This document shows, in pieces, positions 1 to 64,000 of a stretch of 64,000 bases of DNA. The notes beneath the pieces are model-generated. The model was not told the origin of the DNA. It searched no databases and saw nothing but the letters and a program-made list of their open reading frames with translations. The stretch lies in the NCBI RefSeq assembly GCF_037392515.1, contig NC_090291.1:30738001-30802000 (forward strand), read 5' to 3'. Source of the DNA: Haliotis asinina. Taxonomy: Eukaryota; Mollusca; Gastropoda; Lepetellida; Haliotidae. A program made the position numbers and the translations under genes. Numbering within the stretch: position 1 is the stretch's first letter; each line of letters starts with the position of its first letter.

Positions 1-2590
1 CTGCTGAAACATTCAACAAAAAATGACATACGATTCAGTGCATTTATTTACTGTTTAGCAGCAACACAGCAAAGACATTTAATGCATGTATTCATTATGT
101 GAACAGTGCCTACAGTCATGTTCCTAAAGCTACCTTGCTCATCAGGTAGGCAAGTATGCAGATATTCTGGTATATTCATAAGCGTTATGACAATAAATCT
201 GAAAAAACCTTTGATCTCTTAAACATTGTTAACAGGTACAACTGTTGAATGCCAATGGATGATGACCTAGATAAACAAAACTATCACTCATATAAATCTT
301 TCAGTGCATTCTCAACCACAGCACTTTGAATCTATCTGCCGCCACACTTTGTTAAAAAGATTCACATGCAACTTCATCCCCCTCAGGTTTGGTTAATATC
401 TGTGATCTTTAAACATCTCTGAATTTTAAATGTACAAAACAAAAATAACAAGAAGACAAAAACAAAACAAAACATTCAGAAGAAATATACAGAATCATAA
501 GGCTCATACTTTCAAACAGTCAGAAAAACAGACATTTCAACATCAATGCCAGTGCATCCTTCATTCAAGCCAGGCAAAAAAAAAAAAAGGAAAAAAATAT
601 TAAAAAACATGACAGATAAACCTCATACAGTGCTACTTCACTGCACTGGGAAAGTTTTGCTTTGTGATGGGGATTAACTAACACCTGCTTTCAATGCTAG
701 GTTGTTTATAATGTACTAGTTAGCTGTAAAATCATAACTTATCAAGCTTTGCTAAATACAGGACCTTTTAAGGCAAATCATTAGTAATTATGACCTCTCC
801 AAGGCTAGAATGAATTTTTAGCCCTTTGAGGGCAAATTGTCCAAACTTTAGAATTGTTTCTCGCCTGTGTGAGCCATTTTCAAACTCTTTAACTCTGTTC
901 AACTCTGTTCTGTTGGAAGCACTGACCATTAATTAACCACAAAAGGGTATTCTCAAACACATTCAGAGGAAGAAGACAAACGGTAGTTAATAGTAAAAAA
1001 TTGAAACATTGGACTCTTTAAGTTCCAGGATAGGTTTCATCTACAGCATCTAAAATTTGAAAATAGTCCTGCTATTTGTTTGACATTGCATGGTAAAATT
1101 CATTCTGTTGGGAATAACTTTATTGAGTGGCATTGGGAATGTATACTGGTGGTTATATAGCCCACAATTAGCTATTGCGGCGACTGTAAACACAGTACAG
1201 TTATCTCATTCGAATTCAACTTGTTTTATGCTGTTTTTCTTGAAAGAAAATCATTATTTGAACCAGGTCAAAGTTCAATCATATCATTCCTTGAACTTAC
1301 ACAATCACCAGAAAAAAATAGCTCCCTTTTCAAACTTCAACACTTTTGTTACGTGAACACTGACTAAATCTGACAATGATGAATAAATCATAGTGTTATA
1401 GCTAAAATGGATGGAAATATCATCAAACTGCCCTTTAGCTATTAAAAATGAGTGGGCCACAGAAAATGATTATGGCCCATTGATTCCTCAACGATGAGCC
1501 ATTAACAGTTCTGTTGTCCAATGAAGTCACAGCAGGTGACATCACACGATGACAGCATTACCCTAATATAACAGGGACACATTCAAAGGTTTGGGTGAAT
1601 CAGTTTTCAGACTGCAATTGTGTACATGCTGATTATAAGGTTGGAAATTTATAGTACTGACCAATGAGAAGTTATGTTACATAATTAGTAGAAATAGAAT
1701 TCTCATTATTCAACTCTGTACTGGAGTTTGCACAGAACATCATGTCATCAATTATCATAGGAGGGAATTCACAAATACGTCATGTCATGCAGAATATGAC
1801 AAAGAAAGCTGGTGTCTGATGGAAGATTAACATGGGTGACATACATCAGGAGAGTGAGTGAGAGACTAGTTTTATGACCCTTTACCAATATCCCAATGGG
1901 CGACACCAGAAATGGGCTTCATGCAGTGTTCCAAATTAACGTCAGTCCTTAGGCCCGAACACCTCAAAACCACTCAGACCCACAGTTTTTGTTTACTGAA
2001 GGTCCTTATGGCTGACAGATTTTTCATCCCCTATAAGAAGAATAAGTTTTTCTAAATTATGATATGGGGCCTACACATTCTGATCTGGAACTGCAACTTC
2101 TAGGGGTTTAAGTGTAAACACTTGCTATATGCATTGTAAATCAAGAGGACTATCATCGCTTTCCAGCCTACTCGCCTTATGTGTAGATCCTTAATATCCA
2201 TCTGTCATAAAACTGAATATTGCTAAGTGCAGATAACTCCTACTGAGCTGACAGTGAAATGAAAGACAAAGAGTGCTATAACCTGTAGTTAAAAGACTGT
2301 TTAAAATGCACACATGTAGACAAAGGAATAATAATATCTACATTAGGTAACAGTAAGGAATACATTTTTCTCTGAAAACTCATTCTCAAGGTATTAATGA
2401 TCATAAGCCACACCAACCATATTATCCATGTGCAAATTTAACAAATTTTAACAGACATACTGAACAAACAGACAACAGTTTGTGCATTATTTGCAACATT
2501 ATCTAAAAATGACAGCTTTTTGCCATGTAGGTAAATTTAAATGGACATACTATCATTATCATCATAACAAAATGATAAATCATTATTTTT
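1..2590. other. no gene seen; 3' flank of the RIPK1-like gene
   Basis: AT-rich sequence with short A-runs. Apart from a SINE fragment (1848-1950) I see no coding pattern. The kinase gene's 3' UTR may extend into it; several minus-strand AATAAA hexamers exist, for example at 55-50. Confidence 0.4.
1848..1950 (-). mobile_element. family 1 SINE fragment
   Basis: GAGTGAGTGAGAGACTAG, then CGACACCAGAAATGGGCTTC: tail and middle of the family in minus orientation; the tRNA head is lost. Confidence 0.55.
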
Positions 2591-2979
2591 GTCACATCAA
2601 TAAGTGTTTGTCAACCTTTGAAAAAAAAGCTCATGTTCACCAAAAACAAATCCTATCAGCTTGATAGCAGTCTCCTGAACAATCTTTTCTATTCAGTGAC
2701 AAAATCAAACATCTTTCAATTTTTTCAACAATAAGTTACAACAAAACAAAACAAAACAAAATTTCCCCACTTGAGAAATAAATTGCTAATGTTAAGATAT
2801 ACAAGAGTGAGGCTTTGACTATGCAAGACTGTTTGTTGGATGATAAAACATCGGGTATCTCAGAGACTTTAAACTGAATTATGTAACAATATTTGTGTTA
2901 GAAATATGTGCTTCAAACACCTCAGCAAGTATCAACTTTAAATGAAAGGCTCATTTTTTTCTCAATTTTCCGTCCTACA

Positions 2980-3136
2980 ACATATGTCATATTTGGGATT
3001 TCACTTTCTTAGTAAAGTACAAATTCTAGTACTTGGGAATCCCGGATGGGACTCAACCCAAAAAAAAAAAAAAAAAAAAAAAAGTACTAGAATTTGTACT
3101 TTACTAAGAAAGTGAAATCCCAAATATGACATATGT
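2980..3136. repeat. inverted pair of SINE tails forming a long hairpin
   Basis: Arms of about 55 bp (2980-3034 and 3082-3136), nearly perfect, flank a loop containing a 20+ A tract and a tRNA B-box-like remnant. The arms are the 3' tail of the Leu/Ser-tRNA-type SINE seen again at 60428-60580. Two partial copies appear to have inserted in opposite directions in the broken exon copy. Confidence 0.75.
3061..3083. repeat. A tract
   Basis: Over twenty A in a row, at the centre of the SINE hairpin. Confidence 0.9.
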
Positions 3137-3378
3137 TGCATTTGACCACTTTCTAAATGGCATCGTGTAATTTCCCTCCTACCTTTAGGGTTTCTGAGGA
3201 CAAAATCCATAAAAAAAGGATCTTCGGCCATTGGCAGCAATACTTTTTTGACACACATACTGTTTTCTTGTCCACTGTCCATCTCATAATCCAGTTTCAC
3301 ATCACTTCACATCACATCAATAACTTTCAGCTCATTTTTATTAATATTTTACAATCTTTAACAAAAACCCTCATATTA

Positions 3379-3668
3379 TTAAGGAATAAATTCTATCAAC
3401 CTGATAGCAGTTTTCTGACAGCCTATTTTCTTCAGTGACAAAATCAAATCTCTCAAACTAAACCTTGGATTTCTTTGCAACAAATCATTGATGACACACA
3501 TACAATATTCATTGTTGTCTTGTTCATTGTTCATATTGTATTCCAATTTTAAATCTCGAAGTTGTTCAACATTCATTTCGACTTCTACAGCCAAATCCAT
3601 CCACTTTGGGCCAATGTCACCCGCGACCAATTCAACATGGTTAATATCTATCACTTCCCCTCTGTCTA
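3379..3668 (-). CDS. RIPK1-like: RIPK1-like exon N: C-terminal death domain and stop
   Basis: 290 nt, phase 1 in, ending in TAA at 3381-3379. Reads INHVELVAGDIGPKWMDLAV (death-domain helices 1-2 with the conserved Trp), then VEQLRDLKLEY, YCMCVINDLLQRNP and SLRDLILSLKKIGCQKTAIR, an L..AL...G....A pattern at the end as in RIPK1, FADD and TNFR1. Acceptor has a long pyrimidine tract. A polyadenylation hexamer AATAAA lies 37 nt beyond the stop at 3342-3337, and others further off. Confidence 0.88.
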
Positions 3669-6600
3669 CTGAAAAAAAAGAAAAAAGAATTCTGAAAAAT
3701 TATAATACATATGAATCATATCTAATACACATTCTAATATTTGATCATCAAATCAAAAATAAGTTTGTGTGCTGACACAGATGCAGGTCTGTTTGCAGGT
3801 CTCATGGGCATCGTCTATTTTTATTTTAAGCTGATTTGTTGAATCATATTGATTGTCTAATGCATTTATTTGTCCATGGCACAGACCAGATAAGTACACA
3901 AGAAAATTGACGTAATCATTTATTGAGAAAATCACAGACAAATTAATTGCATAGGTACATAAAATGAATATCATTATGTTGACTTCAGATTCCTAATGTA
4001 ATTGGTAAATTTTCTATTTTAAATATTTTACAAGAAGAATACGTAAATGGTTAGAAAAAGTCCCATTTTGCAACACTGGATGAAAGCTTATGTCAGCCTG
4101 ATGAATTATTGATGAATGCCCATGTTAAGTGACTGAGTGAGTATATTTTTATGTTGCACTCAGCAATATTCCAGCTAAGGGGCTGGGGTCTGTAAATAAA
4201 TGAGTACAGACCAGACAATCTAGTGATCAACAGCATGGAAACTGATCTACACAACAGAGATACGATGATGTGTCAAATAAATCACTGAGTCTGACCAAAC
4301 GATTCCATTAGTCGCCTCTTAAGACAAGCATGGGGTGCATAAGATCAGTTCTAACCCGTATCTACATGGGTCACACCTATCAGAACTGTCATGACCAAGT
4401 AAAAACTAGTAAGCAATATTTGAACGTACTAGTTCAGCTTTTCCATGGAGATTCAAGTTCGATCTTGTGGACCTAAAAGATAAAGTTTTCTCTTGAGTAA
4501 CATACTTCAGTGTTGTTTTAAACAGAAATAATATAACTCATTAATGTAGGAACCAAATACCAAAATGAACATCTACAGATCATGCTGGTGAAGAATAACT
4601 ATATTCATTGTCTAAATGTACTAATTGTTGGAGCCCATCACGCAAAAGACCCGGGTTCGATTCCCCATATGGGTACAATGTGTGAATCCCAGTGTGACCA
4701 GCCATGATGTTGCTGGAATATTGCTTAACTGCGAAAGGCGACATAAAACCATACTCATTCCCTCATTACTTGCCAGGATTCCATGTTGGATTCTTAACAC
4801 AGTTTTACTGTTCTATGTTTTACTGTTCTAAATAAGCAGAAATGAGCAGAAATGAAACAAAATACAGAAAACTATAAAATAAGACACAAGAGTCAGAAGC
4901 TCTTGCTCAAAGTTTTGAAAACAAACAACAGTTAAGCATTTGGCTGTAGTCACTTTTAGCTTGGTAACAGTGTTTCTACAGCAAAACACTGCTCTATGCA
5001 ATAAACAAGAAGATGTCATCCATATGCGTTAACTGCTTCATTTTTAATGTCAAACAAGATTCTGTTGAAGTTGAAGGAACCTTCGTAACTAAGAGAACTC
5101 CAAAGGTTATGTGATAAATGAGGGTCAATGAGTGAGTGAGTGAGTGAGTGAGTGAGTGAGTGAGTGAGTGAGTGAGTGGGTGGGTGGGTTGGTGGGTGAG
5201 TGAGTGAGTGCATAGATAAGTATGTGCATAGGTGAGGGAGCGAGTGAGTGCATAGGTGTGAGTCAGTGGGTTGGTATGTAAGCGAGTGCATATGTGAGTG
5301 AGTAAGTGAGTGAGTGAGTTCAGTTTTACGCCGCACTCAGCAATATTCCACATATATATGCGGCAGTCTGTAAATAATCGAGTCTGGACCAGACAATCCA
5401 GTGATCAACAACATGAGCATTTATCTGCACAATTGGGAACCGATTACATGTGTCAACCAAGTCAGCGAGCCTGACCAACTGATCCCGTTATTTGCCTCTT
5501 ATAACAAGCATGGTCGCCTTTTATGGCAAGCATGGGTTGCTGAAGGCCTGTTCTACCCCAGGACCTTCACAGGGTGCATATGTGAGTGAGTGCATAGGTG
5601 AGTGAGTGAGTGAGTGAGTGAGTGAGTGAGTGAGTGAGTGAGAGTGGATTGGTGGGTTGGTGAGTCAGTGAGTGAGTGGGATTGTAAGTGGGTGTGTGGT
5701 AGTGTTTGTTATTAAAGAGAGAGAAAGAAAAGAGACAATCAGCAAAGCAAATTTAGGGTGAACTGCACCAATGACCACGGACCCCTGACTGGGCTGTGAG
5801 TGAATCATTCACTGATACTAGTATGCCTCTTGATCCCAGTAGACAAAAACAATGAATGAGTGAGTGTGGTCTTTCATAGCTTTTAGCAATATTCAAGCAA
5901 TATCATGGTGGGGAACATCAGAAATGGGCTTCAACGAAAAACTAACAAAACCATCAATGTATATAAATGTCTGACAAAAATCCCAAACTTACCAACACTT
6001 CTGTGCTGCTTAGACATTTTCTTGAACTTTGACCTGGAATCAGCGGACATCTTGTGTGTACCCCCAGTACCACCCATGCTGCTGCTGCTGCTGCGGTCAC
6101 TACCACCCATCATATTACCATCTTCGTCATAGTTCAGTACCATCACATTGTTCTGCCCCAATTGTACCCCAGGCGGCAGTGTCAGGGGGTTGAAGTTTCC
6201 AGACACTGAACCATCAGGATCTACAGGTTGCAATGACATTTGTATAAAATATTCAAAGGGTAAAGGCAAGAATTTATGGATGTCAATCTCTTCATTTTGA
6301 GGAACATCACGTTTTGAAATATATTTTTTGTCCTGCATCAGGTGAACGAAAAAACTAAGAAACAGATAGCTATAGAAATCCTTGTTTGTTTAAGTCCTAG
6401 AAGTTGACATTCATAAAATCTTGCCTTAATGGGTATCACTACTGCATGGTATTCAAAGACTATTCAAAGGATAAGTTTTCATAAAGAATGAAACTTTTTC
6501 TTATTTCAAACCTGATTGGGTTAGGAATGACTGTGTTGTAAATAATGCAGATATTTTGCTGCATAACAAAGCGGATGGACCTGGTCATTGTTTAGGCAAG

Positions 6601-9600
6601 GGTTGTACATGTGTTTTGCATGACGTGTCAAAAGGAACCTGTTCATTTTTTTATACTTCTCAAAATCTATAAAGGATGTTGATAGGTTTACAGCCATAAC
6701 AAAACACTTTATATTTTTATTTTCAAGATTATTTTAAAGAATTTGTATGTTTCTATTACATAAATACCATATTCAGCAGCAAAATAACATTTTCCAGCAA
6801 AAGATCTATGCCTGAATTATCTGATGATATTCAAACACCATATTCAGCCAGCAGATAGTGTCTGTATATCAATCATATGGCCCGCGTATTGATACACATG
6901 TGCAATGAAGTGAGTAAGTATGATTTTACACTGCTTTCAGCAATATTCCAGCGATATCACAATGAGTGACAACAGAACTGGTTTCACCCATTGTACAAAT
7001 GGGTTTTACATGCCAGGCGAACCCTTTAATCAGTCAGTCAAATGTAGTTGACGTTTGATTTTGGTTTGGTTGTTGCTAAATGCTGCACTCTGCTATATTC
7101 CAGCTCTAAATAACTGAGTTTGCACCAAACAATCCAGTGGTCCACAGTATGAGCACTGATAAATATGATGACACATGTTGACCACATGTACATGGTTGTG
7201 ACCACACCATCTCATTAGTTGCCTTTTATGACAAGCATGGGTAGCTGATGACCAAATCTAAACCAGATCTTCACAGGTGTATGCTCAAACAAAAATCAGA
7301 GTGGTAACCATGGTAATATTATGGTTACATGACATATACTTACTGAGCTCTACATGGATGGAGTTAGGATCATTACGGAACTGAAAGTAAATATTGCGAT
7401 AAATTACTTCCAGAGCAATATTATCGACATGTCTGCATGGTTGATAATTTTCTCCATCCTTCTAAAAGTTGAACATTATTTTCCATATTGAACAGGTAAT
7501 CATGAACCAATATCATTTGTATATGTTTTCTAAAATATATAGAAAAAAATGGCCAGGGATGTGGAATGTATTGCTGGATATTTTATGTCAAGTCATCACA
7601 AAAAAACACAACAAACATGAAATAAATCATGATTCTCAACTTGTTTTGTTCAGTATAAAAACTGAGAAAATATATGAGAAATGATATCACATGCAATTAA
7701 CAAATGCTTGATTTGACATCATCAAAAACTTTACTTGGTACATTTGAATACAGAATATGTATGAAAAATGTAAATGTGTTATTACAGTACCTGAAACTGA
7801 TACTGCGTTCCAGATGTTGTGCTGCTACCGGGTTGTGCTCCAGACGATGTACTGCTACCAGCTTGTGCTCCAGATGTTGTGCTGCTACCAGCTTGTGCTC
7901 CAGACGTAGGAGCTGAACCTGCTTGCTGACCTTGACCTGAATGACTCTGACCTTGACTTGACCTTTCACTTTGACCTGCAGAAGAATTCTGGGTCGCCCC
8001 TGATGCTTGACCTTGTGTCATAGATGTTTGACCTTGGCCTGAGGTTGATGTGGGTGTACTTTTGCTTGAACTTGCAGTCTGACTAGTGCTTGCACTTGTT
8101 GTACCTGGGTGTTTAGGGACGTGTTTTAGCATCTTTTGATGACAAACACGATGCTTTTTATTCAAATATGGAAATATCATTACTACACTACCCCAACTCT
8201 CAGTTTGTTCCACACATATTTTTGACCAAGCATGAAAGAAATAAAGAGCTGTGTTAATAACCAATGTCATAAAGGCTTTGTCATTATAACACAGAGAAGC
8301 TCATACAGAGAGAGACGCTCATACAGTGATGAATGCCTTTTATTAGCCAGAAGGTAATTGTATAATTACCTGGTTTATTGAGGAAGCCTTTCGGAAAACC
8401 ATACGCTGTCTGTAATCTGCAATCACATACAGAAATAACACTGAAAAGTATACTATTTCACCATCTATATATCTTAATCTTAACTCATTAATAAAAAATA
8501 TAAGCACCTAAGTTGAACTCCATTTGGAAGTTTACCAGGTACATTGCGCTTCAACTTTGCAGAGGAAAAAGAAGCCAAAATGATGCAGTTCTTAGACATT
8601 TACAACTCCGTAGAAAGGAGTGAGTGAGTGAGTGAGTGAGTTAAGTTTTATGCTGCTTTTAGCAATATTCCAGCAATGTCACAATGGTGGACACCAGAAA
8701 TGGTCTTCACACTTTGTGCCCATGTGGGGAATCAAACCCAGGTCTTCAGCATGATCAGAAAACACTTGAACCACCAGGCTATGCCACTGCCTCACAATTA
8801 AACACAAATAGGGGAACCAGGATTTCAGTTATGATCACTGGTTACTTTAGTGCCACAAGTGTAGCCACTATTTTAAAAAAATGCAAGAGGTTGACCATCC
8901 TTCAATACTATTTAAATATAAAGCTTTGCGACCAATAGGGCTTACTAAAAAAGAACTGGCTTGCTACGTGCCTGCATATACAACTTCCAACCTACAACGG
9001 CTAAATGCAGCTATTGGGAGACTTGGCCATTCAACTCCCACTGATGACAAATGGGAAGTTCTCAATTCATCAGTGGTACTAGGAACACGATTGCTTGAAA
9101 GTTGCTTTGCAGTATTGCTTGGGTGTGACATCAGAGCATGTTTAGTGTGAGTACATGTACAGTGGAAGCTGTCATAACCGGCATCTGTCCAATCCAGCAT
9201 GTTGTCAACACTGGCATAAAATCTCACTCCTGTCTCTGGCTTGCACATTTATCATCATCTCTACAATCCGGCACATTGTTCAAATCGGATTATTTGTTCA
9301 GTCCCAGTGAGTGCCGTTTTAGACAGCTTCCACTGCATATTTCAGTGATTGTCAGTGGCAACAGATTGAAAAACACTGTGACCTCCCTAAGCTGCTTACA
9401 ACAAAACTCCATTACAGTACATGACACTTTTGTGAGGAAAGCTCTGCTATGAGAATTTAATTTCAAATTGCTACTGATAATTTACTGTCCTTATGGTTCA
9501 AGATTCTTTGCAAGGTAACAGTTTCTAGATGTCTGGATCCACAAACTTTGGAGTGAGATAAAGGCAATTTGAGGCCTCCTGTGACCTGACTTGGTGTTAC

Positions 9601-12600
9601 TGTTACTGACAGTAAACCCAATCCTTTCTTGTTCGAAAGTAACATGCTAATTATTTGTGATCTTCTACGGTAGACTGTTTATACATATGGTATAGTGACT
9701 GTGTCTCATGTATACATAAGGTTCAGTGTCTGTGCATCTGTGCATACTTACGGCTCAGTGTCTGTGTGCCTCTGTACAGGCATCTTGATATTCTCCTGCC
9801 GTTTCACAAGATGGTCATCTGGTAAACCCTGAATCTCACGCTGTATCAAGAATATAAAGCTAGCTGAATTAATTGATATGTATCATATCTAGTGTCAGTT
9901 GATTTGAACTGCTCCTACCCCAAAAGACATTCCTACAAATTCTTTGGCAGAGGCAATGGAAAGAATGATATTTTAAATTTTTGTCATGCAGTGCATTTTT
10001 TCTCCATTACTGATAATGGAAAATAGAACCATTGTATCTCCATCAGTGACTTACCCTCTCAGGTTCCTGCTTTTCTTCGCCAATAACACCTGCACCACCA
10101 ACACTTGCATTAACACCTACAGCAGCAGCACCCACTGCTGACCCTGCAGTCGAGGAGATATTGGTGGTAGCAGTCTTGGAACCTGTGTTGCTAATTGTTA
10201 TGGAGGATTTCAAAGGTGTTGTTCCTGATTTGGTAGCACTTGCATTGTTGGTGGCAGCAGTGGTGTTAGAAGCAGGGGTAGTGGTGTCTCCCTTTGGGCC
10301 AGCGTTGGTGGCAGAGGTGCTGCTGGTAGAAGTGTTGGAACTAGCGGTTGTGGAGACTAACGCTTGTGGGTTGTTTGTGGGTTTGGACATAGCGTTGGTG
10401 GCAGCGGTGCTGCTGGCAGAAGTGTTGGAACTAGCGGTTGTGGAGACTAACGCTTGTGGGTTGTTTGTGGGTTTGGACATAGCGTTGGTGGCAGCGGTGC
10501 TGCTGGTAGAAGTGTTGGAACTAGTGGTAGCAGAGGCTGAAACTGATGAGTTGCTTGGGGGTTTGGACACAGTGTTGGGTCTTGATGATGAGGGAGGGTT
10601 ATAAATGGAACCAGGCAGTCCGGGGTTCTTCAGCATGTCCACTGCAGAAGGAAGAAAAGTATGCATGAAGATGGGAGTCATCTGATACTTTGACTAAAAA
10701 CTGATTAAAATAAAATGAGAGAGAGGATGAGCAAATACATCATGTATAATACATCACAGTATAAATGTGGCCTTATAAAGGTCAGGGACAACAATAACTG
10801 AATTTAAAGATCATCCTATAACATGTACTCAAGTGCACCAATACTTGGGTAATCATGGAAATGATGCATACTGCCACAAATTGTTGTTAAGACGTCATGC
10901 TGAGTTGACCAGAGAATTGGTGGGGGGCGGGGGAAGGGTTGGTATTGCTAACTAGCTTGAGTCACTGAGTGAGTTTAGTTTTACGCCGCACTCAGCAATA
11001 TTCCAGTTATATGGTGGTGGTCTGTAATTATCCAGTCTGGACCAGACAATCCAGTGATCAACGACATGAGCATCGATCTGTGTAATTGGGAACTGATGAC
11101 ATGTGTCAACCAAGTCAGGGAGCCTGACCACCCGATCCCATTATTCGCCTCTTACGACAAGCATAGTCGAATTTTATGGCAAGCTTGGCTGGCTGAACGC
11201 CTATTCTACCCCGGGATCTTCACGGGTCGCTGACTAGCTTGATGAATTGTTAACTGGCATTGTCTGGACTAGATACATACAGACCACCATCAGTGCTGGT
11301 GGTCCAGGCATGTAACTGCATCAAGTAAACAGTTGAAGCAAAAACTCAAAGAAGCCTAATGGTTCTAATAACAGTATTTGTCTAGGCAAGATATTCACAG
11401 ACCACCATCCTATGCCTGGAGAGCTGTTCAGTGTCACTTGAAACAACAAATACTTCCAAAAACTGAAGGTGGACTGAATCTGACTTACTCAGTTTCATGG
11501 TCTACTTGAGGCATTCATATGGTCTGACTTACTCAGTTTCATGGTCTACCTGAGGCATTCATATGGTCTGACTTACTCAGTTTCATGGTCTACCTGAGGC
11601 ATTCATATAGTCTGACTTACTCAGTTTCATGGTCTACCTGAGGCATTCATATGGTCTGACTTACTCAGTTTCATGGTCTACTTGAGGCATTCATATAGTC
11701 TGACTTACTCAGTTTCATGGTCTACTTGAGGCATTCATATAGTCTGACTCAGTTTCATGGTCTACTTGAGGCATTCGTATAGTCTGACTCAGTTTCATGG
11801 TCTACTTGAGGCATTCATATAGTCTGACTCAGTTTCATGGTCTACTTGAGGCATTCATATAGTCTGACTCAGTTTCATGGTCTACTTGAGGCATTCATAT
11901 AGTCTGACTCAGTTTCATGGTCTACTTGAGGCATTCATATAGTCTGACTCAGTTTCATGGTCTACTTGAGGCATTCATATAGTCTGACTCAGTTTCATGG
12001 TCTACTTGAGGCATTCATATAGTCTGACTCAGTTTCATGGTCTACTTGAGGCATTCATATAGTCTGACTCAGTTTCATGGTCTACTTGAGGCATTCATAT
12101 AGTCTGACTCAGTTTCATGGTCTACTTGAGGCATTCATATAGTCTGACTCAGTTTCATGGTCTACTTGAGGCATTCATATAGTCTGACTTACTGAGTTGC
12201 ATAGTGTGTCTGTGGCATTCATATAGTCTGACTTACTGAGTTTCATGGTCTACTTGAGGCATTCATATAGTCTGACTCAGTTTCATGGTCTACTTGAGGC
12301 ATTCATATAGTCTGACTTACTGAGTTGCATAGTGTGTCTGTGGCGTTCATATCTTTCTGGGTACATCATCATCTCGTCCTCCAGGTCCATGTCCATCATC
12401 TCGTCCTCCAGTCCCCGGTACATCCCTGGCATCCTGCTGAAACAGAGGCAGCAGCTGGGTTGCACAAGGCTTGATACAGTGCTTCACTTGACGGCAGGAT
12501 TACTTGAACTTCAGTCATGAAAGCTAAAACTGTCCAGGTATAGTTAGAAAAGCACCCAGTACCACTGGTACACTTAGTAATCAGTGCTAAAACAGACAAT

Positions 12601-15600
12601 GTCAGAATTGCATGCAACTTGCATCAATGTTTTAAGATGAGGGTTTAAAGTTGGTATATTTTTATCCTGACGAAAACCTAAAAGTTTTCCTTATGGTACA
12701 ATTAAAATATGTACCCAGTACCAAGGCACTTATTAAACATTTTTCACTCATTAACGCAGAAAATGTACGCTATCATACAAACATACATGTACACATATTG
12801 TATAATACTATTCCTTGCATATATATCAGACAAAGGGCCTTGGGATGGGGTGTCACCAAAGTTCCCAAATAGAACGTTTTCAATCTCAACTGTTCAATAT
12901 AAGGGCTGATTTGTTATCTATGACCAATGGTATCATGAGATACCTGCCACAGAGGAAATTTCTGAAGAGCATGTTTGGTCACTAGTCAGCTTGCATACAG
13001 ATTGATTATTGTCCTAATCGTTGACCAATCGATATGCTGGATTTCGGCCTTAACAACTCTAGCTATCATGAAAAAGTTTGCGTGTCATGAACATACATAA
13101 TAGTAAGGATGCCTGAAATGTACACATAGGACTAACAAGCTCTTTGGCGAGTTGATTTTTTCTTAAAGAGCTCGAAGCGCTACAATCCAATTATCATTAC
13201 CCCTGATAACCCAATCCAGCCATTGAGTAGAGATAGCATTTATTTTCATATACACTACTTGTACATCAAACATAATGGCTTGCTAAACATTTCAATATTA
13301 TTTGCACATTGTTATGAATGAATATCATTATTCAAGTACATGTATTGTAGAATTCAAAAAGTGACACGATGCTGATTTATTATAATGCATACACTTGCAG
13401 TTGAATCCCCCCAAACATTTATGAAGATGGACATGCCTATATTTGTTTTGAATGCAAACGAGGTTCAGAAGATTGATAATAGGTGTGACTCCATAAAACA
13501 GGTTGTCCAATGATATAACAATGGAACAGTTTGTTTTACATTTGTCAAGGGACAAAGCTTAACCTGGACATGCATTCTGCCAGAGGCTGTTATTTTGAGG
13601 TTGAAAGAGGTGTTCAAAATACCTCATTAGTGTTGTCTGATTGAATGATTATATGCATCAATTCCGTAACTGATATATTATCCTCATTTTATTGACAATG
13701 GATCTGATACATGTGATCATTACACTGGATAAGATAATTACAGAGATCAAATACAAATGTTTCCGACACAATGCTTATGTAAATTGCATTGAAAAATCAC
13801 ATTTCAAATCAACATGAAACTTTCAACAGCTTGAACAAAATGTTCCAGTTACCTTTGTATGGTGTATGTGTAATATATAGAAGGTTTTGTAACCTTGTCA
13901 CCATTAATTCAATCAATGTGCAAAGATAGTATTTTGGTATTCACTCCCAATGACGAGTAACAAACACTTACTTCCTGTAACAACATCTCATAATCCCCTT
14001 TCTCGCAGACGTGTGTTCATTTACCTGTATAAGCCCATGACATTGCTACCAATTGTTATCAAAACACTTTGATACTTTTTCTGATTAACACAGAAAGTAA
14101 CCTCTCTCGTAAGAAAAGCTAATCTTTGATCATTACTGCTAAATTGATTGAAATAATAGGTACAGTATGAATATAAAATGTAAAACGCATATGTGAGTCT
14201 CTCGCTGAATGAGAGGTACTTTCTGCTAATGAACATGTGCGGCTCTTGCTGAATACGAGGTGCTTTTATTACCGCCCATACGCGTCTCTTGCTTTGAGAA
14301 GCTAATTTATTTGACGCGTCTCTCGGCCTTAATGAGCTAACACAGATGTGGTAGCAGAGGTGCATCCAACTTACAACTGTTTTCAGATGAGGGTTTAAAG
14401 TTCTTGTATTGTAGTGCTCATGGCAAGCTAAAACTGTAATGATACATATAAAATATGTACCCAGTACCAATGGTCCAGCTAGTGAACAGTGTTAACACAT
14501 AGGCAGTAGTTGAGTAGCATGCAACTTGCAACTGTTTCCAGATGAGGATTTACAGTTCTTATATTTTAGTGCCCGTCTCAAGCTAAAACTGTAACAGAAC
14601 AGCTAACATAAGTAACCACTAAACAGTGACTAATGGGTACATGTAGACATTACTTACAACAACAATTTATCTATATCATACCAGTGAGAAATGCAATATC
14701 ACACACAAATGATTAAAAATACCCATGAATCTAAGGCACAGTATGATGTCCAAAATATACACATATTCCACTGTATGGAAAGGAAGTGGACAACTAACAC
14801 CACCAGCTTTACAATTAGACTGGTAACATGACATTCCATGAAGGATCAAGGGACACAACTCTGACGTGGTATCTGCAGTGCCTAAGTGCATGTCCCATCA
14901 ATGCCACTGTTTGTAGAAATGAGTGAGTGAGTGGGTTGAGTTGAGGCTCTACACTGCTTTTAGCAATATTCCAACAACATCATGGCAAGGACCTCCGAAA
15001 ATGGGCTTCACACATTGTGCACAGGTCAAGAACACATTCAGATGAAACAGGCTGACACATACATAACATGTGATTGAGGAAGGGTGTCCCCTGCCTCAGT
15101 CAACCTTACTCCCTACCTCCTAGGTCCTCTCATGTGGCGCATGTGATAAGCCTTGGGTCCGCCTGACCGAGCAACAAGCTTCATCAAAGCCCCCTTGTCT
15201 GTAGCTTGAAGGATTTCCAGAAGCATTGGGTCCTGCTTCATGTACAGAAGCAGCTTTTCAGGATCTCGGATTACGTCCATCACCTCCCGATCCACCGGAT
15301 TGATCCTTGGGGGTGTCTCCTCACGTAGCAGATATCTGAAACACACACATTCCTCACTGTTTGTACCTACTGAAAGAGTGGCATGTGTGTTAATTTTAGG
15401 GGTGAGCAAAATGTACCATCCTTTTACCTGCAAGATGAGTCTCTGATGGACAATGCAGAAGACAAACATGGTAAAAATGTCTGTGACACAAAACAAACGT
15501 TGACAAAAAATGTAACATGTAGGTCTGTCAAATAATTTGTAAACATTGTCTACCTAATTCTAATTATGACAGAAACTATGCAAACCTGATCATCTGAGGA

Positions 15601-18600
15601 TCGCGAAGTGCTCTCTTGAGTTTGTAGCTCATATCAGGAGATAAACTGTCTGCCCCCATACGAATCCGCATAGCCATCATGTCTCTGTATGCTTCTTCTT
15701 CATGGTCCCTGTACCGGGACATAGGATTCTTAACTATCCTCTTAGGCTTCTCCTTCTTAAACAGTCCAATGAACCCAGATGCTAGACTCTTCTTTTCCCT
15801 GAAGTCCAAGTTAGGATCCTTGCTCTCTCTCTTCTGTCGTTCCTCTCTCAACCTCTTCATTCTTTCCACTGCTTCTGGTTTTGGAGTCCGGTTTGGCCTC
15901 TTTCTTCTGATTTCATCCTTCATCCTGTGTGGAAAGAAAAGCCAACCTACATGTTCTGCTCCTTTCCTCTTAAGCTCCATCCTGAGGAGTGGATCCTTTT
16001 CCACAAGCTTCAAAAGCTCCTTGGGGTCTTTAATCTTCTTCTGAAGCTCCAGGTCAACGCCAAACACCTTTTTACACAGCTGAGCATCTTTGTGCAAGAG
16101 AAGCATCCCTACTGGATCCCGAAGTACACGTCGAAGGGCTTTCTCCTGTTCTTCGGTCATCACAAAAGGTGCTGGTGTAGCAGCTGTTGCTGGTGTAGTG
16201 GTAGTTCCTGATGTTGACGGCCCAGATGTTGCTGTAGATGGCGTTGCCTTAGCTGTTGTTGTTGTAGCTGTGGGTGCAGCTGCTTTAGCTTGAGTGTTAG
16301 CCTTGGCTTGTGATGAAGATGCTGCAGAGTCAGCATTTGTTGCAGATGATGTAGATGCTGTAGATGCTGTAGATGCTGTAGATGCTGTAGATGTTGAAGA
16401 TGCTGTAGGTGCTTTAGATGATGTGGATGAGGCAGCAGTTGTTGATGGACCTGGACGATGTCCAGGAGCCTCTTCATCCTGCAATCCTACAATGGGCTGA
16501 CTCTGTCCCTTTGGAACAGAAGGTCCTGTTGTTTGAGATATATCCTCTTCTTCACCAATGTCCTCCATTTCAACACTCTGAGGACTTGTTGTGGAGAGGT
16601 CAGTAAGTGGCTTAGTGAGTTTGGTTGCTGCATCAAAAATACTCTCAGAATCAGCAGTAGCTGCAGTATCACCTCCAAGATCTTCGGCATCCTGGATAGA
16701 AAGAAACACAGTCTTGATTTTGAAAAGATGGCCTTTCCTCTTACAGCTTATCCAAAACAATTGGGTTCTATAAGGGTAAGAAACTTTTATCATTGGCTTC
16801 TTTATTCTATTACAATGAAAGGTTGGGACAGACCCTCACACCAATATCAAAGGCTCAATTTTGGTTTTGTTGTATGTACATAGTGCTTTCAGCTTACATG
16901 TTAAGTCAGTCTGTTTGTTAGCAATACATTTTCTAGCAAACATGATGGCTGGATAACTTGATACAATCACCTAAAAATGACAAACAAGGATAACAATACA
17001 TGGATGAACAAGTTCTTTTAGTACAGAGTGACATTTCTGTGTAGGTTACAGTTATCAAGCAAGCTGTTCATCCATTCATTGTTTCTTTTATCTAACTTCA
17101 ACATGCCTCTCAAAGATGTTCATCTTAAACAAGAGAGAAAATTTTCATTGTTGGAAAAAAAGATATGGTTGTTTGTATTTTTTCTGTTTAAAGCTGCACT
17201 CAGCAACATCCAGCTTAATAATGGACCAGACCATCTAGTGATCAACATCATGAGCATCAATATACATGACTGGGATAGGATGGCATACGTGAGTCAAGTC
17301 AGTGAGTCTGACCACCTGACCCTTTAGTTGCATCTTACAGCTAAGCACTTGCTGAAGACCAAATCCAGCCCTGGGCCCAGATTTTCAAAACTCTCTTAGC
17401 TATAGGACAGTCGTACATTAATGTAAATGCATGGCACTTAAGAAAGCTTCAGAAATCTAGGCCTGACCCTCATGGATAGGACTAATATATGCATCACTTA
17501 TATCACATAAGAGTTTCTCTCACATATAGCTTTGCAATCTCTTCCTCCAGTTTCCGTAAGGCCTCTGGCACTGCAGGTGCAAGCTTCTCAAACAAAGAAT
17601 CAATCTCCACTTTCATTTCTGGAAGGATAAGAAAATATAGATATCAAACATGCCCATTTCTCTCCATTAATGATTATTCTGTTCTAATCTTTGCTGCTTC
17701 AACGAGACGTATTAAATCTGTTGTAAATGTTACATATTAAAAGTGACTGACTTTACCTATCTAATTTTGTCATGTAAAACATAACTCAACATAAAAAAGT
17801 GAAAAAAAAACCATTCTTGACTTTCTAAGACTTTCGTAAATCAAAGTATTGAAGAAAACAAACTTTAATAATACTAATATAGGAGATATGAGCAGCAGTT
17901 ATTCTGAATTGTGCAGTTATTTGCTCTGAACTCTTGGATGGAATTAATACCTGCAAAGTAACACATTATATTTGGGGTTCCACTTTCTCAGTGAAGTACA
18001 GATTCTATTGCTTTTGTTGGGTTGAATCCTATCTGGGATTTGAAGTTGAACCCACACTCTGAGACACAGGCACCTAATCACAAAGTCCTTCATTTAACTC
18101 ACTCAGCCACTACAGGGTGCTGGCAGTTAGGAGAGTGGTTTTGAATCACGCCTCTTACCACAAGCATGAGTTAGTGAAGATCAATTCTGATCTTCATCTT
18201 CCTGGGTCAAATATAACATGTATTACATTTATAGAAAATATACTCTTAAAAAAAAAGTAGGGGATAATGAACTTTCAATTTGGATGGGAATTGTAAACAT
18301 TAACAAACATTTCAAGGACAGACTTTTTATGAACGCATTACCATTTCCCTCTATTACCACCCCTAAACACAAAGCATGATATGCATGTGCACGACGCAGT
18401 AACCCCATACACGTGCATGGGGTCCCATTCTTGATTTTGACGTTTTTTCAAGGTCTAGAAATCACTAAGAACATTAATTTTGACACTCATCTTGTATCAC
18501 ACATTTTTAGTGTTTGTTTCTAGTCATTTGTTTTAAAATGAAAATATTATACATGCAAATTACATGCCATGCACAAATCATCTTTCAAAAGTGACTACAT

Positions 18601-21600
18601 TCCAAATAACTGTGGTTGTAAGGAAGAGCAAATGGTGATGCACTCTCAAAACATTCAGTAATATCATATCAACATTAATTGACTCCAATAAATCTCCTAA
18701 ATATTTTTAATCGTAAATAAATAAAAAGGAAGATCTCCTACTTTTTTTTAAGAGTGTACTAAATGATGTCCTGTGATGTAACTTGAATCACTTTACGCAC
18801 GACATCATGTGATGTTATTACACAATAATGTGTAAAAACATTTCAAAATTATGAAAAAGGCATATCTTCAACCAGTGAGGAATAAGATCACTTTCTACAG
18901 GATATGGTGTACTCTACCTGTGAAGGTCGGTCTCTTTTCTGGTTGTTGCGTCCAGCAGCGGGTCATCAACTCCATCACCTCTGGAGGACACTGGGAAGGG
19001 ATCATGGTCATGTCGGGTCTCTGACCACTCAGCACAGCCTTGGGGATGATGTCATCACTCACTCCTGAAGGTCAAAAACTGAGGGCATGAGTATATTCCA
19101 GCATTTCTTTCATTATGATATATACTATCAGTGACAGCTGCTCCAATCAAATAAGCCTTGTCAATGTTTAACCCAGACCTACAAAACCTGGGGTCAAAGG
19201 ACTCTCGATCTTTGAGTAGTGAGTGAGTGAGTTATACCCTTGTGAAGATTTGAACCCAGGTCTTTGTCAAGATGTGCAAAAGCCTTAACCACAAGAGTAA
19301 CCCACCGTCCCCTTCTATCATTAATATCAAAGTTCGTCACATGGAGGGTTTGTGTCAGCCACTTCTTGACAACACATTACTCTTACCAGAGACCATATAC
19401 TGGCATATGGTCTCTGCTCTAACCATGTGATCGTGACCATTCAGCTTTCAGTAGATACAACATAGGACCTAATCTGTTTAAGGTCCTAATAGATTCCTCA
19501 TCATGGTTCATGGTATATGAACTTACTAGCATAAGGCCTTTCTCCAACCACTGTCTCCAACTGTCCAATGGGTATCAAGTCTTTGAAGGGCATTTAGAAG
19601 TGAAATGCATAAGAATACATGGTAAAGGACCCAGCTGTGAACACCCGAACCCCAGAGGATGCATCTACCAGATCCCTTGCAACTGTGGCGACCTATACAT
19701 TGGAGAAACGCTGAGACCAATCAACACCAGAATGAAGGAACACCAGACCTCTGTCAGCAAACTCGACCAGAAATCGGCCATCTCTGAACACATTCTCAAG
19801 AACCCTGGACATTCAATCCGATGGGAGGACACTAGGATACTATCTACCAACAACAACAACTGGCGCCAAAGGAAACTGCAAGAAGCCATCGAGATCTGGA
19901 GACAGAAACCAGCAATCAACCGTGACCAAGGAGTGTACCTACCAAGTGCCTGGAACTTATTGATAAATTAATCTCTTCTATCTGTGTACATTCTATCTAT
20001 GTAATTCATGTATAGCCAATCTACCCGTGTACATCCTTATCTACTTGTGTTTGTACATCATCAACCCCCATGTAAACATGCCCACCAACCCTCATGTAGT
20101 CATGTACATCATCCTTAATCCCCAACCTTATGTAAACATCATCCACCATTGGCTTCCATCCTTATCCCCAATCATGTACATCGTCCTTACCCCCTACCTG
20201 TGTTATGTAAACATATCCCATCATCTGTAATGTATTACTATTGGCTTCTATCATTGTTATCATAACTGTCGGGTTCCAATCAGCGCTTGTTTATACTGGC
20301 TTCCAGCTTTCGTTAATTCATTCCACTTGTTACTTTGTTATTGTTTTACCTGTACATATAAATATAGCTCTGTACCCCATTCTCAATCACCTGATGAAGG
20401 AGTAAGCATTAACTCCGAAACGTTGTGTTCTCATATAAAGAAGTTGATATCCATAAAATCTTCATTCTTGTCCAATGGGTAGCTGGTATATGAACTTAAA
20501 ACTCCAACCACTGTCTCCTATTGTATGATGGGTAGCTGGTATATGAACTTACTAGCTAAAGGACGATCTCCAACCACTGTCTCCTATTGTACGATGGGCA
20601 GCTGTTATATAAACTTACTAGCAAAAGGTCGATCTCCAACCATTGTCTCCTACTGTCTGATGGGTAGCTGGTATATGAACTTAAAAGCAAAAGGCCAATC
20701 TCCAACCACTGTCACCTACTGTCCGATGGGTAGCTGGTATATAAACTTACTAGCAAAAGGTCGATCTCCGACCACTGTCTCCCACAGTACAATACCAAAG
20801 CTGTAGACATCATATCCCTTGTTGGGAGGAGTGTTGATGTTGTTCCACACTTCGGGTGGTACGTGGGTGACTGTACCCTTCCTCCCCTTCTCATCCCCAC
20901 CCTGGTTCCTCGTCATGGTCCGTGTCATCGTCTTCCATTGAGACAGACCAAAGTCTGTGATCTGTTATGAGATACAAAATTGTATAATGAAGGTCACTGA
21001 GATGCTCCAGCATACCTTAGATCTCATATAAGTGGTAACATCAGACATGGAGATGAGAGCTCCTTTAAATACATAAAAGTAACTGATATGCTTAGCCCTA
21101 CCTGACCTGTGAAAATCTGGGGTAGAGTAGGTCTTCAGCATCCCATGCTTGCCATAAAAGGCAACTCACTACTGGGATCGGGTGGTCAGGCTTGCTGACT
21201 AGGTTCACACATGTGAACAGTTCCCAACTGCACAGACAGAAGCTCATGCTGTTGATCACTGCACTGTTTGGTCCAAACTCGATTATTTACAGAGCGTTGC
21301 CATATATGTGGAACATTGCTGAATGTGGTGTAAAACTAATTCACTCACTCACTCACTCACTCAGACCTACCTTAGCTCTGATTCTTCTGTTGATAAGGAT
21401 GTTGTCCGACTTCAGGTCAAGATGGAGGATTGGTGGATCAGGTTCATGCAGATACGCCAACCCACTGATTACATCACGAATTATACTGACCAGCAGTGAC
21501 CAGTCAATGTCTACAAAGTCAGAGCGGAAAGCCGTGAGACTGCCGAAATGCATATACTCCAGAATGAGGGAGTAATTGTTTTCCTCCATGATGAGGCCAA

Positions 21601-22981
21601 GCAGACGCACAATGGAGGGATGCTGGAGCTCCCAAAGTTTCTTACCCTCAGACTTGAAGACTCTTTGATGCCTGTTTACAAATGTGGAGTGAGGTTAGTT
21701 CAGTTAAATTGTATCTTGCGCTGCAACGATCCATACAGAATCTCACCCAAGTGTCTACTGATATCAAATATATCAACACGAGTTGATAGAGTAACAAATA
21801 TCCAAGGCATGCCGACGATATTTTTACCTTTATCAACGAGTATTGATATAACTGATATCAGTAGACATGAGGGTGAGCTTCTATTTATCATGCAAAATCC
21901 AAAAAAAAAAAAATGTACATGTCTGAACACAGTACTGACATTATATATGTAGTGCAGCAATGTCAGAGCATTGTGACATCAACTTCATGACATCATAGCA
22001 CTGTCAGGGCATTGTACAAAATCTACTGTCAAAACAATATATCCTAGGAGATTTGATCTCACACATATAATCTCTCCTGTGGAACACAGTTTTGGATGAT
22101 ACAGTATAATTCATTGAAAACTGAATCTAACACCATAGTTTCGATTTTCACTAACCATCATCTCTATTTCAGTTCAATATATGAGTGCTGTTCTGTGTTT
22201 AAACATCATATTTTTTGCTTGGAAAAAGCTCCATCATTTACATTCCTGATGTCCCGGGCAAATCTTCTAAAACGTTTCTGTGTGATATGTTTTGTTTAAA
22301 AAACTGAGAGAGTTATATGAAATCTGATGTTTTACTTGTATGAAGAATTGATCGAAATGATTGAATCAGTGGTCAAGTATAAAAAATCGAATCAAGGTCT
22401 GGGTAAATTGTAGTAAAAGCAGTATGTGGATAGTGGCATATATTCTTCAAATTAGATAGAAAATTATTTCACAGTCATCATATGAGCTTGTCTGATGACT
22501 TTCATCATAGTATCAAAAATTGCCTAGAACTCACGTACTGTTGAGTTTTCTGACACCAGCTTACTCCTTGCATGATTTACAGCAGATATTGATTTTATAA
22601 TCTGCTTTATTATCAGCTGTGAATACTTGCGTCATGTGAATTTTACTAGACATGGGCGTCAGACTACTTACTACAGTTGTAGACTGATGTCATTACTGTT
22701 TCTACTACGCTAGAATATTGTAAAAAGGATCTTGTCCTTCAGATCAACAGTGTTTGTTTTGTCTTATGAGTAATCGAGTTTTATGTTTACAACTTATCGG
22801 CTACTTACCTTGCTGGCAGAAGACCATCAGAGATCATTGTTTTGATGGCAACAGTGCCGAGATCCTTGTGGACACCTCGGTACACATAACCGTAGCCACC
22901 ACGGCCAATGGGGGTTTCATCATACTTGATGTCCTTGGATGATATCTTTGGAATTTCACTAACATCACTGCTTGAAGCCAT
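3379..22981 (-). CDS. RIPK1-like: RIPK1-like receptor-interacting protein kinase (whole gene, 14 coding exons)
   Basis: Predicted cytosolic Ser/Thr kinase adaptor of death-receptor/NF-kappa-B/necroptosis type signalling. Domains seen in order: TKL-class kinase domain (about residues 20-280; glycine loop GRGGYGYV, VAIK lysine 47, HLDLKSDN with Asp143, DFG at 161-163, PPE in place of APE at 193-195), coiled acidic linker, a long intermediate region of low-complexity and RDP-type repeats, a RHIM (VQLGQNNVM) and a C-terminal death domain. Known RIPK1 has the same order kinase-intermediate-RHIM-death domain but is about 670 residues; this one is about 1,340 because the intermediate region is expanded. 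Start ATG at 22981 is preceded by a good acceptor (5' UTR intron). Exon phases agree through exons A-J and M-N; junctions J/K and L/M are uncertain and a small exon may be missing. RIPK1 orthology rather than another RIPK is inferred from the joint presence of RHIM and death domain. Confidence 0.88.
4126..4386 (+). mobile_element. family 2 dispersed repeat copy
   Basis: GACTGAGTGAGTATATTTTT, GCACTCAGCAATATTCCAGC, GACCAGACAATCTAGTGATC and GTCGCCTCTTAAGACAAGCA. Confidence 0.7.
4620..4775 (+). mobile_element. tRNA-derived SINE with CACTC tail (family 1), plus orientation
   Basis: B box GGGTTCGATTCCCCA, then TGGGTACAATGTGTGAA, then GCTGGAATATTGCT and a GCGACATAAAACC-ACTCATTCCCTCA tail. Lies in the kinase gene intron between exons N and M. 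Confidence 0.7.
5127..5320. repeat. GTGA/GTGG microsatellite
   Basis: Pure GTGA run, then GTGG, then mixed GTGA/GCATA units. Another pure run is at 5595-5642. It is the variable end of a family 2 repeat. Confidence 0.85.
5290..5585 (+). mobile_element. abalone-type dispersed repeat (family 2), near full length
   Basis: GAGTGAGTTCAGTTTTACGC, CGCACTCAGCAATATTCC, GAGTCTGGACCAGACAATCC, CAACATGAGCAT, GTGTCAACCAAGTCAGCGAG, CTTATAACAAGCATGG, and ACCTTCACAGGG at the end. About 280 bp, no ORF of its own. Preceded by a long GTGA microsatellite (5127-5320). Confidence 0.75.
5855..5937 (-). mobile_element. family 1 SINE fragment
   Basis: GAATGAGTGAGTG, TTTTAGCAATATTC, then ACATCAGAAATGGGCTTCA. It touches the 3' edge of the RHIM exon's intron. 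Confidence 0.55.
5993..6332 (-). CDS. RIPK1-like: RIPK1-like exon M: RHIM exon
   Basis: 340 nt, phase 0 to phase 1. Codons at 6167-6141 read VQLGQNNVM, matching the RHIM pattern (I/V)-Q-(I/L/V)-G-x-x-N-x-M of RIPK1, RIPK3, TRIF and ZBP1, which forms hetero-amyloid signalling fibrils. Flanks are FNPLTLPPG before and VLNYDEDGN after. A Ser-rich and then basic segment (SKFKKMSKQHR) leads to the death-domain exon. Donor G/GTAAGTTTG is strong. Confidence 0.85.
6905..7010 (-). mobile_element. family 1 SINE fragment
   Basis: GAAGTGAGTAAGTATGATTT, CAGCAATATTCCAGCGATAT, then the CCCATTGTACAAATGGG region. Minus orientation, next to a family 2 copy. Confidence 0.55.
7050..7280 (+). mobile_element. family 2 dispersed repeat copy, diverged
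   Basis: GCTGCACTCTGCTATATTCC, ACCAAACAATCCAGTGGTCC, GTTGCCTTTTATGACAAGCA and ATCTTCACAGG. Confidence 0.6.
7344..7380 (-). CDS. RIPK1-like: RIPK1-like exon L: 12-codon micro-exon
   Basis: 37 nt between acceptor TACTTTCAG and a near-consensus donor A/GTAAGTAT; reads FRNDPNSIHVEL. Phase 0 fits exon K. It leaves in phase 1, but exon M opens in phase 0, so either a further small exon lies between 6333 and 7343 or this exon is skipped. Confidence 0.6.
7791..8104 (-). CDS. RIPK1-like: RIPK1-like exon K: Gln/Gly/Ser-rich exon
   Basis: Reads low-complexity Gln/Ser/Gly, ending with four tandem copies of SGAQAGSST-type sequence and YQFQ before donor GTACTG (phase 0). The 5' edge is not settled: the best-looking acceptor (edge 8104) breaks phase with exon J, whereas an acceptor with edge 8082 keeps it but lacks a pyrimidine tract. 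A missing small exon is the other explanation. Confidence 0.65.
8618..8800 (-). mobile_element. family 1 SINE, nearly full length, minus
   Basis: Begins (plus strand) with GTGA repeats, then TTTTAGCAATATTCCAGCAA, GTGGACACCAGAAATG, a GGGGAATCAAACCCAGG B-box complement and CAGGCTATGCCACTGCCT. Sits between kinase exons K and J. Confidence 0.7.
9160..9335. mobile_element. pogo/Tigger-like MITE
   Basis: 176 bp with about 25-bp terminal inverted repeats: CAGTGGAAGCTGTCATAACC at the left, complement of AGACAGCTTCCACTG at the right. CAGTGG starts and TA-rich flanks are typical of pogo-group elements. No coding capacity. Confidence 0.7.
9752..9840 (-). CDS. RIPK1-like: RIPK1-like exon J: short charged exon
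   Basis: 89 nt, phase 0 to phase 2, between acceptor TTGATACAG and donor GTAAGTATG. Reads REIQGLPDDHLVKRQENIKM then PVQRHTDTEP. No known motif. The phase fits exon I upstream; the link to exon K works only with an unusual acceptor. Confidence 0.72.
10055..10641 (-). CDS. RIPK1-like: RIPK1-like exon I: Ser/Thr/Asn/Ala low-complexity exon with 30-residue repeats
   Basis: 587 nt, phase 1 to phase 0. Starts DMLKNPGLPGSIYNPPSSSR and is almost wholly Ser, Thr, Ala and Asn. A 90-bp unit (30 residues, core SKPTNNPQALVSTTA) is present in two nearly identical copies plus a partial third between 10316 and 10510, so the exon contains a coding minisatellite. Ends KQEPER before donor GTAAGTCAC. Confidence 0.8.
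10958..11234 (+). mobile_element. family 2 dispersed repeat copy, well preserved
   Basis: TTTAGTTTTACGCCGCACTC, GTCTGGACCAGACAATCCAG, ATGAGCATCGATCTGTG, CCACCCGATCCCATTATTCG, GGGATCTTCACGGGTC. Between kinase exons I and H. Confidence 0.75.
11486..12310. repeat. 40-44 bp minisatellite derived from exon H 3' end
   Basis: About 20 units: first a 44-bp form (with GACTTACTCAG), then a run of 40-bp units (GACTCAG) that are almost identical. In minus sense ATATGAATGCCTCAAGTAGA and CCATGAAACTCAGTAAGTCA match the last 35 nt and donor of exon H (ATATGAACGCC, CAACTCAGTAAGTCAGAC). Most 40-bp units have lost the donor's GTAA. Confidence 0.85.
12321..12436 (-). CDS. RIPK1-like: RIPK1-like exon H: acidic methionine-rich exon
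   Basis: 116 nt, phase 2 to phase 1. Reads SRMPGMYRGLEDEMMDMDLE then DEMMMYPERYERHRHTMQL, with an internal near-repeat LEDEMM. Acceptor CTGTTTCAG, donor CTCA/GTAAGTCAG. Its last ~35 nt plus the donor are the seed of the 40-44 bp tandem array at 11486-12310. Confidence 0.75.
12511..12720. repeat. interspersed repeat, copy 1
   Basis: Contains AGCTAAAACTGTCC, CACCCAGTACCACTGGTACA and TTTTAAGATGAGGGTTTAAA. The same segments recur at 14335-14640, in the same gene's intron. Confidence 0.6.
14335..14640. repeat. interspersed repeat, tandem copies 2 and 3
   Basis: Two consecutive units of about 165 bp: TTCAGATGAGGGTTTAAAGT, GCTAAAACTGTAATG, TACCCAGTACCAATGG; then TCCAGATGAGGATTTACAGT, GCTAAAACTGTAACAG. 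Confidence 0.6.
14918..15060 (-). mobile_element. family 1 SINE fragment
   Basis: GAGTGAGTGAGTGGGTTG, TTTTAGCAATATTCCAAC and GGGCTTCACACATTGTGC, just outside kinase exon G. Confidence 0.55.
15117..15335 (-). CDS. RIPK1-like: RIPK1-like exon G: fourth RDP-type repeat
   Basis: 219 nt, phase 2 in and out. Reads RYLLREETPPRINPVDREVM, then DVIRDPEKLLLYMKQDPMLL, continuing the RDP repeat series, and ends in a basic tail. A TAG would be read directly after the exon if the intron were retained; the donor GTAGGG in the same place restores a phase that matches exon H, so I take the splice as real. A shorter isoform ending here is possible. Confidence 0.78.
15586..16691 (-). CDS. RIPK1-like: RIPK1-like exon F: large intermediate-region exon with RDP-type repeats
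   Basis: 1,106 nt, phase 0 to phase 2. Starts DAEDLGGDTAATADSESIFD, runs through an acidic region, then Ser/Thr/Ala low complexity (STASTASTASTAS), then three copies of a helical motif of the form (R/K)DP-x-x-(L/M)-(L/I): VLRDPVGMLLLHKD, KIKDPKELLKLVEKDP and ALRDPQMIR. Between the last two lies a strongly basic segment (MKDEIRRKRPNRTPKPEAVE). It resembles no domain I can name; STI1-like helix repeats are a possible comparison. The donor (AG/GTTTGC) is weak, but its phase fits exon G. Confidence 0.82.
17175..17475 (+). mobile_element. family 2 dispersed repeat copy, diverged
   Basis: AAGCTGCACTCAGCAACATC, GACCAGACCATCTAGTGATC, AGTCAGTGAGTCTGACCACC; the end merges with unrelated AT-rich sequence. 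Confidence 0.55.
17524..17618 (-). CDS. RIPK1-like: RIPK1-like exon E: post-kinase helical linker
   Basis: 95 nt, phase 1 to phase 0. Reads EMKVEIDSLFEKLAPAVPEA followed by LRKLEEEIAKLY, a charged amphipathic helix expected just after the kinase domain. Donor GTGAGAG, acceptor CTTCCAG. Confidence 0.85.
17960..18125 (-). mobile_element. diverged copy of the Leu/Ser-tRNA SINE
   Basis: Shares the tail (CACTTTCTCAGTGAAGTACA), the TTGGGTTGAATCC box and the AACTCACTCAGCCAC head of the family, in minus orientation, inside the kinase gene intron between exons D and E. Confidence 0.6.
18126..18215 (+). mobile_element. family 2 fragment
   Basis: CACGCCTCTTACCACAAGCA and GATCAATTCTGATCTTCATC correspond to the last third of family 2. 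Confidence 0.45.
18241..18758. mobile_element. Tc1/mariner-type internally deleted element
   Basis: About 518 bp, TA at both ends, inverted ends TACTCTTAAAAAAAAAGTAG and (complement) TACACTCTTAAAAAAAAGTA. No transposase remains. In the kinase intron between exons E and D. Confidence 0.7.
18918..19064 (-). CDS. RIPK1-like: RIPK1-like exon D: kinase C-lobe end
   Basis: 147 nt, phase 1 to phase 1. Reads RVSDDIIPKAVLSGQRPDMT and CPPEVMELMTRCWTQQPEKR, then PTFT. This is the conserved end of TKL kinase domains (CW...P..RPTF) and corresponds to GNRPDVDDITEYCP...CWEANPEARPTF in human RIPK1. Confidence 0.9.
19215..19310 (-). mobile_element. family 1 SINE head fragment
   Basis: GTGAGTGAGTGAGTTATA followed by a GATTTGAACCCAGGTCTT B-box complement and AAGCCTTAACCACAAG; the middle is deleted. 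Confidence 0.5.
19575..20468 (+). mobile_element. 5'-truncated Penelope-like retroelement (GIY-YIG part and 3' tail)
   Basis: About 894 bp flanked by a 13-bp target-site duplication (TGTCCAATGGGTA at 19562-19574 and 20469-20481). The open part to 19971 reads RGCIYQIPCNCGDLYIGETL then RPINTRMKEH, the GIY-YIG endonuclease pattern that follows the reverse transcriptase in Penelope-like elements. The reverse transcriptase is absent. The non-coding 3' end holds a hammerhead-like motif and repeats at 42505-42590. It inserted inside the exon-C array in the kinase gene, antisense to the gene, and is a relic. Confidence 0.82.
20469..20750. repeat. tandem array of exon-C 3' ends with splice donors
   Basis: About 66-bp units, four beyond the true exon end, plus a displaced one at 19507-19574 on the far side of the Penelope-like insertion. 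In minus sense each unit contains GGAGACAGTGGTTGGAGATC, the codons of ETVVGDRPFA, and in most the GCTAGTAAGT donor. Confidence 0.85.
20751..20961 (-). CDS. RIPK1-like: RIPK1-like exon C: activation loop to kinase helix F
   Basis: 211 nt, phase 0 to phase 1. Begins ITDFGLSQWK (DFG motif), then a basic/threonine-rich activation loop, VPPEVW in the APE position and DVYSFGIVLWE, the classical TKL helix-F motif. Donor is GCTA/GTAAGT. The last ~40 nt and the donor are copied several times in the intron just downstream (see array at 20469-20750). Confidence 0.9.
21100..21365 (-). mobile_element. family 2 dispersed repeat copy
   Basis: Minus orientation: GGGGTAGAGTAGGTCTTCAG, CGGGTGGTCAGGCTTGCTGA, GTTGATCACTGCACTG, ACATTGCTGAATGTGGTG, ending in CACTCACTCACTCACT right at kinase exon B's donor. 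Confidence 0.7.
21371..21671 (-). CDS. RIPK1-like: RIPK1-like exon B: kinase N-lobe to catalytic loop
   Basis: 301 nt, enters in phase 2 and leaves in phase 0. It carries the probable alpha-C glutamate (FKSEGKKLWEL, about Glu66), the hinge (LILEYMHFGSL) and the catalytic loop HLDLKSDNIL with Asp143, Lys145 and Asn148. HLDLK with Ser-Asp-Asn is typical of TKL/RIP kinases, so the site looks active. Donor is GTAGGTCT. Confidence 0.9.
21742..21877. mobile_element. short foldback element
   Basis: 136 bp with about 46-bp arms: CTCACCCAAGTGTCTACTGA, TATCAAATATATCAACACGA at the left and their near-complement at the right (CAGTAGACATGAGGGTGAG). Lies just beside the acceptor of kinase exon B. Confidence 0.65.
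22809..22981 (-). CDS. RIPK1-like: RIPK1-like exon A: start codon, glycine loop, VAIK lysine
   Basis: 57 codons plus 2 nt. It begins MASSSDVSEIPKISSKDIKY and contains GRGGYGYVYRG (glycine-rich loop, residues 26-36) and TVAIKTM, whose Lys47 is the ATP-anchoring lysine. Donor GTAAGTAG follows; phase 2. In mRNA sense an acceptor ending TTACAG lies about 25 nt before the ATG, so the 5' UTR is split. Confidence 0.9.
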
Positions 22982-23006
22982 GATGAAAGACTTTCACCAA
23001 ACTAAA
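22982..23006 (-). other. RIPK1-like: RIPK1-like 5' UTR end next to acceptor
   Basis: In mRNA sense the acceptor TTCTTATTTACAG ends at 23007, leaving 25 nt of 5' UTR before the ATG. It implies at least one non-coding first exon upstream. Confidence 0.6.
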
Positions 23007-23534
23007 CTGTAAATAAGAACAATAATCTTAATAATTGTAAAACTCATTTATCATAGGGACTTCATCGCTCTGATACACTGAGACTAAAGCATATATTCCT
23101 TCCTCAGGAAGGAACAATGGTGTTTGTTTAAATGCATCTTTAAACAATATTTGTGTTACTTTATGAAGTGCTTCATTTGTGTAGAGGGGAAGCCTGAAGT
23201 GATGACACCACTTTTGGACAACTCATCTATGACGTCACAGCAATTTTTGCTGATGAAAATTACTTGAAAATAGATGCATGTAATTTACAATGCGTGTCAG
23301 GAATACTTTCCATTTCTGCTTGATTAACATTATTTTAGAATATTTATATAGCCCACATTTCCAGGCAACTAGTTCATGTTCAAGGTGCTGGTATTTGTTT
23401 TCCCTCTATCACTGGATGCCAATCTCAATGGCACATCATATTATCAATCTCAACTCCCTGGGGAGTATACAATCCTTGCTGCCACTAGGTACACTGAGTT
23501 ATTGCAGCTTTCTGATTATTACAGAATCGGAACA

Positions 23535-23852
23535 CTTGAGTGAGTGAGTGAGTGAGTGAGTGAGTGAGTGAGTGAGTGAGTGAGTGAGTGAGTGAGTTTA
23601 GTTTAGTTTAATTTTATTTAGTTTTACTCAGCAATATTCCAGCTATATGACAGCTGTCTGTGAATAATTGAGTCTGGACCGGACGATCCAGTAACCAACA
23701 ACATGAGCATTGATCTGCGCAACTGGGAACAGATGACATGTGTCAACCATGTCAGTGAGCCTGACCACCTGATCCTGTTAGTTGCCTCTTACAACAAGCA
23801 TGGATTATTGAAGGCCTATTCTACAGCGGGACCTTCACGGGTCGGAACACTT
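23535..23852 (+). mobile_element. family 2 dispersed repeat copy with GAGT microsatellite
   Basis: Sixteen or so GAGT units (23537-23598), then TTTTACTCAGCAATATTCCA, GTCTGGACCGGACGATCCAG, CATGAGCATTGATCTGCGCA and ACCTTCACGGGTC. Lies in the 5' UTR intron of the kinase gene. Confidence 0.72.
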
Positions 23853-23949
23853 AAGCAACATAAGGAGTAAGTTAAAATGAAACGTTGCACTGACATTATT
23901 CAGTGTCAATAAGAATCAATCCAAATAGGATGCTGCACTTCATGACCAG

Positions 23950-24456
23950 CATCCATGATATCTCCAGGGTATACATTCCGATAAGTCCTCACTATACCCT
24001 GGATGCATCTTGGATGGTCCGATAATTTTATTACCTCCCTTTGCCACCTCTGCATTCTCACAGCAGCCAGTTAGCTAAGATGCCGTTAAAACTGAGCATG
24101 CCACTATCAACAAAGATAGCGGACGCAGCTGTGAAGGTTTGTTCTCAGTATGACTCAGATTTGGGGGAAATCATACAAACAAATTAATAGGTCCGAAACT
24201 GTGAAAAATATATGCAAGAACTCCTACCACTTTCAGATAACCTCTGCATGGTTTGTGTTGCCAAGTTTAGTCACTTAGATAATTTAAAAAGCAAAAGTGA
24301 GTTGTGATTGGTTGGTTCTACTTCCCAGTGTAGACACCTGATTGGATAAAAGGTCAGCCAAGGGAAGTAATAAATTTATCAGGATGAGGGGTATAGTGGA
24401 GATCCAAGGTATAGTGGAGATCAATCGGAACATATGCCTTGGAGATATCGAGGATA
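23950..24456. mobile_element. Mutator-like MITE with long inverted ends and 9-bp target duplication
   Basis: Flanked by CATGACCAG at 23941-23949 and 24457-24465. Inverted ends of about 100 bp: left CATCCATGATATCTCCAGGG, right complement TATCCTCGATATCTCCAAGG, continuing through ATTCCGAT and TTTATTACCTCCCTTTG. Nine-base duplication with long inverted ends is the Mutator pattern. No transposase. Confidence 0.75.
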
Positions 24457-24724
24457 CATGACCAGAAACAAATCCATTTATTATATAGCAAATCGGACCT
24501 TCCTCACATTAACTTGTGAACTCTGGTCTAAAATGATTATTGATAATGAGCGCAACCTTAAAACAGAATAGATCTTGTTTTTGTCTGAGCTGTTAAGTTA
24601 GACTCCAATCTCTTTAAAGTCGAGAAAGTACTAATATAGCACCCTCTTATTTGTTACAAAAATAAAAAGGGTTTGCAGCACCCGTCTAAGTACCCAAGAC
24701 AATGGTTGTGGCTAAAACGTACCA

Positions 24725-25200
24725 TTTGGAGTGCCCCTATTTTTTCATGTTTTAACCAAAGTTTTGGAAGCACCCATGGAAGTCCCCAAGGTATTTGTTT
24801 GTTTCTAATGAGGACCATTTGGAGTGCCCCTGTCTTTTAACCACTTTAACCAAACTTTAAGAAGCGCCCCTGAAAGCCCCAATGCTATTTGTTAAATTTT
24901 AGTGGGTATCATTTGAAGCGCCCTCAGCTTTTAACTCATGTTTAGGAAGCGCCCCTGGAAGCCCCAATGCTATTTGTTAAATTTTAGTGGGTACCATTTG
25001 AAGCGCCCTCAGCTTTTAACTAAAGTTTAAGAAGTGCCCCAGGAAGCCCCCATGACACTTATATAATTCTTGTGAGTGCCATTTGAAGTGTCCTGCCTTT
25101 TTATGCCATGAATCTGTAGTGCCCTTTGAAGTTCCATTTTGGGCGTCCCACCCCAATTGGAGCCTCATTTTCAGTGCCCTTTTAGGCGCCCCACTACATC
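24725..25200. repeat. tandem repeat of 85-90 bp, five diverged units
   Basis: Each unit has ACCATTTGGAGTGCCCCT-like sequence, a TTTTAAC stretch and GGAAGCGCCCCTGGAAGCCC. Ends with GGGGCGCC palindromic sequence near 25190. In the interval upstream of the kinase start. Confidence 0.7.
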
Positions 25201-25204
25201 ATAG

Positions 25205-25445
25205 TGGGGCGCCTCAAGTGTGTAAGGCTAGAAATGATCTTCAGTAACCCATACTTGTCATAAGAGGTGACTGAGGGGATTGGGTGGTTAGGTTCACTTA
25301 CTTGGCTGACACATGTCATTGTTTCCAAGTTGTGTAGGTGCTCATGTTGTTGAATACTGGATTGTTAGGTCAAAATTCAATTATTTACTGACCGCTGTCA
25401 TACAGCTGGAATAAGCAATCTGAGTGTGGCGTAAAACTAAACTGA
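25205..25445 (-). mobile_element. family 2 dispersed repeat copy
   Basis: GATTGGGTGGTTAGGTTCAC, GTTGAATACTGGATTGTTAG, GAGTGTGGCGTAAAACTAAA; the CACTC tail is lost. Confidence 0.65.
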
Positions 25446-26033
25446 CTGTCACCCCCTTCCACACAATCATTCATTAAGTACAATTGTGAATAATAGCTTT
25501 GTGTGTTTGGAATTTCAAATAAAAGGTGAAAAACAAAAACTGAAATTTAACCTGAGTCTACTTTTGTTATTGTTGATAAGAAACAAAGTTATTTTGAGAT
25601 GTAACCTAGCCAATGCTAACTTCAATTAGGTGAAAAGGTGTCAGAGGAGTGGTTACTCAAAATTAACTGTCAATTCACTCTTCGCAGAGGATGCACATGA
25701 AGTATATTTTTCCTGCATATTTTTCAGGAAAACACTATATGTCTTACAGAACTTCTGCTTGTGACATGCTACATGTGTTTAAGTCTACTGTTTCTCCGCA
25801 TTATATCCTTTGTCATACTGCTACATATATATTAGCTGGCTATTTCTGGAGAATGATGTCTTCTGAAGTGCAACATCACTCTGCAATGCCCATGTATTCA
25901 AAAATAGCCCAATCTGTACTTTCACTACTCATACTTGTTGACCAGAACAAAATGTAACTATCAGACACAGATTTCTGATTTGAGATATTTAATCTCCTAT
26001 GTTTGTGAGATCGAGTGGCAGCAACTTAAGTCA

Positions 26034-27335
26034 ATAGGTTTTGGTGAATAGGGCAAAATACAGGTTGTAGTAGGGCAAAAACAAATATCAAAAGGGCCAA
26101 GGCTAAAAGTCAAATAGGCTACAATTAAAAGTCAAAAAAGGCTGAAAATACAAAATTAATAAATTACATAGTGAAATAGTGTAAATAGTGTTTGGTTTGC
26201 TTGTTGTAATTTTATCTGAAATATGAACATGACTCTTCTTGACTCATGTCTAATTTGTATTGAGATTTTTGTTTTTGTTGTTGTAAGTTATTAATCTAAA
26301 TCTAATTAAAACATGGGATATTTGTATTTGTTGTGAGTTGCTGGGATTGGGCCCACCTGTGACCGTGTGTAAAAAACCTAAGAGTCAACTTTGTGTGCAG
26401 ACTCTTTCAGTGTTGTCACAACCCCTAGTATGCAGTACACAACCCTGTCCACTTAAAAGAACCCATGAATCTGTTGGTGGGGTGACCAGATGGTGGCCAC
26501 ACCTAGTTGCGGGTACAGCAACATACAGTAAACATGCACAAAGTACTGTGACTATCTGTCTCACTCCACCCAGCTGTGAATGGGAAAGCCTCATTAACTT
26601 GGTGCACCTGGTAGGCTGCAAGAGTTGTATGGTCTCCAGGGAGTTGAGATTGAAAATGCTATGTGCCGTTGTGATGGACATCGAACTGACTGATTCCCAA
26701 TTAGAAGTAACTAAATTGGTATTTGAACTTTCTGATATGTTATTTGGTGATGTTAACAAATCAAATTGACTCTTAATTAGATCAACCAACCTTGTTGTTA
26801 TAGGCAAAAAAGACTGCAACACAAGACCTGTTTAAGTCTACCAGGTCAGGGAGAGAGGTTTGTGGATGGGACATTCAAAATGTCAAAGTCATCCAAAGGA
26901 TGCTTCATGTCCTACATCATGAACAAATGAACTAGTGTAAATTATGATCGAGAGTGAACTTGTGTAAATCATGAACGGATGAACCTGTGTGAATTAAGAA
27001 CAAATGAGCAGTGTCTAAATCATGAACTTGTGAACGAATAAACCAGTGTAAATTATGATTATGTTAATTAAGTAAACGATGAAATATATGTATTGCCATT
27101 ACAGGAAAACTTGGCTACATGCTTGGCTGTTAGCATTTTATTAATGACATGATGATATTTTGTTTCAGTGACATATGTGTCAAAGAATAATGTAAAACCT
27201 TTCTCAACAATTTCTCTGTTGGGCCAATATGACTAGGAAAAGGCCCCAATGGGCTTTTGACTTTTCGTGACGGCCCATTTGACTTTTTCTATCGGTCCTT
27301 TTGACTTGGCACTTCTCGACCATTTGACTAGTTCC
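26034..27335. other. unclassified repeat-like stretch upstream of the kinase gene
   Basis: Both ends carry AAAGTCAAAT-type short motifs in opposite orientation (26100-26160 and the complement at 27240-27325). 26604-26680 matches the complement of 23410-23475 (CAATCTCAACTCCCTGG, ATACAA), so a dispersed repeat is embedded. Two overlapping opposite frames of about 145 codons (26338-26822) have no recognisable domain. Confidence 0.4.
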
Positions 27336-27461
27336 CTGCAGATACCCTTCCTGTTTAGCACTAATACTGGCTGTCTGTTGGAGGAGTATCTTAATTAACT
27401 GCTGGGTTTCGTCTGAATCTTAACACCCTACACTGCAGAAACATAAAAGCGTGGAACTTAC

Positions 27462-27600
27462 CTATAAAATGGTGAATAATTAACACTTGGTGTGCAGAAA
27501 ACGCCTGATTCAGTGCTTGTAGCAACCCATTCTGCAAAAGTCTCTTCTTCTTGTGGGACTTTCCAAAGGTACTTTCCCTTCTAAAAATAGATACGGAAAT
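27462..27600 (-). other. RIPK1-like: candidate non-coding first exon of RIPK1-like gene
   Basis: A near-perfect donor, ATAG/GTAAGTTCC in minus sense, lies at 27461. The sequence upstream of it in mRNA sense ends a plausible untranslated exon with one very short upstream ORF. The 5' limit is a guess. Position 240-380 bp from the NUDCD1 start fits a shared, divergent promoter. Confidence 0.4.
27555..27564. promoter_or_regulatory. perfect kappa-B site in the divergent promoter interval
   Basis: GGGACTTTCC matches the NF-kappa-B consensus GGGRNYYYCC exactly. A second, imperfect kappa-B-like sequence (GGGAAAGTACC, minus strand) follows at 27568-27578. The location is at the presumed first exon of the RIPK1-like gene and 274 bp from the NUDCD1 start. 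Function is inferred only. Confidence 0.45.
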
Positions 27601-27837
27601 GAGCTGTTACAAAAACTATAATCTCCTGATACGAACTGTGAAAAGTTAATCATGACGAATATACATATCTTGATGTTATAAAGGCCATATGTATATGATA
27701 CTAGACGTAAAGGATGCCCTAAAATGTTCTGTTATAATTTCAGGAATCCTATTTCTTTTTGAAGCTTTTGAAAGTGTGTAATTTATTTCTTTGCTCGTTG
27801 TAAAACAATTTCCCATTTTATGTTAATCAGTAACAAC

Positions 27838-27949
27838 ATGGCGGTGCAGGGAGATTTGCGAATCCAAAGAGAACTGGTAAACCCACATTTTGACGGATAT
27901 AAACTTTCCCTGGATCATTTACCAGTTTACACAAAGACATTAAATAAAG
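27838..27949 (+). CDS. NUDCD1: NUDCD1 first exon, version a
   Basis: 112 nt, ATG preceded by AACA (Kozak-like A at -3). Reads MAVQGDLRIQRELVNPHFDG then YKLSLDHLPVYTKTLNK, closer to the human start (RVKRPLLDPRFEGYKLSLEPLP). Ends AAAG/GTAAAG, phase 1, joining exon 2 to give Gly. Confidence 0.85.
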
Positions 27950-30900
27950 GTAAAGGAACTTTTTCAAATCGAAAAAAATTATTTTGGTAGCAGTTGCTAA
28001 CTATGAGAATGACGCCAACATTTCTGTACTTTAAGTGACAACTGACATGTAATTTTGGACACGTGTTCGAAATGACGAACGTGTGATCTGTCGGTATCTG
28101 GAAGTGGGTGGCTTACTCATATACAGGTTGATTGCAGTACCTCAACATTTGTTGATACCTCTCGCGAATAGTTACCATCATGGCGTGTGTGGAGTCTTAT
28201 ATGTTGCCTTTTAAGAAGATTTTGATCAATCCATATTTTGATGGATACAAGTTGTCATTTGATGCACTGCCTGTAATTGTAAAGCAACTTGGCTATGGTA
28301 AGTTTTCTTTTTCCTTTCTTTCATTTGCTGATACGCTGAGGGCTCATTGTGTGTACAGAAAGATGATCTGTTTGATTGGCATTTTTGAAGTATGGCGAGT
28401 CACAAGAATGTAAGATTGTTTATGGATAACTTATTTTAATGTACTTGATGCGTCGTTTCAGTATGGATTCATATACCATTGTCAAACAAAATCATATTCA
28501 CTAGAAGAAGTTGTTATCCATAAAAAATGTATCTAGAGATGTTGGGTTTTGTAAATACATGTTCTCGATCTAATCAAAGATCATTTCAGTAGAAATGTTG
28601 AACTACTGCATGGCTGCAAACTGTCATTCATCCAAGTAACCATTGAAACTGACAAGAGTTTGTGCCAGTTTCCTTCAGATCCAATCATCCGAGAAAATTG
28701 GATGTAGTTTGTTTGCAACCCACAGACATAAAAACATGTCATGTGTACAAGTATCTCAAATGCCTAATTACATCATGTAGCAGAGACAGGACTCGGGTGC
28801 ACGTGTCATAAATCAATTTATTTTGTTTATGGCATACAGCCTGATAGGTGTTTGCATGTGGTAAATTATTGAAGCTGTGTATTGCATATTGTTTTTAGCA
28901 GACAGGTAGGCAGACATGTGTGTGTCAATAAACCAGACATTGAGCTTTCTCTGTGGCAGAGGCTGCTTACCACAGTCAACAAGTTTTATATGTAACGAGT
29001 AGATTATTTACTTGTTTGCATACACAGCCAAGATTAGACTACTGCTCACGACCTCATACTCCAGGCATGCATACTGTTTCAAGCTCCGCCAACCTATTCA
29101 CTGCGCATGCATTATGTGTGCAGCGCAGCACAGCTGTTGAAACCACTTTTACCTCCAGCGCTGGGGGAAATTTAGAGAATTGTTTGAACTCCAATTTCGG
29201 TGGCTTTTTTTTTCAACTTTATCATGTTTATTGGTTGAACTGGCATTTTTCATGATTTGTTTCAGTAAGTGAATACCGAAAGGTATGTGACCTTTAAGTA
29301 TAGCAAGAGTAACTTAACACAGGTACCAGAGGATTTATTCATGATATTTATCTTAAGACTAAGAGTTGTTATGATGATTATATGATCATGATCATGGCAG
29401 CTGTTCTATATGTCATGTATGTCTGTTCATCCAGTGATCATAGCAATTATGGTGATTGGTGATCATGCTTATTGTTTTAACATTGCTATTTTTAGCCTCT
29501 CAAATCTCACATGTTAATTATGTTAATCTTTGCATGAAATAGGTAATGTTTCAAAACCCTTGTATTTTCAGGCATTGATGTCAGTAAGTTGACAGATGAG
29601 CAGTTCTCATACCATCATGCAAAGCTGCTGTCTGTACACAACCATTTGATCTCTGATCCGTGGCAGCCTGTGTCAGTGTACTTCGTTGATAGTGACTGGG
29701 CCATTCACAGAGCATTTGGAACTGATGTAAGTATATCATTTATACTGTTGTTGCTATGGTATCCTTCTTCTGCTCAAACATATATTTGATCATGAATTCA
29801 GATGCATGATCATGATTCTTGGATCCGTCGAGACCAGCTTTTCTCTAAGAGTTTAACATGTCTGATGGCAAGCATGCTGATACAGCTTTCACTCCCTGCC
29901 CTGCTAACCATTTTGTTCTTTTTAGCACTTCCATTTCATTGTCATTTTGTTTATTTTTCACCTGACATCTCAAGGAAATTCTGTAAAGATGTTCTATACT
30001 CTGGATGCATTTCTTAAACTGATAGTGTATGAGAGATGTAAAAAGATATTTGAACATATTAACCACTGCCTTTAGTACTGTGATATAAGCAGCTGATATG
30101 TTTTTCTTTAATTAAGTTTAAGGATTCAGGAGTTACTGATTGATTTTCATGGCTTGAATCTTGTAAATATATCAATGTAGTCACACTAGATTTATAAACA
30201 TGTTCGAAACATTTTAATATGTTGTGAAATTCTTTTCTCAGTTATCATGCTTGACACCTTATTAACACAACAGAAGGCACATGGAAATATCAATACACTA
30301 TTTTGCTGATTTTCCTGTTGAATGCTAGTGTTAATTATCATCTTGCTGCTGCATAAGTGTGTATTTCATTGTTATCTGGAAGACTGCCATGCTCGCTAAA
30401 CACTCCTCAGTTACACCAATTCATATATTGCTTGCTATGATGATTGGTTAGTCAAATGGTTAAAACATTTGCTTCATACGTTTGAACTCCCACATCGGTA
30501 CAGTGTCTTTCATGTGTAAAAAGAGAAGTCAGGTTATATAAATCATGCAATAGTACTAATGTCTTAGAAAGCGAATATCATATTTTGCTTATATGTCCAT
30601 GATATGATACTACATAGAAAGTACCTTAAAGAATTTTATTATGTCCATCCATCCAAGGATAAATTTTACTTCCTATTAAATGCAATAACCATGATATGAT
30701 TCAGAATATTGCTGTGTTTGTATACAAATGCAGAAAAGGAGATTTGCCACCGAGCATCATCTGAACAGCACAGTTCTATAAAACATAATATCAAACAATG
30801 CTTTATATGTGTGTAAAATTCTTCTATACACTACTGCTATATATTGTACTATAGAACTGTGACCTGAAAGCATTGAATAAAAGATTATGGGATGTGTATC

Positions 30901-33900
30901 AGTAAAGTCCACTTTTGGTGTCCTTCCATGATGATATTGCTGGAATATTGCTAAAAGTGCCGTAAATCTAATCTCACTTACTGATCCACTGTTTGCCAAT
31001 CAATGGCATTGCCTTTCCAGTTAATTATTTTTGTTTTGAGGTTTTATGGAATATTTCTTAGGTTAAACTTGTTGAATGTTTTGTATTTTGAAAATATACA
31101 AATGCCCAAGTTTTGACAAATTTTAACTATGGTCATAGTTGATCAAGTTTATTCATTTTAGGGAAACCGTGTCGACATCAGTGATTCATTATTTGTTATC
31201 CTGGAGTCCGCGAATTTGAGGCTGCAACATGGACGTTTTAATGTGACGCTGACCTTCCCTACAGAACAGCTGGCAGTGTTGTCTGATGGAGCAGGAAATT
31301 TGTATCTTTTAGACACTGGCGACAGAAAGGGGGCACCAAAACAATGGAAAGTGAGTTGTTAGCAATGCTCTGTCTTCCAATGAATGGTCACTCTTTACAG
31401 TGAAGATTCCATGACACTTTTTCAATGTTTGGTTCACATTTTGCAGTCATTAATCAATGTGATGAACATCACTGTTATTCAACACAAACAGTTATTTACC
31501 AACAGTTAAATACTGATGATTGACTTAAAGCAAGAGTCCTATCGTACTGCAGAGTGTGGCTTGAAACAATAATCCGTTTTAAGCATAATCCTCTCACTTT
31601 CCCACTGTGACAGCTTTTTCAACTAGTTATGGTAAGTGATGTAACTGTAGAGAAAGAAACTTAATGAAACTAATATACTCACATAGATCCAACCCCTTTC
31701 AGTGTTAGAATGATTACGTAGTGTTGGTGATAGTTATGGCTCACAATAGGTAGAATGAGAATTGTTACTTGTAATCAAGGTACCGGCATGTAAAGCAGGG
31801 GGATATAGTCGACGCCTCGTCCGTCTGTCCGTCCATAATCATTTTGTTTCTGGAGCATAACTCAGAAACTGTTCAATATTTTTAGACCAAACTTGATACA
31901 TATAATGATCTCAACCTACAGTTGTGCCTTTTGCTATTTACAGAGTTTTGGCATTTTTATTTTTTTTTATTTTTCCATTGAACATTTTGGTGTTAGTCTA
32001 GTGGTGGGGCGAGCTTCGTTTCCAGAACATAACTCAAAAACCATGCAATATTTTTCTGCAAAACTTGGTAGATATGTGTTTCAGACCCCAAAGTGGTGCC
32101 TTTTGGTATTTACAGGTTTTTGTGATTTATTATTTTCTCAGTTTCCATGGAAATGTTTCGGACATAGTCTCAAAATGAAGGGATGTGCTTCGTTTCCGGA
32201 GCAGAACTCAACCGTTCAATATTTGTCTGCAGAACTTGGTAGATATACCAATGAGAAGCTGCAATGGTGCCTTTTCCTAGTTACAGGTTTTTGGGATGTC
32301 TTAGATTCTCGGTTTCTGTGGAAACGATTCAGACTTTGTCTCAAATGTGAGAGGTGTGTTTCGTTTCTGGAGCAGAACTCAAAAGCTGGTCAATATTTTT
32401 ATGCAAAAAATGCAAAACTTGGTAGATATACCAGTCAGAAGCTGCAATGGTGCCTTTTGTTAGTTACAGGTTTTTGGGATTTCTTAGTTTCTCGGTTTCC
32501 ATGGAAATGTTTTGGACATAGTCTCAAAATGAAGGGATGTGCTTTGTTTCTGGAGCAGAACTCAACCGTTCAATATTTGTCTGCAGAACTTGGTAGATAT
32601 ACCAATGAGAAGCTGCAATGGTGCCTTTTGCTAGTTACAGGTTTTTGGGATTTCTTAGATTCTTGGTTTCTTTGGAAACGATTCAGACTTTGTCTCAAAA
32701 GTGAGAGGTGTGTTTCGTTTCTGGAGCAGAACTCAAAAGCTGGTCAATATTTTTATGCAAAAAATGCAAAACTTGGTAGATATGCCAGTCAGAAGCTGCA
32801 ATGGTGCCTTTTGCTAGTTACAGGTTTTTGTGAATTCTTAGTTTCTCGGTTTCCATGGAAACAATTCAGACTTTGTCTCAAAAGTGAGAGGTGTGTTTTG
32901 TTTCCGGAGCAGAACTCAAAAACTCCTTAATATCTGTCAGTAAAACGTGGTAGATATGTGTGGCAGACCCCAAAGTGGTGCCTTTTGCTATTTACAATTA
33001 CAGGCTTTTATGATGTATTATTTTCTCGGTTCCACGAACACGTTGCTGACTTCGTTTCTGGAGCGCAATTCGAAAACCATTTCATATCTTTCAAAAGATC
33101 TTGGCAGATATACGAGACAGATCTTGAAATGGTGATTTTTTTCTGATTACAGATATATGGCATTTATATTTTTCATGAATTCCATGGAAACAATTCAGAC
33201 TTGGTCTAAAAACACTATAAGTAACTGTCAGATGATTTGCCCTTTCAAATATGTTGGGGCCGGGGCGATGTGTTGTCTTCTGATGACACTTGTTATGACT
33301 ATCAGTTGTGTCTTGAGACAGTTGATAATCATTGATACAAGAAATATCTATTGACTAAGCAGTTTTTCAATCTCTCCAGCACTACCCAGAGTACCCAGGA
33401 TGCTTCTGATCATGTCAAATCTTACCTTGAGTCATGTCAAATCTTATAATAACACATCGAAAAACACATTGCTGACAAGATACATCTTTAAGCACCTCAG
33501 TGAATATTGATGATGGTTCTCAGATGGTTAGAGTTAGGGAAACACATAGATGATGAGGATGTCATGAACATGCAGTTAATGCTGGTGATGTCAAATGTTT
33601 CAGAGCCTGTACACCAAACCGGTGCTTGGTGATGGGAAGCAGTTCATTGTTGTTGACTCTGTACACCACTCGGACAATGAGACAGACCGCGTGGAGTGTC
33701 TCCTCATGTACGTGGAGGAGAGGGAGGCCGAGGCTGGATCCTCCATGTCTCCTTTCCTCACAGTCATTGAGTGGATTACCATAGCATCAGGTAACCATGG
33801 TAATTTGTTCTGTGAGGAGCTAAGCAGATCCATCAACTTAACATTTTTATAAATGAGTGGCTACCATTTTACAGTTGCAAGGGTTCAAAATTTTGTTTCA

Positions 33901-36900
33901 AAGCCTCTTGTCCTGATTTTTATGACATAATCAGCGTGGTACTGGACTATTTATTGAAAAGTGATAAGTAGCCAAGAAAGATAAGCCTACTTATAATCAT
34001 TGTGAAATTGAATAGCTACATGTTGAGCAGATATGGAACAAAATCCAAGTTTATGTGCAGTTTAAAACCGTAAGCAAAAATTATCAGGCAGCCCTCGGAC
34101 AAGTAAGATACCATGAATTGATTGCCTGAAATGAAAACTGATTGGTCTTGGGCATTGGGCGGTGGGATTTTTTAACCCCTGTGTTGGCTACGTAAAAAAA
34201 AGTACTTGAAGCCATCTGGCTAGTTTGTAATACATTGAACTTTGAGGCCTTCAGTGTAATGTCATTTTTTATGATTCAGTTGACAAGAAGACCTGGTGTG
34301 TGGAGAGGACCAGACGGTTGGAAGGAAGCAAGCCCTATGACTATACGGCATTAGACAAGGGGGGCAACTCTGTCCTGATTTCAGCTAGTCAGCGTTACAA
34401 GCTGGTGTCTGATTCTGTGAAGCCGGTGCAGCCGGATTCAGAGGGAGACTGGGAAGTTGTCGGGAGAGATGGTAAGATTATCAAAACAATTTACTAATGA
34501 CAATTTTGAACAGTCTTTTTTGAGACACACAACTAGATATGATGCAGAGAATTCAGGGATTGGTAAAGAGAACTTTGACAATGGGCCATTTTCAGGATTA
34601 TCAGCCATTTTCTTAATTTAGAATAGGCCACTACACTTGTATAGATAGTAAGCTTCAAAATCTTAATGGGCCGTTTTTTATTCTAATGTGCAAAATGGCA
34701 CACAGCCCCTGCCTTTTCCAATCCCTTGGAATTTATAACTGGATTTAGTAATAAGCAATGGAAATGTGAAAAAGGGATTTCATGAAATTTCAGCCAATGC
34801 AATTTCAGTTTAGTATGTTAATGCCACTGAAACATCTGAAACCTAGAAGATATCTGTCACATTTCTTTATTTAATGAATAGTAAGATTTTACCAAGCTAG
34901 TTTTCTCATATTGCTAGCTAACGCACCCTCACTACTAGCTTACTAGCCAGCAATATTTTTAGACTGTTTCTCACACTGTTTCAACCAAGAAGTGGTTTTC
35001 AAGTAATAAATCAAGGTAAGGAATGATGGAATAACTCTAAGGTTATTAATCAAGGAATGATTTCATAAATAGCAGTATGTTCCACTTTGATGGCAGCTGC
35101 ATGCTGTTCAGGCTGTAATGCCAGACTAATGTTCGGACTTACTTCAGTTACCTGAGTTATGACCAATATGATATTATTAGTTTATACGATATAAGAACAG
35201 GAGAAGTATCGATGAGGAAAAGGGATGTAACTCTTCTTAACTTGACTTGCTCCAGGACACAAGGTTGGTATTTTGTCCAGCTGTGTTCTACTTTATTTTA
35301 ACCTTCACAGGTCATGACTTTAGTCATATTGAAATGTATTTACCAAACCATGGATATTGATGACTGACTTAAAGCAAGTCCTATCATATGAGTGTTGCAT
35401 TAAACAACAAATCATTTTAAGTATAATTTTCGTTCTCCCAGTATCTGTTTTGTCACCAGCTTTCATGACTTTTGGACATACTGCAATCTTATTTCAACCT
35501 TGTAATCATGCCGATAAAGCTGCTTAAGGCCAGACCAACTGTTTTCTTATCTACAGATTTTTGTCCTGAGATCCATAAATGAGAAATTGATTTTGCATAT
35601 AATTTGAACTTGTTGACAGATAAGCTCCCTGAGTACACCTGGACACAGGACAATGAGGACATACATGTCCAGTTCACGGTCCCCACCACAGTCAGCAAGG
35701 CTGACATCTATCTGACCCTCAGTGCAGACCATGTGGATTTCGGGGTCAAGAACAGCACTGTGCTTCTGAAGGGGGCGCTGCACAACGAGGTGGATGTTGA
35801 GGCCAGCACATGGACCATTGAAGGACAGAGGTGAGTAATTAGGGATGGTCAGTATGGTTTCATGTTTCAGTGACTTCCATGTTTTCCATATTTTGACCCA
35901 AGTGAGCTACCACTGAATAGCATCCTTAAGTAAAACTGGCAATCTGGTTTGGAATTGGTCTCCTGCATCCCATGCTTGTCGTAAGATGTGATTAACTTGA
36001 TCGGGTGACTTGGTTCACACATGCCATTGTATCCCAAATGTGTAGAGTGATGCTCATGATGTTGATCACTGGATTGACTGGGCCAGACTTGATTATTTAC
36101 AGACTGCTGCCATATGGCTGGAATATTCCTGTGTGTGGCGTTAAACAACAAACCAGCCAACATGTTTATGTCAAAAGACACATAAAGATTCTGTTCGTCA
36201 CCAGCAGATTTCATGATGTTATTTGATTGTGATGTCTTGGTAACTGTAGTGAGTCCATCACGATTTCCTTTGAGGATTTTGAAGCGTTCTAGCTCCTAAG
36301 TACCCACGTACACTGTTGCGGCTTTACTGTATTAAGTAGTGGAAGTCAGGTGGTTTTCTTCTGGTACTGAATGTTAAACTTGTGAGCTTTTCCAATTCAG
36401 TTTCTTGTTCATGGGGTCTGGTCGTATGTAAGCGAGATGACTCACATAGTTGCTTCCTCTTGCATGTGCAAGGGTTGCGTCCAAACACCACATGGCTCGG
36501 TACCTCCCACTCCCTGAGAGCGATTGTGCCTAGTAAGCCATGGGGTTCAGGAGAACCCATCATTAACATAGCTACTATGCAAGTTTGATCAGACCTCCCT
36601 TGCAGTGTACGAGGGTTGGTAAAAATGTTCTAAACCTTCTAGACAGTTGACACCAATTAATGTTAGGAGTGTTTTTTGACAGTGTTCTTCATCAGCATTT
36701 CCAGTTATTTTGCTCAAATAGATCAACAAGTTTGAAAGCAACAGGTCCTTGAAGCATCCATGTCTTCATCAGCACAGCCTAGTGGTTGATGGTTTGATAA
36801 ACTGCTTCGTGTGTTTATTTCAGATTGGTTCTGTCCTTATCCAAAGAGAATCAGACTGCATGGCCGACTGTAGTCATTGGAGACAACAGAGGAGAGATGA

Positions 36901-39791
36901 TCTTAGACCCCGGCCAAATCAACCAGATACACGACAGACTGGCCTCATATACGTCAGAACAGATGGTAGTTTACTTACTATTGTTGTATAACTAAAGACA
37001 TGATGTGTCTGTGAGGTGATGAAAGTATTGTTAGTGAGTAAGCAAGTTAGAGAGGTTTTGTGATGCTTTGAGCAATATTCCTCTAATTTCTTGTTCTGGA
37101 GAAACTAGATATGGGCACCATATGTTGTATCCATGAGGGGAAACATGGCAGAATGAATCAACACTATACCATATAGTAAGATATGCGACTGTCTCGTTAC
37201 GATGCGATGGCATTGCAGTGATACTGGTTTGGTGTTGGTGATGTTGTGATGCTGGAGTAGAGAGGATGTTGTGCTGCTGGAGTCATAGGGTGTTGTCATA
37301 CTGGAGTAGTGAGGATGTTGTGCTGCTGGAGTCGTAGGGTGTTGTCTTGCTGGAGTAGTGAGGATGTTGTGCTGCTGGAGTCATAGGGTGTTGTCTTGCT
37401 GGAGTAGTGAGGATGTTGTGCTGCTGGAGTCGTAGGGTGTCGTCATACTGGAGTAGTGAGGATGTTGTGCTGCTGGAGTCGTAGGATGTTGTCATACTGG
37501 AGTAGTGAGGATGTTGTGCTGCTGGAGTTGTAGGGTGTTGTCATGCTGGAGTAGTGAGGATGTTGTGCTGCTGGAGTCGTAGGGTGTTGTCTTGCTGGAG
37601 TAGTGAGGATGTTGTGCTGCTGGGGTCGTAGGGTGTCGTCATACTGGAGTAGTGAGGATGTTGTGCTGCTGGAGTCGTAGGGTGTTGTCATACTGGAGTA
37701 GTGAGGATGTTGTGCTGCTGGAGTCGTAGGGTGTTGTCTTGCTGGAGTAGTGAGGATGTTGTGCTGGTGGAGTCATAGGGTGTTGTCATGATGGAGTAGT
37801 GAGGATGTTGTGCTGGTGGAGTCATAGGGTGTTGTCATGCTGGAGTAGTGAGGATGTTGTGCTGGTGGAGTCGTAAGGTGTTGCAATACCGGAGTAGTGA
37901 GGATGTTGTGCTGCTGGAGTCATAGGGTGTTGTGATACTGTAGTAGTGAGGATGTTGTGCTGCTGGAGAAGTGAGGATATTTTGATGCGTGAGTAGTGAG
38001 GATGTTGTGGTGCTGAAGTAGTGATGATGCTATGGTAAAGTAGTAGTGAGGATGTTTGGTGCTGAAGTAGTGAGGGTGTTGTCATGCTGGAGTAATGAGG
38101 ATGGTGTGGTGCTGGAGTAGTGAGGATGGTGCAGTGCTGGAGTAGTGAGGATGTTGTGCTGGAGTAGTGAGGGTGGTGCAGTGCTGGAGTAGTGAGGATG
38201 TTGTGGTGCAGGAGTAGTGAGGGTGTTGTGGTGCTGGAGTAGTGAGGGTGGTGCAGTGCTGGAGTAGTGAGGATGTTGTGGTGCTGGAGTAGTGAGGGTG
38301 GTGCAGTGCTGGAGTAGTGAGGATGTTGTGGTGCAGGAGTAGTGAGGGTGGTGCAGTGCTGGAGTAGTGAGGATGTTGTGGTGCAGGAGTAGTGAGGGTG
38401 GTGCAGTGCTGGAGTAATGATGCCTGTGTTGATACCTTCAGAACCCACCTCCAGAGGACGCCCATGGGAAGCCATTCAACACCCAGGAACTGGAAGACTG
38501 TGATGCCAGCACTGAGGACAGTACATGGTTCATGCGGATAGATGGGGAAACTCACAAGATTTCTAATGAGGTGAATATTACAAACTTGAGCAATGAATGA
38601 TTATATGAAATACAAATTGAAATTTTCGAATACTTTACAGGCAGTGGGACATCTCAAAATACAGAAATTAACAAGTGCAGTCAAAAACTACCAATGTTGA
38701 AATATTCATCTCATTTTGTACTTGCTCTTGTTCTCTTGACATTGGAGACCCGTGAAGGTCCCGGGGTAGAGTAGGCCTTCAGCAACCCATGCTTGCCTTA
38801 AAAGGTGACTATGCTTGTCGTAAGAGGCGACGAACGGGATCGGGTGGTCAGGCTGGCTGACTTGGTTGACACATGTCATCGTTCCCAATTGCGCAGATCG
38901 ATGCTCATGTTGTTGATCACTGGATTGGATTGTCCGAACTCGATTATTTTCAGACTGCCGCCATATAGCTGTAATATTGCTGAGTGTGGCGTGAAACTAA
39001 ACTCACTCACTCACTCGCTCACTTGACATTGGAGTGTAATGTAATGTATAAATGAAGTTTTTTCAGCTTGCCTTAACAGCCCAGCTTCATATATTGTTGT
39101 AGGCAGTCACCCATGTGTGGGGTCTCCTTATCAACCATGTTACTGCCAGTGGTTGTCTTCATTCACATCTTATTGCCCTTGGGTGCAGATGTTCTATTCT
39201 TTGTACAGTTCTGGGCTTTCTTCAATCAGTAATCCGACATGCTGCGATATTCCTGGAGTAATGTTAGAAGCAGCATGAACCCAACTCACTCACTCACTCA
39301 CTCACTCACTCACTCACTCTGTTTTCTTCCAGGTGTATCTCAGCAGTCATCAGTGGCTGTTCAATGTGTGCCTGGAATCCAGTAAAACCCCCGCGGTATG
39401 TCTCAGGTATGATTGCGATGGGTCACTATGGCAACCAGGTGATGCTGCAAAAGATGGCAAACAAATTCTTGATCATGTCGGAATGCTCCATGCATTTGGA
39501 TATGTGCAAGCATCTAAGGTCCAGCGAAAGTTTTCGTCCTGCTCCCCAGATATGTCATATGCTGTGATATCTGACTGCACACGACATCTGTACATTTACA
39601 GGCAGCACATGCCGATTGCCTCCCCTTTGAGGAACAGGAAGACGGGGCGGCAGGTGAATGCAGTTGCTAAGCAACAGGTGGTTGCCCTAGATACCACCGA
39701 TGATGTTTTGGGACTGCGGGCAACAAATGACAGAATATTTGTGATGACGAGTAGTTCGCTGTTTGTGGTGAGACTACACACTGAAGAGTAG
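27838..39791 (+). CDS. NUDCD1: NudC domain-containing protein 1 (whole gene, 9 coding exons plus alternative first exon)
   Basis: Clear orthologue of vertebrate NUDCD1 (CML66), a co-chaperone-type NudC-family protein that, in mammals, links HSP90/NudC function to target proteins and COPI/splicing factors. Length 591 residues with exon 1a (593 with 1b) against 583 in human. Landmarks shared with human: FDGYKLS near the N-terminus, TLSDG/LSDGAGNLYLLDTGDR, the CS domain (about residues 280-370; EYTWTQDNEDIHVQFTVP to WPTVVIGD), NAQELEECD-like NTQELEDCD, LWQPGD, LHAFGYVQASK, IYRQHMPIASPLRNRKTGRQ and KQQVVALDT. All exon phases agree with GT/AG sites. Its promoter faces that of the RIPK1-like gene. 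Confidence 0.95.
28180..28297 (+). CDS. NUDCD1: NUDCD1 first exon, version b (alternative start)
   Basis: 118 nt. Reads MACVESYMLPFKKILINPYF then DGYKLSFDALPVIVKQLGY, clearly homologous to version a around NP.FDGYKLS. ATG in context ATCATGG; donor TATG/GTAAGT, phase 1, the same as version a. So either first exon can be joined to exon 2. Confidence 0.75.
28825..29170. repeat. dispersed repeat, copy 1 (NUDCD1 intron 1)
   Basis: About 340 bp matching the complement of 57955-58290: GTCAATAAACCAGACATTGA, GTAACGAGTAGATTATTTAC, AACCTATTCACTGCGCATGC. No ORF or known family recognised. Confidence 0.65.
29572..29726 (+). CDS. NUDCD1: NUDCD1 exon 2
   Basis: 155 nt, phase 1 to 0. Reads GIDVSKLTDEQFSYHHAKLL and ends VYFVDSDWAIHRAFGTD, matching human VYYIDTLGRI. 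Acceptor TATTTTCAG, donor GTAAGTAT. Confidence 0.9.
30435..30985 (+). mobile_element. two family 1 SINE fragments in NUDCD1 intron 2
   Basis: A head at 30440-30520 (GGTTAGTCAAATGGTTAAAA, GTTTGAACTCCCACAT) and a tail at 30910-30985 (GATATTGCTGGAATATTGCT, AAAAGTGCCGTAAATC). Both plus; likely an old copy opened by later insertion, or two copies. Confidence 0.5.
30769..30861. mobile_element. tiny MITE-like palindrome-ended element
   Basis: 93 bp with a perfect 12-bp terminal inverted repeat, CACAGTTCTATA and TATAGAACTGTG. No clear target duplication. In NUDCD1 intron 2. Confidence 0.4.
31162..31350 (+). CDS. NUDCD1: NUDCD1 exon 3
   Basis: 189 nt, phase 0 to 0. Reads GNRVDISDSLFVILESANLR and LAVLSDGAGNLYLLDTGDRK, the WVTLSDGTGRLYVIGTGER equivalent of human. 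Donor GTGAGT. Confidence 0.92.
31500..31640. repeat. short dispersed repeat, copy 1
   Basis: GATGATTGACTTAAAGCAAG, GTCCTATCGTACTG, CCGTTTTAAGCATAATCCTC; paired with 35335-35480. Confidence 0.55.
31800..33200. repeat. 171-183 bp satellite in NUDCD1 intron 3
   Basis: Six to seven monomers arranged as ~354-bp dimers, core TTTCCGGAGCAGAACTCA, TTGGTAGATAT, GCTGCAATGGTGCCTTTT. It begins after GTCCGTCTGTCCGTCC, a start common to non-coding repeats. Monomer lengths are multiples of three, so a 345-residue frame stays open, but it lies in an intron. Confidence 0.8.
33604..33790 (+). CDS. NUDCD1: NUDCD1 exon 4
   Basis: 187 nt, phase 0 to 1. Reads SLYTKPVLGDGKQFIVVDSV and FLTVIEWITIAS, matching human FYVSLEWVTIS. 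Donor GTAACC. Confidence 0.9.
33880..34195. repeat. dispersed repeat, copy 1 (NUDCD1 intron 4)
   Basis: TTTTTATGACATAATCAGCG, GGACTATTTATTGAAAAGTG, AATCCAAGTTTATGTGCAGT, TTTTTTAACCCCTG; matches 54225-54560 in the same orientation. Confidence 0.65.
34280..34471 (+). CDS. NUDCD1: NUDCD1 exon 5
   Basis: 192 nt, phase 1 to 1. Reads VDKKTWCVERTRRLEGSKPY, then DYTALDKGGNSVLISA, the YAAIEPDGNGLMIVS equivalent. Ends in the acidic linker before the CS domain. Confidence 0.9.
35335..35480. repeat. short dispersed repeat, copy 2
   Basis: GATGACTGACTTAAAGCAAG, TCCTATCATATGAG, TCATTTTAAGTATAATTTTC; same orientation as 31500-31640, both in NUDCD1 introns. Confidence 0.55.
35620..35830 (+). CDS. NUDCD1: NUDCD1 exon 6: CS domain, first part
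   Basis: 211 nt, phase 1 to 2. Reads DKLPEYTWTQDNEDIHVQFT, then VPTTVSKADIYLTLSADHVD; beta-sandwich CS (p23/NudC) fold. STWTIEGQ at its end matches human STWIIKE. Confidence 0.93.
35935..36155 (-). mobile_element. family 2 dispersed repeat copy
   Basis: CATCCCATGCTTGTCGTAAG, TGATGTTGATCACTGGATTG, GCCATATGGCTGGAATATTC, GTGTGTGGCGTTAAACAAC. In NUDCD1 intron 6. Confidence 0.65.
36824..36965 (+). CDS. NUDCD1: NUDCD1 exon 7: CS domain, last part
   Basis: 142 nt, phase 2 to 0. Reads LVLSLSKENQTAWPTVVIGD, including the W-P dipeptide that closes CS domains, and HDRLASYTSEQM. Donor GTAGTT. Confidence 0.92.
37217..38425. repeat. minisatellite in NUDCD1 intron 7
   Basis: About 1.2 kb of GGAGTAGTGAGGATGTTGTG units: first ~49-bp composite units (GTCGTAGGGTGTTGTC between), then ~27-bp units. 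Ends about 16 bp before the intron's final stretch. Long antisense frames (STTSSLLQ-type) are by-products. Confidence 0.85.
38442..38570 (+). CDS. NUDCD1: NUDCD1 exon 8
   Basis: 129 nt, phase 0 to 0. Reads NPPPEDAHGKPFNTQELEDC then STWFMRIDGETHKISNE. Its acceptor lies about 30 bp beyond the end of the minisatellite in intron 7. Confidence 0.92.
38745..39024 (-). mobile_element. family 2 dispersed repeat copy, well preserved
   Basis: CCCGTGAAGGTCCCGGGGTA, GACGAACGGGATCGGGTGGT, TCGATGCTCATGTTGTTGAT, ATATTGCTGAGTGTGGCGTG and an ACTCACTCACTCAC tail. In NUDCD1 intron 8. Confidence 0.75.
39220..39322 (+). mobile_element. family 1 or 2 repeat tail with CACT microsatellite
   Basis: AATCCGACATGCTGCGATAT, TCCTGGAGTAATGTTAGAAG, then nine CACT units. 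Ends next to the pyrimidine tract of NUDCD1 exon 9. Confidence 0.5.
39333..39791 (+). CDS. NUDCD1: NUDCD1 exon 9: C-terminal beta-propeller-like region and stop
   Basis: 459 nt from acceptor CTTCCAG to TAG at 39789-39791. Contains YDCDGSLWQPGD, LHAFGYVQASKVQRKFSSCS, HLYIYRQHMPIASPL, GRQVNAVAKQQVVALDT and LGLRATNDRIFVMTSSSLFV, all closely matching human NUDCD1. Candidate poly(A) signal AATAAA is at 40270-40275, so the 3' UTR may be about 0.5 kb. Confidence 0.95.
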   Translation: MYLSSHQWLFNVCLESSKTPAVCLRYDCDGSLWQPGDAAKDGKQILDHVGMLHAFGYVQASKVQRKFSSCSPDMSYAVISDCTRHLYIYRQHMPIASPLRNRKTGRQVNAVAKQQVVALDTTDDVLGLRATNDRIFVMTSSSLFVVRLHTEE

Positions 39792-40269
39792 AGTGGCATG
39801 AGTTTGTTAGTCTGAGATGAACAATTATGTCAGCTGCGTGATACCATCAGGTAAATACGAGGCAGAATCAGAAATACAGACCTGCTGACAAAGAGGGACT
39901 GAAATGCCCAGAAGAATATTCACACAAAGATGGATCCATGCAATGCTTTTGAAATATTTGTCATATATCATGAAAATGGTCTTTTTACACCTGATATTTA
40001 AAAATTAACACACATCACAGAATGTCTATGATATGCAATATTCTTTGTCACGGTTGTGGTAGTCAGGGTGATACGCCATCAGCTGTGAATGTCTGCATAA
40101 GAAAATGCAAAAAAATCGTCATAAATGAGTCATATTACATTCATTGATTCGTCCGTTGTGTTTATTAAGTCCAGACTGTGTTTTCTGTATGTGAATAGTC
40201 AGTGTATGAAATGAGCCAAAAACCCATCCAGATGTCAGAGTTGGTAACTTCAAGATGTTACCAGCCCAA

Positions 40270-40275
40270 AATAAA
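40270..40275 (+). terminator. NUDCD1: candidate NUDCD1 polyadenylation signal
   Basis: Canonical AATAAA 479 nt after the stop codon. Further hexamers occur near 41555 and 43996, so a longer 3' UTR cannot be excluded. Confidence 0.4.
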
Positions 40276-41334
40276 TGATGTCATGAATCTACACGGATGT
40301 AAACATTTTACCAGAAAACAGACTGGCTAGCAGTAAGTTTCGACAGTCTGTCAGAAATCTAGCCGGTCTCAGTCGGATGGACCTTATTTTATACCCAGGA
40401 ATAGTGCTAAATAGATAAAAATACGATGAGAATATTTACAAATGTTACACCTTTAATATTAACAGGGAGGATAGATGTCCATCATGATTTAGAATTTGTG
40501 TTTCTGACTAGCCACCAAGTCTGTTACCCTACATTCCAAGCACTGTTGAAAGTGTAATCAGACTTTTCTAAGTCTGGAAGTTGTTGTAAATTGGAGAAAA
40601 AGTAGTACTTGTGCTTGAGCAACCACTTGCAATCATTACCAGATGGAAAGCACCAATTGGAATGGTTCCAGTACACCTATCTTTTGAGGCCACCGGTTGG
40701 TTCGTGTGGTCATGTGACACACTTTCTGACATGCTGCTGTTCCCTTGGGATGGAGATACATCCACTCTAAGTAGACTTATTCTTGGTATTATTCATTACA
40801 CTGCCATACTGAGTGTGACAAACCCTAGTAGAAGGTTGCATCAACTAATGTTTTCAATGGACCAGTCAGAAAGCTGACATTCGCACATACCTTTTTGAAC
40901 TTTTGCCTTGAAAAAGTTTGCACCTGAAGGATTCTGAATGCTATTTTCTATATGATTGCTTCCAAGTAATGCACATGGAGCATGATGCAATAGTAGACAG
41001 TCGCTGAAAAAAGCGTTTTTGTGAATATTCCAGAATGTCAGGTCAAGGAAATATATGCTAATGGTAACCATGTCATCAGAAAACCTGAGACATTTGCAGA
41101 TCAAATCTCTATGTTGTATGCTGATTTTCATTTGTTCAGTGTCAGTGACCGGGGAATTTTATATGTCTTGGCAAACCCTAAACAGTATCAATTCTGATCG
41201 GTTAATCCGTTGGGACCTCTCGTATTTGATAGGATGGTCAGAGGTCGTTCAAAGGTTAGCTGACGTGACCTTCTACTAGGGTTTGTTAGACTCAGTATAG
41301 CAGTGTAATGAATAATACTGGGTTTACTTAGACT

Positions 41335-41450
41335 GGGGACACTTCCCCACAGTACATTGATCGCTGGATTGTCTTGTCATCCAGACATAATTTTTAGAGA
41401 TCATGGACATATAGCTGGAATATGGTTGTGTGTTTGTAAAATTAAAAATA
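41335..41450 (-). mobile_element. family 2 fragment, diverged
   Basis: TTGATCGCTGGATTGTCTTG and ATATAGCTGGAATATGGTTG resemble the 3' part of family 2. Confidence 0.4.
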
Positions 41451-42504
41451 CTTTCAGATCATATGGGGAAAAATCTTATGAAATTTCAGTAGTTAGCTGA
41501 TGAACAATATTGATGAATTCCTTCTGTAAACTTATTCCATATATGGATTTGGATTAAATAAAATTGATGGTGGTGTTGTGTCTTGATTTACTAACTCCTT
41601 ACTGTGGGAAGTTTAACATTGACAAATGTTATGGATAAAAACTGGTACTGTTGTCATATTGATCATAGGAATGTCTGGTCTAGATGCTGTTATATTTTCG
41701 CTGCAGTAGTGGGGGCGAGGAGATTTACAAGCAGTGTACGAAACAACCACTGGCCTGCCAGCCTGTGGCTACTATAAACACAGACAGGTAAACCTCCACT
41801 AGTGACTTTTCTTCTGATCATTTTGTAAATATGTTGCTCTGTCAGACTTATTAAGTTAAAATACACTTTTGAATGATGCAGAATCATGGCCTGAAAAGAA
41901 TGTTCATAATATTAGCAGCTTAATGATGAAATCTGCATCATAATGACAATATTTTATTCACTTCTGTTTGTGTCATCTTTTCCTTAGTTTCTACATTCAT
42001 ATTTCAGGCTGGTGAATTATTTTGTAGGCTGGCAACTTTTGGACAGTCTGACTGTTTAGCACATTGATCAAACTATTTTGTACAGTGCACACAAGCCCCA
42101 AAAAGGCATTTTGTTAAGGTGAGGGAATTACCTGATTATAAAGTTTTCGACCTGTGCATGACTGGAGTGGAATTTCAGAGTTTGGCAGGAGTAACAAGAC
42201 AATCCATTGTCCATTCAAAGTCACATAATGAAACGGACATAAATACATTACACTGTATGATGCAACTGCAGGATTTGCAAAACATGCACCATCATCGATT
42301 AACTTTGCATCCACATATATTTTCCAAATGTACATATTTTTAGTCAAGGCACTAAAGCAAGTTGAGACACTTTGTGTGATAAGGACCTGTTTTAATATAA
42401 TACTGAAGGTGAAAAAATGAGGATTCAATGACTTTAGTGTGTGATGAGGCGTGATCTATTCTTTATCTAGCACAGTCAGTCAGCATAAAACATAGGGTGA
42501 ACTT

Positions 42505-42592
42505 CACCTGATGAAGGAGTAAGCATTAACTCCGAAACGTTGTGTTCTCATATAAAGAAGTTGATATCCATATAATCTTCATTCTTATAGGG
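42505..42592 (+). mobile_element. solo 3' tail of the same Penelope-like family
   Basis: Nearly identical over some 80 bp to 20388-20468 (CACCTGATGAAGGAGTAAGC, CGAAACGTTGTGTTCTCATA, TTCATTCTT). No coding part is attached. Confidence 0.75.
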
Positions 42593-44925
42593 TGAAATGG
42601 TTTGCCACAATATTTGCAGAACTGTGGTATTACGCTTTTGGTTCTGTATACCATAATCCCATCAAAACATTTGTTTTCGTACTTTTCTTCTATCTATTCA
42701 TAAAATGACAGGTTCGTTCAATCAAAAAAGCAAAGATTATGGTTATTTTTTCCATGTTATTATACTACAATGTAGGTTGTTTTTTGGGGTCAGTTTTCTG
42801 CATTATGATCATATCGCATATACTAAACTGAAAAGGACTGAACTGAAGATCTTGCCATACCATGATAAGAGCAACCGTCTCTCCACAAATAAAACATCGT
42901 TCATCACTGCAAGTCTTTTTTTTCTGGAGCAAATTTGAGGTTTCAGCTTTAACTTTACTACATATATGTTCAATTCAGGCGAAGCAGGGCCATCTTAACA
43001 CATGGCCATGTTGGGCAGTTGTTTCGGGTCCCACAAACATAGGGACCAGATACGAATTTATGATTATTAGTTTTATTAGTGGTTGTTCAAGTTGGGTTTC
43101 CAATGCACTGGGCTTATTATACTTTGAAGATGCCTCAAGGGCTACTTTTGTTATGACATGGGCCACACTGGCCAGTACAAAATAACATAACTGTACCCTG
43201 AATTTTTCAGTCATATTTAGTGTAAAATTGTTGTTGGGTTTAATGGGAACAGATTTAAGCTCATGTTTACTGTATAAACTGTTTTTGACAGTAACCTGTA
43301 TATATACTGAGAGAAACAAACAGGGGAACATCACTTTATGAAAGTTTTGTTCTCAGATTTTCTCCCAAGGCACTATTCAAAGCTGATGTTGAAAAGTGGA
43401 AAATATTAAAGGGACACTTGAATTTTGGTGTGTTCCTTTTTCTCAGTATATTATGTGTCTCTCCATCAGAGTAGGTTTCTAGTTGTTAATCATTATTTGC
43501 AGCACCAGTGATTGCACACATTTTATTTGATGAATTAATATTTAAGAAGTCAGAAGTTATTCTAACCTTATTTTTTTCATTTTAACATCTTTAGAGGTAG
43601 GGCATTTATGCATATACATGTATTTTGTTGTGTGTTATGCAAATTGGCTGTGGTATACTGAATTTATAATCTGAAAAACATGTCAAAAGTGTAGACAGAC
43701 TGAAATTGATCATGGAAGCAATAGGTACGTACATGATGCAATGATTGTTGACTAAATATTTCAATGCTTCCAGTTGTTTTGTACGAGTGGCCGCTTCAAC
43801 AGAATATTATTAGGGTGAATGTTATATTAGTATAATGGGAGAAGCACCTTCGTAATTGTTATTTTGCAGAGAGAAGATGTCATCAATAAATTTTTTATGT
43901 GTTTATGTTTATGATTACCTTTACGATTTATGGTGTTAATGATTTTCTGCTCATTTATTTTTGTTTTGAAAAGTGAAATATGTAATGTGAAAGAAATAAA
44001 ATAACTGATAAAACTGGTTGATGTGATGTTCTTCACTCACTCACTCAGGCATGGTATAACATACCAGGTCTGGAACTGATATATATACATAGTCAGTCGT
44101 TCTAGACCTGAGTTGGCTTCAAATTTATATTTATATTTGTTCTAGGGTCTGGGAGACAGACTAATGTCATGTAGATTTAATTGCTTACTCTCTACGAACA
44201 CAATGAATGTTAGTGATAATATTAATAAGGATAATTATATAGCGCTAGTCACTGATGGACATGCTCACACAGGTACAACATGGGATGTACGTGCACATAT
44301 ACAGAAGACAGACAGCAGTAAAGACAGTGGTAGCGTCAGAAGAAATGTATTAGACCTTGATTAAACACACATATAGCAGTTGCACTTGAAGATAAACGGG
44401 AGAGGCGTCCATTATGAATCAGCTGCATGAGACGAAGATCGAGCATAGAATGATTTCATTTCATATTCTGATACCGTCAAGAGCAAACGGTCAGCTGATC
44501 TGATATTTCTAGAAGGTTTGTTAGTGGCGAAACATCTGAAGACAAAAGCAGTGTTGTAAAGGGACTGTTGGACTAAAGAAAATATATTAATTTCGGAAGT
44601 ATTTTGTGTGCATTTTAAAACTATAGACATCCCTGTGATACCCGTTTTGATCCTCTGAGTAGTCGGCCACATTCCTTGAGTAAACAAACGCCACCAAAAT
44701 AAAAACGACTGTAGATTGTCTAAACAATTATCAGTCTGTTTGAAAATAGTTAAAACACATATCTTGAACACAGCATGTCTATTCCTAGAAAACATTTGCA
44801 CTTGCACTTCGTATTTTGTAGAAGAAAAACTCCGAATTTACAGGAATAAAACTGACACTGTGCACTCGTATCAAATTATCGTATAAAAGCTAACCAGGTT
44901 TATACTCTTACATCATTTTAATCGA

Positions 44926-45660
44926 TTGACAAGCAGGAACTTTGCCTCATTTAACGGCAAAGCAGGGGAGAGGGCAATCGGTATGTTACAGATGGAACAG
45001 ATGCAAGAGCATGTGGCTGGGACCACGGGAGACTTCAAACCCATGGTCGGAAGACTTGTCACACGTTTACGACAGACTGACAGTACTGCAGACAGGCCAA
45101 AGAATGATAGACTGAAGGTCTCTCGCCGTGAAGACCGGTATTTACGGTTGTTGCGCAGTTGTTACAGTATTGGACATCCAGTCAGCAGACAGAGTGTGAC
45201 CAGGCCATTCCGCATTCATGGTCTCTGTGCCGATCGACCCTTCAAGGGTATGACGCTGACGTGCCAACACCGAGATGGACCAGGACTCTGCCACACTGGA
45301 AGCAGCGAAACTGACGAAGAGTGAACTTTGGTGAAGAAGGCAAGTTCCAGCTCTTTAAGATTTGTCCCCAACTGAGCACCTTTTGGAATAACGTCGTATT
45401 CGGAAACTCTAAAATCAGCTACTGACGAGGAACGCTTTGCCAGCTGCTCTGCTATAGGAATGGCGTCGGATCCCTAGTCAATTGTAAGACTCAGCTACTC
45501 AGTTCGACGACGTGTTCAGTCGGGCCTGCATGAGTGCTAGACGTGGCCACACCCGGCATTGAACAATACGTGCTGCCAAGAAAGTTGTAAAAGCTCCCAG
45601 TCGATTCTGCACCCGTGATCGAATACTAGATAATGCACCCAAATGTGTTATACATGTGAT
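44926..45660 (+). pseudogene. Tc1-like transposase relic
   Basis: The open stretch 44926-45324 reads GERAIGMLQMEQMQEHVAGT, then GRLVTRLRQTDSTADRPKND, RLKVSRREDRYLRLL, SRQSVTRPFRIHGLCADRPF, matching the helix-turn-helix DNA-binding half of Tc1/mariner transposases (RAIGMLQ..., R..TGSV.DRPR.GRP, REDRYIRLL, R.RL...GL.ARRPY). After a stop at 45324 the catalytic half is only faintly recognisable. No terminal repeats could be paired. Confidence 0.75.
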
Positions 45661-48190
45661 CTTAGATCATGAGCTGCGTCATTTTTCTTTTTGTTATCCA
45701 TTAAATACTGTTGCTGAATGATTGATTTTTGCAATAAAATTATTTTAAGTTACCATATCTAGGTTAAGTTTTGTTTTAGACTAGAAATATATTTGGTCCT
45801 TTGAACGCTAGTCTATATCATGTCTTTGTGTTGCAAAAGTCGTATATGATGGAAGTCAAGAATCTCGCGTCTCACTTTGAAAAACTCATTTGTTTGAATC
45901 ATTTTCTCTTTGTTTTCAGAAACTAGACGATAGTCTAATACTTTACATATCATATATGTTTCTGTGTATCTAATAATTTTAAGATTTTGGGACCAAATAA
46001 CTATATGTTCAGATACTAAGCATTAGTCTAATGCGTCAGATATAACACATTCTGTACATCTATCAATTCTGAGATTTTTCTATAACTTCATCTGATGTAT
46101 GCTTCATCTTTGTCAGCTTAACCTCTCCAAGTAAATGATCAACATATGTTTAGGAAACATTTTAACTTAATATCTGGTGAATGTGGTAGAGGTAAGAATA
46201 TTCGGTAAAAATGTAATCGAAATGGTAAATATAACGGTATGTCTCCCCGTGAGAGTTCAGTTTTGTGATTTCCAAATACACAAAATTCAAAGCAATCATT
46301 TCGTCAAGAACTGAATGTAATTTTGAGTAGACGAACGGGTCCTGTTTCCAGTTCCATTCGTGGTATAGCATTTTAAATTCTGTAGCTTTTGTTTGTTACT
46401 GTCCGTGTATCTGTCTATGTTAACATTTAAGTTGAAAATATAGAATGAAAGGTCAGAGTCGTCGCTCTGGAGCTCTAGAGAACACGATGTGTTGCAAATC
46501 GCGTGAGTAAATATTCATTATTACCAATTTCATGTTCATGTTGTTTCCTGTAATTACAAGTATTTCGCTTTATTGTATTAAAATACACTGACACAAAAAA
46601 TCGCCTTGACTGCAACCCCCAGATATTTTGGACAATGAGGATCCAAAGCACCAACAAGTGTATATGATTGACTTTCAGACAGACACACATTAAATCTTAT
46701 TACATTTTTACATTTCTCAACTGAAAACATCATTTGAATAGTTTTTTTTGTAACGTTCGTGTCACCGTACAGTGGGCACTGTTAAAGCATCTAACAGTGC
46801 GTCATATAATTCCACATCGTCCATGCTTAGCTCACAGACAGTCGCTAGGTCATTCTTTTCTACAATAAGCACGTGATAATTAACATCGCACATTTTGTTT
46901 CTATTTTACAGTCACAATAATTGGCACACATTAGGCTGTGGCTCACTATCATTACTTTAATGAAAACTAAAGAAGGAATATTTGGTTCCCCATTTATATT
47001 TAATACATGTATCTCGTTTCATAGTTTCTGTCATTTGAACATCTTGAAAACGGTAGATATTTCTTTCTTTTTCTTAAGAAATGTAAAAATATTCTCTACC
47101 TTATTATCGACACGTCTACATTTTTTGTGATTTTATTTGAAGTATGCCATTCAATATTGTCCTGTTGAATAACGAGACACACATAAAATACAAATAGGGA
47201 TACACAGACAGCAGAAACTGCGTGATTACAATAAACGCAAAGTTATGCAATGACTGTTTGCAGTAAAGAAGTGAGATGTAAATGCACGATGAAGTAGCAA
47301 GAATCAAGCCCAAACCCTCAAAGTTTCATCAGATCATATTAATGTCATAAGATGCAATGTTTTGGCGATTCTCAATGTGTTTGCCCTACGTAAAAGTGTC
47401 TAACAAATCAGGATCGGGATTTAGGTTTCATCTTAAACAGGAGGCTCGAAGTGATGGTGGTGTGTATTGACGTATGTCGATTTGACGAAATCGTGAAGAA
47501 GGAACTGGCTCTGAGTTCAAATCCGCATAATGTGGCTGAAAAAAGTCACTCCATATATACTCGAGGGGCATCCGGGTTCGAATGTGTGCCCAGTAACCCC
47601 TTCTGGTCGTTAGAAACACCTCAGCAGATGTTATCAATATCTTAAAAACAAACAAACAACCAACCAACCAACCAACCAACCAACCAACCAACCAACCAAC
47701 CAACCAAACAAACGCCATTATTTACAGATCACCGACACACAGTCGAATATTTTGTTCCAAAATAACAGGAAAATAAACAAACACTGCATTACGTCATCAG
47801 CTCTGTAGGAACTAGCAACTTCTGGTATTGATGATAGATTAAAACGAATAATGTCTGACTAAAACGTTAAACATTGACACATTTGGCATTTGATTAGATC
47901 TGATCTGGTTTGTTTTTCTATGAAGCCCTCTCATTAAGACTATGTAAATGTGAAAAACTCTTTCAAATCCTGCATGTTCACTACTAGAACAAAAACAATT
48001 AAGGGCATGTCATGGCGGATGAACCAATCCACGATGAAAACCTCTTCTCTTGAAAGGCATACAAATAATCTCAGTATGACTATTACAAGCACAAGAACGG
48101 CGATGGTAAACATATGCAATTTGAAAAACATAAACTATTTTCTATGATCTTGCGTAAACTCATTTGAATTTTCAGAATGACCTTGTACAA
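45661..48190. other. no gene seen
   Basis: AT-rich single-copy-looking sequence with a SINE-like segment and a (CCAA)n tract at 47646-47713. Frames are short and without conserved-looking motifs. Confidence 0.4.
47440..47713 (+). mobile_element. candidate third SINE-like element with (CCAA)n tail
   Basis: GGCTCTGAGTTCAAATCC resembles a tRNA B box; the segment ends with CACCTCAGCAGATGTTATC and a (CAAC)n tract at 47646-47713. Only one copy is seen, so family status is unproven. Confidence 0.35.
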
Positions 48191-48328
48191 AGCGCTATGG
48201 TTACCCACAGGCAAACTGTAGATCAAATAGCGTTACGCAACAAGGAGAAAATGACCACCCTTATATGCGCGAAGGTTGTTGCGCAACCCTGTTTGCGCTA
48301 CAGTTTGCCTGTGGGTGATCGTAACTCC
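48191..48328. mobile_element. foldback (MITE-like) element near GT47 gene
   Basis: Arms of about 60 bp; a perfect 16-bp core CCACAGGCAAACTGTA at 48205-48220 faces its complement at 48299-48314, and CGCAACAA faces TTGTTGCG further in. No ORF. Confidence 0.65.
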
Positions 48329-49004
48329 CAAACATTAACATAGACTTACATAGACATTAACATAGACATAGGCTTTGCACAACGGCATCCTGTATTTCAG
48401 GGATAAGCATTCGTAATAACGCATTATCAGGTAAAGCTATGTGGTTCATCCGCCTCTTCCTCATCGTGATGATATACGATGTGATGCCGTATAACCTTCA
48501 TCTTGCAACTGACTCCAATGTCGATTAAATGGGCATTATGCCCAAATCAGTGACAAACATACGAGGTCACACTTCACTGATTGTCCGCTGTCCATGAAAC
48601 TACGGCTTTTTTACGTACACTTCTTGTCGTTAACTAGATGGGCAACTGGAAACCTACATGTTTATTTCCTGACACACCTTGTCTGACAGATGTTCTACCT
48701 CCGCCAGTGGAACATCAACAGCAACCTTCCGCAAGCATCCCAGTCGCTGGGATCATGCAGAACACTCACTGGTTTTCCAGGACGGACTTTCTTTACGGAC
48801 GAATTGACATACTGAGTACAGTCAATACATTCTTACTTTGCCATTGACATAGTTGGTACATCTCCCGATTTCTGGCATTTCCCCTTTTATCACGTGCATC
48901 TTACTGTTTCTGGGCACTGATTCGCCACTCTTGTCTAGAACATTACAGCACAGCACTATCCTTTGTTACAAACTGAAAGAATTCACTATACTATTATTCA
49001 ATCG

Positions 49005-50369
49005 TCATCGATTATACATGTGCTTCACCTCCCCCATAATCATGTCCAGAGCATCTTTTCGAGAACGTAGCTGATCACTTGTGCCAGATTCGACGACACT
49101 GTACTGTAACATCCTGGCAACCTTAAGAACATTCTGATGGAGTCTTTTGACCTCATCCTTTGGAATGACCTTCAGGATATCTTCAATCTTCTCCTGTCGC
49201 TCTATCCGTGCTGAATCTATTGCCACTGAGAAATCCGTATAATTCAGTACCCTTTGGAAGGGGTATTCCACATTTTGATCAGCAAATCTGAAAATGACTG
49301 GAATGCATCCACTCTGAATACTGTCATAAAATGACTTCCTCGTTGGAGAGTCTCCTGGAGGTTGAAGACAAAACACGGACTTCTGCATCCATCCAATTGT
49401 GATGTTCTCATGACCAGAGTGACACTCCATTGTGTTAAGAAAGACCCCGGTGGGCATTTTCTGTTCTTGTTGCTTCAGAACATCAACTATTTGTTCAAAG
49501 CTTACATCGGTAACTCTATGGGACATCTGATCCAGAACTCGTTGTCTGAACTGGTTTGTCTTCACACCAGCAGCAATAAACATCAGTACCTGCCGAGCTC
49601 CTAATCCAGGTGAAGATATTGCCTGTGGAGCTGATTTAGCGTTGTAAAGATGCACATACGACGGGTAGGGAGCTACTATGATTCGCTGGTTCTCAAGACC
49701 TAGAGATTGTCTGTACTTCTGGTTATAGTCCTTTTCAATGGCAACATACGTCACATTTCTACAGTTTGGGTTCTGAAGCAAAGGGTAGTCTGGTGCTGCT
49801 TGTTCGCGTTCAATTTTTGCCAGTGCTGAGAGGTGAGGCTTCCCTTGCCTTAGGTAGGGCATGGAATGTATGACCTTAAACAGTTCCTCTTGTAACTTTA
49901 TAACGGTTTCGGATGTTTTACAATACCTCGATACCCCCATGTAAGCAGGGATGTAGAAGATATCGGCTTCCTCTGGACTCATGGTTCGGTATCGACTGTG
50001 CAGAAGCTGGTTGTGAAGAATCACCTCCAGCGAGAACTGATTGGTATGAAACACTCCCATCTCCCCTTCCCGGTATAACAGCTTTCCAATTCCTCCGTTG
50101 TCTAAATGTAAACAGTATGTCGGAAACTTTGCATCCTCCAAACAATTCACTATATCTCTATTAAACTTTGGTGGCAACGAATATATGTACACTTTGGGTA
50201 TTCTTGTCCACGTGGCCACAATATCTTCTTTCAAATTGGAAATCTTGGAAATGTCATGCTTCAGCACAGTTATTTCTCCTTCTTCTAAACTGACATAGAG
50301 GGCTCCTCCAATGAAGGCGACAAGAGCCACCAACAGCAGTCTCTTCTTTGTTCTCCTGGAGAGCAACAT
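49005..50369 (-). CDS. exostosin-family (GT47) glycosyltransferase, single coding exon
   Basis: 454 residues. A short basic N-terminus (MLLSRRTKKR) and one hydrophobic span (LLLVALVAFIGGALYVSL, about residues 11-28) give a type II Golgi/ER anchor. The rest fits the exostosin domain: KVYIYSLPPKFN at its start, HNQLLHSRYRTMSPEEADIF, YIPAY, and the donor-site signature PPGDSPTRKSFYDSIQSGCI followed by PVIF. The family transfers sugars from UDP-sugars onto glycans; EXT1/2 make heparan sulfate, but this protein lacks the second GT64 domain and looks like the short invertebrate/plant-type GT47 proteins. The acceptor sugar is unknown. The typical internal GxDH motif was not found. Intronless coding region; minus-strand AATAAA at 48666-48661 may end the transcript. 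Confidence 0.88.
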   Translation of the reverse strand: MLLSRRTKKRLLLVALVAFIGGALYVSLEEGEITVLKHDISKISNLKEDIVATWTRIPKVYIYSLPPKFNRDIVNCLEDAKFPTYCLHLDNGGIGKLLYREGEMGVFHTNQFSLEVILHNQLLHSRYRTMSPEEADIFYIPAYMGVSRYCKTSETVIKLQEELFKVIHSMPYLRQGKPHLSALAKIEREQAAPDYPLLQNPNCRNVTYVAIEKDYNQKYRQSLGLENQRIIVAPYPSYVHLYNAKSAPQAISSPGLGARQVLMFIAAGVKTNQFRQRVLDQMSHRVTDVSFEQIVDVLKQQEQKMPTGVFLNTMECHSGHENITIGWMQKSVFCLQPPGDSPTRKSFYDSIQSGCIPVIFRFADQNVEYPFQRVLNYTDFSVAIDSARIERQEKIEDILKVIPKDEVKRLHQNVLKVARMLQYSVVESGTSDQLRSRKDALDMIMGEVKHMYNR

Positions 50370-50443
50370 GTCGTTTTACGGAAGATGAGAATATTGTATT
50401 ACCTTCTCTTTGACAATCACGAATGGTGACGGTCTGTGTGCAT
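50370..50443 (-). other. 5' UTR of GT47 gene downstream of a splice acceptor
   Basis: In mRNA sense an acceptor TACATTTTCAG ends at 50444, leaving 74 nt before the ATG. The ATG at 50369 is the first in frame and starts the signal anchor. Confidence 0.5.
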
Positions 50444-50571
50444 CTGAAAATGTAAAAAGATATTAACATGTAATGATTTGACTGAACCCATAAGGTTTAC
50501 CGTAGTATCTCTCGCTTCGAACTAATACTGAATTGTGGGATTCTACTCAATTCATCGCACAAGAAAACGAT

Positions 50572-50815
50572 TGATTGTTTTATATTTAACGACGCCCTAG
50601 GCAATATTGCAGCTCTATGAGTGTCCTGTAAATAATTGAGTCTGGGCCAGACAACTCAGTGATTGATATCATGACCATCCATTTACGTAGTTACGATACG
50701 ATGAAATATGTCAACCAAGTTAGCGAGCCTGACCACCCGATCCCGCGAGTCGCCTCTTACGACAAGCATGGGTTGCTGAAGACCAGTTCTAACCCGGATC
50801 TGCAAATGTCTGTTA
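50572..50815 (+). mobile_element. family 2 dispersed repeat copy
   Basis: TTAACGACGCCCTAGGCAAT, GAGTCTGGGCCAGACAACTC, AGCGAGCCTGACCACCCGAT, GTCGCCTCTTACGACAAGCA. In the probable 5' UTR intron of the GT47 gene. Confidence 0.65.
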
Positions 50816-51269
50816 AGCTCATATTATGGTAGGATCACATACATTATTTCATACAATTTCAGTATAAACTAAACTGACGAGCAAAAGAAAGTACACACGT
50901 TGTGTTTCTACCAATGAGATAAGAATAAACAAAACATTTCTACGAAATCACACGGCAATACACGTGTTTTATCAGCAAAACGACATTGTAATAAATAGCG
51001 GTGTAGTTATGACAAACGGTTCTTGCGATGCTGGTAGGCCAAGGCCATTCAACACATGGGTCTGTGAGCAAATAAGATTTTTGTCAATTGTTCAGTCTTC
51101 AATAATGTTTTTTGGTTGCATTTTGGCAAATGAAACATGATGGTTGCGTTCTATACAATCAGTGTTCTTCAATAATTTTACTAGATAGGACGCAGATTTG
51201 GGATTTCATCAACAAATACACATGTGTACTTTCTTTTGCTTGTCAGATGATAATGTTAATCTACTTTAC

Positions 51270-51400
51270 CTTATTGGGTATGATAAATTCACGTTTTCCA
51301 AAGTCCAGTTCTTCTGAGACCCCACTATTCGATGTTCAGAGTTTCGTCCCTTAGATGTTTCAGGATGCAAGGATCATGAGTTCCCGATTTGATCTGATTT
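51270..51400 (-). other. candidate upstream 5' UTR exon of GT47 gene
   Basis: Bounded in minus sense by acceptor TTGCTTTTCAG and donor AAG/GTAAAGTAG. No long ORF. Linked to the GT47 gene only by strand and distance. Confidence 0.3.
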
Positions 51401-51410
51401 CTGAAAAGCA

Positions 51411-52074
51411 AAATTGATACTGTCAGTATCCATTGTATGCTGATCCTTGTGTCAAACCTTTCCTATTTACTGTGTTACATATGTTAGATATCTACATAGC
51501 CTATAGAAGATATGAATCTGTGGACAGAGTTACATCTCATAAATGTGTTGGGATCCTGTGATCATGATTATGATTACAATCCTTCGGCCTTTCCTTCGTA
51601 CATTTCGTTAAAAAAAGCAACATGCACGCAATCCAACGGAGAAATGAGATATTCACTTCGCAGTTACGTCTCAGATGAGAAAAATGACTTATTTCAAAAT
51701 CGAAAAGCTTACTGCAACATTGTCACTGAAAACAAAAAATAACGTCTATCATGTACATTAAGTGAATTACGTATATAGCCTATTCGGTTTTATTAGAGCG
51801 AAGTCAATCTGTCACGGTGTACCCTGTAGGCCTCGCGCTGATTAAATACCCTTTTGAAGATCGGACAAAGCGTTCTCGTGTTCTCCCCAATACAAGTAGA
51901 ACGCTGGCCTGCACTCGATAACAAGTCTCCTTCACAGAATGTAACTGGGAACGAGCATATGTTTGCATTTCTTATCACTGAGTCCCCTGTGCATAAACTA
52001 GCTTCGGTTGATCCAAAACAGAGTTCCCTAATCACGATGACTTCTAATGCCTCATTGTGACCTATAATGACGGC
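51411..52074. other. no gene seen upstream of the GT47 gene
   Basis: Two small frames (51512-51742 plus, 51793-52035 minus) lack motifs. The GT47 promoter may be here or near 51400. Confidence 0.3.
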
Positions 52075-53130
52075 TCAGTCTAGAGATGGCTATTCCCACT
52101 ATGACTATTCCAACTATGACTGCTCCCATTGTGACTACTCCCGTTGTGACTACTCCCTATATGACTACTACTGTGACTAGTCCCATTGTGACTACTCTCT
52201 ATATGACTACTGCTGTGACAGCTCCCATTGTGACTCTGTGATAACTCCCATTGTGACTACTTCCTATACGACTACTACTGTTAACTCCCTAAGTGACTAT
52301 TCCTACGAGTGAGACCTTACTAGTCACACCTTACAATGTAATTATTACTTGTTCTCGTTACGATACGGCTGCTATATAGCCGATGTGACGATAAATATTA
52401 ACTCACTCACTCCCCCATGTGACTACTTCAGTTATGACAACTCAGAGTATGACTTCTCCCTATGCGACTGCTCCCATTGTGATTATTCCTACTATGACTA
52501 CTCCCAGTGTTACTACTTCCGCTGTGTCTGCTCCTACTATGAGTATCCTCATTGTAACTCTCCTATGACTACTCCTACTGTGACTACTCCTACTGTGACT
52601 ACTCCAAGTATGACTACTCCCTAAGTGACTGCTAGTATGGCTGCTCCCATTGTGACTATTCCTACTGTGACTTCTATTTCTATGACTAGTCTCAGTGTGA
52701 CTACTCCTATTATAACTACTTCAAGTATGGACTACTCCTACTGTGACTACTCCCTCAACGACTGCTCTCAATATGACTACTCCTTCTACACCTACTCCTA
52801 CTATGACTACTCCTGTGAGAAGTGTGATTATTCCTGCTGTGAATACTCCTTCTGTGACTACTCTCAAAATAACTACCCTTACAATAACTACTCCAAGTAT
52901 GACTAGTTTTACTATGACTACTCACAGTGTGCCTATTCCTACTGTGACTACTCCTATGACCACTCCAAGTATGAATGCTTCTTCTATGACTACTCTCAGT
53001 ATGCCTACACCAACTGTGACTACTCCCATTGTGATTACTCCTAACATGACTACTCTCAGCATGGCTTCTACTTGAAGTCCACCTACTATGCCTACACCTA
53101 TTATGCCTACTCCTCCTATGACTACTCCCA
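52075..53130. repeat. 15-bp minisatellite, about 1 kb
   Basis: Diverged units of TGACTACTCCTACTG type with two plain gaps (52300-52410 and others). Yields long frames in several directions (TTP, DYS repeats), none with gene-like composition. Confidence 0.8.
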
Positions 53131-53139
53131 GTAAGACAA

Positions 53140-54220
53140 CTAAAGGAGAGAATGGATTCTACACAATATATCTCCAAACCTAGTGGCAATTTATAATAAA
53201 ATATCTGCAAAACTGATATTATACAAATGGAGCATTTCATTATGCACTGTTCGACGTTCAAAACATAAACCGAGAGGTACTCTCAATGTCTTTTTTCTCC
53301 AAGTACAGAGTTCAGTCAACAGCGTTTTTGCCCCATAACACTTGCAGTTTGGCATTGACTGACACTAGTAACTTGAAACAGATGAATCCATCTGTAAACT
53401 TGCACATTGCAAGCCATGTTTTTCTTGTAAGCCCGACAGATTGCAAAGCTTTATATTTAGATAGTATTGAGGAGTTGCCCCACCTTTTCAGCCCAAATCA
53501 CGAGTAAACCCAGGCTCTTTATAGTGGTAGCCACGTCCCATCACAAATGAATACACCAAATTAGTAAGGAATTACTAGAAAGTATCTATCTCGTCTTTCC
53601 TTTTGACCACGCCATGTACGTGTCCAAGGTCATCTTGTGCCACGTAAAGGGGTTATCTGCAGTACATGTAATTAACAGTCACTGGACCATACCACACGTG
53701 CATTGATACATCAGTCTGAGTGGGAAATTGCCACAATGGGAAGACATGCTCCGTCAAGCGTCGGTGTCCGCCCATACCACCTCTCTCGCTCTAACTATTT
53801 CAGTTGTGTACGTTATGCTTCGGATGCTTGAAGGAAATTTGGAAGGTAGCACAACAACGGATGGTATGTATTGAACTTCTTTATTGTTTACAACATGACG
53901 TTTCTGGGCTACTTCGAATTCTTCTCCTCTCTCGGGCGAAATCATACATACAAGTATAAAATATATACAAAACAAAATGTGGTATGGGTTTACAACAAAT
54001 TTGTTATTTACAACAAGGCGTTCCTTGCTACTTCTTGCCCCTTCGTCAGATGAAATGGTCACTTGGTGAGGGGTCAAGAAGTAGCCAGAAACATCGTGTT
54101 GTAAATATCAAAATTGTAAATCTATACCTGCATGTTATATATTTTATATAAATGCTTGTATTTCTCACTCATGCCGAGGCGCGTTATTCAGTATCTAAAC
54201 AGGTGACTTTAAGAAAGAAA
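53140..54220. other. no gene seen
   Basis: Short frames only. 53885-54010 and 54080-54110 repeat a TTTACAAC-A-GACG/CGTT type motif (ACAACATGACGTTTCTGGGC, ACAACAAGGCGTTCCTTGCT), suggesting an old local duplication. Confidence 0.3.
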
Positions 54221-54224
54221 CTTA

Positions 54225-54560
54225 TCCTGTCGAATTTTCGACTTGACCAGACTTTTATGACATAATCACGATGATGTAATAATAAAAGAATAAATCAACA
54301 TGGTATCTGATGCTAATGTTTAGTGGACTATTTATTAAGAAGTGATAAATAGCAAAGAAAGATAACTCTACTTTATTTTTAATAGCTACATTTTGAACAG
54401 ATATGAAATGAAATCCAAGTTTATTTGCAGTTTGAAATTATTAGCGGAAATTATCTACTGGCACGTGGACATGTAAAATACATTTATTTGATTGCTCGAA
54501 ATGGAAACTGGCTTGTCCCGAGTGTCAGGTGATGGGCTGTTTTAACCCCTGCTAAAGTGT
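54225..54560. repeat. dispersed repeat, copy 2
   Basis: ACTTTTATGACATAATCACG, GGACTATTTATTAAGAAGTG, AATCCAAGTTTATTTGCAGT, GTTTTAACCCCTG. Confidence 0.65.
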
Positions 54561-54857
54561 ACAATCCTCATCTTTTCGTCGAGTATGTACTCATGTGAAA
54601 ACACAAAATACAACATGGCTTGCTGAAATACCACATATGACATGCCCGAAGGAACTCATTTCGTAGAATAATCGACGCATGTTATTTATTATTTATCTAC
54701 TATTAATAGCCTGGTCTAAACCATTATCTTTTGAAGGTAAGCAGGGCTGAAACACTTCAGTTGATTCATCGCGTCTTGAAAATAATTAATCAGTGTAATA
54801 TTATTCATCGTATTTTCGATTTAACACCAGTCCTTTGCGTACTAAAAAGCGCCCTAG

Positions 54858-55085
54858 TATGTGAATGTATCTGATTTAACCCATTCAACATGTGAATGTA
54901 TCTGATTTAACCCATTCAACATGTGAATGTATCTGATTTAACCCATTCAACATGTGAATGTATCTGATTTAACCCATTCAACATGTGAATGTATCTGATT
55001 TAACCCATTCAACATGTGAATGTATCTGATTTAACCCATTCAACATGTGAATGTATCTGATTTAACCCATTCAACATGTGAATGA
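54858..55085. repeat. 31-bp tandem repeat, about 7 copies
   Basis: Unit CATGTGAATGTATCTGATTT plus AACCCATTCAA. Units are nearly identical, so the array is young. Confidence 0.9.
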
Positions 55086-55365
55086 ATAGCCACTCAGTGC
55101 CCCCAGGTTCTGGTCTCGACGCTAGCATATGTTGTATCGGCACACAAACAACACGAGTATGTTAATGTAAAGCCTTGGTGGGAAACATTAGCCACCATGT
55201 CTATGTCTCGGGGAGAGGTACAAGTGGAGTCTTCTGATTTAATATTGTGGGGGTTTGTTTGTTTGTTGAGTGGGCATGTGTGAGAGAGGGGGTGTGTGAG
55301 TGAGTGAGTGTGGTGGTGGTGTGTGGGTGGGGTGGAGGGGTGGTTTGGGGGGGATTGGTGGGTTA

Positions 55366-55735
55366 ATATCAGTATGTTACTTACGTAATCAGACAATCGA
55401 TTTCTGTTTGTCTGTCTCAGTATCAGTATGCTATTTATGTAATGATGTAATGAGATTATCGATTCAGGTTTGAATCTCTCAGTATCAGTATCTTATTGTG
55501 TAGTCAGGTAATCGAGCTGGGTATGTCTGTCTCAATATCAAAAGTTACTTATGTAATCAGATTATCGATTTGGGTTTTCCTGTCTCAATATCAGTATGTT
55601 AGTTATATAAACAAAGCAAACATGTTTCGTCCGAGGATTGAAACATTTTCCGTTTTAAAAATAAACGTGTTTCGTCAGAGGATTAAACATTTTCCGTTTC
55701 AAAAATATACGTGTTTCGTCAGAGGATTACAAATA
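55366..55735. repeat. two adjacent short tandem repeats
   Basis: 55366-55612: four diverged ~63-bp units (CAGTATGTTACTTACGTAAT, CAATCGATT). 55618-55735: two and a half ~45-bp units (GTGTTTCGTCAGAGGATTA, AACATTTTCCGTTT). Confidence 0.75.
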
Positions 55736-55739
55736 ACTG

Positions 55740-57850
55740 ACATTCGATGCCGAAAACGTAGTAAGCATTGCTCAAACCTTCCCCTGTGATATTTAATACT
55801 TTCGGATATGTTGGTCACCTAATTTGTATTAAGTCAGTGTTGGTAGAACCCGCTTCTAAAACCTTGTCCTGAAACCTTTCACTGGATGTAATAGCAAACA
55901 TTGAGAAAGTATACCCGTGCTTACTTAAGCAGTTTGTCCGCCAATCTAAGTCAGGTGCCACGCCTAGTTTCTTTGATCAACAAATGAATTATCATTTCAT
56001 ACAGAATGGATCATCTTTACGGCAAGATTATCATCAGTAAGATAACTACTAAAGATTAACGTCTAGGTCGGATTTAATCTGAACAAATCAAAATGTAAGG
56101 CTATCACAAAGTAAGGACTCACCTCTAGCTCAAGCCGTGCTCAACGTAGACACGTTATAAAAGTTAAATCTTCGTTGTGTATGACACCTTCCAACATTCC
56201 TAATGCTCCACATGTTTGACTCCCTTTAGGCGTGACCTTATGAAAGGGCTAATCAGGTCAAGGTCAGTCGTGTTTCAATAGGTCGTGTTGCACCCGTACC
56301 GTGCGCATGGGGTAAGGATCACAAAAAGCAAACCCGTTCAGCAAGACAGTGATGCTATTTATATCGATATCTATGAAGCATTGTCGGGACAAAGGGCATT
56401 TCGGAAGATTTATCTGTAGATAAGAGTGCGAAACAGAGAGGAAATTTAAACTGCAGGTGTTTATTAATCGGGGTTGACGTGGAAAAGACATTTCGGTACA
56501 TGTCTAAACAACGTGGTTTGAACATGTGGCGATTTGTTGGTGCTGTGGAGACGCCCGTCCATTCATCGTTCTACATGCTCGCACACTCAAATAAACAGGG
56601 TTCAAACTATGTTTGAATGGCATCTTGGCAACATTCCCACATGAACAAAACGTGAAAACGGCTGAAGTAGCTAATTTTTACAAACAACTGAACTTTTTAC
56701 ATAAAGTAGTGTGCATGTCTCAGTGATTCAGTTTTGGGCATAACCAACTAACCAGTTTACATAAAAGGGCTTGTAAGTTTCAACATAGTCTGTTTTCAAC
56801 AATTCAACTTTGGGGCATAATAAACTAATCAGTTCATATGAAATGGTTTGTATGTTTCAATAAATCAGGTTCTGACACAATACAAATTATACTATTGATT
56901 TCGTGATTTCGTGAGTGAGTGATTTCGTGAGTGAGTGAGTGAGTGAGCGGTTTCGGATGTCAAGCGTACGTCCGTGAAAAGCTACAACAGTGTACGTAAT
57001 CCATCACAACATTCTGAGCACACTTTTACCAGCGTGTATGGACATGCCATACGGTGCATCTGAGGGAGTTGTAAGAACACTGTCGACATTATTGGCTATC
57101 AGACTACCTCCTACGAATCACAATTGCATGTAAAATCACAAGTACAGATGGTTTCTCTTCAGGTCGATTTAACGCAGTAAAGCGCATAAGCGGGCTCCAC
57201 ATTAACGCCGATAGCACTGAGACTGTTTCAAAGTAACAGTACGTATCAGATGCACACAAATACAACGGAGCGTCCCCCCTTTACATAAGATACTGTGTGT
57301 CCTGTAACTTCTCATATGAACTCATGCTGTGTATACTGAGTTAGGACGAAATGCATATCCAACAGGCTGGTGCTCGTTCCTAACGCTTTGATCAGTGTCG
57401 TAAGAAACTTTGGCTTTATCTCCGTGTCTCTCAATGTCCCAGTCTCAACAAAATAAATATTAACCGAACTGGCATTCGTAATGAAATTCGGCTGAACAAA
57501 TGTTGTTTTTTAAATTACTAGACGCGAAATATCTTTGCAAGGGCAGGTAATCGCCGTATCCTCACCTGCTCTGAATGACTCATTGTTCCAGTCCCAAAAG
57601 ACCAAATAGTAACTGATGGAATGTATGTAATAAAATCTCGTTTGAAAAAGAAATAAAATGTTATTTACTTCAACTTTTGTTTAGGAGACCCACTAATTAG
57701 CATAGCCTCGAGCCTATTTCAGTATTGTGGCACAGACACTAATGACACTAAGCTACATAAAGGAATGGGAAATTGCCTCAGGGAAACGTGTCTCCGTCTG
57801 AAACAGTACCCTTCATCCCTGGACATCTTGTTGCTTTTGTTTAACAATTA
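55740..57850. other. no gene seen
   Basis: Single-copy-looking sequence with a GAGT microsatellite at 56910-56947. No splice-bounded open frames that I could connect. Confidence 0.35.
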
Positions 57851-57935
57851 GGAGATAGTTCCATTGCCTCTTACGACAAACGTTGGTTAATTATTGAAGT
57901 CCAATTCGTACCCAGATATTCACGGGTACAGTCTA
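57850..57935 (+). mobile_element. family 2 fragment
   Basis: TTGCCTCTTACGACAAACGT and AGATATTCACGGGTAC match the last third of family 2. Confidence 0.45.
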
Positions 57936-57954
57936 GAAAGACCTCAATAGAGCG

Positions 57955-58290
57955 AGGATGTTACAAGAGAGAGAGAGAACGCATGCGCAGTGAATAGGTT
58001 CGCGGAGTTTTAAACAGTATGCCTGCCCGGAGTAAGAAGTCGTGAGCACTAGTCTAACCTTGGTTGTGTACACAAACAAGTAAATAATCTACTCGTTACA
58101 TACGAAAAAACAAAACATGTTGATTGTGATAAGCAGACTCTGTCACAGAGAAAACCCAGTGTCTGGTTTATTGACACCTACACCCTCCTGTCTGTTAATG
58201 ACAATATGCAACTTAGAACTTCAGTCCATGACCACACGCAATTTGAAATTAACACCTATCGAGGCTTATACGCCATAAACAGAGAGCCGG
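57955..58290. repeat. dispersed repeat, copy 2 (opposite orientation)
   Basis: CGCATGCGCAGTGAATAGGT, ATAATCTACTCGTTACATAC, GTCTGGTTTATTGACACC: the reverse complement of the element at 28825-29170. Confidence 0.65.
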
Positions 58291-58747
58291 CTAAGCGTAC
58301 CGGTAAATGAACCAGTGGCCAATGCCAAGGCGTTGATACACATTTGTGCGCACCCACCGGCTTTGACTGGGTTCGTTATTGCGACTGCTTCGTTTCGAGA
58401 GAGGTAAACCCAAATACAAAATATTGCACTTTTGATACCAAGTACAAAATACTTAATATTATACGCTTATCACCAATGCACTTTATATATCATGAACAAG
58501 TGATAACCGTGTTTTAATTATGTTTGATTTTGGGGTTGCACGTCACCTTTAAAAGTGTGTACGTATATGCAGTGTCTACATAATTATACTTACAGTATTT
58601 CATAACCTTTGACTCGTTAATATATTTTATTGTATTATATATATGTTCTTATGTGCGAGGTGAGACGTTTGTCTTTATTCATTATCAAAATTCTCTCCCT
58701 CACTCCCCAATTCTCTCTACCTCTCTCTCTAAAATATACATACACAC

Positions 58748-59265
58748 ACTATGGGTAGCCTAGTGGTTACGGCGTTCGTTAATATCGACGACGCCCCGTG
58801 TTCGATTCCCAACATGGATACTATTTGTGAAGCCCATGTCATGTTTTCTACACTAATGGTTTGGGTTATTTTGCTGTCTGTCTTTTATGGAATTCCTCAA
58901 GATTTGGAACTTCAAACAAAAGAATTAATAAACTTATTCTTGGCTCTGTTCATAAATACAAAATACCTTAAATAGATTCAAATGATTCTAAACGGTTATG
59001 TAGTATGTAATTTGTTTTGTAGACATTTGCTTTTATTATGCATTTTGCTATTATCATGCATTTTGCTATTATTATGTATGTCATGCCCTTTGTGGGAGCA
59101 TTTGCGCCTGTAGTCTGTTTGAAATTGATTATTTTTGCATTATGTTATATTTAATGGAGCGGCACTTACATAGGCTGTTGACTTGTGCCAATCCATATTC
59201 GTAATATGTTTATATTTCATGAATATTGCTAGTAGCGGCGTAAGACTTAACTCACTCACTCTCGT
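58748..59265 (+). mobile_element. family 1 SINE, head and tail separated
   Basis: Head at 58748-58890 (GGGTAGCCTAGTGGTTACGG, GTGTTCGATTCCCAACATGG) and a tail at 59205-59265 (AATATTGCTAGTAGCGGCGT, ending in CACTCACTC). The 310 bp between are AT-rich and may be a later insertion or two independent copies. Confidence 0.55.
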
Positions 59266-60149
59266 GGGGGACAGAGTATACACACGTTGAACTATATGTG
59301 TGACAAGAAGTGAACGGATTTACTTGGGACATACCAGTTACGTCAAAGCGCCCTGGGAGTCGCGGCACCTGCTATTCATTTTCCGCGTCTAGTCACCAAA
59401 CCACGCATATGCGGTACGATTAGACTTAAAGCTTGGGCGTTTATGGTGTGTGAAAAAATTGTGTATAACAAATCTCACTACAATTCTGGAAACCCTGCTT
59501 TTCAGAAACTCTTCACTCCCTTGGTCAAAGGCAATTCCAAAATTTATCATTCATTTTAGCATGTTTTCTTCATGTGCCTGTAACAAAGAACAACCGTTCT
59601 TCGGAGAATGGGCAAGAATGCTTTCGAAACCAAAGTCAGGTGTGTCTACAACTATCACGACACACAATTCAACTCATTTTACCCTAATGAAATAATTTAC
59701 TGCATTCAAGTTATTTTAAATTTATTTTATTTATTTTATTTTTATTTAGCCAACCTGCGTCAAAGCTAGCTCACTCACTCAGTTGTGACTACAATTATGA
59801 CCCAGGATTAACCCATGTAAACGTTTAATAAATTAATAGCGTTATACTTCTCTTCGCTTGTTTGATGTACTTTTCCTTGCACATTCATTGCCACGTGAAA
59901 TCCTTGTTTTAGACACGCTCTTTCCCCAAACATCGATTACTAACGGATAAAAGTGCATAAGAAGTAAGATGTCCTTGCCGATGAAAGAACCAACAAAAAA
60001 CTTTTTTCAGCATCCATAAGAATCTGGATTGTACACTTGTGACAATAACATGAGTATACAAACAATGAGTTTTTTACGTGGTTTTACGTCTCTTTAAGGT
60101 GTGTCATCTCCAGCATAGAATTTTTCGTTTGTTCTTCTGAAGGGGCGGT

Positions 60150-60262
60150 GGGGGTATTCTGGGGGTTAATGCGTTCACTCGTCAGACCCGGGTTCGATTT
60201 CTCACATGGGTACAATGCATGAAGCCCATTTCTGGTGCTGGAATATTGCTGGAGGTTCGCGT
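60150..60262 (+). mobile_element. family 1 SINE, head copy
   Basis: GGCGGTGGGGGTATTC and CCCGGGTTCGATTTCTCACA give the A and B boxes; the tail stops after GCTGGAATATTGCTGG, so the CACTC end is missing. Confidence 0.7.
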
Positions 60263-60427
60263 TCAAGTTAATTATTCGTTTCCGTGTGAGGCTGTAAGCA
60301 AGGGGAATCTCATCAAAACCTGAGAAATGAACATATTATTGGTTATTTAGTTCAAACGTGCTTCCGAGAAATTTATGTAGTGCTATGATTACACAATGCC
60401 ATTTTAAAAGTGGTATATAAAAACATA

Positions 60428-60580
60428 TGTCATATTTGGGATTTCACTTAGTAAAGAAAAAATTCTAGTACTTTTTGGGTCCCATTCGGGATTCGAACCC
60501 GCACCCCCTGAGTCATGGACCCACTCGCCAGCACACAGAGTCAGCCGCCTAGCCCGCTCAGCCACCGCGACTTCCACAGT
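60428..60580 (-). mobile_element. tRNA-derived SINE (Leu/Ser-type head), best copy
   Basis: In minus sense it has GTCGCGGTGGCTGAGCGGGC (A-box region), a long variable-arm-like insert and GGTTCGAATCCC (B box), then a tail with TACTAGAATT and CCCAAATATGACATATG. The A box plus long spacing indicate a class II tRNA (Leu or Ser). The same family is at 2980-3136 and, diverged, at 17960-18125. Confidence 0.75.
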
Positions 60581-61831
60581 GCTCTAATGCTATTGATGTT
60601 GCTTTTGTTATGACCTGTTGAATAATATATTATTAATGCTGACTTTTTTACATTATGGCTTTTACTTATGACTTTTCTCCTACCAAACTCTGTGACATTT
60701 TGTCCACGACCTTTTTTCTTATGACGTTTTTCGTAAACAAAGGTGACTTTATGCCTAATTATCGTACTGGATTATGTCAAGTGCATAAACATGGACGGAT
60801 ATTCCTTTGAGTTACATGGCAGAGATTTTAGCACGATATTTTCTTTTTCTTTAGAGTGTAAATTTTACTGAAGACAATCTCCATTCATTAGAACAAGCAA
60901 AAAGGACGATATTTTCTATTTTACCATTTTCTATTAGGGAACTTGAAATCCTAGTTAATTCGTTACCTCAAATTGATGAATGCATTATGCAACTTTTGAT
61001 GGCTCAAGCGTTTGGGGGTAAGAAAATTCACCTATTTCTTCTATAAAAAACACTTCCAAAATTTTGGTCAGTAATTTGTGTCAGTAAGGCAATCACTTCC
61101 AAAACAATGTGAACGTGAGAATTCCTTATATGGTGCAGGCATTTGGTGAGACTAAAAGGCTGGGAGAACATGAATCTACATATGTTACAGCGAGATTGTG
61201 AAATCGGTCATTTCATGAAATGATTGAAGCATATTGATTGTTGTTACACACAATGACGCGAAATGGCTGACCTTTTGATTCATTTCACGAAATGATTGAA
61301 AGGCTTGATGTCACAATCTGACTAACAAATATATGAGTGCACAAAACATAATATGTTCAATCAGAAAGCAAACATTTGCAATATGTCATAACTTTGGACA
61401 CTACGGTTTCCTAGCAGATAGAAAACTCCTCTCCGTGGGGAGTCTAATTATGGATAATCTACAACATATATATCTGCTTGCAGAATAACATTATTCAATT
61501 ATTTATACAAGTCTACGAAACAGTCTGCGTTGCGAAATCACCACGTCTACGAACTGGTGCCGTCTACGAAAACACCGTCTCCCGTATATAGTCTCCATTG
61601 TCTAATCAGTCTATTGCCTCCACAAGCAGTGAGAATAATCATGAAATTCCCATGTACTGTCATGTGTTTTAAACATATTTTATTCATTTAGAAATAGATA
61701 GGCCAACAAGCCTGTATGGCTTATATTAATGCCTCTCCAGAATAATGCTTTGTTCATATGTGTACGTTGAGATTTTACATAAATATTACTATAAACTGAC
61801 ATGCTTTAAGTTACATTAAGAAATAAACGTA

Positions 61832-62038
61832 GTAGCTTTACTAATATTTGTTCATATTTGTTTCGTGGCCAGTTGATACAAAGAATTTATTATCTACTAA
61901 AACTTTTAAGAATGAAATCGTTTTGATGCAACGATTAGCTTTACTAATATTTGTTCATATTTGTTTCGTGGCCAGTTAATACAAAGAATTTATTATCTAC
62001 TAAAACTTTTAAGAATGAAATCGTGTTGATGCAATGAT
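61832..62038. repeat. ~103-bp tandem duplication
   Basis: AGCTTTACTAATATTTGTTC through GAATGAAATCGT.TTGATGCAA, twice, with only a handful of differences. Confidence 0.85.
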
Positions 62039-62039
62039 G

Positions 62040-64000
62040 AACTGAGTGTAGAATATCCATAATTGTCTGATATGAAACTTAATAATTGCAATTCAGCAGG
62101 TTCCGCAGTGTGAATTATTTCTTATAGAGATATGATTCATATCGTATACTGTTATATTAGAACACGTGAAGAAATGATGGAAAGCATCCTCAGAAAACAT
62201 TTGAGCAGGAACGAGAAGTACTACCACCAGAGACCATATAATAGATTATATGGTCTCAGCTACCATGTGTGGAAAAGGAATAGAATAATCATTTGTAAAG
62301 TTGTCAAACACCATGTGAACTAGTTACAAAGGTAATGAGCAAAACACCCACAAAGCGACTCAAGCTATCCATTACTCTTTCAGGTTACACATACTGAGTT
62401 GTATTCAACAATAATTAAACTGAACATATAATTATAAGCACTGTTGAAAACTGTTTATTGACACCACAATGTTGGTGCTTCATAATTAATGATTTAATGC
62501 CAGAGGAAAATGGACTCACCGTTGACACACGAACACGGAAGTAAACGTGATCAAGGGATGTAACTCTTTCTCAACAAACGTACAGTTATCCCTCGACATA
62601 AAGCGGGTGTTGGGGTCCACGGATGAACCCCCGCGTTATTAGACATCCGGGTTATGGTACCTATTACATAATGGGGAACAAAGGCCAAGTAAAATCGAAT
62701 TTTCCAAGGGCATAACAAAACGGCTATTTCGTGTATTGTGCTTAGTCAAAACTATATCGTATCGTTGAAAGTGAAAATAAACTTTAAAAATGAAAACATA
62801 TATATCATGCATATGTACGGGAAACCTGCAAACAAAAATGATTGCACATGATAATTTAATTGTTGTACCTGTTATTCAACTAAGCCGGAAATAGCGATCA
62901 GCTGTGTACAGGTGTTTTGGTCTAATGTACCGGTGATTCAGTTAAAAGCGAGACTATCTCCATTATCAGAATATTTTATATATTAAGCAGTTGTTCTATC
63001 TCGGTTCCACTTGAGTGCATATCATAATGTTGAACCAGACGAGCTGACTGGCAGGCTGTCATTGTTGTGGAGCGTGGCCATCCGCCGGCGGATAAGCGAC
63101 CAATTAGCGTGTCCAGTCCGTCAAAGGTAGGATTAAAATTAACATTGTTTGCTTTAGTCCATGGGATTAAGAGATACACAGTGCCACCAACCTTTGACGG
63201 CATTGTTTCGGTGTTTTGGTAGGACAGAGGGGTGGGGAATGTATCCGCTAATTAGTTGTCACGCAAGTAATTAGAAAAAAACATTGTTTATTCGACAGCC
63301 AAGATATTATTACTAATGCCAGTTCAGTTAAAAGCTTTTCTATCAAACTGGGACAATGAGACACTTAGAGACAAGGAGACAAAGCCTTAGTTACACGCGT
63401 CAGTGATCAAAGGATTTGCACCAAGATTAAATATGAGCACCAGACCGTGGGGTAAGCATATCGTCTTATGTTCATGCCGCACGTTCATACACGCAGGTAC
63501 AGGTCAAATAACATCTTTGTTCTTAGAGGAGGGAGTTATTGTTTATCCGCAATCCAGAATTTGGTGAGTGCAGCATACGACTTAATGGACACTGTCATGG
63601 CACGGTTTCATGGTCCGTGCTATTTTGCTGTTCTTTCCCCCACCTTAGACCTACAGAGTCTACGGGGTAAAAATTAATAGTTTATGTGATAATCTTTTAA
63701 AATGATAAATAACGAACTGGAGCCCTTAGAAGGCTTCATCCAGCCATGTACCACTTGATTTTCGATTACATGATGTTACTATTTATCTGATGAGTATGAC
63801 GGGACAGTCAGAGAAACAAATTTATCAATATGCATTGTTACATAAGGAAGGACTTAGAAGGGCACTATTTCGTGATTGTCGGTGCAATGTTGACATAATT
63901 GTTCAGCCATTTTAAACAAGGAAAACGTTGAGATCTCCATACATAAGCTGCAACAAGATTCGCACAATAAGGTGGACACATCAGCCATTACATTACACAA
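62040..64000. other. no gene seen
   Basis: Holds a perfect 13-bp palindrome (62230-62257) and a possible transposon end (62577). A short inverted pair CCGTCAAAGGT/ACCTTTGACGG lies at 63118 and 63190. No coding evidence. Confidence 0.35.
62577..62690. mobile_element. possible single end of a DNA transposon
   Basis: ACAGTTATCCCTCGACATAA and GGGGTCCACGGATGAACCCC look like a Tigger/mariner-group terminus. No matching second end found, so this is weak. Confidence 0.25.

Follow-up and report, generated by a model that had tools for sequence, protein, structure and literature searches.

Does a 64,000-nucleotide stretch of the Haliotis asinina genome (hereafter the window, C12:30738001-30802000) encode one RIPK1-type kinase that ends in a RHIM and a death domain, and, if so, would necroptosis be its output? 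The preliminary description of the locus had proposed the first, regarding this three-part architecture as unique to RIPK1 in vertebrates, and had seen in the animal a test case for necroptosis-like signalling. We examined these proposals with a spliced gene model, profile and structure comparisons, and searches of the genome (1.14 Gb, 159 contigs). The hemocyanin beta-sandwich domain PF14830, a hallmark of molluscs, had 16 matches with E 1.1e-29 or better on a single contig, in support of a molluscan genome.

Gene model and kinase domain

Fifteen exons on the minus strand (22981-3379) were spliced by hand, giving a model, predicted from genomic sequence, with one open reading frame of 1,319 aa (Table 1). 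All 14 introns have GT-AG borders and the phase agrees at every junction, bearing out the coordinates and the in-phase exon joining of the preliminary description. The frame opens with an ATG at 22981, upstream of which lies an in-frame stop, and its stop codon ends at 3379, with AATAAA found 37 nt past it. The domain order of the model, kinase, intermediate region, RHIM and death-fold-like tail, is that of RIPK1.

The kinase domain matched Pfam PF07714 with 161.7 bits (E 2.6e-47). Its best match among solved structures was RIPK1 (162.6 bits), 32 bits above RIPK3 (130.9 bits), with an EGFR entry (134.4 bits) falling between the two; RIPK2 (127.4 bits), a CTR1 entry (125.8 bits) and RIPK4 (120.4 bits) were also matched. 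In the reverse direction, the RIPK1 kinase was compared with 27 whole sequences, 26 of which were loci previously found with the window kinase itself, and the spliced window gene scored 166 bits against 98.6 bits for the next best. When the RIPK1 kinase was searched exon by exon in the genome, 16 places outscored the best window exon (70.7 bits for the best place in the genome; 55.9, 34.3 and 28.6 bits for the window exons); the whole-sequence comparison covered 13 of these places and left out the other three. The predicted window kinase is RIPK1-type: of the sequences compared, it and RIPK1 match each other best. The catalytic lysine (VAIK) is conserved, as are the HLD and DFG aspartates, and APE reads PPE. 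The kinase that had earlier been called active-looking is thus confirmed, as far as its residues predict, as RIPK1-type with the catalytic positions retained.

Two clusters of kinase matches were seen in the genome, one at C10:35563398-35605468 (minus strand) with six adjacent matches of near-equal scores in ORFs of 381-413 aa, and a similar one at C5:13406881-13423724 (plus strand) with seven matches.

Table 1 Features of the predicted window gene and further RHIM candidates in the genome (positions of exons and RHIM core are those of the window).
Feature	Position	Strand	Description
Exon 1	22809..22981	-	Start codon, glycine loop GRGGYG (aa 26), VAIK (aa 44); aligned to RIPK1
Exon 2	21371..21671	-	End of kinase N-lobe through catalytic loop HLDLKSDN (aa 141)
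Exon 3	20751..20961	-	DFG (aa 161), PPE replacing APE (aa 193), DVYSFG
Exon 4	18918..19064	-	Kinase C-lobe
Exon 5	17524..17618	-	Final residues of kinase match and next segment
Exon 6	15586..16691	-	Ser/Thr/Ala-rich linker 1 (~aa 310-490), first DP-containing repeat (from ~aa 490)
Exon 7	15117..15335	-	Most of second DP-containing repeat, which starts at the end of exon 6
Exon 8	12321..12436	-	Met/Asp/Glu-rich segment; alternative acceptor possible 3 nt downstream
Exon 9	10055..10641	-	Ser/Thr-rich linker 2 with in-frame 90-bp tandem repeat (3.1 copies)
Exon 10	9752..9840	-	Linker
Exon 11	8370..8416	-	Linker
Exon 12	7791..8104	-	Gln/Ser/Gly-rich linker, 30/60-bp tandem repeat
Exon 13	7344..7380	-	Short linker exon
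Exon 14	5993..6220	-	RHIM exon
RHIM core VQLGQNNVM	6141..6167	-	aa 1166-1174
Exon 15	3379..3668	-	Probable divergent death domain and stop codon
Locus A	C16:20751226-20757577	+	RHIM exon near 20751300, IQIGNFNRM, 16.9 bits; then death-domain exons
Locus B	C16:37535510-37537479	+	RHIM VQIGRTNVM, 13.7 bits; death domain 46.6 bits; similar to locus A
TIR/RHIM candidate	C9:37574765-37569355	-	1,017-aa ORF, then RHIM exon VQIGSDGKM ~2 kb downstream
SAMD9-like/RHIM candidate	C16:18134876-18130003	-	VQIGNHNQ exon ~0.5 kb before 1,430-aa ORF

RHIM and probable death-fold tail

VQLGQNNVM, read from the exon immediately before the last one, fits the RHIM core pattern [IV]Q[ILV]GxxNx[MLI] as printed in PMC9440496. 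The third residue of its tetrad VQLG is Leu, compared with V/I-Q-V/I-G as defined in PMC12119088, the accessible part of which also reports naturally varying RHIM tetrads in RIPK3. Pfam PF12721 (cut-off 20 bits) gave 11.1 bits (E 0.32) with the whole protein, 15.7 bits (E 0.011) with exon 14 and 17.4 bits (E 0.0033) with a 26-aa peptide, so that the cut-off was reached in none of the three forms, and the motif is absent from the 11 genome-wide matches to the same model at E up to 10. Two further RHIMs in the genome look canonical in their core and yet fall short of the same cut-off (16.9 and 13.7 bits), suggesting that it is a poor judge here. Shuffling of the whole protein (20,000 shuffles) produced an RHIM-like pattern in 0.14% of cases with a looser and in 0.03% with a stricter pattern, and shuffling of exon 14 (300,000 shuffles) in 0.017% with the looser one. 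The RHIM of the preliminary description is therefore retained for its position and core, while its Pfam scores (11.1-17.4 bits against 20) stay below the cut-off.

Pfam Death matched the last exon alone with 16.0-16.4 bits (E 0.010-0.013; cut-off 22.6) over model positions 8-79 (72 of 86 positions); the search with the whole protein, at E up to 10, listed no match to this model. On the 96-aa form of the exon, Transposase_23 scored nearly as high (15.0 bits, E 0.023; cut-off 21) in a 15-residue match, which was gone with the 89-aa form. AlphaFold2, run without an alignment, gave four helices at low confidence (mean pLDDT 56.2). In a Foldseek search with this low-confidence model, the best eight of 57 matches were death domains, RIPK1 being second, and 16 of the best 50 of the 57 were death-domain entries, four of them MBP fusions; no match was better than E 1.2, and the TM-scores of the top eight were 0.25-0.34 (query length).

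In hhalign the last exon scored 12.7 against a profile of four RIPK1/adaptor death domains, compared with at most 9.3 in 60 shuffles. A server profile comparison of exon 15 with death domains aligned 30 columns (P 0.14), and BLAST against the death domain of locus A gave E 6. Exon 15 was missed at E up to 10 by a profile of RIPK1 and the death domains of this genome, searched against 4,439 ORFs of the window plus loci A and B, and phmmer against solved structures returned no death domain for the RHIM and death exons together or for the death exon alone. Judged from sequence and predicted fold, the last exon probably encodes a divergent death domain. Hence the death domain that had been proposed for this exon survives as a probable divergent fold, unproven, below the Pfam cut-off and more divergent than first described, and the profile searches suggested alongside it came out borderline, both models matching and both under their curated cut-offs.

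Middle region

The kinase is separated from the RHIM by two Ser/Thr-rich linkers and a basic region that is predicted, at low confidence, to be helical. The basic repeat region has no Pfam match and, at E up to 1, no genome match besides its own locus. It is internally duplicated: two DP-containing units align over 51-55 residues (BLAST with composition and low-complexity filters off, E 2e-8), and hhalign of the first repeat against the second gave 32.4, compared with a shuffle maximum of 18.4 (n = 100). An AlphaFold2 model of the first repeat, made without an alignment (mean pLDDT 52.7, pTM 0.23), suggests that it is helical. By eye, its DP-containing helices are reminiscent of STI1-type repeats, a likeness to which Pfam gives no support. 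A scaffold or regulatory role is probable for the long linkers and the duplicated helical unit.

Further RHIM, death and partner candidates

Genome-wide, 73 candidates were scored with Pfam RHIM, of which 11 were listed at E up to 10 and four exceeded the cut-off. Three of the 11 (L011, L012 and L015) were kept as plausible; the other eight, including two over the cut-off, were dropped on translation. L010 has a stop inside, L013 begins right after stops, and in L017 a stop breaks the motif off; L016, L018 and L020 are closely similar VQIGTHN stretches, probably one repeat, and L014 and L019 have a poor context. The list of 11 is incomplete, as it missed the RHIM of locus B, found by another search. 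Each of the four candidates in Table 1 (loci A and B, C9, and C16 at 18.13 Mb) was read from genomic sequence as separate exons or ORFs.

At locus A the death domain lies ~6 kb downstream of the RHIM exon and scores 38.6 bits from its second exon; its two death exons, joined by eye, have the RIPK1 death domain as best match (E 4.3e-12). The death-domain score of locus B likewise comes from two exons joined by eye. No kinase match better than E 0.19 was found in 48 kb around locus A or 20 kb around locus B with a profile of 15 sequences, including that of the window, which recovered four of the five kinase-bearing window exons. Drosophila IMD-type adaptors consist of an RHIM-like motif plus a death domain, with no kinase; the window gene has the combination of RHIM and death domain in common with them, and the description as a whole fits loci A and B better. 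Both loci look like candidate IMD-type adaptors in a mollusc, judged from their predicted exons.

The C9 motif scored 21.8 bits with Pfam RHIM in the genome scan and 19.5 bits in its ORF. A stretch of the 1,017-aa ORF may possibly be a TICAM-type TIR domain, which would give a TRIF-like order; neither Pfam nor phmmer supports the TIR reading, and the hhalign score of the stretch against TRAM/TRIF (18.3) was reached by one of 100 shuffles and is not significant. TRIF (TICAM1) is likewise an RHIM protein, and the window gene has no TIR domain according to Pfam. The C16 motif at 18.13 Mb exceeds the Pfam RHIM cut-off in its ORF (22.3 bits), and residues 521-656 of the 1,430-aa ORF match SAMD9 (E 1.3e-8).

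DED domains gave 16 matches in the genome, 10 of them over the cut-off. Z-alpha had a single match, over the cut-off, in a 643-aa ORF at C14:1298621-1298806 (plus strand; 31.7 bits).

Comparison with known RIPK1 and RHIM proteins

According to the portion available of PMC12119088 (eLife 2025), zebra mussel, several other spiralians and lancelets have RIPK1 homologs in which a kinase is combined with an RHIM tetrad and a death domain, and the RHIM is also conserved in RIPK1-like proteins of Lingula. These carry the three parts in one protein, as predicted here, with the tetrad printed as V/I-Q-V/I-G in contrast to VQLG of the window gene; the zebra mussel belongs to the same phylum, and its RIPK1, printed there with accession XP_052232845.1, was compared by published description, not by sequence. 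The kinase-RHIM-death architecture is therefore supported, at the level of predicted proteins, as not restricted to vertebrates. What had been presented as evidence for this trio beyond vertebrates stands as one gene model in RIPK1 order, and the accessible part of PMC12119088 indicates that it is not new; the window gene is a further, gastropod RIPK1 example of an architecture already published for molluscs.

Other sources, as far as their available sections go, differ. RHIM is identified in vertebrate RIPKs only in PMC9573974, whose species list names no mollusc; the deuterostome study PMC11507063 gives no RHIM in starfish or amphioxus RIPK1; and PMC7179693 describes lamprey RIPK1 as lacking an RHIM domain and having an IQIG site. 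The excerpted Aplysia survey (PMC9334734) found no RIPK orthologs, and the nemertean study PMC9835746 states, in the part at hand, that the IMD adaptor and RHIM-bearing PGRPs were not found in molluscs. According to the accessible text of PMC12452177, a bivalve iridovirus encodes a protein, similar to bivalve ones, with a predicted CARD and RHIM; this agrees with RHIM signalling being of importance to molluscs.

Vertebrate RIPK1 shares with the window gene a kinase that is the best match both ways among those compared and an RHIM directly before the C-terminal domain. The window protein is longer (1,319 aa against 671 aa for human RIPK1 in the table given in PMC9573974), adds the two Ser/Thr-rich linkers and the duplicated helical unit and, unlike vertebrate RIPK1, has a probable death domain that the profile search did not recognise as RIPK1-type. 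RIPK3 has a kinase and an RHIM and no death domain; the window kinase is closer to RIPK1, and the tail looks death-fold-like, though sub-threshold.

Alternative readings of the locus and its output

We favour, at a probability of about 0.72, the reading in which one gene at this locus encodes a gastropod RIPK1-type signalling kinase with an RHIM core and a probable death domain. It could instead hold two adjacent genes, a kinase (exons 1-5 or 1-8) and an RHIM/death-fold tail, joined by our splicing only; introns of 0.8 to 2.7 kb set off the kinase, exon 8, linker 2 and the last exon, the middle is partly of low complexity, and the model is built from genomic DNA. We regard this as quite improbable given 14 GT-AG junctions that all keep the phase and an order of parts as in RIPK1. 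Moreover, matches to the repeat region (at E up to 1) and to the RHIM and death exons (next best E 1.32) are confined to this locus, so that neither is a copy from another gene.

Somewhat less improbable, though still unlikely, is that a RIPK-type kinase carries VQLG and terminal helices by chance or as degenerate remnants, with no RHIM or death-domain function. In its favour, the RHIM and Death matches are both under their Pfam cut-offs and the RIPK1-like death domains of the genome are at other loci; against it, an RHIM-like pattern arises in at most 0.14% of shuffles, the elements hold RIPK1-like positions and order, the fold matches are headed, weakly, by death domains, and the shuffle test favours the register.

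A separate matter is whether the kinase would start an MLKL-type lytic death programme, as its RIPK1 architecture and RHIM core might invite one to think. The genome search for MLKL and RHIM partners proposed in the preliminary description gave no MLKL over the cut-off and several further RHIM candidates. MLKL_N had one match, under the cut-off, with E 0.65 and two stops, in a six-frame genome search that ignored introns and was also silent in 14 of 14 control genomes. No RIPK3-like kinase-RHIM gene was recognised in a non-exhaustive search of the genome. The available part of PMC11476962, a survey of 34 metazoan phyla, places protostome MLKL in bdelloid rotifers only and did not detect it in Mollusca, and PMC12119088, within its accessible sections, places the zebra mussel with those species that have not kept the full set of necroptosis proteins. 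Classical necroptosis is an unlikely output, since MLKL was found neither here nor in the molluscs of that 34-phylum survey; a necroptosis kinase is the reading we consider least credible, and the suggestion of necroptosis-like signalling is not supported.

For the single RIPK1-type gene that we favour, the published mussel RIPK1 is the best guide and makes a death-domain and RHIM scaffold kinase acting on NF-kB the most likely function: in PMC12119088, as excerpted, the C-termini of the lizard, lamprey and mussel proteins activated NF-kB less strongly or no longer once their RHIM was mutated. The death fold would couple the window protein to death-domain receptors or adaptors, and the RHIM may assemble in amyloid-like form with itself or with further RHIM proteins of this animal, which would raise NF-kB signalling. 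Kinase activity together with DED/caspase partners could provide a death branch, which the plentiful DED domains make possible. Without MLKL, the output would most likely be NF-kB and possibly caspase death rather than necroptosis.

A broader picture can be offered tentatively, as a possibility that we hold to be doubtful: a gastropod RHIM set without MLKL, comprising the RIPK1-type kinase, two IMD-like adaptors, a TRIF-like TIR plus RHIM adaptor and a SAMD9-like NTPase-RHIM protein, with the window kinase as hub. Such an RHIM hub, leading from Toll/TIR, IMD and death domains to NF-kB, might be ancestral to protostomes and vertebrates, and necroptosis a later add-on. Within the open-licence literature, the window gene adds a gastropod to the short list of protostomes with RIPK1 architecture. 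With other RHIM candidates present in the same genome and no MLKL recognised there, a pre-necroptosis role of RHIM assembly becomes testable. The loci described here are counter-candidates to the absence of RIPKs in the Aplysia survey as excerpted (PMC9334734), and loci A and B to the absence of the IMD adaptor in molluscs stated in the available part of PMC9835746, for the adaptor part only. What makes the locus interesting is the duplication in its middle domain, together with the RHIM candidates elsewhere in the genome.

Repeats within the locus

A 66-bp tandem array (window 20502-20790, 4.4 copies) is located where exon 3 ends; its unit looks, by eye, like that exon end including the splice donor, and the array may thus offer alternative donors. 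Another partial copy of the unit is found near 19520-19580. In intron 3, an open frame of 182 aa (19423-19971, plus strand) resembles, by eye, the GIY-YIG endonuclease of a Penelope-like retroelement. A 40-bp minisatellite of 20 copies (11487-12317) starts beside the donor of exon 8. The in-frame 90-bp repeat of exon 9 spans 10301-10578 (90% matches), and given this repeat the length of the linker may differ between alleles.
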